DNA from: a virus
Length of the DNA stretch: 28,544 nt
Reading direction: 5' to 3' (one strand)
IMG/VR virus record: IMGVR_UViG_3300020421_000101
Coordinates: 1 to 28,544 of that record
In this document: positions 1-28,544 of the stretch, in pieces
Position numbering within the stretch: position 1 is the first letter of the stretch
How the letters are laid out: every line of letters starts with the position of its first letter
Made by a program: the position numbers and the translations under genes
The notes under the pieces: generated by a model
Seen by the model: only the letters and a program-made list of their open reading frames with translations
The model's database searches: none
Told to the model about the DNA's origin: nothing

Positions 1-10
1 TTGTAGCCAT
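1..10 (-). CDS. Start of a coupled downstream gene (partial)
   Basis: Only the first three codons (Met-Ala-Thr) lie in the window. The ATG shares its first base with the TAA stop of the preceding gene (TAATG), the same coupling used at many other junctions here, which is the reason to believe the start. By position after the capsid gene it could be a head-completion or head-tail connector protein, but nothing in the visible residues tests that. Confidence 0.4.
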
Positions 11-204
11 TATTCAGCTTTCTTTGTTGTTCTCTTAGGCTTTGGTGCTTCTACTTTTGGTTCAACTTTAGGTGCTGGCTTGGCTTTTCCTTCGTCAAGC
101 GTCCAACCTCTTAAACCCCAAATGTTTATATTGTTCTCGTAATCAACTTTAGGTCTTTCTATTACCCTATCGCCTTTAACAAGCTTTACCATTTCCATTG
201 TCAT
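10..204 (-). CDS. Small unknown protein following the capsid gene
   Basis: A 64-residue protein of unknown function. The N-terminal two thirds is ordinary mixed sequence containing a WGLRGWTLDEG stretch. The last 20 or so residues are low-complexity Pro/Lys/Ala/Glu, which suggests a disordered basic tail. Its ribosome binding site (AAGGG) lies between a terminator hairpin and the start, and the first ATG is followed by two more in-frame ATGs within five codons, so the exact start is uncertain. The position just after the major capsid gene suggests an accessory head protein, but I do not recognise the family. Confidence 0.7.
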   Translation of the reverse strand: MTMEMVKLVKGDRVIERPKVDYENNINIWGLRGWTLDEGKAKPAPKVEPKVEAPKPKRTTKKAE

Positions 205-212
205 AATCCCTT

Positions 213-239
213 AAAAAAAGGGGGTAGTTTCCCACCCCC
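213..239 (-). terminator. Rho-independent terminator after the capsid gene
   Basis: Read on the minus strand, GGGGGT pairs with ACCCCC around an 8-base loop and is followed directly by seven T residues, a textbook intrinsic terminator. It lies between the capsid stop codon and the next gene. It would reduce transcription of the genes beyond, giving the capsid gene the highest yield from the operon, if readthrough is partial. Confidence 0.85.
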
Positions 240-246
240 ATAGTTT

Positions 247-1086
247 TTATGTAGCTAGTGTGTCGGCAGTCAACTTAACTCCATAACTATCATGGATTTC
301 ACTAACTCCATAAACGGCAGTAGCAACAATTTCATCTGCTCTTAATGAAGCATCTCTTTGAGTTTCAAGCTTTAGGTCTTGCATCATTGCTAAAGCAAGA
401 GCGTCTTGAGAGAATACACCACCGATAGAGTCATCAGAACCATCTACAGAAATATTTGAAGATTCAAAGATTTGAACCCCTGCAATAGTTCCTACAAAAC
501 CACTTCGCATAGCTTCGTTTGACAAGTCGGTATCTCTACCCACAAATGTGTTGGTCAAAGACTTCTTGACGTTGAATATCTGCTTTGGGTGGAAAACTCC
601 GTAATATGGTGCAGGTGCGTTTGCTGTTCTTAGTTCTGCACTTGCTTCAAAGATATCTTGAACTGTGAGTTCTTGACCTGCTCCACCTGCTTTTTCTGTT
701 GAAAAGCCTGTGAATAATGCTGATAGGTCTGCATCCACTTTTCTTGCAATAGCTTCACCGAATAATCTACCAATGTCACCTGCAACATTTCTTGACGCTG
801 AGTTTCTTGCTAAATCGGTCAATGTGGTCATAATACCGACTTCACTAGCTGTTATTGTAACAGATGTTGGGTTTACGGCTGTGTTTGATAAGTCAGATGC
901 TTCACTAACTGCACTCGCTGATACTGTTGCGTAAACTGGTACTTCAACAGACTTACCACCACCTGCAATAGTGTAGTTTCTGACTAGGTTTCTCATTATT
1001 GACTGTTCACTTGCTACGAACAATGCTTCGGCTACGATTTCTGTATAGAGTTCAGAAATGGTACTACTGGTTGTTTCATTTGCCAT
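247..1086 (-). CDS. Major capsid protein (HK97-fold type)
   Basis: A 279-residue protein that would form the icosahedral shell. The short N-terminal helix region, the GGGKSVEVPVY segment, the acidic/serine-rich loop, the LARNSASRN stretch, the YYGVFHPKQ segment and the region around residues 215-260 resemble compact HK97-fold phage capsid proteins that lack a long cleaved N-terminal domain. It follows the scaffold gene with a strong AAGGAG site and precedes a strong terminator, as expected of the most expressed structural gene. The length is at the short end for the fold. No separate prohead protease gene was seen, so maturation may not need cleavage, or the protease may lie outside the window. 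Confidence 0.85.
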   Translation of the reverse strand: MANETTSSTISELYTEIVAEALFVASEQSIMRNLVRNYTIAGGGKSVEVPVYATVSASAVSEASDLSNTAVNPTSVTITASEVGIMTTLTDLARNSASRNVAGDIGRLFGEAIARKVDADLSALFTGFSTEKAGGAGQELTVQDIFEASAELRTANAPAPYYGVFHPKQIFNVKKSLTNTFVGRDTDLSNEAMRSGFVGTIAGVQIFESSNISVDGSDDSIGGVFSQDALALAMMQDLKLETQRDASLRADEIVATAVYGVSEIHDSYGVKLTADTLAT

Positions 1087-1111
1087 TGTTTACTCCTTTA
1101 AATAAAACAAA

Positions 1112-1822
1112 TTAAGGGTTTGAATTAATAATTCTTGGTTTGGAATCTCTTTGCCTTTTATATTCGGCATACCTTTTCCTGTCCTCTGGATTATTAAAAT
1201 TTAATTCACTCAAATTTAAAGGCTTACTGAGTTCTTGCCTATCCACATTTGACACAGAGCCAGAACCACTTGGGGTAGCACTAACAAAGTGAGGGTTTTG
1301 TGTAAGAAACTCTTGCACCAATTCGTCTGTGGTCAAAAGCTCACCCACCTTATTGTATCTCGCTATTCCGTTTTTATCAAGAATTTCCACATTACCACTC
1401 TCGTTTAGTTGAATATTCGTTTTTAACAACTCAACTACTTGGTCTGGATTGATAGCTTTATTCTTGGACGCTGAAGATAATAACGACTTATTTATCTTAA
1501 TATCTCTAAGCTGACTTTCTAAATTCTGCTTTTCTTTATTGAACTCTTGGGTTCTTGTTTTCAATATTTCTTCAAACTCACCCTTTTGAATACGTTGCTT
1601 TTCCTCTGCATCCTTCTGCGTCTTTACAGCTTGTACGGCAACATCAAAGTCATCAACACCAAGCTTTTTATACCAAATACCTCTTTCTTTGGCTAATCTA
1701 TTTTTAACGATTTCATTCATTTCATCTACAGTGAATGTTTGTCCTGTTGGTGTTTCTTGCACTTGTGGTTTTTCTTCTTCTTTTGTTTCAGCAGTCTGTT
1801 CTACTTGGTTCTCTTCAGCCAT
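1112..1822 (-). CDS. Capsid scaffolding protein
   Basis: A 236-residue, highly charged protein immediately upstream of the capsid gene. The first 25 residues are Glu/Gln/Thr-rich and probably disordered. Residues about 70-120 form a predicted coiled coil rich in Lys, Glu, Gln and Leu. The C-terminus is basic (EDRKRYAEYKRQRDSKPR), as in scaffolds where a short basic helix binds the capsid protein. This composition, length and position match the DUF4355/gp20-like scaffold group of siphoviruses. GGAG precedes the ATG. It would direct procapsid assembly and then leave the head. Confidence 0.8.
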   Translation of the reverse strand: MAEENQVEQTAETKEEEKPQVQETPTGQTFTVDEMNEIVKNRLAKERGIWYKKLGVDDFDVAVQAVKTQKDAEEKQRIQKGEFEEILKTRTQEFNKEKQNLESQLRDIKINKSLLSSASKNKAINPDQVVELLKTNIQLNESGNVEILDKNGIARYNKVGELLTTDELVQEFLTQNPHFVSATPSGSGSVSNVDRQELSKPLNLSELNFNNPEDRKRYAEYKRQRDSKPRIINSNP

Positions 1823-1831
1823 TTAAATCTC

Positions 1832-2734
1832 CTATATATCCCACTCTGGGTTTGTTGGAATCCAAGTGTGTCGACAACGATAACCACCTCTAACTATAAA
1901 TGGGTCACCTGTGGACTTGCCTTGCCACCCTTGATTATTCCAAGTATCCCGAATTTCTTTTTCGGTTAATGTTTTATTTAACATATCTCTACAGAAAGGT
2001 CTACTATCTCTTACTAAAGTGCCTGTGTACCTATAATGGGTCAACCCTGCGTCTTTAGCTTTAGCAACTGTAAACTGTCCGTGAAACTGCATTACTGAAT
2101 CATGTGCTATCTGACTTGCATAGCGTCTAAGATTATTCCCTGCCCTATCACTAGCATATTGTGTATGTAGCTTTCTAACCGCTTCTTCTATCTCTGCTTT
2201 CTTAGCACTATCAAATTTGTTTTCGTTTATAAAATCTACCAGTTCATTTATTTCTGCAACATTAGACTGTTTATACACTCCGTTGATATGGGAACGAATA
2301 TTAGCAACCATGTCATCAAATGGTCTACCTGCTATGGTGCTTTGGTAAACCTCATCATTAATCACCTTTAGAAATCTCTCTGCTATATCTTCAAAGCCAC
2401 TAAAAGACTGAGTTTTGAGAGCGTTCAATGTTGTAAGGTCTACTTCGGTTAGGCTTTTGAATTTTTTAGGTATAGGCATTTCTCCAAATGTGTCTAAGAC
2501 CTCTTTTGCAATCTTGTTATATTCTTCGTTTATTATGGTATCGGCTTCGTCTAGAAATGTGGTTTCCACTAGGTTTCTGATAGCAGGTTGTAGTTGTATC
2601 GCTAGTCTTTGTGAAACAAGCTTACCGCCTGTAGCTCTCGTGACTTCTCTAATAACGTCTTCTTCTAGCCTATAGAGTACATCAATAATACGCTGTTCGT
2701 GTTGGTCAGCTAATTTATCTAATATCTTTGACAT
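1832..2734 (-). CDS. MuF / SPP1 gp7-type minor head protein
   Basis: A 300-residue minor head protein, encoded between portal and scaffold as is usual for the Mu F/SPP1 gp7 group, whose members bind the portal and are carried in the procapsid. The helical N-terminal half is followed by the conserved C-terminal block: RDSRPFC around residue 248 and GGYRCRHTW around residues 283-291, the Cys/His pair typical of the family. An in-frame TTG eight codons earlier would overlap the upstream gene. I chose the ATG whose A is shared with that gene's TAA (TAATG), because that coupling recurs across the window. Confidence 0.85.
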   Translation of the reverse strand: MSKILDKLADQHEQRIIDVLYRLEEDVIREVTRATGGKLVSQRLAIQLQPAIRNLVETTFLDEADTIINEEYNKIAKEVLDTFGEMPIPKKFKSLTEVDLTTLNALKTQSFSGFEDIAERFLKVINDEVYQSTIAGRPFDDMVANIRSHINGVYKQSNVAEINELVDFINENKFDSAKKAEIEEAVRKLHTQYASDRAGNNLRRYASQIAHDSVMQFHGQFTVAKAKDAGLTHYRYTGTLVRDSRPFCRDMLNKTLTEKEIRDTWNNQGWQGKSTGDPFIVRGGYRCRHTWIPTNPEWDI

Positions 2735-3021
2735 TATAGGGGGAAGTCTTTTTTCCAAGCTCTGATTGACCAGTAAGCAGGGGAAAGCGTCTTTTGTCCT
2801 TTTACTTCCTTGAGTACCCCACCCATCCTAGCCAAGAATGATTTCTGTCTTGCAGGGATGTTTTTCTTTATGGTCATACCCCTAGCACCGAATGTAACTT
2901 TTTTAATATTGCCTGTAGATTTGTTTTTCACATAAACACCAAACTTCTTTCGCTTAGATTCCGCAGTAGATAATCTAAAAGGCTTATTCAGTTTTACGTC
3001 TTTACCTCTATACTTTGCCAT
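2734..3021 (-). CDS. Small basic conserved phage protein
   Basis: A 95-residue, Lys/Arg-rich protein of unknown function. It has a KKFGVYVKN strand-like segment, an FGARGMTIKK motif, an ARQKSFLAR segment and a C-terminal YWSIRAWKKDFP. That order (FGxxxMxIKK, then RxKSFxAR, then YWSxRxW) resembles a small protein that recurs in phages and cyanophages and is sometimes carried inside virion proteins; I cannot name its family with certainty. Its start directly abuts the stop of the gene before it, and its stop overlaps the MuF start, so it belongs to the head operon. Confidence 0.75.
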   Translation of the reverse strand: MAKYRGKDVKLNKPFRLSTAESKRKKFGVYVKNKSTGNIKKVTFGARGMTIKKNIPARQKSFLARMGGVLKEVKGQKTLSPAYWSIRAWKKDFPL

Positions 3022-3285
3022 TTACTTTCTTTTTCTTTTTGTGGCTCTTCTGATAATATCTTTGTCGAATGTCCCAGACCGACCCCTGCTAATTAGCTTG
3101 TTTACTCTAGCCATCGCCCAAGCGTTCATGGGTATTCTGGGTCTTGACCCTGCACCAAGAAACGCACCTTGACCCCTACGAAAACTAGCTTTTAAATCTG
3201 TTAAATTGAATAATTTTGATTTCTTTGCTTTTGCTCTGAGCGTTGCTAGTGTCTTAGCTGATAAAGGTTTCCTTCTTACTGCCAT
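3022..3285 (-). CDS. Small basic protein, DUF5824-like
   Basis: An 87-residue basic protein. The core, from the KSKLFNLTDLKASFRRG segment through GSRPRIPMNAWAMARVN, resembles a small domain (RRGxGAxxxxGSRPxxxxxAWAxxRVN) seen in many phages, probably DUF5824; the family name is from memory. It ends in a strongly basic RATKRKRK tail. The start is joined to the preceding stop by TAATG. Together with its two neighbours it forms a block of three small basic proteins between portal and MuF. Its role is unknown; nucleic-acid or portal binding is conceivable. Confidence 0.75.
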   Translation of the reverse strand: MAVRRKPLSAKTLATLRAKAKKSKLFNLTDLKASFRRGQGAFLGAGSRPRIPMNAWAMARVNKLISRGRSGTFDKDIIRRATKRKRK

Positions 3286-3473
3286 TATGCCCTGTTCCTT
3301 CTCTGTAGTAACGAGCGTGGTATTCTTGCACCTGCTTTATATAAAGCACTTACTTGTTTCAATAAACTCGCTCTAGCACTTCTTTTTGCACCTTTAAGAC
3401 CAGATAGATATTTTTTAGGAATACCAGTTCTTTTGTCTTTGGGTACTTGCCTACGTTTACGCTTCTTCTTCAA
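3285..3473 (-). CDS. Very basic 62-residue protein with TTG start
   Basis: A 62-residue protein, strongly positive, with a KKKRKRRQVPKDKR N-terminus followed by a GIPKKYLSGLKGAKR segment and an LYKAGARIPRSLLQRR C-terminus. Similar 'IPKKYLSGL ... LYKxGxRIPxS' proteins occur in phages; function unknown. There is no ATG in the frame. The TTG start is supported by an AAGGA site seven bases upstream, inside the end of the portal gene, so the two genes overlap by 17 bases. The stop overlaps the next start as TAATG. Confidence 0.65.
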   Translation of the reverse strand: MKKKRKRRQVPKDKRTGIPKKYLSGLKGAKRSARASLLKQVSALYKAGARIPRSLLQRRNRA

Positions 3474-4872
3474 CTGTCTGTCCTTCTACTTCTGTTGTTT
3501 GGAACTGCCCTCTTACGGCTCTGGTAGCGTCTATTTCTTCATTTATTGTTTGTATCATTTCACTATCGTCAATAACTGCTTGTGCTATCTGCTTGTCAAG
3601 TTCCTTGTTAAATGTTTCGGACTTTATACCACTAGCTTTAGCCATCTGTAAGTATTGAAGGTCATTCGCCCAATCTCTTATATCAAAGGTATCTGGATAG
3701 TTTACCGAACCATCAAACTGTTTATCTTGCCACATAGCAAACAAACCCCATATTTGTTCTTCTGCGTTCTCAAGATAATCGGCTTTCTCAGATAATCGTG
3801 CGTTTAATAACTGAAATTCTGTTTGTAGAGCAATACCACTAGCTATTTGTGTACCTGTTGCCCTTACTGAACCCATGTGCGTTATTCTATCAATAGCGTC
3901 TACCTTGTTTTGAATACACTTCATTATTCCATCTAGGTTCTGACCGCTTGGCTGTATTATGTAAGGTTTTAGACTTGCTTCTAGGTCTTCTGGTATTTCT
4001 ATTATAGACCCTGCACCTGCACTAGCTTCTACATTAGGTGTTTTTACAAGGCTTGGGTGGTTTGCTAGTCTGATTAGCTGTTCTTTCTCCGAATAGTCGT
4101 TATAGATTGACTGTTGCAAATAAGCTACATCAGCAAGGTCACTAATTCCTATTGGTCTTTTAGCACCCCTTAGATTATACACATTAACAGCAGGTATTTT
4201 CCCCAATGGGTTAGGTATTTCCTCTATAAGCCTTGCATCCCCTTCTGTGTATTCTTCTTGGTACTCCTCGACTTCATAGGTGCTTATAGTTTCTTCTGTA
4301 AATACTTTGATAATTGCTCTATCTGCGTTTATATCCTCTACCACCATCAGCATGTCAAGATAGAACCTGCCACTTGGTGAACGCCTGTAGTTCCAGTTCA
4401 CAACATTTTCTGGGGTGTAAATACTGATATAAGGTCTGATATCCTGTGCTAGTTCTTCTGCTCTGGTGTTAGCGTTTGACTGTGGCTTATCGACTATCAC
4501 CCAACAATTTCCATAAATACTAGCGTTCATTTGCACTTCACGCATAACTGTGTTGAATGAGCGACCATCTAAGTCAGCGTCCATCAGGAATGAACTTAAT
4601 TGTTCGTCACCATCTAACGACCCATAATTTCTTGTTGGGGGAACACGCCATAAAAAGCTTGTGTATATCTGAACGACATTCTTACAATGGTTATCAACAG
4701 GTGTATGTCTTATTCTAGCGTCATATTCTTCTGGTGACTCTAAAACATAGCGGTGAAGGTAATAGCCGTTTTTGTAATCATTACCGCCTAGATAACTACG
4801 AATATAGAACTCCCAATTAGATATATTAGCGTTCCATAAGTCGTGTTTGCTTGTAAGTGTTTCCCTATCCAT
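3457..4872 (-). CDS. Portal protein
   Basis: A 471-residue portal, the dodecameric ring at the head vertex through which DNA is packed. It has the family's layout: a helical clip/wing N-terminal half, an extended beta-rich region (residues about 150-250, DIRPYISIYTPENVVNW and the following acidic strands), the stem/crown region with a SVRATGTQIASGIALQTEF segment near residues 345-365, and an acidic helical C-terminus. The gene lies directly after the large terminase. I chose the ATG overlapping the terL stop (TAATG) over a GTG three codons upstream because an AGGTGG site is well placed for it. Confidence 0.9.
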   Translation of the reverse strand: MDRETLTSKHDLWNANISNWEFYIRSYLGGNDYKNGYYLHRYVLESPEEYDARIRHTPVDNHCKNVVQIYTSFLWRVPPTRNYGSLDGDEQLSSFLMDADLDGRSFNTVMREVQMNASIYGNCWVIVDKPQSNANTRAEELAQDIRPYISIYTPENVVNWNYRRSPSGRFYLDMLMVVEDINADRAIIKVFTEETISTYEVEEYQEEYTEGDARLIEEIPNPLGKIPAVNVYNLRGAKRPIGISDLADVAYLQQSIYNDYSEKEQLIRLANHPSLVKTPNVEASAGAGSIIEIPEDLEASLKPYIIQPSGQNLDGIMKCIQNKVDAIDRITHMGSVRATGTQIASGIALQTEFQLLNARLSEKADYLENAEEQIWGLFAMWQDKQFDGSVNYPDTFDIRDWANDLQYLQMAKASGIKSETFNKELDKQIAQAVIDDSEMIQTINEEIDATRAVRGQFQTTEVEGQTVEEEA

Positions 4873-6089
4873 TAACTCCACCTTTTAGGTTGGCTTGGTG
4901 CGAAATTCCTTTTTAGTGGAAAATTATACTCTACTAAGTACCCTAGAGCATCATTCATATGGTCATACCCACTATCTTTGTCTGGAATATGCGTACCTTC
5001 CTTGTAAATCTGTCGTTCTATGCTTTTGATTGCATTTTTACAGGACTTAACAATAAACAAACTTATTTTACCATTTACGTTCTTTAACTTAGAATTTACT
5101 GCGTTAATCCTATCCCTAACTAAAGGTGCTGTATTCTTACATCTTACATCAAATCCATTATTTTTCAATATAGCTAAGTCAGTTATTCCACCTGCGGACG
5201 TTTTTCTTTGTCTAGCTGATGGGTCTGGATAAACCACTATTTGCTTTCCTTTGTATCTGGTTTTGATTTCATCACACATTTCATTCGTATTACTGCTATA
5301 TATTTGTATCTCATCTATCATATAAATTCTATCATTTTCTATAACGCATACAACCGCACTCATGGGGTCTACGTTGAAGTCTAAACCGATGTGCAATATG
5401 CCACTATTCTTCTTGTATTGCTCCACTATGTTTTTATCTCTACTGAAGTTGTAGTAAATCATTCCAGAATAGTTAACAAAAGTCGCTTCATATTCTTGCT
5501 GAAAGGTTCTAAGGTCTAGGTCTTGTTTTGCCTGTTCTATTTCATCATCGGATACTTGACCGCCTTCTAAAGTTGTATATTTGAATGATGACCAATCGTT
5601 ATTTGTTTCCCCCTGCTTGAATAACTCATACGACCAGTTTCCAAACCCTCTTGGACTTCCACAGAATAACGCATGACCTTTTGTATCTGACAACGTCGGT
5701 CTAAGCACCTCGTACCAAGCCTCTTTATTAACGTCAGCAAACTCATCTATGCACAAAAAGTCTAAACCAACACCTCTAAGGCTCTGCTCATTATCTGAAC
5801 CCCTTAAAGTTATGGTTGAGTTGTTTTTTAAAGTTAAGGTCAAGTCACTATGGTTTATATTCTTTACCCATTTGTGATTAATCATCTTTTCTTTGAGAAC
5901 ACTCCAACATATAGCCTTTGCCTGTCTATAACTGGGTGCAACATACCAAACCTTTTTTTTAGGTTGACTAGCAAACTTAGCTAATTCGTTTATGGCTAAA
6001 TATGTTTTTCCGAACCTACGCCCTGTAATAAGAACTCTAAATCGTGAGTCATCTTTAATAACTTTCTTTTGTGGTGCTGTAAGTGGCAT
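4872..6089 (-). CDS. terL: Terminase large subunit
   Basis: A 405-residue packaging motor. The N-terminal ATPase has a Walker A TGRRFGKT at residues 22-29, a Walker B FLCIDE at 111-116 and a coupling motif CGSPRG at 143-148. The C-terminal nuclease has GLDFNVDP at 235-242, a YPDPSARQRK segment and DHMNDALGYL at 376-385, with the expected metal-binding aspartates. Length is normal for a compact terminase. A GTG five codons upstream is possible, but the ATG sharing a base with the terS stop (TAATG) fits the window's coupling rule. It pumps DNA through the portal encoded next. Confidence 0.96.
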   Translation of the reverse strand: MPLTAPQKKVIKDDSRFRVLITGRRFGKTYLAINELAKFASQPKKKVWYVAPSYRQAKAICWSVLKEKMINHKWVKNINHSDLTLTLKNNSTITLRGSDNEQSLRGVGLDFLCIDEFADVNKEAWYEVLRPTLSDTKGHALFCGSPRGFGNWSYELFKQGETNNDWSSFKYTTLEGGQVSDDEIEQAKQDLDLRTFQQEYEATFVNYSGMIYYNFSRDKNIVEQYKKNSGILHIGLDFNVDPMSAVVCVIENDRIYMIDEIQIYSSNTNEMCDEIKTRYKGKQIVVYPDPSARQRKTSAGGITDLAILKNNGFDVRCKNTAPLVRDRINAVNSKLKNVNGKISLFIVKSCKNAIKSIERQIYKEGTHIPDKDSGYDHMNDALGYLVEYNFPLKRNFAPSQPKRWS

Positions 6090-6394
6090 TAATCCGCTGA
6101 CCACACTAGCGGTTCATCTAATTCACTTGTCTCTATCTTATCTTGCTGACCTAAAATATTCTTTCCTAAGAATATCTGCATGGTTACATTGCCATTTTCA
6201 GCGGACTTCCATTGAAGTTGTCTTAACCTCATCTTCATCTGAGACCTCCCTTTTCTGAGAAATTCCGAATAACTCTTCTCTAAAAGGTCTGGAGAGCAAC
6301 CAAAAAAGTCTGCCATTTCTATATTAGTACAACCAAATGACGCTAGTTTTTGTAGCTGTTTTGTATCTATGTTATACTTCTTTGGTCGTGCCAT
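6089..6394 (-). CDS. terS: Terminase small subunit
   Basis: A 101-residue protein directly before terL. It opens with MARPKKY and has a compact N-terminal helix-turn-helix (residues about 10-45, LQKLASFGCTNIEMADFFG then a recognition helix), followed by a helical stretch that would make the oligomer, and an acidic/Trp C-terminus that may touch the large subunit. This is the usual architecture of small terminases, which bind the packaging site in the phage DNA. It starts only 14 bases from the structured leader upstream and its TAA overlaps terL. Confidence 0.85.
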   Translation of the reverse strand: MARPKKYNIDTKQLQKLASFGCTNIEMADFFGCSPDLLEKSYSEFLRKGRSQMKMRLRQLQWKSAENGNVTMQIFLGKNILGQQDKIETSELDEPLVWSAD

Positions 6395-6407
6395 CCTATT
6401 TATACCC

Positions 6408-6503
6408 CATAGTTAGGTGGTGTGGCACAGCTTCTCAAGGTTCAACCACTAATCACCAGTACTGCGACTGAGAACAGTCCTTAACTATGTCGACTAATGC
6501 CAC
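6408..6503 (-). promoter_or_regulatory. Structured leader / possible packaging site before terS
   Basis: This stretch has no gene. Three complementary pairs are visible: 6408-6415 with 6482-6489 (8 bp, extendable by two GC pairs past a one-base bulge), 6422-6427 with 6498-6503 (GTGGCA/TGCCAC) and 6432-6437 with 6469-6474 (TTCTCA/TGAGAA). The first two cross, so a leftward transcript would form a pseudoknot with the third stem nested inside. A consensus -10 (TATAAT, 6523-6528) just upstream would make it the terS mRNA leader, although no convincing -35 is present. As DNA it could be the pac/cos recognition site. A competing hairpin at 6466-6479 also exists. Confidence 0.5.
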
Positions 6504-6533
6504 GAATAATATTTAACAATAAATTATAAGTTT

Positions 6534-6683
6534 TTAAAGTTTTTTCTTATTTTCTTTTCTTTGTTTGTTGGCAAGTTTTTTCATAATCTCTACTGTTTTC
6601 TTTTTAAAAACTCTTGTATTCCTTTGACCTGTATCTGGAACTATAGGCTTTAGTGCAAATATTTTTTCGTAATCTTTTTCCAT
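6534..6683 (-). CDS. Tiny basic protein (49 residues)
   Basis: A 49-residue protein beginning MEKDYEKIFALKPIVPDTG and ending in a Lys/Arg-rich helix. The ATG overlaps the stop of the preceding gene as TAATG, so it would be translated by re-initiation even though no separate ribosome binding site stands out. It is the last gene before the terS leader. I do not recognise a family. Confidence 0.55.
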   Translation of the reverse strand: MEKDYEKIFALKPIVPDTGQRNTRVFKKKTVEIMKKLANKQRKENKKKL

Positions 6684-6883
6684 TATGGTAAATCCCAATA
6701 ATAGTTAATGACACTTCTACAATTCTTTTTTGTAGAAATAGGGTCACGAACTTGGTTGATGGCTGTGGCTAACGCTACACACTCCGCATGGTTATCAAAA
6801 ACAAGGCGGTGAACTTCTACGTTAGCGGTTTCTATATCTGTGATGGTTATGAGATACATAGTGTATGTAATTATCTCTAACAT
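6683..6883 (-). CDS. Unknown small protein downstream of the methyltransferase
   Basis: A 66-residue protein beginning MLEIITYTMYLITITD. It alternates hydrophobic and polar residues, with central VEVHRLVFDNHAECVALAT and a C-terminal INYYWDLP, suggesting a small mixed alpha/beta fold rather than a membrane protein. The chosen ATG overlaps the end of the methyltransferase gene by seven bases. A GTG 12 codons earlier (6919) would extend it but needs a 43-base overlap. Function unknown; the tight coupling suggests it may be produced with the methyltransferase. Confidence 0.65.
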   Translation of the reverse strand: MLEIITYTMYLITITDIETANVEVHRLVFDNHAECVALATAINQVRDPISTKKNCRSVINYYWDLP

Positions 6884-8067
6884 ATCTTTTTCGCTTTTTT
6901 GCCAGTAAAGTTTTCCCACCTCTGAATAATCACATCTACATATTTAGGGTCTAGTTCCATCATACAACATTTTCTTTTTGTTTTTTCACAAGCTATTAGT
7001 GTAGAGCCAGAGCCACCAAAACAATCTATAACCAAATCATCTTGTTTACTTGAGTTTTTTATTGCTTTTTCAATTAACTCTATGGGTTTCTGTGTTGGGT
7101 GAACATATTTCGAAGTGTCCCCTCTTGACATCTCCCAGACATCTGATTGGGATTTATCTCCATACCATTGCTCTCCACAATAAAATACAAACTCGTGTTG
7201 AGGTCTATAATGGCTATTTCCTAAACCTATAGATTTTTTATTCCAGACGATACAATTTTTTATATTAAATCCAGAAGTGTTAACGGCTTTCTCAAATTCC
7301 GCATAAGTTCTCCAAGTAAAACATATATAAGCAGAACATCCTTTTTTAGCTTTTGTGTAAGTAGTCGTTAAAGCTTCTTGGACTAAATTAATTAAATCTT
7401 CTCCTTTTAAATCATCGTTTTTTATCATGCCGTGAGCTTTAACTCTTGCACCTTTGGGAGTTGAACCCTCTGCTCTACCACCGCCATACTCCATACCATA
7501 AGGTGGGTCGGTGAATATTAAATCTGCTTTGTCTTTACAAAGTTTATCAAAATCATCTAATTTAGTGCTACTTCCACACATTAGCCTGTGTTCGCCTAAT
7601 TGATAAACATCACCAAGTTTTGATTTAGGTTCTTTGGGAAGTTCTGGAACTTCATCTTCATCAGTTAAATATTCCTCATCATTTACTAACAATTTATCTA
7701 ACTCTGATGAATCAAACCCCAATAACTCTAAATCAAAGTCCACCTCTGATAGACCTGCTATTTCTAGGTTGAGCAACTCCATATCCCAAGTGCTATCCTC
7801 ATTTATTCTATTGTCCGCTATTCTATAGGCTTTAGCTTGGGTCTCTGATAAATCGGCTATGACAGTAGGGACTCTTTTTAAACCTAGTTTTTTAGCACCC
7901 ATAAGCCTTGTGTGGCCTACTACAACCACCATATTTTTATCTACAACTATAGGTTGTTGAAAACCATATTCGTTTATAGAACTTGCCACCTTGTCTACAG
8001 CTTGGTCTTTTCTAGGGTTGTTGTGGTAAGGAATAAGCTTATCTATTGCTATGCTATTTATTTTCAT
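6877..8067 (-). CDS. ParB-domain / DNA methyltransferase fusion
   Basis: A 396-residue enzyme. Residues about 1-90 are a ParB/Srx-like domain with the GHTRLMGAKKLG box (51-62). The rest is an S-adenosylmethionine-dependent amino methyltransferase with catalytic DPPY at 187-190 and the SAM-binding FGGSGST at 350-356, the motif order of beta-class N6-adenine/N4-cytosine enzymes. It would methylate phage DNA at a site not deducible here, protecting it from host nucleases or timing packaging. No restriction partner is visible. I chose the ATG that overlaps the previous stop (TAATG) and has GAGAGG nine bases upstream, rather than an ATG three codons earlier. Confidence 0.92.
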   Translation of the reverse strand: MKINSIAIDKLIPYHNNPRKDQAVDKVASSINEYGFQQPIVVDKNMVVVVGHTRLMGAKKLGLKRVPTVIADLSETQAKAYRIADNRINEDSTWDMELLNLEIAGLSEVDFDLELLGFDSSELDKLLVNDEEYLTDEDEVPELPKEPKSKLGDVYQLGEHRLMCGSSTKLDDFDKLCKDKADLIFTDPPYGMEYGGGRAEGSTPKGARVKAHGMIKNDDLKGEDLINLVQEALTTTYTKAKKGCSAYICFTWRTYAEFEKAVNTSGFNIKNCIVWNKKSIGLGNSHYRPQHEFVFYCGEQWYGDKSQSDVWEMSRGDTSKYVHPTQKPIELIEKAIKNSSKQDDLVIDCFGGSGSTLIACEKTKRKCCMMELDPKYVDVIIQRWENFTGKKAKKIC

Positions 8068-8933
8068 TATAACCATCCTCTCAAATCTAAATATGTTTCG
8101 GCTTGTTCTTTGGAGAACTCTCCATCTTTTATAGCTCTCTGCACTTCCTCAATATTTTTTAAAGCTTGTTGAGAAACGTAATTTCTAGACCTTTTTTCCT
8201 CTACAACCTTTTTGTAGTCTTTGAGTCTAAGGGGGTACAAATCAACCTTTTCTGTGCTTTGTGCTTTAGGTTGTTCATCCTCATATTTTTTAGCCGATAA
8301 CCAAAAAGCAGGTTGTTTAGCAAATTGTTTATCTTCCACCGACTTGTAGTACTTGTTATACATCTCCGCTAGTTCTTCTGGCTTTTCTATCCATTCCTTT
8401 TCTAACTTCATGTAATTCTTTTCGGCTGTTCCCTTAGATACTTTATTCGCTACCTTTTCCCAAAATTTTAAAAAAGAGGGAGCGTAACTTACTTTGGTTT
8501 GTCTAGGGGTAGTGGTAGGGGTAGGGGTTAGGGGGGTTTTATCTAGGTTATCGCTAGGTTCGGTGCTAGGTTTTTTTGGTCTACCACCTAACTTACCATT
8601 TTCCTTAGATGCTTCCATACGCCTTGAAATATAGAGATATTCTTGTAGTTGTCTTTCGTTCTGGTAATTATCGTTCACTAGAACAAAAAACTCTTTTAGA
8701 ACATTATCACAGCTTTTTTTCTCATTATCTGTAAAACAGTTAGCTATTCTGTACTGTGTATTTGCATCATTTGGTATACCTGCACAGCGTTTATTCCAGT
8801 TAAAACATAAAAGCCTTATGTATATTCCTACTTCCTCATTTGTAAGGTGTTGAGTACCTGCAACAAAGTCTTCTGTAAAAAGATACCACGCTTTCATTTT
8901 CTGCGTTGGTTTTGAATTTTCGTGTATAATCAT
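8067..8933 (-). CDS. DUF1376-type replication protein
   Basis: A 288-residue protein. Residues 13-110 match the DUF1376 pattern: KAWYLFTEDFVAGTQHLTNE, then GIYIRLLCFNWNK and an IPND turn, a winged-helix-like domain found at the N-terminus of phage and prophage replication proteins (YdaU-like). A GRPKKP segment and a Thr/Pro-rich linker (about 120-145) follow, then a helical C-terminal domain with FLKFWEKV and QPAFWLSAKKYED. It probably binds the phage origin or loads the host helicase; no helicase or polymerase is visible. The ATG has the recurrent GGAGTTC leader upstream. Confidence 0.75.
   Translation of the reverse strand: MIIHENSKPTQKMKAWYLFTEDFVAGTQHLTNEEVGIYIRLLCFNWNKRCAGIPNDANTQYRIANCFTDNEKKSCDNVLKEFFVLVNDNYQNERQLQEYLYISRRMEASKENGKLGGRPKKPSTEPSDNLDKTPLTPTPTTTPRQTKVSYAPSFLKFWEKVANKVSKGTAEKNYMKLEKEWIEKPEELAEMYNKYYKSVEDKQFAKQPAFWLSAKKYEDEQPKAQSTEKVDLYPLRLKDYKKVVEEKRSRNYVSQQALKNIEEVQRAIKDGEFSKEQAETYLDLRGWL
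8506..8536 (+). other. G-quadruplex-forming motif inside the replication gene
   Basis: The plus strand, which is the template strand of the replication gene, carries four runs of at least four G separated by loops of 8, 2 and 3 bases (8506-8509, 8518-8521, 8524-8527, 8531-8536). This fits the general four-tract quadruplex rule with one slightly long loop. On the coding side it specifies the Thr/Pro linker between the two domains. Confidence 0.65.
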
Positions 8934-8937
8934 TTTA

Positions 8938-8947
8938 GAACTCCAAT
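8938..8947 (-). promoter_or_regulatory. Recurrent ATTGGAGTTC leader/ribosome binding site
   Basis: The decamer ATTGGAGTTC (minus strand) precedes the replication gene start, with GGAG as ribosome binding site. Identical decamers occur at 11923-11932, 13274-13283, 13629-13638 and 13782-13791. At the two strongest sites the decamer follows a clear promoter, so a promoter is likely near here. TACAAT at 8956-8961 could be its -10, but the -35 region is poor. Confidence 0.45.
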
Positions 8948-8960
8948 CTTAGTTTATTGT

Positions 8961-8994
8961 AACCCCTCTAAGTCGAAACCTAAAGGGGTTTTTT
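8961..8994 (+). terminator. Hairpin with T tract, oriented rightward
   Basis: AACCCCT (8961-8967) pairs with AGGGGTT (8984-8990) around a 16-base loop, and six T residues begin at 8989 on the plus strand. As a terminator it works rightward, against the direction of the flanking genes. The same hairpin on the minus strand lacks a T tract. It may block antisense transcription, or act as a leader structure before the replication gene. Confidence 0.45.
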
Positions 8995-8997
8995 GGT

Positions 8998-9774
8998 TTA
9001 ATACCCCCAAACGTCCTTTCTAGCTTGAAGAACAGTAGGTTCTTTCCATATCCAGTTGTCTGGATTAGGCACTAGAGAGTTTCTAACGTCATCTGGGTTA
9101 TCAACAGTTTTTAAGTAATTACCCATCACCTTTAGAATATGCTTACATATCCGCATAGGCTCACCATAATCATCTAAAGACATAGCAATAAATTCAGCAT
9201 CTTTTGTCTTAGTAGGGTTCTTCAGATACCATAGATGTTGCGTAGCATTAGTTGCTTTCTGATAGATAGACTGTTGCATGGCATGGGAAATACTAACTCT
9301 CTGGGGTAGGCTTTTAGACGTTTTCAAGTCGATATAAAAATCCTCTTTGGTCTTCTTATCTTCAAAATGAAAGTCGGTGTAACCCACAAAGGGTATGGTA
9401 TCTATTTCTAATTCTACCTTCTTCTGGTAGGTCAATAGATTCCATGAGTAAGCGTATTTCTGAAACTCCTTAGTACCTAGATTTAAAAGTGGCAATAAGT
9501 TATTTCGTTCATCGTCTACTTTAGGGTCATTTATCCTTGAGCAATTAGTATCATATTCCGCTAACATTTTTTCTTTAGCTTCTTCTAAAGGTATTCCATT
9601 TAGAAACATATTGATACCAGACTCCACAGACTGACCCCTAATACCAGACGCACTTGTAGGGAAATCATAGCCAAATATTCTTTTTAACGCCCATCGTTCC
9701 CTGTAAAAAGCGAACTCATTGAGGTGACTAAAAGATAAAGGCAACAAATCAAATTTTTCAAAATGCTCTCTCAT
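8998..9774 (-). CDS. PD-(D/E)XK exonuclease, RecB/Cas4-like
   Basis: A 258-residue nuclease. The LSFSHLNEFAFYRERW start (residues 13-28) resembles the first helix of RecB-family nucleases. The catalytic core is visible as GYTD (131-134), then IDLKTSK (148-154, the D...xLK motif) and the QxxxY motif at 167-171. The family cuts DNA in recombination and repair, and phages use it as an end-processing exonuclease. It lies in the early operon with an OB-like protein, an HNH protein and the replication gene, consistent with replication/recombination. The start overlaps the previous gene as ATGA. Confidence 0.85.
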   Translation of the reverse strand: MREHFEKFDLLPLSFSHLNEFAFYRERWALKRIFGYDFPTSASGIRGQSVESGINMFLNGIPLEEAKEKMLAEYDTNCSRINDPKVDDERNNLLPLLNLGTKEFQKYAYSWNLLTYQKKVELEIDTIPFVGYTDFHFEDKKTKEDFYIDLKTSKSLPQRVSISHAMQQSIYQKATNATQHLWYLKNPTKTKDAEFIAMSLDDYGEPMRICKHILKVMGNYLKTVDNPDDVRNSLVPNPDNWIWKEPTVLQARKDVWGY

Positions 9775-10019
9775 ATCTTATCCATGTATTCTTGAGTGTG
9801 CTTTTTGTTTTCTTCAATTTGTTTTTTCAAATCAAAGCATAAATCATAAACATTACTTTCCCTGCCAAATCGAATTAAGTATTCATCAATAGCATTTATA
9901 AGCCTATCCATTACCCTTATTTCACTTGAGTGCTTGGCTAAAGCGTGTTCTTTTCTTTGGTCTATAGCTTTGTCCATTTCCCACTCAAGGAAACTTTTTG
10001 AATTATCATAATCAACCAT
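9771..10019 (-). CDS. Small charged helical protein
   Basis: An 82-residue protein of unknown function, rich in Lys, Glu, Asp and Ile, predicted to be almost entirely helical; the C-terminal segment ends EENKKHTQEYMDKI. It overlaps the gene before by 8 bases and the nuclease after by ATGA, so it is translated together with the nuclease. It could be an accessory or partner of that enzyme. No motif is recognisable. Confidence 0.65.
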   Translation of the reverse strand: MVDYDNSKSFLEWEMDKAIDQRKEHALAKHSSEIRVMDRLINAIDEYLIRFGRESNVYDLCFDLKKQIEENKKHTQEYMDKI

Positions 10020-10227
10020 TGTTTTGACCCTTCACAAGTTCATATTCAGCAAAGGTTTTGCCATCGACTGATTTGTTATGAGTGATTATGTTGTAACCCT
10101 CTTGCCTTAATTCAAAGATGATGGCACTCAATCTAAAAGAACCAAATTGATATAAAGCTTCCAATGGGGTTATTTTGTTACCTATGTGAAGGTACTCTAG
10201 GATGTTTTCCTTTTGTGATTTTGGCAT
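10012..10227 (-). CDS. Winged helix-turn-helix protein
   Basis: A 71-residue DNA-binding protein. The sequence from residue 3, with ITPLEALYQFGSFRLSAIIF followed by ELRQEGYNI and a C-terminal KTFAEYEL strand, matches the small winged-helix proteins common in phage early regions, in which ITPLEA begins the first HTH helix and GSFRLSA the recognition region. It may be a transcription regulator or an origin-binding factor. A longer start 15 codons upstream is possible, but the chosen ATG has a strong AGGAG seven bases away and leaves only 13 bases to the previous stop. Confidence 0.75.
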   Translation of the reverse strand: MPKSQKENILEYLHIGNKITPLEALYQFGSFRLSAIIFELRQEGYNIITHNKSVDGKTFAEYELVKGQNNG

Positions 10228-10240
10228 TTCAAACTCCTTT

Positions 10241-10597
10241 CTATAAGTTGTGTTTCGCCAGTTCTCGTTCATTGACCACCTTAGTTCTTAGGTCATCTCT
10301 AAACGCTTTGAAGGATTCGAACCTTATCTTGGCTCTATTCCTTTTCTTTAAGGTTTCACTATATCTATTAGTAAAATCCCTAAACTTGTCATGGTTGTAT
10401 ATTAAACCATCTAACTCTTTCATATTCTTATACATTTTTTGTCTGGAAAACTGAAGTGTTAGTTCCGCAACAATCATTTTTTCCTCTTTTTTCATTAGTT
10501 CACAAGCGGTATCTAAATCCGCAAATATCATCCCTAATTCTTCCTGTTGATGAGAAATTTTATGGGGGTCAAATTGTAGTGAATAAATATCGGTCAT
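10241..10597 (-). CDS. Helical early phage protein of unknown function
   Basis: A 118-residue, mostly helical protein, positively charged in its second half (YSETLKKRNRAKIRFESFKA). The pattern 'ELTLQFSRQKMYKNMKELDG ... AFRDDLR' resembles small phage proteins often encoded beside recombination genes, but I cannot assign a role. The start is the ATG that overlaps the previous TGA (ATGA), with CGGAG upstream; a GTG three codons earlier is less likely because the GGAG would be too close. Confidence 0.65.
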   Translation of the reverse strand: MTDIYSLQFDPHKISHQQEELGMIFADLDTACELMKKEEKMIVAELTLQFSRQKMYKNMKELDGLIYNHDKFRDFTNRYSETLKKRNRAKIRFESFKAFRDDLRTKVVNERELAKHNL

Positions 10598-10851
10598 TTG
10601 ATGCACTCCGAATAGGTTATCATGTACCCTATTTTGTCTTTATAACTATCATGGTGCTTGGGATTAGCCTTTAGCCTAACTGTCTTTTGCCAATCGTTAC
10701 ACAAAGCCACTTGATGCGGTTTTACCTCTATTCCAAGAATGACTGACCACCCTTTAGCTATTTCCTCATGGTTCGTTTTGATATCGCCATAATCCAAGCC
10801 ACGACTTTCAACGATGCTAACCACCTCTTTACATAACTTTTCACCAACCAT
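10594..10851 (-). CDS. DUF6378-like phage protein
   Basis: An 85-residue protein. The conserved-looking run RGLDYGD, then NHEEIAKGWSVILG, then VALCNDWQKTVRLKANPKHHD and DKIGYMITY matches a small phage family I know as DUF6378 (assignment from memory). The spaced His/Asp residues resemble HD or MazG-like helical bundles, so a nucleotide-related role is possible but not shown. The ATG with AAGGA upstream overlaps the HNH gene end by 11 bases; an upstream TTG is less likely. Confidence 0.7.
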   Translation of the reverse strand: MVGEKLCKEVVSIVESRGLDYGDIKTNHEEIAKGWSVILGIEVKPHQVALCNDWQKTVRLKANPKHHDSYKDKIGYMITYSECIK

Positions 10852-11134
10852 CTGGGTTTCCTTTTTTCCATTCAATTCGCTCTAATAAATCTTTTTTCCA
10901 TTGCTCGTTTAGTTCCTTATCGGAATGTCCTAAAGTATGGCATTTGCGACACAAGGCATAAAGGTTATCAATTCTGTTGAGCCTGTTGTTTTTGACTCCA
11001 CCCATGCCTTTCGGAATCAAGTGGTGTATATCAACCGCCACTTCTTTATGACAATTCCAACATAAGGGGATATCGTTTTCGTGATACCCCCAAAAGTCGC
11101 TGAAAAGCTTCTTATAGTTTTTTAAGGTTTTCAT
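10841..11134 (-). CDS. HNH endonuclease
   Basis: A 97-residue HNH nuclease. CWNC (25-28) and CRKCH (62-66) supply the zinc-binding cysteines, and VDIHHLIPKGMGG (34-46) with IDNLYALC (55-62) is the H-N-H core. It lies among replication genes, not beside the terminase, so it could be a repair/recombination nuclease or a homing-type enzyme rather than the HNH protein that assists packaging in some phages. The ATG chosen has AAGG upstream and overlaps the previous gene by 23 bases; longer TTG/ATG starts are possible. Confidence 0.85.
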   Translation of the reverse strand: MKTLKNYKKLFSDFWGYHENDIPLCWNCHKEVAVDIHHLIPKGMGGVKNNRLNRIDNLYALCRKCHTLGHSDKELNEQWKKDLLERIEWKKGNPDGW

Positions 11135-11594
11135 TGAACGCCTTAACCGCATTTTTAGTAAGTTCCTCAATATCGTTTACTGAGAAGTGACCAGACCCCA
11201 TAGACCTACCAACAACACCAGTTACGAATATATCAAGACGCTGTGTATCGGTCTTATTAAAGCCGTTAGAAGGTGCTTTAGGTGTAAAGGTATTATTAGC
11301 CTGTGGCATCGGTTGTGGCGGTTGTGTGGGCGTATATTGCGGTGCTTGTGGAGGTTGATAGGACGCCTGTTGGTCATTTGGCATTGATGCTATCTCAACG
11401 TCCTTAATATTGGTATATGGGTTGCCATTAGCTGAAGTCTTTGTATTTATGACTGTGTAGTTAATAGCATCACCAGATTGTGGCATGGGGTTCATAACTG
11501 TTCCCCTGTAATAAAGCCTAGTGCCATCTATCAAGTCGATAGAGTAATTAGGAACTCCATCTTTCGTATTATCAAATATTTTATCTATTATCAT
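11112..11594 (-). CDS. OB-like, possibly single-strand DNA-binding protein
   Basis: A 160-residue protein with three parts. Residues 1-75 are beta-rich (YSIDLIDGTRLYYRGTVM, then INYTVINTKTSANGNPYT) and could be an OB-like fold. Residues 75-110 are a Pro/Gln linker. The C-terminal part has RLDIFVTGVVGRSM and a helix (VNDIEELTKNAVKAFNENLK). This layout and the location with nucleases suggest a single-strand DNA-binding role, but no family signature is certain. AAGGA precedes the start. The lipoprotein gene lies 14 bases upstream. Confidence 0.55.
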   Translation of the reverse strand: MIIDKIFDNTKDGVPNYSIDLIDGTRLYYRGTVMNPMPQSGDAINYTVINTKTSANGNPYTNIKDVEIASMPNDQQASYQPPQAPQYTPTQPPQPMPQANNTFTPKAPSNGFNKTDTQRLDIFVTGVVGRSMGSGHFSVNDIEELTKNAVKAFNENLKKL

Positions 11595-11608
11595 TTATTT
11601 AATCCTTA

Positions 11609-11920
11609 TTATTTATTGATTACATTATAGCCACGACCCTCTAAACACCTATTAACAAAATCCTTTCTGGTATTTGCTTTAGGTGAAAGCCATAGCACTC
11701 TCCACCTTAGACCATTATAGACTGCTTTGCTCTTATCCCAAACGTAACTGGTCTGGTCTTGTACTAAGCTTTTACAGGTATAATAATCATCGTGAAAGCG
11801 GTTCATGTCACCCTTAATGTTGGCTGACGATTTTCCTCTAGAGTCAACTATTGGCATGGTTGAACAACCGCTAACAATAGCTACTGACAATAAAGTGAAA
11901 ATTAGTTTTGATTTTTTCAT
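11609..11920 (-). CDS. Exported lipoprotein
   Basis: A 103-residue lipoprotein precursor. A KK-containing n-region and a hydrophobic h-region lead to the lipobox VSGC with the lipidated Cys at 19; Ser at +2 predicts outer-membrane sorting. The mature part has two cysteines (about residues 49 and 92), a DDYYTC segment, a Trp-rich NGLRWRVLWLSP stretch and RCLEGRGYNVI. Its place in the early operon behind its own promoter, far from the lysis genes, suggests it changes the host envelope during infection; superinfection exclusion is a reasonable but untested idea. Confidence 0.8.
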   Translation of the reverse strand: MKKSKLIFTLLSVAIVSGCSTMPIVDSRGKSSANIKGDMNRFHDDYYTCKSLVQDQTSYVWDKSKAVYNGLRWRVLWLSPKANTRKDFVNRCLEGRGYNVINK

Positions 11921-11946
11921 TTGAACTCCAATTCAATTTAAAACCT

Positions 11947-11976
11947 ATATTAGTTTTTGGGTTATGTCTATGTGAA
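11947..11976 (-). promoter_or_regulatory. Promoter before the lipoprotein gene
   Basis: Minus-strand TTCACA (11971-11976) and TAATAT (11947-11952) are spaced 18 bases apart. The flanks keep part of the AACC...GGTTT arrangement of the two stronger promoters at 13308-13341 and 13663-13696. The ATTGGAGTTC leader follows before the ATG. The -35 overlaps the end of the 29-residue gene upstream. Confidence 0.55.
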
Positions 11977-12057
11977 ATGTTTTAACAACCAGTAGCCATT
12001 ATAAAAAATTATAAACAAAAACACGCCATCAAATGCTATTTCTAAAAATTTATTCAT
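11968..12057 (-). CDS. 29-residue single-span membrane peptide
   Basis: A 29-residue peptide with an N-terminal MNKFLEIAFDG and one hydrophobic stretch rich in Phe, Leu, Ile, Tyr and Trp, ending KHFT. The ATG overlaps the previous stop as TAATG, which supports translation despite the small size. It could be an inner-membrane micropeptide. Function unknown. Confidence 0.5.
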   Translation of the reverse strand: MNKFLEIAFDGVFLFIIFYNGYWLLKHFT

Positions 12058-12281
12058 TAGCCTTGCTCCTCACTAATTTTACGAACAAAAAATATTGCTC
12101 TTTTCCATGCTTTGATTTGTGCGGTTGCTACTTTTATTTGTAAGGCAAAGCTTGTGAAGTTAATAAGTTGGTCTTCATCACTATTATTTCTTAAAAGCAT
12201 CTCTTTATAATCAGCTACACTATCTTGTTCAATTTCAATTAAGGCTTCTAACTGCTTTATTATTTCTTCAATTTTAGTCAT
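12057..12281 (-). CDS. Small helical protein
   Basis: A 74-residue, mainly helical and acidic at its N-terminus (EEIIKQLEALIEIEQDSVAD), ending RAIFFVRKISEEQG. The start overlaps the preceding gene by ATGA and the stop overlaps the next by TAATG. It is one of a run of tightly coupled early genes. No family recognised. Confidence 0.65.
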   Translation of the reverse strand: MTKIEEIIKQLEALIEIEQDSVADYKEMLLRNNSDEDQLINFTSFALQIKVATAQIKAWKRAIFFVRKISEEQG

Positions 12282-12544
12282 CTTTTATCTGCTCCAAATT
12301 TTATTATTTTTTCTTTCATTAGCTTTTGTAGAACCAACTGATTTAGTTCTTTTCTGACCCCATAGATAAGACTAAGTTCGGCCTGTTCACCATGCTTTTC
12401 TAGGTCTTGTTTTTTGGCTTCCCTAGCTTGAGTAAGAATTTGTGAATATTCCTTAACCAGACTATAGTATTTAGCCACCCCCATGTTCAGAACCCTAGCT
12501 GTGTAGAGTTCTGAGTTTCCAATTTTTGTTGGTTTATCTATCAT
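12278..12544 (-). CDS. Small unknown early protein
   Basis: An 88-residue protein with a central basic/acidic helical region (QILTQAREAKKQDLEKHGEQ) and a C-terminal helix with QKLMKEKIIKFGADKR. The chosen ATG follows a G-rich site and overlaps the preceding TAA (TAATG); an upstream ATG five codons earlier is possible. It may be a small nucleic-acid or protein-binding factor, but I do not recognise it. Confidence 0.65.
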   Translation of the reverse strand: MIDKPTKIGNSELYTARVLNMGVAKYYSLVKEYSQILTQAREAKKQDLEKHGEQAELSLIYGVRKELNQLVLQKLMKEKIIKFGADKR

Positions 12545-12840
12545 TAGTACCCCCCACATTGTTCAGAGAAAGGATAGTTTTGAATAGGTCTAGCCATCTC
12601 TTTATCCCTTTGAATAAAGACCCTGTTGTTTTGATTAAGCTTGTTAAGGCAATCATTTAGCGTTTCAAGAGAACTAAAATCTTCTTGGTCATCTTCAAAG
12701 CTAAGAACTTCCCCACTCATGTTACAGAAAACAAACCATCCTTCTTCTTGATGCCCTAAAACAAATTCCCTATCTGCCCACTCATTAGATAAGTGGGCTT
12801 TGTTTTCAATCCATACGATATTGTTTAAATGCTTTCTCAT
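12544..12840 (-). CDS. Small acidic unknown early protein
   Basis: A 98-residue protein, with a Trp-rich first half (VWIENKAHLSNEWADREFV, then EEGWFVFCNMSGEVLSFED) and an acidic central part. It ends with SEQCGGY. Small acidic early phage proteins often bind host enzymes, but that is analogy only. It is coupled to both neighbours by TAATG. Confidence 0.65.
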   Translation of the reverse strand: MRKHLNNIVWIENKAHLSNEWADREFVLGHQEEGWFVFCNMSGEVLSFEDDQEDFSSLETLNDCLNKLNQNNRVFIQRDKEMARPIQNYPFSEQCGGY

Positions 12841-13025
12841 TATTTCTGCTCCCTTATTTTAGTGAATAAATCATGAACGTGTGTGATGTTTTGCTTTACT
12901 CCCTCAAGCTTTAACCATTCGCTTTTCTGAAGAGGGGTTTCCCCATCATCCGTACAATCCATCCAATAATCGTGATATAAATTTTCAGTTACGTCTTCAA
13001 TGCTGATTGGTGTGAGTTTTATCAT
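12840..13025 (-). CDS. Small acidic unknown early protein
   Basis: A 61-residue protein containing the acidic segment NLYHDYWMDCTDDGETP and a helical C-terminus (VHDLFTKIREQK). Coupled on both sides by TAATG overlaps, so it is the second gene in the transcript from the 13308-13341 promoter. No family recognised. Confidence 0.6.
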   Translation of the reverse strand: MIKLTPISIEDVTENLYHDYWMDCTDDGETPLQKSEWLKLEGVKQNITHVHDLFTKIREQK

Positions 13026-13270
13026 TACTCAACCCAAACTAAAGTGGTAGGATTTACCCTTTCATATCGTTTTTCATTTTCTGAAACTGTTCTAATGGTA
13101 TATCCAAAGTTAGCTTCAGAACTGTTAGTGCTATAGATTTCCCAACAATCATTACTGTTGCTATCTAATTTAAACCATACTTTTTTAAGGTTAGCTATTG
13201 GTGTAATTAACCCATTACCACAAGTGATTACAGTTTCTGGGTCTGTCAATTTGTTTAGTTGTATTTTCAT
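13025..13270 (-). CDS. First gene after the 13308-13341 promoter, unknown
   Basis: An 81-residue, beta-rich protein (TVITCGNGLITPIANLKKVW, then WEIYSTNSSEANFGYTIRTV). A TTG four codons earlier is in frame, but the ATG is six or seven bases after GGAG in the ATTGGAGTTC leader and exactly 71 bases from the -35 start, so it is preferred. Function unknown; strong promoter and first position suggest early, abundant expression. Confidence 0.7.
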   Translation of the reverse strand: MKIQLNKLTDPETVITCGNGLITPIANLKKVWFKLDSNSNDCWEIYSTNSSEANFGYTIRTVSENEKRYERVNPTTLVWVE

Positions 13271-13307
13271 TTTGAACTCCAATCTATTATTATTATTAGT
13301 ATTAATA

Positions 13308-13341
13308 AACCTAGTATAAATTCTAGGTTATTCATTGTCAA
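13308..13341 (-). promoter_or_regulatory. Strong promoter with overlapping palindromic operator (copy 2)
   Basis: Minus-strand TTGACA (13336-13341) and TATACT (13313-13318) with an ideal 17-base spacer. The -10 lies within an inverted repeat, AACCTAG-N8-CTAGGTT (13308-13329), placed where a repressor would block RNA polymerase. The -35 overlaps the TGA of the gene upstream. A second copy with the same dyad and the same distance to its start codon lies at 13663-13696. Confidence 0.85.
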
Positions 13342-13625
13342 GTATATTTGTTTATAAATTTTCTCATTTGGTTGGTTTGCTTTCTCCAATCAGCATCTTT
13401 TGTATTTCTTGAGTGACCTTGCTCGTTGTAATCCTCAAGTCTTTCTTTTGCTAATCTAAGAATGAATTTATCAGTAAAATTTTCAGATGTTATTTCAGAA
13501 CTCTCTGACAAAAGGACATTATTGCCATACCACCCTTTGCCCTCTATCTTCATAGTAGAAACAACAGTTTGAAAATATAGAAATAAAGCATCTATCTTTT
13601 TTGCATCTTGAATTATTTTTCTCAA
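13338..13625 (-). CDS. First gene after the 13663-13696 promoter, TTG start
   Basis: A 95-residue protein of unknown function. It is basic and helical at the C-terminus (QTNQMRKFINKYT), with a DADWRKQTNQ segment and an earlier VVSTMKIEGKGWYGNN strand region. The start is a TTG: it lies six bases after GGAG and 71 bases from the start of the -35 element, the same spacing as the ATG of the paralogous promoter unit. A further TTG four codons earlier overlaps the ribosome binding site and is unlikely. Confidence 0.65.
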   Translation of the reverse strand: MRKIIQDAKKIDALFLYFQTVVSTMKIEGKGWYGNNVLLSESSEITSENFTDKFILRLAKERLEDYNEQGHSRNTKDADWRKQTNQMRKFINKYT

Positions 13626-13662
13626 TTTGAACTCCAATTTATTATTATTATTAACGTCTATA

Positions 13663-13696
13663 AACCTAGAATATAAGCTAGGTTATTAAATGTCAA
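13663..13696 (-). promoter_or_regulatory. Strong promoter with overlapping palindromic operator (copy 1)
   Basis: Minus-strand TTGACA (13691-13696), 17-base spacer, TATTCT (13668-13673). An inverted repeat AACCTAG-N8-CTAGGTT (13663-13684) covers the -10 exactly as in the copy at 13308-13341. A (TAA) repeat leader and ATTGGAGTTC follow. It would drive the first leftward early transcript. Confidence 0.85.
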
Positions 13697-13781
13697 CAAC
13701 AAAAATGAAAAAATATTGTGATTTGGTGTTTTTTTTGGTATTTTTATGATATTCCTCCTAAATAAGCGGAATATACAAAGT

Positions 13782-13791
13782 GAACTCCAAT
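13782..13791 (-). promoter_or_regulatory. Orphan copy of the ATTGGAGTTC leader
   Basis: The same decamer found before four early genes, but here it is followed only by TTG and five sense codons before a stop, then by a perfect AGGAGG (13754-13759) with no ATG, GTG or TTG at a usable distance. It may be a leader-peptide site, a remnant of a lost first gene, or a protein or RNA binding site. The 13626-13865 stretch also holds the promoter at 13663-13696 and the hairpin at 13807-13865. Confidence 0.4.
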
Positions 13792-13806
13792 TCGTTTGTA
13801 TAGCTT

Positions 13807-13865
13807 GGGGGTAAATTTTATAACTTAGATGGGTCAAATCTCATTAGAATTTAGAACTTACCCCC
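13807..13865 (+). promoter_or_regulatory. Inverted repeat ending at the VRR-NUC start codon
   Basis: GGGGGTAA (13807-13814) is complementary to TTACCCCC (13858-13865), eight uninterrupted pairs spanning 43 bases, and the right arm touches the ATG. In the rightward mRNA the stem would occupy the ribosome binding region, where no Shine-Dalgarno sequence exists. As DNA it could be an operator for divergent control. Confidence 0.6.
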
Positions 13866-14228
13866 ATGACAAAAGAATCAGACATACAAATAGCCTGTAA
13901 TGATTACCTAAATTACCTTTGCAAATACTACCATTTTCGGCACTTCCATGTTCCGAATGAAGGCCAGAAGTCTATTGGATATCATTTAAAGCTGAAAAAG
14001 ATGGGTTTGAAGTCTGGTTGTCCTGATATTATTGTAGAATATCCAGAAGGCCGTATTCTTTATATTGAGTTGAAGAATGAAAAAGGTAGGCTATCTGATG
14101 CTCAAAAGCTTTGGGCGGTACAATCAAAAGCTATGGATACACCTCATTTTATTGTCAAGGGTGGGGTTACTGAATGTTTAGACCAGATAAAAGAGATTAT
14201 TGAAATAAACGTCCCTGTGCGGTCTTAA
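13866..14228 (+). CDS. VRR-NUC nuclease
   Basis: A 120-residue stand-alone VRR-NUC nuclease of the PD-(D/E)XK superfamily. An N-terminal KESDIQ, the HVPNEG segment (28-33), GLKSGCPDII (47-56) with catalytic Asp54, and YIELKNEKGRLS (66-77) with Glu68 and Lys70, then Gln80, give the full motif set. Stand-alone phage members of this family act as structure-specific or nicking nucleases. It is the only rightward gene. It starts against a hairpin without a ribosome binding site, and ends 11 bases from the stop of a convergent gene with no terminator between. An in-frame stop shortly upstream rules out a longer start. Confidence 0.9.
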   Translation: MTKESDIQIACNDYLNYLCKYYHFRHFHVPNEGQKSIGYHLKLKKMGLKSGCPDIIVEYPEGRILYIELKNEKGRLSDAQKLWAVQSKAMDTPHFIVKGGVTECLDQIKEIIEINVPVRS

Positions 14229-14239
14229 CTATTTCCCTG

Positions 14240-14392
14240 CTACTTTACCCTTTTTATTGGTAATAGACGCTGTACAGCCTTTAAATTGCCTTTGAAGGGC
14301 ATTTTATTCTTTCTAGTGCGTTTTCTTTTACGTCCTATGGGTCTTTTGTCTATGAGTTCAGAAATAGTAGCTGTGGTTGTAAACCCATTCAT
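14240..14392 (-). CDS. Small basic protein (50 residues)
   Basis: A 50-residue protein: MNGFTTTATISELIDKRP, then a dense basic block (GRKRKRTRKNKMPFKG) and a basic C-terminus. The ATG overlaps the preceding TGA (ATGA). It is the last of five small basic proteins and ends 11 bases from the convergent VRR-NUC gene. It is likely to bind nucleic acid or acidic surfaces, on charge alone. Confidence 0.6.
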   Translation of the reverse strand: MNGFTTTATISELIDKRPIGRKRKRTRKNKMPFKGNLKAVQRLLPIKRVK

Positions 14393-14571
14393 TTTCCGAC
14401 TTTCCGCATTGCCCTTGTGTGTGCTTGAGCAAACGTCTTTCCTGCTTTCAAGTCTTTAGCCATTTCTTTCATATGTTTTATAGAATGATGTCGTGCGTGG
14501 TTATTCATGGTTTTACGCTGTCTAGGTGTTAAATCCTTAGTGAACTTCTTTATTGATTTGACTAAAACCAT
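14389..14571 (-). CDS. Small basic conserved phage protein (60 residues)
   Basis: A 60-residue basic protein. The pattern LTPRQRKTMNNHARHHSIKH followed by MKEMAKDLKAGKTFAQAH and RAMRKVGK is recognisable as a small phage family with a His-rich helix and a 'GxTFxxAHxxAMxxVG' end; function not known. Its ATG directly follows the TAA of the gene before it. It could bind DNA or RNA, or act on the capsid, but there is no direct evidence. Confidence 0.75.
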   Translation of the reverse strand: MVLVKSIKKFTKDLTPRQRKTMNNHARHHSIKHMKEMAKDLKAGKTFAQAHTRAMRKVGK

Positions 14572-14661
14572 TTAACGCTTTTTCCTTTTCATCTTTTTGG
14601 TTTTTTTCTTTTTCTTTTTCATGGGTGATGAATGTGACCCTTTTCCGTAGTGATATGGCAT
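14572..14661 (-). CDS. 29-residue poly-lysine protein
   Basis: A 29-residue peptide, MPYHYGKGSHSSPM followed by 15 residues that are all Lys, Arg, Thr or Met, and almost all positive. The start overlaps the previous stop as TAATG and its TAA abuts the next ATG. Similar short GK- and K-rich peptides occur in marine phage tail-lysis regions. Function unknown. Confidence 0.55.
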   Translation of the reverse strand: MPYHYGKGSHSSPMKKKKKKTKKMKRKKR

Positions 14662-14759
14662 TACTTTTTTCCTTTCTTCTTTTTACCCTTTTTTTGACTT
14701 TTTAGAATCGCTTGTTGAAGTCCTTTTGGTAGTTTTTTTTGTTTTGGTGTTAGTGCCAT
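14661..14759 (-). CDS. 32-residue basic protein
   Basis: A 32-residue peptide, MALTPKQKKLPKGLQQAILK then a Lys/Gly tail. The start has a G-rich site (GGGGGG) six or so bases upstream. It overlaps the longer reading frame at 14683-14859 out of frame; both have plausible starts, and this one is better supported by the ribosome binding site and by the TAATG link to the next gene. Confidence 0.55.
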   Translation of the reverse strand: MALTPKQKKLPKGLQQAILKSQKKGKKKKGKK

Positions 14760-14859
14760 GATACCCCCCTTTGGTTTTTTGGTTCAATGATTTTCTAAGA
14801 AAATAACTCGCTATCTTTGAAAAGAAGTCATAAAGCTTCATATATATTTGTTTTTTCAT
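14683..14859 (-). CDS. 58-residue basic protein overlapping the next gene
   Basis: A 58-residue frame that opens MKKQIYMKLYDFFSKIASYF, an amphipathic aromatic helix, and ends in a Thr/Lys/Ser-rich tail. It starts four bases after the endolysin stop. Its last 77 bases are shared, out of frame, with the 32-residue gene. The low-complexity tail may be only the shadow of that gene, so the reality of the full length is uncertain. Confidence 0.4.
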   Translation of the reverse strand: MKKQIYMKLYDFFSKIASYFLRKSLNQKTKGGYHGTNTKTKKTTKRTSTSDSKKSKKG

Positions 14860-14863
14860 GCTG

Positions 14864-15319
14864 TTAAGTACTCAATTCAAAATGGGGACAGTCTAAAAAA
14901 TATTTCCTTTTCTGACTTTTTCTTAGGTCTATGTAAGATTCCCTTGCTTCTTCGGCTGTACCTTCCCAATCTCGTAAGTCTGGCACACTCCAAGCACCAC
15001 CCCATTTTATCGGAACACCCTCCTTTATTGATGCTTCTTTGAACGCATCGGCTATTTCATCATATAAATTAAGTTCCCAAGAAATTCTTGAGCCAATATA
15101 CGCAACAACGTCCACCGCATCCCCTGTAAGGTGTTTGCTGTTCATTGTTTGTGAAGCACCTCTAGCCACTAATTCCTCTTGTTCTTGAATATTTCTTAGT
15201 CCACAGGTGACTCCGAAATCGCAATTAGTCAGTCCTATGGCTGTAGTGACTACAGAATGTAATTGGTTCTTTACTCCGTCTAATCGCCCTAGACTTCTTT
15301 GTGATAATGTGAAAGCCAT
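14864..15319 (-). CDS. Endolysin, M15-type peptidase
   Basis: A 151-residue cell-wall peptidase of the zinc M15 group, like the T5 L-alanyl-D-glutamate endolysin. SKHLTGDAVDVV (61-72) supplies zinc ligands His63 and Asp70; DCPHFE (143-148) supplies Asp143, likely catalytic, and zinc ligand His146. A CGLRNIQEQEEL segment (39-50) matches the region before the first ligand. There is no signal peptide, so a holin must release it; the holin-like genes lie immediately upstream. It cuts peptide stems of peptidoglycan at the end of infection. Confidence 0.9.
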   Translation of the reverse strand: MAFTLSQRSLGRLDGVKNQLHSVVTTAIGLTNCDFGVTCGLRNIQEQEELVARGASQTMNSKHLTGDAVDVVAYIGSRISWELNLYDEIADAFKEASIKEGVPIKWGGAWSVPDLRDWEGTAEEARESYIDLRKSQKRKYFLDCPHFELST

Positions 15320-15332
15320 TATTTACCCTTTC

Positions 15333-15410
15333 TTAAAATATAAAAAAATATATTAACACCACTCCAACAAAAGCTACGCATATATGGGTTATTATTGCTT
15401 CTGTGTTCAA
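15333..15410 (-). CDS. 25-residue membrane peptide with TTG start
   Basis: A 25-residue peptide (MNTEAIITH followed by a hydrophobic span rich in Val, Ile, Phe). TTG is the only start in frame, with AAGGG seven bases upstream overlapping the end of the holin-like gene. Between holin and endolysin it could be an auxiliary holin or antiholin. An overlapping GTG frame of 32 codons also exists but is less hydrophobic. Confidence 0.4.
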   Translation of the reverse strand: MNTEAIITHICVAFVGVVLIYFFIF

Positions 15411-15413
15411 TGT

Positions 15414-15875
15414 TCACCCTTTTGCTTTATAATACTTGCTAACTGCCCTATTTCCAAACCAAAACGCCATAATAGCTGAAAATAAACCTGCGGTCTGGTC
15501 ATCCCAAATCATACTAAGAGCCATGTTTAGTTGCATTTCTGGTAGGTTCATAAGGCTAATTAGGGCGGTCACTTTGATGGCAACGAATAAGCCAAAAAAA
15601 GCATAAGTGATAATAGGGCGTACACTTCCTCGTAATGCGTTGATAAAACCCCCTGCATCCACGCTATCATGTTTATATAACCCCTCTGCTTCTTTTATTT
15701 CAGCTTCTTTGTCCAGTTCTTGAATTTTGAACTCTGACCTTTTAGCCATGAGTTCTATTTCCATTTTCATTCTTTGCAATTCGTGCTTTTGCTCTTGTCC
15801 TCTTTTGAAATAATTTAGAACTTCTGGTAGAAAGCTTGTGCCAAATCCTAGAAGGCTACCCAATAATGTTATCAT
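15414..15875 (-). CDS. Three-TM holin-like protein
   Basis: A 153-residue protein with a hydrophobic N-terminus (residues 2-20), a charged coiled-coil region (25-65), a SVRPIITY turn, and two further membrane spans (about 87-110 and 128-145) with IWDDQTAGLFSAIMAFWFGN between and within them. The arrangement resembles the three-TM holin family described for gene-transfer agents and marine phages. It would permeabilise the inner membrane to release the endolysin encoded shortly after. It starts as ATGA with the EF-hand gene. Confidence 0.75.
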   Translation of the reverse strand: MITLLGSLLGFGTSFLPEVLNYFKRGQEQKHELQRMKMEIELMAKRSEFKIQELDKEAEIKEAEGLYKHDSVDAGGFINALRGSVRPIITYAFFGLFVAIKVTALISLMNLPEMQLNMALSMIWDDQTAGLFSAIMAFWFGNRAVSKYYKAKG

Positions 15876-16201
15876 TTTTTACCCCCTGTTCTATCTAAGA
15901 CCGAAAACCCCATGAAAGCACCAACTATCCCTGCTTGTGCCAGATAAAATAGGTTTGATAGGTCTGTGAGTAGTTTTATTCGTGAGTCTGGTATTAAGGG
16001 GGTGAACATTATTACTGTGAAGACCAACATTGACCCTAAAGCCACCCACGCCATGTTTCTCTGGTGTTTTTGTTTTCTGTTTATTCTTTTGACTTCTTCG
16101 GCTTGTTGCCAACTATCTATTTCAATATCGGAAATAACACCATCTTTGTTAGCGTCCATTTCGTTATATTTTGAATCTTTTTCTAGTTTCTTTTGTGTCA
16201 T
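15872..16201 (-). CDS. EF-hand membrane protein in the lysis region
   Basis: A 109-residue protein with an N-terminal canonical EF-hand loop, DANKDGVISDIE at 16-27 (oxygen ligands at loop positions 1, 3, 5, 9 and 12 and Gly at 6). A basic linker (38-48) follows, then two membrane spans (about 49-70 and 85-102). Joined to both neighbours by ATGA, it is clearly part of the lysis operon. Two-span topology suits a second holin or antiholin; the calcium site suggests sensing or membrane targeting. The function is inferred. Confidence 0.75.
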   Translation of the reverse strand: MTQKKLEKDSKYNEMDANKDGVISDIEIDSWQQAEEVKRINRKQKHQRNMAWVALGSMLVFTVIMFTPLIPDSRIKLLTDLSNLFYLAQAGIVGAFMGFSVLDRTGGKK

Positions 16202-16668
16202 TTTTTAAAACTCTTATTTAGTGAATCTACAACGCTATCTATGTTAGGCGGTTCTCCGTTTGGGTCATACCGACAATTAAACTCTACTGGACATTGACCC
16301 TCAACCACTAGCGTATAGGTATTGTTTGCACCCCTGTATAAACATACTTGCTGTCCGTTCTTTGCCATAACTCTTTTATATCTCCTACACGTTACATACT
16401 TTGGGTCTTCTCTAATCCCTTTTCTTTTTTCCTGTTCCCATGTCCAGTCGCTAAACTTCTTTAGAAAACAAGTATAACAGTTTTTTATGTTGTCGGATTT
16501 AGCTAAATATATTATTTCCCCTTCTACACATAACCATTCAAATGTTTCTTGACCGCCTTGCTTCCTTATACATTTATCCAAACCATCCCCTGTCGAGTCC
16601 CATAAGGGAGTAGATAAAAAGACCAAGTATACCGATACCAACACTAAGAACGACAATGAGTGCAACAA
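16198..16668 (-). CDS. Cysteine-rich protein, possibly exported
   Basis: A frame of up to 156 residues with about nine cysteines spread over its last 125 residues (NCYTCF, then YVTCRRYK, QVCLYRG, GQCPVEFNC), which suggests disulfides and export. The first 25 residues of the long form are hydrophobic and could be a signal sequence, with a TTG start and AAAGG nine bases upstream, but this stretch overlaps 95 bases of the preceding gene's membrane span in another frame. A TTG near residue 30 (after AGGGG) would give a form without it. By position it might be a spanin partner. Confidence 0.6.
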   Translation of the reverse strand: MLHSLSFLVLVSVYLVFLSTPLWDSTGDGLDKCIRKQGGQETFEWLCVEGEIIYLAKSDNIKNCYTCFLKKFSDWTWEQEKRKGIREDPKYVTCRRYKRVMAKNGQQVCLYRGANNTYTLVVEGQCPVEFNCRYDPNGEPPNIDSVVDSLNKSFKK

Positions 16669-17071
16669 TAGTGATAACCTTTTCCCTAAGTTTTTGTTTA
16701 TCGTAAATCTCCTTTTTCCTTCTGAGCCTTATATCCGCTTCCATCCTAAGTAATTCGTTCCATTTTGACTGGCCGTGACTGTATTGGATGAACGTCCTTA
16801 AATCATTTCTTTGTTGTTCTAACTGGGTTTTTGCGGTAAATGCTTCGATGGCTTCTTGTTCAATACTTTTGCCATTCATTACTTTTTTTAGCAATGAAGG
16901 GTTTTTTGCTGACTTGTGAGCGTTATCAATATCCGAAACAGCACCCATCCATCTTGATAGGTCTTGCGACATAGATTCAAGTTCTCGACCTGCGTGAAAT
17001 GCCTTTTTTATGCCTTGAAAAGCCGTACTGGCTACACTTAAACTGGCTGTGATACTTATAGGGTCAAACAT
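16574..17071 (-). CDS. C-terminally membrane-anchored coiled-coil protein
   Basis: A 165-residue protein starting MFDPISITASLSVASTAFQG, with a charged helical body (residues 30-130, including RRKKEIYDKQKLREK) and a single C-terminal membrane span (about 132-156). Proteins of this layout recur next to lysis genes of marine phages. A helical rod anchored in the inner membrane and overlapping a downstream cysteine-rich gene is similar to the organisation of i-spanin/o-spanin pairs, though classic i-spanins carry the span at the N-terminus, so the role is uncertain. Confidence 0.65.
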   Translation of the reverse strand: MFDPISITASLSVASTAFQGIKKAFHAGRELESMSQDLSRWMGAVSDIDNAHKSAKNPSLLKKVMNGKSIEQEAIEAFTAKTQLEQQRNDLRTFIQYSHGQSKWNELLRMEADIRLRRKKEIYDKQKLREKVITIVALIVVLSVGIGILGLFIYSLMGLDRGWFG

Positions 17072-17094
17072 CTTCTAACCCCCCATAAAGAACT

Positions 17095-17274
17095 TCACAG
17101 AACAATAGTGTTAAATATTACCCCAAATGAACTTAATACATAAAAGGCTGTTATTGAAATGACTATTCTTTCTAGTCTGGAAACCCTACGTTCCATGTCC
17201 TGTCTAAAGTGATACATATCGTTTTTGAGAACGCTTAGTTCCATTAATATTGCACTTATGTCTTGTTTGGTCAT
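17095..17274 (-). CDS. Small coiled-coil membrane protein (59 residues)
   Basis: A 59-residue protein: an N-terminal charged helix with heptad-like spacing (SVLKNDMYHFRQDMERRVSR) and a C-terminal membrane span. The layout resembles the XhlA-type small hemolysin/holin-partner proteins of phage lysis cassettes. It is coupled to the preceding gene by TAATG. A holin regulator is likely but not proven. Confidence 0.65.
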   Translation of the reverse strand: MTKQDISAILMELSVLKNDMYHFRQDMERRVSRLERIVISITAFYVLSSFGVIFNTIVL

Positions 17275-17453
17275 TAGTCAGCATCCTTTATCGTAAGTTT
17301 GCCTTCTTCTACTTGTTTTAGTATTTCTGCGTATTCTATGTTGTCCTTTTCTTTAGGAATCCAATGTTCAACACCATTAATAGTAGCTTTTAAAATGTTT
17401 GTATTTTCACTACCATCTATATTTTTAACCTTAATTACCTCTGTTATATTCAT
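17274..17453 (-). CDS. Small protein downstream of the tail appendage genes
   Basis: A 59-residue protein with an INGVEHWIPKEKDNIEYAEI segment and a KQVEEGKLTIKDAD end. The 'VPxDxxNxxYxxIxxWxxxG' pattern it follows loosely occurs in small proteins beside phage tail fibres. AGAGG lies eight bases before the ATG. It may assist fibre assembly. Confidence 0.65.
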   Translation of the reverse strand: MNITEVIKVKNIDGSENTNILKATINGVEHWIPKEKDNIEYAEILKQVEEGKLTIKDAD

Positions 17454-17465
17454 TATAATACCTCT

Positions 17466-18452
17466 TTATAAATCAGCAGATGCAGTAGCACCTGATGACC
17501 ATGCTGAGTATCCACCAACATAATAGACTTGTGCAAATTCTTTAGTAACATTTTGCATGGTACTACCTGAGTTGACTCCTGTCATAGTAGGGGTTGCTCT
17601 TAGTTCAGTAGGAAACCATATAGTGGAGTAATCACCTGCACTATCTGCTCCATATCCACCATATAGTAAGGATGTTATTTTGTGAAAATACCTCTGACAC
17701 TTAGCAAGGGTTGTTCCTATATCTTCGTGCTGAAAATCTGATGCTTGTGAGCCAACTTCCATTTGAACTCCTGTGATGAAGAATGTTCTGTCTGTACTGT
17801 CATAAAAGGAAGATATACCTACGGCTCTATTTGCATTGGTATTACTTGTCCATGTTTCTGATAGTGTACCACTTGACCAAGTTGTTCCTGCATGTAACCA
17901 AATCTGCATATTTAAACTCTCTGCATTGTCATCATCAAAAGCACCAGTTGTATCAGCAGGAAAATTTAATTCTACTCTTTCCCAATCCGTACCCACAGTA
18001 AAAGATTTACTAACGTTTCTACTATTATCTGAATCAAACAATTCACAAACGTAAGTAGCACTAGCATTACCTTTTACATAAAATGATACAGCAAATGGTT
18101 TAGCATCTGATGTTCCTTTGGCAAAGGCTTGTAGATTTTGACCTTCAATCCTATGACTAATTACAAGATACTCACCTGATGCAACAGATGTGTCTGCTGT
18201 AGTGCAGTCTAGTTTCATGCTGTTTGCAAAACCACTAGGCGCAGAACTATCTTGTGTCATAGTCAAAACACCACCAGAATCTTGGTCTAATTTAAATCTA
18301 TCAACAGTAAAATAACCAGACGCACTCCCTCCACCAAAACTTGTTTTTGAAGTGCCTCTCTGTGCCACGTTCATTGCACCATTGTGAACAACATTAGACG
18401 AACCTTGTCCTACGTTTTCTGTTCCTCTGCTTTGTACTTTAGTTAAAGGCAT
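17466..18452 (-). CDS. Tail appendage with jelly-roll-like region
   Basis: A 328-residue, beta-rich and Ser/Thr-rich protein. An N-terminal VVHNGAMNVAQRGTS segment is followed by a central carbohydrate-binding-like sandwich (about 45-250: YFTVDRFKLDQDSGG, then FAVSFYVKGNASATY and WERVELNFP). The DFQHEDIGTTLAKCQRYFHK segment near residue 240-260 is a recurrent junction in marine phage tail proteins, leading to a different C-terminal head. It likely binds a cell-surface glycan. A member of a set of several fibre-like proteins. Confidence 0.75.
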   Translation of the reverse strand: MPLTKVQSRGTENVGQGSSNVVHNGAMNVAQRGTSKTSFGGGSASGYFTVDRFKLDQDSGGVLTMTQDSSAPSGFANSMKLDCTTADTSVASGEYLVISHRIEGQNLQAFAKGTSDAKPFAVSFYVKGNASATYVCELFDSDNSRNVSKSFTVGTDWERVELNFPADTTGAFDDDNAESLNMQIWLHAGTTWSSGTLSETWTSNTNANRAVGISSFYDSTDRTFFITGVQMEVGSQASDFQHEDIGTTLAKCQRYFHKITSLLYGGYGADSAGDYSTIWFPTELRATPTMTGVNSGSTMQNVTKEFAQVYYVGGYSAWSSGATASADL

Positions 18453-18454
18453 CT

Positions 18455-18736
18455 TTATTCTCCGATGGCGTTTTCTGCATCTCTTTGTTTTCTAGTCTTA
18501 TAATCTGACCTAGCGGTGATTAGCTTTACAAAGTCGGCTTGGTTGCTTGGTATTGGGTCGGTGAAAGAACTATCATTCATTAGCTTTGTAGTCCACTCCT
18601 GTTGCATCCTTTTCCAACAGTTGTTTATTTTGCCTGTCATTGCGTCTTGCACCCATGTGTTTATATCAACCAAATCATTATTCAATATAGCTTGTTGAGT
18701 GTCATCAACATCTATTTTTAGTGTAAGTTTTGCCAT
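18455..18736 (-). CDS. Small conserved tail-associated protein
   Basis: A 93-residue protein with a DIDDTQQAI-like acidic start (LKIDVDDTQQAILNNDLVD), a central GKINNCWKRMQQEW segment and YKTRKQRDAENAIG end. It resembles small helical proteins encoded between tail appendage genes, possibly assembly chaperones or adaptors. There is little more to say from sequence. Confidence 0.7.
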   Translation of the reverse strand: MAKLTLKIDVDDTQQAILNNDLVDINTWVQDAMTGKINNCWKRMQQEWTTKLMNDSSFTDPIPSNQADFVKLITARSDYKTRKQRDAENAIGE

Positions 18737-18752
18737 TTTTTAATCCTTTTTT

Positions 18753-19748
18753 TTAACACGCTAAATATCCAGAAAAGAAAGAAGATACAGAAAGGTCTGT
18801 TTGTTGTGTTCCACCTGCTTGACGATATTTTACTATAGCTGTATCACTTGCATCCATATCAACAAGCAAAGACAAATTCATTGTATGATAAAGAATTGTT
18901 GCGTCATGAGATACAGGGGATATGATATCATAAAACGTTCTATTACTTGTTATAAGATACACCTCAAAATAAGAAGAATCACTTGGTATACTTGCAAAAT
19001 ACATATTATAACCAAGCATATACTTTCCTGTTACTGGTGCTGTGAATGTGTTGGATGCAAAATTATTGCCTTGATCGAATATCTCTGTACCCCATGTAGT
19101 CGTATGTGCAGGGTCATCTATTGTAAAATTTGTATTGGCTGTAGCGTGAACCAAAAAAGCAGGTTGATTTGGCATTGTTAGTTGTGAAGGTGCTTCTAAC
19201 TGCCCTACGGCTGTTGTACCAGACCCACTAATAGAATTTATCTTTAATACGTTCCCTGCGGTTAGATTGCCTGTAGGAAGCGTTAAAGTGTAAGACTGCC
19301 CTGCCGAATGTGGGGGTGAAGCCAACTTAACCCCATGTGAATTTACCCGACAATTTAGCTGTAATGTTCCGTCTGTCGTGCCATCGCCTTTTATTTGTAA
19401 CCCTGCACTTGATGAAGTGGATACAAAGTTTGTCTTTGCGTTTGTTACTGTGCTGTCACTTGGTGTTCCTATGTCTAGCGTGTTTCCTAGTACAACAATA
19501 AAATCTATTGTGTCGCTTGATGATAAAGTACCGCTTGAGGGTAAGAATGTGATTGTAGAACCAGAAACTGAAAAGGCGGTAAGGGGTGCTTGTATAACAC
19601 CATTCAAAGAAACCAACATATGTAAAGCTGATTCTGGTACAAATGCCACCCCACCATTTAGAAGATTATAGGTGTTGGTGCTTGATGTTGTTATCGCATC
19701 TAGCTTGATATAGTTCCCAACTTGGGGTGATTTGCCTATATATGCCAT
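18753..19748 (-). CDS. Tail fibre with C1q-like C-terminal domain
   Basis: A 331-residue fibre. The N-terminal MAYIGKSPQVGNYIKLDAI and the GGVAFVPESALHMLVSLNGV strand region resemble the proximal domains of podovirus and cyanophage fibres. A middle region (about 110-195) is Ser/Gly/Thr-rich beta structure. The C-terminal ~140 residues (AFLVHATANTNFTIDD, then TFTAPVTGKYMLGYN) match the C1q/TNF-like trimeric fold, here the presumed receptor-binding tip. It is coupled to the preceding small gene by TAATG. Confidence 0.8.
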   Translation of the reverse strand: MAYIGKSPQVGNYIKLDAITTSSTNTYNLLNGGVAFVPESALHMLVSLNGVIQAPLTAFSVSGSTITFLPSSGTLSSSDTIDFIVVLGNTLDIGTPSDSTVTNAKTNFVSTSSSAGLQIKGDGTTDGTLQLNCRVNSHGVKLASPPHSAGQSYTLTLPTGNLTAGNVLKINSISGSGTTAVGQLEAPSQLTMPNQPAFLVHATANTNFTIDDPAHTTTWGTEIFDQGNNFASNTFTAPVTGKYMLGYNMYFASIPSDSSYFEVYLITSNRTFYDIISPVSHDATILYHTMNLSLLVDMDASDTAIVKYRQAGGTQQTDLSVSSFFSGYLAC

Positions 19749-19996
19749 TAAATTATTGCTTCTATATGTTTCTTATATGCCGTTTTTACTTCACTTGTGT
19801 GAAACTGCTTTACCATTGCTTTTACATCTTCACTTGCCTTTGAAGTGTCACTATCTGGAGAAAAAGAATTTCTTGTATATGACCTAGATATTTCTTTACC
19901 ATCCTCCTTAATTACAGTTGCGTATCTGACTTGTATTATTTTGTAAGCACCTACAACCTCTATTTTATCTTCTATTATTTCTTTTGTAATTGCCAT
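19748..19996 (-). CDS. Small conserved tail-associated protein
   Basis: An 82-residue protein: IEVVGAYKIIQVRYATVIKE, then EISRSYTRNSFSPDSDTS and a helical C-terminus. The pattern 'IEVVGxxKxxQVRxxTVIKEDG' and '+SF.RH.+.P' is common in small proteins beside marine phage fibre genes. It may be a tail-adaptor or chaperone. Function unproven. Confidence 0.75.
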   Translation of the reverse strand: MAITKEIIEDKIEVVGAYKIIQVRYATVIKEDGKEISRSYTRNSFSPDSDTSKASEDVKAMVKQFHTSEVKTAYKKHIEAII

Positions 19997-20007
19997 TATT
20001 TTTCCCC

Positions 20008-20643
20008 CTATGACGAAAAGTATGTAATCGTGAACATTAAATACCCACTAGCGTCTGCTTCTAAATCAGTTGTACTTGCGTTATCTCTTACATTTACAAA
20101 ATAAAGATTTGTTGTACCCTCTGCCGTAAAAGCACCAACAAATTGACCATCATTTGCTGAATCGTGATCATATAGTCTCACAGCACAAAATCCACGGTCT
20201 GCATCTTCGTTAGGTGATGATTGTGTAAATTGTGTAAAAGGTAAATTGGTTATAACAACGTGGCTATTACTATTATCACTATTAATTTGTATCTGACCTG
20301 TAACAGTAACTTGTCTTCCTATCTTAGTATACGATAGTGAATCATAATTACTTGTTAATGTAACGCTGTTAGCCATAGTTGCATTGAAAGTTCCCTCTTC
20401 ATAGTCATCCATCAAATTACTTGCCGTTGCTGAAGTCACACCTAAATGAACACCTTTTCCTGCCACATCAAATGTTAGATTATCGCCAAGAGTTAACCCT
20501 GCTGAAAAATCATAGCTTGATGTTAAATCTAGTTTGGTATTATCAACCGCATCATTCGCAATCTTTGCTTTTATAATCTGACCATCTTGTATATCAGCAC
20601 TTGATAATAAGGCTGATGCAGGTTGTACTCCTATAAATGGCAT
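20008..20643 (-). CDS. Tail fibre / appendage protein
   Basis: A 211-residue protein with an N-terminal repeat-like stretch (ADIQDGQIIKAKIANDAVDN, a short coiled helix typical of fibre shafts) and a C-terminal domain starting with KGVHLGVTSATASNLMDDYE and continuing EGTFNATMANSVTLTSNYDS, YTKIGRQVTVTGQIQINS. That motif set recurs in marine phage fibre knobs. It is likely a minor fibre or tip protein. Confidence 0.75.
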   Translation of the reverse strand: MPFIGVQPASALLSSADIQDGQIIKAKIANDAVDNTKLDLTSSYDFSAGLTLGDNLTFDVAGKGVHLGVTSATASNLMDDYEEGTFNATMANSVTLTSNYDSLSYTKIGRQVTVTGQIQINSDNSNSHVVITNLPFTQFTQSSPNEDADRGFCAVRLYDHDSANDGQFVGAFTAEGTTNLYFVNVRDNASTTDLEADASGYLMFTITYFSS

Positions 20644-20652
20644 TGTTTCCCC

Positions 20653-21003
20653 TTATGTTATCTCTAATATGCTTAGTGTAGCGTCTATCTTTGCTGTGAC
20701 ACTACAATCAATCTTTAAAACGTCTGTGGCTTGCATCACCACCTTTCCCCCTGTGAGTAGTTCAAGAGTTGCTCCATTTGGTATACTTACATCTTTTGCT
20801 AATAAAACTGTTTCGTTTGTTTCTGTATCGCTTGTGTCGGAAACTAGCTGAACATCTACTGTAACCGCTGAAGTGTGTATATTACAAAGCAATAAGCCTA
20901 TTATGACTGTGGTAGTTGACGATTTTCCAGTATATAGCGTGAGTGGCGTACCTGCCGATGCAGGCATTGCTCCGTTGGTTTTTACCTTAAATGTGTTCGC
21001 CAT
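20653..21003 (-). CDS. Small beta-rich virion protein
   Basis: A 116-residue protein beginning MANTFKVKTNGAMPASAG. Alternating beta strands (TVIIGLLLCNIHTSAVTVDV, then the TLELLTGGKVVMQATDVLKI run and SILEIT end) match small phage proteins with a C2-like or Ig-like fold found beside fibre genes. It may decorate the tail or fibre. Transcribed with its neighbours; short intergenic gaps. Confidence 0.75.
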   Translation of the reverse strand: MANTFKVKTNGAMPASAGTPLTLYTGKSSTTTVIIGLLLCNIHTSAVTVDVQLVSDTSDTETNETVLLAKDVSIPNGATLELLTGGKVVMQATDVLKIDCSVTAKIDATLSILEIT

Positions 21004-21013
21004 AGTCTACTCC

Positions 21014-21328
21014 CTATCCTAAAGCAATCGCCAAAGGCAAAGCATTTGGGTCAGTTTCTGATATCGTACCAGTTGTTGACATTGTGCTTGTTATTGCATT
21101 GCTAGTTATATTTATTGAAAACAACTCAATATTGTCTGAACCATCGTTAATTTTTACTTTTAAAAAGCCACTTGTTCCAGTATCGACCCATATTGTGCCT
21201 GTAGCGACCGAACTAGGTGCTGAACTTCCTATGTGTTGTGTGTTCAACGCTGTTAAAATATTATTCAATTCCGTACGAAACGAACTAAAACCTTGATTTG
21301 CTAAACTTACATCTGAAACCTGTGCCAT
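21014..21328 (-). CDS. Fibre N-terminal-like protein
   Basis: A 104-residue protein: SLANQGFSSFRTELNNILTA, then LNTQHIGSSAPSSVATGTIW and VDTGTSGFLKVKINDG. This block normally forms the N-terminal module of longer marine phage tail fibres, with a helix for trimerisation followed by a small beta domain. Here it is a free-standing gene, and its mates are the separate fibre genes downstream. Confidence 0.75.
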   Translation of the reverse strand: MAQVSDVSLANQGFSSFRTELNNILTALNTQHIGSSAPSSVATGTIWVDTGTSGFLKVKINDGSDNIELFSINITSNAITSTMSTTGTISETDPNALPLAIALG

Positions 21329-21350
21329 GATTTTTTATACCTTTTTCCTG

Positions 21351-24300
21351 TTAACTTTGCAACCCAAAACCCTTTGCGATGTAATCAAATGTTCTATCGA
21401 CTGCACCCCCACTAGAGTTTGCAAACGCTATTGTGAACCCACTAACTGTCTTGGAACTTATTGTGAAAACATCACCAGTAGCCATATTTTGTGCGGAAAC
21501 ACCCACCGCAGGAACTTCAAAAAATGGGTTTGTAAAGGTTACTGTTTTGCTACCGCTTGATGTTGCCAAATTACTCTCCGCAAAGGTTCTTTCTTCCATG
21601 TTTAATTTAATCACAATATTTTTAACATTACTAGACGTTTGAGCATCATCATTTGACAACTTTAAACGAAACTTTGCAAACTTAAATTTGAATGTTGCTG
21701 ACTGTGTTATGTCTTGAAAACTTGTGCAATCCGCTAGTGACGTTGTGGATGTTGCTATTTGTACCCTATGGAAAGCGTGTATCTGTTCCGTTCCGTCAAA
21801 TGGTGCTTTCGCTTCATCAAATAATAAAGACCCTCGACCACTATCAAATAAGTCGTAAGGGTTTTCAGCGTCTAGGGTTATTGATGGTTCAATATTCCCA
21901 TCAAATATTTGTGTGAGTGAAAGAGAATTACTAAAATTGTAAAAGCCTTTTGCATCTCTATTTGTATTGTTAAAGTTTGGGTTTGAGGTTGTATCTGTCC
22001 CCCCTAGTTCAAAATCCCCTACAACACTATCAAAGTTTCCTACTGTATCGTCAAAATTAGTTACTGTATCTAATGATAAAACTGTATCACCAGACGCATC
22101 TATTTTTACAGCTAGTGGAAAAGAAGTGTCCATTTGGTCTAAAGCCGTGAAAATATTCGGTGTTTCTGTAAAAGTCGATATTTGCTTATAGGCTTGTATA
22201 GCTGAAATATTAGTTGTGACTATTGTGGCTTCTGCGGATGTATTGCCGTTTTTATCTACTGCTTTTATAAGATATGAACCCACTCTAGCAGGTACTATAG
22301 CATTATCGCATTTTCTTCTAGGACATCTCACTAGGTTTGTTGAGTTTAGCCAATTAGCACCAGTTGTAACATTTTGATAGCGTATCTCATAAAAAGAGAT
22401 GTCTAGGTCACTATTAGCGGAAGGTGGAGTCCATGTAAGCTTTAAATGGTCTTGACCATGCAACTCAACCCCAAAATCTTCTACATTGCTAGGCGGTTCA
22501 ACACCCCCTACTATTGCCCTTGTCGTTGATATGAAGGTACTCTTTGAGCCTATAGTATTTACCGCCCTAACCCTAACTTGATACGTTGCACCATCAATCA
22601 CGTTAAGATGTTGATATTCAAGGATTTTTCCAACTGCTATTTCTCTAAACGAATCACTTACAGCGTTTCCATCTGGGTCTAATGTCTGCTTTATTTGCAC
22701 CTCATAATTGTCAACAAAAAGGTCTGTAGACGCTCCAATAGTAATTAACATTCTGGTAATAACAATTCCATCTGCATACTCTACTAATTCATCTCCTAAT
22801 GTAATACTTGCAGGGGGTTGAACTGAAAAAGGATTAGGTAGCGTTGTATCTGGTATCGTTGCCACTTCTTGTTGTGTGCCGAATGTGTAAAAACTATCTT
22901 GATGTTCTGAACACTTTAAACTTACTGTGTGGTCTGTGTTTATCGACATTCCTTGTACTCTAAAGGGTTTTGCGGAAAAAGCAGGGGTTGCATGGGTTAT
23001 ATTCACTATATCCCCTATCGCTAGGTCTAAGGCAGTCGCATCCGCTTTTAGTGATATATCTAGGCTAGTTCGTGAACGTCTTAATATTATTTCTGCCATT
23101 TCCTGTGCTTGATAAGGACTTGTAAACATAGAAAAGTCAAATCTGCCCTCTAGCAAAAGACCTCCATCAGCCGTTTTCATGTTGGCGTGTTGGTCTGCGG
23201 AAGCTAAACCTGTTTCGTCTACTGGTGGAAACTGTGCTGTGTCTGACTGATAGTTCTTATCTGGGTTTATAAAGTTCACAATAACCCTGTTATATCGTGA
23301 GTTCTTGTTTTTACTCTGAACTGTAATACCACCTATTATATTGTCTTCTGTAAGCGTTATAGACGCTGTGCCTGTGCTTTCGACCAATATATTGTATTTA
23401 CCACCAGAAAAATTTAGATACGACCTAGACCCCCTTACAAAGTTTTTGACATTATCTATAGCTTTTAATGATGTATCTACTACCGCATGGCTATCCATTA
23501 GGTCAATCTGACTTGCACCGCTAAAAGGTGTGATATTTGTATCACAAACATCTGTGGCGGTCTGCCAATCAGCAAAGTTACTATCGAAATAGCTGTTTGT
23601 TATTCCCATGCCAAACCTATCGTTTCTGAGATAGTCTAATAGCTGTAATATTGGATTGTCGGAATATTCCCATGTTGAACTTGTGTCTGCTCTATGGCTA
23701 CCGCTACCGCCTGTAACTGTTCCATCAAGGTTAGGATTATAGACTTTACGACCCTTTATAATTGCTTGAACTTTAGGTAATGAACCAAACTTATCTGCGT
23801 TCCATTCAAATCTTAGAGCCAAATACGCTAACCCTCGCAATCTGTGGTTTGATGTCCATGAACTTAGAGAAGATAAAAGGGTTGATGCTGATTGTGAGTC
23901 TGTTCCTAAATGTGCTTCTACTGTGATTAAACTAGCATCTGCAAAGAAGTTTGAATCGGAACTTGCTACTGTTCTTTGTGTGCCGTCTGTCAATGCTCCG
24001 CTAAGAGTAACTTGGTTTTCGTTTACAAATAAAGTTTCTACGCTGTTTATTTCCCCTTCACTAAGAACCAAAGCCATATATAGATATTGATTGTCTGTGC
24101 CAGATGTTTCTAAGAATACGACATTACCACCAACTTTTCTTGTGCCATATACAACAGGGATAGAAGCATTTGCCCTAAATTTATTAACTAATATTCCTTG
24201 TGCTTGTTGTTCTGCGTAATCATCACCGAAATCTGGTATTTCTGGCTGTGGTATTAGCCAACCAACTACGTCTTCAACTACGTCTACGACAACTTCTACA

Positions 24301-24374
24301 ACGTCTTCTACAAAACCAACAACATCGCCTATAAAATCGCCAATACCATCCGTAATATCTCTTAAATCACACAT
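21351..24374 (-). CDS. Tail-tip / host-specificity protein, J-like
   Basis: A 1007-residue protein, the largest in the window, similar in organisation to lambda gpJ. A short N-terminus with a repeated Val/Asp/Glu pattern (residues 10-40) precedes the conserved tail-hub region: SIPVVYGTRKVGGNVVF, then AYLALRFEWNADKFGSLPKV with GRKVYNP, and LDYLRNDRFGMGI. Fibronectin-III-like repeats occupy about residues 525-725 (EPPSNVEDFGVE, KLTWTPPSANS). The C-terminus is unrelated beta sequence ending DYIAKGFGLQS, probably the part that faces the receptor. It starts right after the GNAT stop codon (TAAATG). Confidence 0.85.
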   Translation of the reverse strand: MCDLRDITDGIGDFIGDVVGFVEDVVEVVVDVVEDVVGWLIPQPEIPDFGDDYAEQQAQGILVNKFRANASIPVVYGTRKVGGNVVFLETSGTDNQYLYMALVLSEGEINSVETLFVNENQVTLSGALTDGTQRTVASSDSNFFADASLITVEAHLGTDSQSASTLLSSLSSWTSNHRLRGLAYLALRFEWNADKFGSLPKVQAIIKGRKVYNPNLDGTVTGGSGSHRADTSSTWEYSDNPILQLLDYLRNDRFGMGITNSYFDSNFADWQTATDVCDTNITPFSGASQIDLMDSHAVVDTSLKAIDNVKNFVRGSRSYLNFSGGKYNILVESTGTASITLTEDNIIGGITVQSKNKNSRYNRVIVNFINPDKNYQSDTAQFPPVDETGLASADQHANMKTADGGLLLEGRFDFSMFTSPYQAQEMAEIILRRSRTSLDISLKADATALDLAIGDIVNITHATPAFSAKPFRVQGMSINTDHTVSLKCSEHQDSFYTFGTQQEVATIPDTTLPNPFSVQPPASITLGDELVEYADGIVITRMLITIGASTDLFVDNYEVQIKQTLDPDGNAVSDSFREIAVGKILEYQHLNVIDGATYQVRVRAVNTIGSKSTFISTTRAIVGGVEPPSNVEDFGVELHGQDHLKLTWTPPSANSDLDISFYEIRYQNVTTGANWLNSTNLVRCPRRKCDNAIVPARVGSYLIKAVDKNGNTSAEATIVTTNISAIQAYKQISTFTETPNIFTALDQMDTSFPLAVKIDASGDTVLSLDTVTNFDDTVGNFDSVVGDFELGGTDTTSNPNFNNTNRDAKGFYNFSNSLSLTQIFDGNIEPSITLDAENPYDLFDSGRGSLLFDEAKAPFDGTEQIHAFHRVQIATSTTSLADCTSFQDITQSATFKFKFAKFRLKLSNDDAQTSSNVKNIVIKLNMEERTFAESNLATSSGSKTVTFTNPFFEVPAVGVSAQNMATGDVFTISSKTVSGFTIAFANSSGGAVDRTFDYIAKGFGLQS

Positions 24375-24818
24375 TTATAGCAATCTCCAATTACTACCCA
24401 TGTTTTCAAATCCTAGCTTTTCAAATACAGGGTCTATATGCAATCCAGACGTTACAGAAAGGCTTATAGGCAACCCCTCCGATACGTTTTTCACAGAATC
24501 AATAATTGTTTTTACTAATTTAAAATTTCTATAATTTTGTCGGATATAAAGAACATGGATATTCATAAGTTGTTGTTTACTGAACCAATATTCTGATTTG
24601 TGAAACATACACAACCCCATAAGTTCTTTTTTATCTAAATCTTTTGCTAGTATTATCTTACCTCTTTTTAATATGACGTTGATACAATTTAATAATTTAT
24701 CTCTGTCTATTTCTGGCAATCGTGCGTCTTTCAAATCAAATTCTTTGAACTCAATTAGCAAATCATAAACATTTTCAACGTCTTTTTTCTCTGCTTGATA
24801 TAAATGAATACTACTCAT
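24375..24818 (-). CDS. GNAT acetyltransferase inside the tail module
   Basis: A 147-residue protein of the GNAT N-acetyltransferase type: an N-terminal strand and helix (IHLYQAEKKDVENVYDLLIE), a central IILAKDLDKKELMGLCMFHK beta pair, an IHVLYIRQNYRNFKLVKTII acetyl-CoA-binding region and a C-terminal YxxxxFEKLGFENMGSNW end. The phosphate-binding Q/RxxGxG/A motif is atypical (RQNYRN), so activity is uncertain. It occupies the K/I region before J where siphophages often have an NlpC/P60 peptidase. The start overlaps the preceding gene (ATGA); an ATG four codons upstream is an alternative. Confidence 0.8.
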   Translation of the reverse strand: MSSIHLYQAEKKDVENVYDLLIEFKEFDLKDARLPEIDRDKLLNCINVILKRGKIILAKDLDKKELMGLCMFHKSEYWFSKQQLMNIHVLYIRQNYRNFKLVKTIIDSVKNVSEGLPISLSVTSGLHIDPVFEKLGFENMGSNWRLL

Positions 24819-25381
24819 ACACGACCCCATTTTATGTCGCTTACAGTCAAAGCGGAAAACTCCATGCCTTTATCACCACTAAAAAATCTTTTTTGTGAAG
24901 TGTCTGACGTTGTTCGCCCACTTTGTTTTGAAAAATTACCCCAATGTGATGTGACTGTGAGATTGATACTCGCTGATTTTGTGTTATCAGTAATTTTATA
25001 TTCGTCTATCGTGCCATAAAACAAAAGGAAAGGGTCTGCTATGAGTGCAAGGTTTGCATCTAAGAAACCCCTGTAAATAAAGACATTATCGTTAATTATG
25101 TTTTCGTTAAGTGCTATTGATATATAGGTTTGGTCTACACCAGAAAGATTAACCACAAGACTATTTTTAGAAGGTGCGTTTGTTTCGCTTACCCCTGTTA
25201 TTCCTCTAAAATGTCCATTTGATGCATATGTTCTTGATGTTCCAGAAACACTAGACGCAATATCAAAACTTGCATTTGTTAGATATACTGGTGTTCCGAA
25301 ACCTAATTCAACTAAAAGTATGGGGTCTATGTTTCCTGTGGCTAGTTCTGTTTTTACTGCACTTGTTAAACCTCTAGCCAT
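24815..25381 (-). CDS. Distal tail protein, DUF2163-like
   Basis: A 188-residue beta-rich protein. PVYLTNASFDI, GHFRGITGV, NLSGVDQTYISIAL, VFIYRGFLDANLALIADPFL and NFSKQSGRTT form a consistent set of tail-module motifs resembling the DUF2163 family of distal tail proteins in gene-transfer agents and siphoviruses. It sits between the L-like protein and GNAT gene. Likely part of the tail baseplate or tip. Confidence 0.75.
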   Translation of the reverse strand: MARGLTSAVKTELATGNIDPILLVELGFGTPVYLTNASFDIASSVSGTSRTYASNGHFRGITGVSETNAPSKNSLVVNLSGVDQTYISIALNENIINDNVFIYRGFLDANLALIADPFLLFYGTIDEYKITDNTKSASINLTVTSHWGNFSKQSGRTTSDTSQKRFFSGDKGMEFSALTVSDIKWGRV

Positions 25382-25990
25382 TTACAAACTCTCTATTACA
25401 TCAAACTCATAGTTAAATAATAAGTTTCCATCCTTGTCATTCTGACCTGTTGCGAACTCTTGAACGTCACTCGTTAGATGAACTGTAAAAGGTACTGAAT
25501 CATAAGTAACCGCACTATCATTGGCTAGAGCTTCTCTTAAAGGCGGTTCTATTGTGACTGTTGACGCATTACTAGATGACGTTGCATCTTCGACAACCAT
25601 ATAAACCTTACTGTGTGCAAACTTTATAAAATCACCTGCTTTTAATCGCCCTGCTCCATCTCCTGCAAATCCATCTATAGCTATAGTTGTGTCTGTTGCT
25701 GTGTGTGAGCCATTGACTAATAAAGTGCCTGTTTCGTTGCCCTGTGCGTTTAGATAGTTTGAGAATGTGACTGTAAAATTATCTTTTCTGTTTCTTTGCT
25801 TCATTATAAACGCCATCACAGGTGCAAAGTCTGCTCTAGTCATGGGAGGATATGAAAGAGTAAAACTAAAGCGTTGACCCTGCACTTGTCTTCTAAATGT
25901 CTTTCCGCTATCGGTTTCACTAAACAAAGTCCTTTGATTGCTCTTGATATTGATAGCTGTGAAATTTGTTTTTGGTAATGCTCCACTCAT
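25382..25990 (-). CDS. Minor tail protein, M/L-like
   Basis: A 202-residue protein following the tape measure. It has an N-terminal immunoglobulin-like beta region (FSFTLSYPPMTRADFAPVMA near residues 40-60) and a segment DNFTVTFSNYLNAQG that resembles minor tail proteins of the distal tail; ends with QEFATGQNDKDGNLLFNYEF. Assigned by position and composition. It overlaps the tape measure stop as ATGA. Confidence 0.7.
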   Translation of the reverse strand: MSGALPKTNFTAINIKSNQRTLFSETDSGKTFRRQVQGQRFSFTLSYPPMTRADFAPVMAFIMKQRNRKDNFTVTFSNYLNAQGNETGTLLVNGSHTATDTTIAIDGFAGDGAGRLKAGDFIKFAHSKVYMVVEDATSSSNASTVTIEPPLREALANDSAVTYDSVPFTVHLTSDVQEFATGQNDKDGNLLFNYEFDVIESL

Positions 25991-27969
25991 ACGACTGCCA
26001 TCTTACCCTTTTCGTTCATAGCACTATTAATAAGGTTTACTATAACACCCCTGCTATTTACTAATAATTCGTTGAACCCTCTAGCGTCTACAGTATTAAT
26101 ATTAAAATTTACAGTTACGTTTTTACCCATGCCTAGTTTGTCGTTTGGTACTACTGTACCTGCTTGGTCTGGAACAAAGAGTTCAGCACCTCTTTCACCT
26201 ACGATACTAGGTCTGCCAACTGGCGGTCTACCGCCCTTTTCAAAGCCTTTTATTTTATTAATTATTCCTGCTCCAAAGGCTAACGCACCGCCTACAGCTA
26301 CGATGTTAAAGGGGAAGGGTATAGAAGCAAAAGTTTTCATAGCACCTTCGTGTAAGCTTATAAATGCTTTTTTAAGGGCATCTGCTTTGAACATAGCTAA
26401 ACCTTTTTCAAATGCGTTCTGTATTGCTTGACCTATAAGCATTTCAACAGTTTTTCTAACAATAAAAGTAGATAAATCAGAAAAGCTAAGTTTTCCTGTC
26501 ATTACAAAATCCGTTAGCGACTGTTTAAGACCCTCAAATGTTGATTTACCTATATCCTGTATTTCTTTAAACATATCCTTCTGTGTTGAGAAAGCATCTG
26601 TAAAACCTTTTCGAAAATTTGCATAAACGCCTGTTAATTCTTTTACCGCATCACCTTGATTTTTTGTTGATTTGGTTACTTTATCCATACCAACTTCAAC
26701 CGCTTCTAGTGGAACAGCCAAATAAGCCTTCTCTAGCTCTTTCATCATTTGCGTCAAGGTTGCCATTTCTTCAGAATTGAGTTCTGCGAACTGCACTTGA
26801 TTTTTCATATCTTCCATCAGAGCCATATAGGACTCACGAACTGCATCAAAACCCTTAACACCATTATGTTCAAATATTTTAAACTGGTCTTTTATAATAT
26901 CCATTTCGGCACGAAAATCTTCAATACCTCTAGGCTGTTCAAACATTTCAAACATTCTATCTAATGCACCTGTAGCTTCCGCAACGGCTAAACCGACTCC
27001 TGCTAAAATTCCTATAACTGTGGTTTTAGAAACCCTAGAAAATGCCACCATAGCTATTCTTACTCTACCAATAGCCACCGCAAGATTTAGAAAAGATGTT
27101 GTTATTTTAGCAACGACTAGACCCATGCCTATCGCTTTTAACGTTTCAAAATTGTCCGATAAAAACTTAAAACCTTTACCTACTGCTATTACAGCGTTTG
27201 ATAAACCTTTACCGATAGCTCTGGCAACCTTATTGATTGTGTCTTCATTATCTTCTAAGGCTTTGTCTAAAGCACCAAACTCTTGTTTAAGTCCTACTAA
27301 AAATTGCTCTGCCACAACTTTTTGAAAGTTAAAGAACTTATCGCCAAGCATAGATAGCGTACCTGTTAAGGTTTGAGCTAAGTCATCCGTTGCACCTGCA
27401 AATCTTCCCCCTTTTCCGAATACCCTTTCAAAAGCTTCGGCTGTTTCTTCTGCCGTTACTGTAGCACCTGCTTTAAATCCTAATAAATCTCTAACCCCTC
27501 TTTCCCTAAAGATATCCGCACTAGCTATACCTGCGGTTAATGACCTCTGAATTTGCTCTGATGCGGTTTGAAAGTCAATTCCAGTAACACTTGCAACATT
27601 TCCTGTTATTTCTAATATTTTTGCTAGTTCATCAGCATCTTTAGCAACAACAGCTAGATTACCTGCTCCTGCTTGTATTTGCTCAAGGCTGAAAGGTACT
27701 TTAGATGCAAACTTTGACATAACATCAAAAGCTTTTGCACCTTCTTCAACGCTACCAAATAAAAATTTTAATCTGATTTGTAATGATTCAACTTGCCGAC
27801 CTACATCGACAAATGATTTGAGAGTGACCCCTGCACCTATTCCTATTAAGGCGTTTCTTAAATTGAATACAGCACTTTTAAGCTTATCAACACCACCTGT
27901 AGCTGACCGCATAGCCTGTCTGGTCTTGTCCTTCGCTATGATGTCTATATTTACTTGTTTTGTTGCCAC
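25987..27969 (-). CDS. Tape measure protein
   Basis: A 660-residue protein with the composition of a tape measure: mostly helical, Ala/Gly/Lys-rich with hydrophobic stretches (residues about 40-55, 280-330, 560-580). The N-terminus (MATKQVNIDIIAKDKTRQA) and the segments IGAGVTLKSFVDVGRQVESL, LSMLGDKFFNFQ and the C-terminal GFEKGGRPPVGRPSIVGERG, with LFVPDQAGTVVPND, are typical. At roughly 1.5 angstrom per residue it would set a tail of about 100 nm. The start is GTG directly after the G-T stop. The lack of a lysozyme or transglycosylase domain is notable but not unusual. Confidence 0.9.
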   Translation of the reverse strand: MATKQVNIDIIAKDKTRQAMRSATGGVDKLKSAVFNLRNALIGIGAGVTLKSFVDVGRQVESLQIRLKFLFGSVEEGAKAFDVMSKFASKVPFSLEQIQAGAGNLAVVAKDADELAKILEITGNVASVTGIDFQTASEQIQRSLTAGIASADIFRERGVRDLLGFKAGATVTAEETAEAFERVFGKGGRFAGATDDLAQTLTGTLSMLGDKFFNFQKVVAEQFLVGLKQEFGALDKALEDNEDTINKVARAIGKGLSNAVIAVGKGFKFLSDNFETLKAIGMGLVVAKITTSFLNLAVAIGRVRIAMVAFSRVSKTTVIGILAGVGLAVAEATGALDRMFEMFEQPRGIEDFRAEMDIIKDQFKIFEHNGVKGFDAVRESYMALMEDMKNQVQFAELNSEEMATLTQMMKELEKAYLAVPLEAVEVGMDKVTKSTKNQGDAVKELTGVYANFRKGFTDAFSTQKDMFKEIQDIGKSTFEGLKQSLTDFVMTGKLSFSDLSTFIVRKTVEMLIGQAIQNAFEKGLAMFKADALKKAFISLHEGAMKTFASIPFPFNIVAVGGALAFGAGIINKIKGFEKGGRPPVGRPSIVGERGAELFVPDQAGTVVPNDKLGMGKNVTVNFNINTVDARGFNELLVNSRGVIVNLINSAMNEKGKMAVV

Positions 27970-28493
27970 TTATCTACTTGCCTTTGCTAGTCGTTGTTCT
28001 CGTTCTCGTTCTTCATGTTGGATTTGAAAATAAGCAATCCACATATTAAATTCTTCAACTGACATTTGCAAGATTTCGGAAACTGTCTTGTGTAGTTTTT
28101 CGGCTAAACCAAAGATGTTATGCAACTCTGCATCATTCTTTAGTTTTTTTTATAATCCTCAATATTTTCATTTCCTGTTCCCATTATCTTTGTGGCAACG
28201 TCTGCGATTACATTTGTGTCAGCTTTTGTTTTGAAGGCTAGAATGTGCTTGGCGTTAAACATCTTATCGCCATCTTTCGTTAACGCTTTTTCAATGATAA
28301 CGTCAATGAGTACAAGCAAATCAGTATTCGTAGCACCCTTGAATATCTTTTGTTTCTCAAGCATATTGAAAGGCTTGGTGTGAATAGCTTTATCGCCAGT
28401 TAAACCCCATTCTGGTACTTCAATAATCTGTGTGTCTAGCTGACTAAAATGGTCACGAATACCATCAAAGTAGTCAATCGATGAATCTGACAT
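27970..28493 (-). CDS. Tail assembly chaperone G-T fusion (programmed -1 frameshift)
   Basis: A 174-residue fusion made when ribosomes slip back one base at A AAA AAC (28143-28149) near the end of the G frame. The added 57 residues read LKNDAELHNIFGLAEKLHKT, then QMSVEEFNMWIAYFQIQHEE, and match the T-domain style of siphovirus tail chaperones. That extension has no good start codon of its own, so frameshifting is the likely route. Like lambda gpGT it would coat the tape measure and recruit tail tube subunits. It ends immediately before the tape-measure GTG. Confidence 0.85.
28140..28493 (-). CDS. Tail assembly chaperone G
   Basis: The unshifted 117-residue product. It has the family's features: DTQIIEVPEWGLTGDKAIHT near the N-terminus, a helical core (MLEKQKIFKGATNTDLLVLI), a KDGDKMFNAKHILAF segment and a final IMGTGNENIEDYKKN. 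It ends two codons after the slippery run. The relative amounts of G and G-T set proper tail assembly in related phages. Confidence 0.85.
   Translation of the reverse strand: MSDSSIDYFDGIRDHFSQLDTQIIEVPEWGLTGDKAIHTKPFNMLEKQKIFKGATNTDLLVLIDVIIEKALTKDGDKMFNAKHILAFKTKADTNVIADVATKIMGTGNENIEDYKKN
28143..28149 (-). promoter_or_regulatory. -1 ribosomal frameshift site
   Basis: Minus-strand heptamer A AAA AAC, in the correct phase (codons AAA AAA AAC TAA of the G frame), with a UAA stop as the next codon. The run has eight A residues (28144-28151), then C. Slipping back one base continues into an uninterrupted 57-codon T frame. A downstream stimulatory structure was not evident by eye. Confidence 0.85.
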
Positions 28494-28494
28494 T

Positions 28495-28544
28495 TTAGAC
28501 TGTTCCGATGGTCAACCCACCATTACCTTGTAAAGACACAGTTC
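28495..28544 (-). CDS. C-terminus of the probable major tail protein (partial)
   Basis: The last 15 residues of a gene entering from the right edge (TVSLQGNGGLTIGTV, then TAA). The Gly-rich beta end and the location one base from the chaperone G gene match the usual order major tail protein, G, G-T, tape measure. The short fragment gives no more certainty. Confidence 0.5.
   Translation of the reverse strand, partial: TVSLQGNGGLTIGTV

Follow-up and report, generated by a model that had tools for sequence, protein, structure and literature searches.

A probable two-layer early regulon in a marine phage lineage: an operator dyad on promoters and a candidate antisense hairpin for ribosome sites

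What is governed by two near-identical promoter cassettes that stand close together in a marine phage genome? The window, by which we mean the whole 28,544-base phage record that was analysed (G000), contains two such cassettes, each with an inverted repeat laid over its -10 element. An earlier note on this DNA took the repeat for a repressor operator common to several early genes. We propose that a small early regulon is controlled from this region, with a dyad operator acting on promoters and an antisense hairpin RNA acting on ribosome sites. We hold this to be probable.

Both cassettes lie on the minus strand and are exactly as the earlier note described them. In the first, promoter P(L1) (13313-13341; TTGACA at 13341-13336, a 17-bp spacer and TATACT at 13318-13313) is overlapped at its -10 by operator dyad 1 (13308-13329), an exact AACCTAG-N8-CTAGGTT. 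The ribosome site TTGGAGTTC follows at 13274-13282, and then the cargo gene 13025-13270. In the second, promoter P(L2) (13668-13696; TTGACA at 13696-13691, 17 bp, TATTCT at 13673-13668) is overlapped by the equally exact dyad 2 (13663-13684), with TTGGAGTTC at 13629-13637 and the cargo gene at 13338-13625. Neither cargo gene has a Pfam match. A TAA-rich leader precedes GGAGTTC in both cassettes, and 71 bases separate the first base of the -35 from the start codon, which is ATG at 13270 and TTG, not ATG, at 13625. Across the whole window, a strict scan for promoter-like sites that overlap a dyad and have a ribosome site after them found these two cassettes and no others.

A search for the dyad alone found two exact sites in the window, and six sites at up to three mismatches, against 1.3 expected in shuffles. 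The weaker third copy, previously placed at 11947-11976, does exist, but as a dyad AACCCA-N10-TAGGTT at 11942-11963. It stands before a small minus-strand lipoprotein gene (11609-11920; cluster c0) that is kept in pelagiphages too, with TTGGAGTTC at 11923-11931; an AACC-N14-GGTT site before this gene is kept in several relatives. A fourth site, absent from the earlier note, is AACCAA-N10-TAGGTT at 8977-8998. It precedes a replication/primosomal protein gene (8067-8933, minus strand; PHROG 9327) whose ribosome site, again TTGGAGTTC, is at 8938-8946, and a dyad-like site recurs before the same gene in other loci. The dyads of the lipoprotein and replication genes are weaker than those of the cassettes.

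Judged by its sequence, the window belongs to an uncultivated marine phage lineage akin to pelagiphages of the HTVC026P/111P type; its terminase shares 56% identity with the terminases of HTVC026P, 111P, 112P and 202P. The host of the lineage is likely SAR11, by kinship only. Phage_integrase was found in 0 of 19 genomes and HTH_3 in 0 of the 15 genomes with the dyad, and an integrase or CI-like system was rejected on these counts. We also note that two overlapping ORFs of the window (16198-16668 and 16574-17071) form one ORF of ~250 amino acids in G003, G005, G006 and others, and that the split recurs in the near relatives G004, G007, G011, G012, G020 and G027.

Is the dyad more than a chance feature of strong promoters? 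For an unbiased answer, relatives were gathered through the neighbouring VRR-NUC protein, and those with at least 300 bases upstream were counted. The earlier note had named absence of the dyad from close relatives, despite conserved promoters, as the outcome that would tell against it. The dyad is present in all 75 of these relatives, exactly in 55 and otherwise with one mismatch, a level never reached in shuffled sequence. In the viral collection, 69 stretches contain the cassette pattern (the dyad, 12-42 bases and GGAGNTCA); with a control dyad of equal base composition in its place, the number is 1. Over 60 unique cassettes the outer 12 bases, AACCTA-N10-TAGGTT, are essentially invariant and drift is confined to the innermost pair; symmetric base changes also occur (AACCCAG-N8-CTGGGTT in G023). 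A chance origin of the dyad was rejected on the conservation and the control-dyad comparison. That the cassettes are ordinary strong sigma-70 promoters with Shine-Dalgarno sites, symmetric by accident, is consistent with hexamers near consensus, but is hardly credible given the dyad's conservation, the control pattern and a class concordance, described below, that is missing from control genes. As a chance feature, the dyad is refuted.

The genes behind the dyad behave quite differently. The first gene falls into 32 families in 76 loci, and this position is hypervariable among relatives: first genes differ in 439 of 497 pairs whose VRR-NUC proteins are at least 93% identical. This comparison indicates exchange of the cargo behind a constant control sequence.

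How the dyad would act is suggested by its anatomy. Counted from 0, the dyad position at which the -10 begins is 9, 11 or, in some cassettes, 16, and the -35 shifts along with the -10, leaving a spacer of 16-18 bp, mostly 17. This variable register fits steric occlusion rather than a position-locked activator of the MerR type; a MerR-type site was rejected because the spacers are not of 19 bp and the register is not fixed. The -10 lies inside the dyad and transcription is predicted to start at the right edge; the RNA therefore does not contain the dyad as a hairpin, and we infer that the repeat must act in DNA. A terminator or transcribed hairpin was likewise rejected; the dyad covers the -10 and no T run follows. 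As in known repressor operators, a conserved dyad overlaps promoter elements in several promoters. A repressor operator common to several early genes, as the earlier note had it, is thus the best reading of the dyad's invariance and variable register, and for the repressor itself there is a candidate.

That candidate is the winged-helix protein which the earlier note had tentatively singled out (10012-10272, minus strand). A protein with its Pfam domain, HTH_39, is present in 15 of 15 dyad genomes and in none of four dyad-less pelagiphages, which have HTH_3 instead. In its structure model, residues 20-80 are confidently predicted to form a winged helix, and the matches in a fold search are all winged-helix proteins (best E 0.02). 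This co-occurrence reflects one deep split, however, and is no tighter than that of other clade-specific genes with the dyad. Further, no dyad was seen in HTH_39 phages of another layout (L337-L340, L350 and L357), and in the temperate phage pCB2047-A the annotated repressor and the HTH_39 gene are separate. HTH_39 was therefore not accepted as a proven binder and stays a candidate. The clade-specific protein encoded at 11112-11594 was rejected as the repressor, as it is predicted to be a beta-barrel with a helical tail, its middle at low confidence, and not a helix-turn-helix protein. This gene adjoins the HNH gene, and its product, with a predicted beta-barrel and C-terminal helical region, could be a single-strand DNA-binding protein. 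In L292 (MW202722), an HTH_39 phage with another backbone, a promoter at ~1361-1420 is overlapped by ATGTTGAT-N5-ATCAACAT, just before the operon with its HTH_39 gene.

Given that the phage binder is only a candidate, and that the lineage has neither an HTH_3 repressor nor an integrase, the dyad might instead be the site of a host transcription factor. We find this rather unlikely. The full cassette pattern (not the dyad alone) gave three scattered, chance-like matches in 84,980 genomes and none in Alphaproteobacteria, and the dyad is absent from pelagiphages of SAR11 hosts.

The proposed second layer lies ~70 bases from the cassettes, in a feature that the earlier note did not include. On the plus strand, a divergent promoter P(R) (13716-13744; TTGTGA at 13716-13721, 17 bp, TATTTT at 13739-13744, with an extended -10 TG) has its predicted start at ~13751 and faces the VRR-NUC nuclease gene (13866-14228), which is divergent from the cassettes. 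Between them, hairpin HP1 (13772-13802; stem TATACAAA/TTTGTATA) presents the loop GAACTCCAA at 13782-13790, the reverse complement of TTGGAGTTC. The hairpin thus matches the ribosome sites of the very genes described above. It is flanked by HP2 (13749-13774; ATATTCC-CTCCTAAATAAGC-GGAATAT) and HP3 (13807-13865; GGGGGTAA ... TTACCCCC), the latter ending at the VRR-NUC start codon. HP2 carries CCTCCT, conserved in part of the lineages, and could also address a ribosome site of the GGAGG type. The VRR-NUC start (13858-13868) comes directly after the CCCCC arm of HP3, with no visible Shine-Dalgarno sequence. In G003, G005, G008, G010 and G014, a conserved segment CTGTTTCACTTC(C)TATAAATACTGCGATTTATTTAAGTACCTCGAAGAA lies between HP1 and VRR-NUC; in the longer of these it is inside a GGGGTAA/TTACCCC repeat.

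Nearly all lineages examined have, between VRR-NUC and the dyad, a hairpin whose loop shows the ribosome-site motif. The stems of these HP1-type hairpins differ widely in sequence, with pairing kept, and the loop follows the class of the lineage. The plus-strand leader folds better than 200 of 200 shuffles (z -3.8), and an Rfam covariance-model search of 13300-14000 gave no match at E up to 5. In L353, where TTGATA-17-TATTGT precedes the hairpin on the antisense strand and an intrinsic-terminator-like stem follows it, the hairpin is a predicted free-standing RNA gene of roughly 80 bases.

The strand on which the hairpin would be read deserves scrutiny. On the minus strand, its loop would be identical to the ribosome sites, and the hairpin could be a decoy that titrates ribosomes or a RegA-like phage translational repressor, the classes then reflecting the protein's changing specificity. 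The hairpin is as stable on that strand (27 are more stable as minus and 24 as plus, and G-U pairs likewise do not choose). Promoters do discriminate: TTGTnn-17-TAnnnT with the extended TG precedes the hairpin on the plus strand in 24 of 34 lineages, against 0.5 expected and 0 on the minus strand, whereas promoter-like sites upstream of it on the minus strand are at the level of chance (4 of 19 against 3.5 expected). The L353 promoter and terminator are also on the antisense strand. Finally, the six or seven specificities found in close relatives would be hard for a protein to acquire but easy for base pairing. We judge such a decoy to be distinctly unlikely and return to the antisense RNA.

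Those specificities are classes shared by loop and ribosome sites. In the window, TTGGAGTTC is found at four genes, those of the two cassettes, the lipoprotein and the replication protein, with its counterpart in the hairpin, and it is these four that have a dyad or a dyad-like site. Loops of other lineages correspond to GGAGATC, GGAGCAT, GGAGAAC or GGAGGCA, and the orthologues of these genes have ribosome sites to match. The classes are TTC, ATC, CAT, AAC/AAT and GCA, plus ACGAGGAA and AAGGAGAA in lineages with no detectable VRR-NUC, six or seven in all; examples of their leader sites are TTGGAGTTC, TTGGAGATC and TTGGAGCAT. With GGAG-type sites counted, loop class equals ribosome site at the lipoprotein gene in 17 of 18 genomes and at the replication gene in 14 of 17, counts that are inflated by the relatedness of the genomes. 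Control genes (portal, with GGAGTTA in nearly all genomes, capsid, gpJ, HNH and others) show no such agreement. The lineages L349/L353 and L341/L342, where no VRR-NUC is detectable, keep both dyad and hairpin, and their loops, ACGAGGAA and AAGGAGAA, match their own sites over 7-9 bases; one L341 cassette breaks the match. Other exceptions are the cassettes of G013 (AGGAGAAT), the replication gene of G001, G002 and G025 (GGAGTGA) and the loop of L286/L290 (GGAAAA). In a longest-match test, weakened by automatic ORF starts, at least 9 bases matched in 17 of 47 regulon genes versus 18 of 965 other genes. Because all targets have GGAG, the match is in part the ordinary Shine-Dalgarno core, and discrimination is by the flanking bases only.

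The loop class requires at least nine changes on the VRR tree, so one founder event cannot explain the agreement of loop and site. As in known antisense RNAs, the loop is complementary to its target ribosome sites, with covariation. The agreement is most simply explained by base pairing, and a protein of changing specificity, although possible, would be a strained account. Might the cassettes merely be copied, mobile promoter-RBS units, comparable to those called PeSL in T4-type phages, with identical sites arising from duplication and gene conversion and no pairing partner at all? Near-identical cassettes do stand before unrelated genes. Yet orthologues that have not moved, the lipoprotein and replication genes, lie kilobases away and switch their sites with the hairpin class, and the stem of the hairpin changes while its loop follows the class. 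Copying of this kind thus seems very unlikely, and base pairing is the explanation that we adopt.

Taken together, these features suggest the following mechanism, which we offer as a model built from comparison of genomes. A dimeric repressor would bind AACCTA-N10-TAGGTT, which overlaps the -10, and exclude RNA polymerase. All mRNAs of the regulon would have one extended ribosome site in common, in the window TTGGAGTTC, and the divergent promoter would produce a leader or small RNA whose hairpin loop is the reverse complement of that site. Duplexes of 10-13 bases between this RNA and the start regions of the cassette, lipoprotein and replication genes would block ribosomes. For this layer, the promoter, the hairpin and the coordinated switching of loop and ribosome sites are seen by comparison, and we infer transcription of the RNA and repression by it. 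The cassette position would be a docking site, at which near-identical phages exchange small genes without losing the match of the two control sequences. The whole gene set is probably turned down at both the DNA and the RNA level, and a likely use would be the shut-off of early and replication genes as infection proceeds. If true, this would be a sequence-addressed RNA switch over whole sets of phage early genes, and it would cover the hypervariable small genes among which anti-host functions may be expected.

Parts of this scheme have precedents. In the phages P1 and P7, the antisense RNA c4 has hairpins that are complementary to a ribosome-binding region; it serves one operon, in lysogeny. 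The marine hairpin would resemble it in directing antisense hairpins against such a region, but its one loop fits the starts of a number of separate early mRNAs, and its specificity switches as a set. The PeSL elements of T4-type phages are repeated early promoter units before small exchangeable genes, with a transcribed stem-loop. The marine cassettes are likewise repeated early promoter units with exchangeable small genes, but their dyad lies over the -10 and forms no hairpin in the RNA. In Staphylococcus aureus, RNAIII is a quorum-sensing effector whose C-rich hairpin loops pair with the Shine-Dalgarno regions of several mRNAs. RNAIII (PMC2837412) is thus similar in that hairpin loops address the ribosome sites of several mRNAs; it is bacterial, whereas the marine RNA would be a phage product whose targets have in common a lineage-specific ribosome-site sequence. 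Our literature search did not find a set-wise switching address common to operator-bearing promoters.

The closest parallel is in mycobacteriophages of cluster K. There, 13-bp start-associated sequences (SAS) lie at the ribosome sites of many non-structural genes, and extended elements, termed ESAS, have upstream inverted repeats that overlap SigA-like promoters of 17-18 bp spacing (PMC3203893, PMC11373665, PMC12699233). Described since 2011, both are said to be of unknown role, in 2024 and 2025 papers as well (PMC3203893, PMC11373665, PMC12699233). The 2011 paper among these also records, in four phages, a single reversed SAS away from gene starts. In each of these phages, all of cluster K1, folding predicts a long stem with this lone reversed copy in its 10-base loop (CCTCCTATCC): Angelica (L369, 58634-58646), Anaya (L371, 59870-59882), CrimD (L372, 58835-58847) and Adephagia (L373, 58682-58694). 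By annotation, the copy is intergenic in three of the four. The Adephagia copy is flanked by genes 92 and 93, in the place where late transcription reportedly begins (PMC3203893, PMC11373665, PMC12699233). The three papers make no mention of a hairpin at the reversed SAS or of an antisense role, and give no SAS function; we regard the hairpin, from its predicted fold, as a candidate anti-SAS antisense RNA.

The two systems thus have in common an extended ribosome site, inverted repeats over the promoter and a lone reversed copy in a hairpin loop. They differ in that cluster K phages are unrelated temperate mycobacteriophages with unrelated sequences, and have ~14 sites per genome versus ~4 in the marine phages. 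Membership of the marine system in SAS/ESAS was rejected, as the consensus (GGGATAGGAGCCC) and the phage both differ; it appears to work like SAS but is not a member. A broader reading, which we consider evenly balanced, is that two unrelated phage groups converged on one two-layer regulon of a common operator, an extended ribosome site and one antisense hairpin RNA. The pairing code would drift as a set, and the site would be an address that lets acquired small genes plug into early control. Such convergence would also explain the SAS and ESAS of cluster K, and it supplies a concrete, testable hypothesis for them in phages that can be propagated on M. smegmatis mc2 155.
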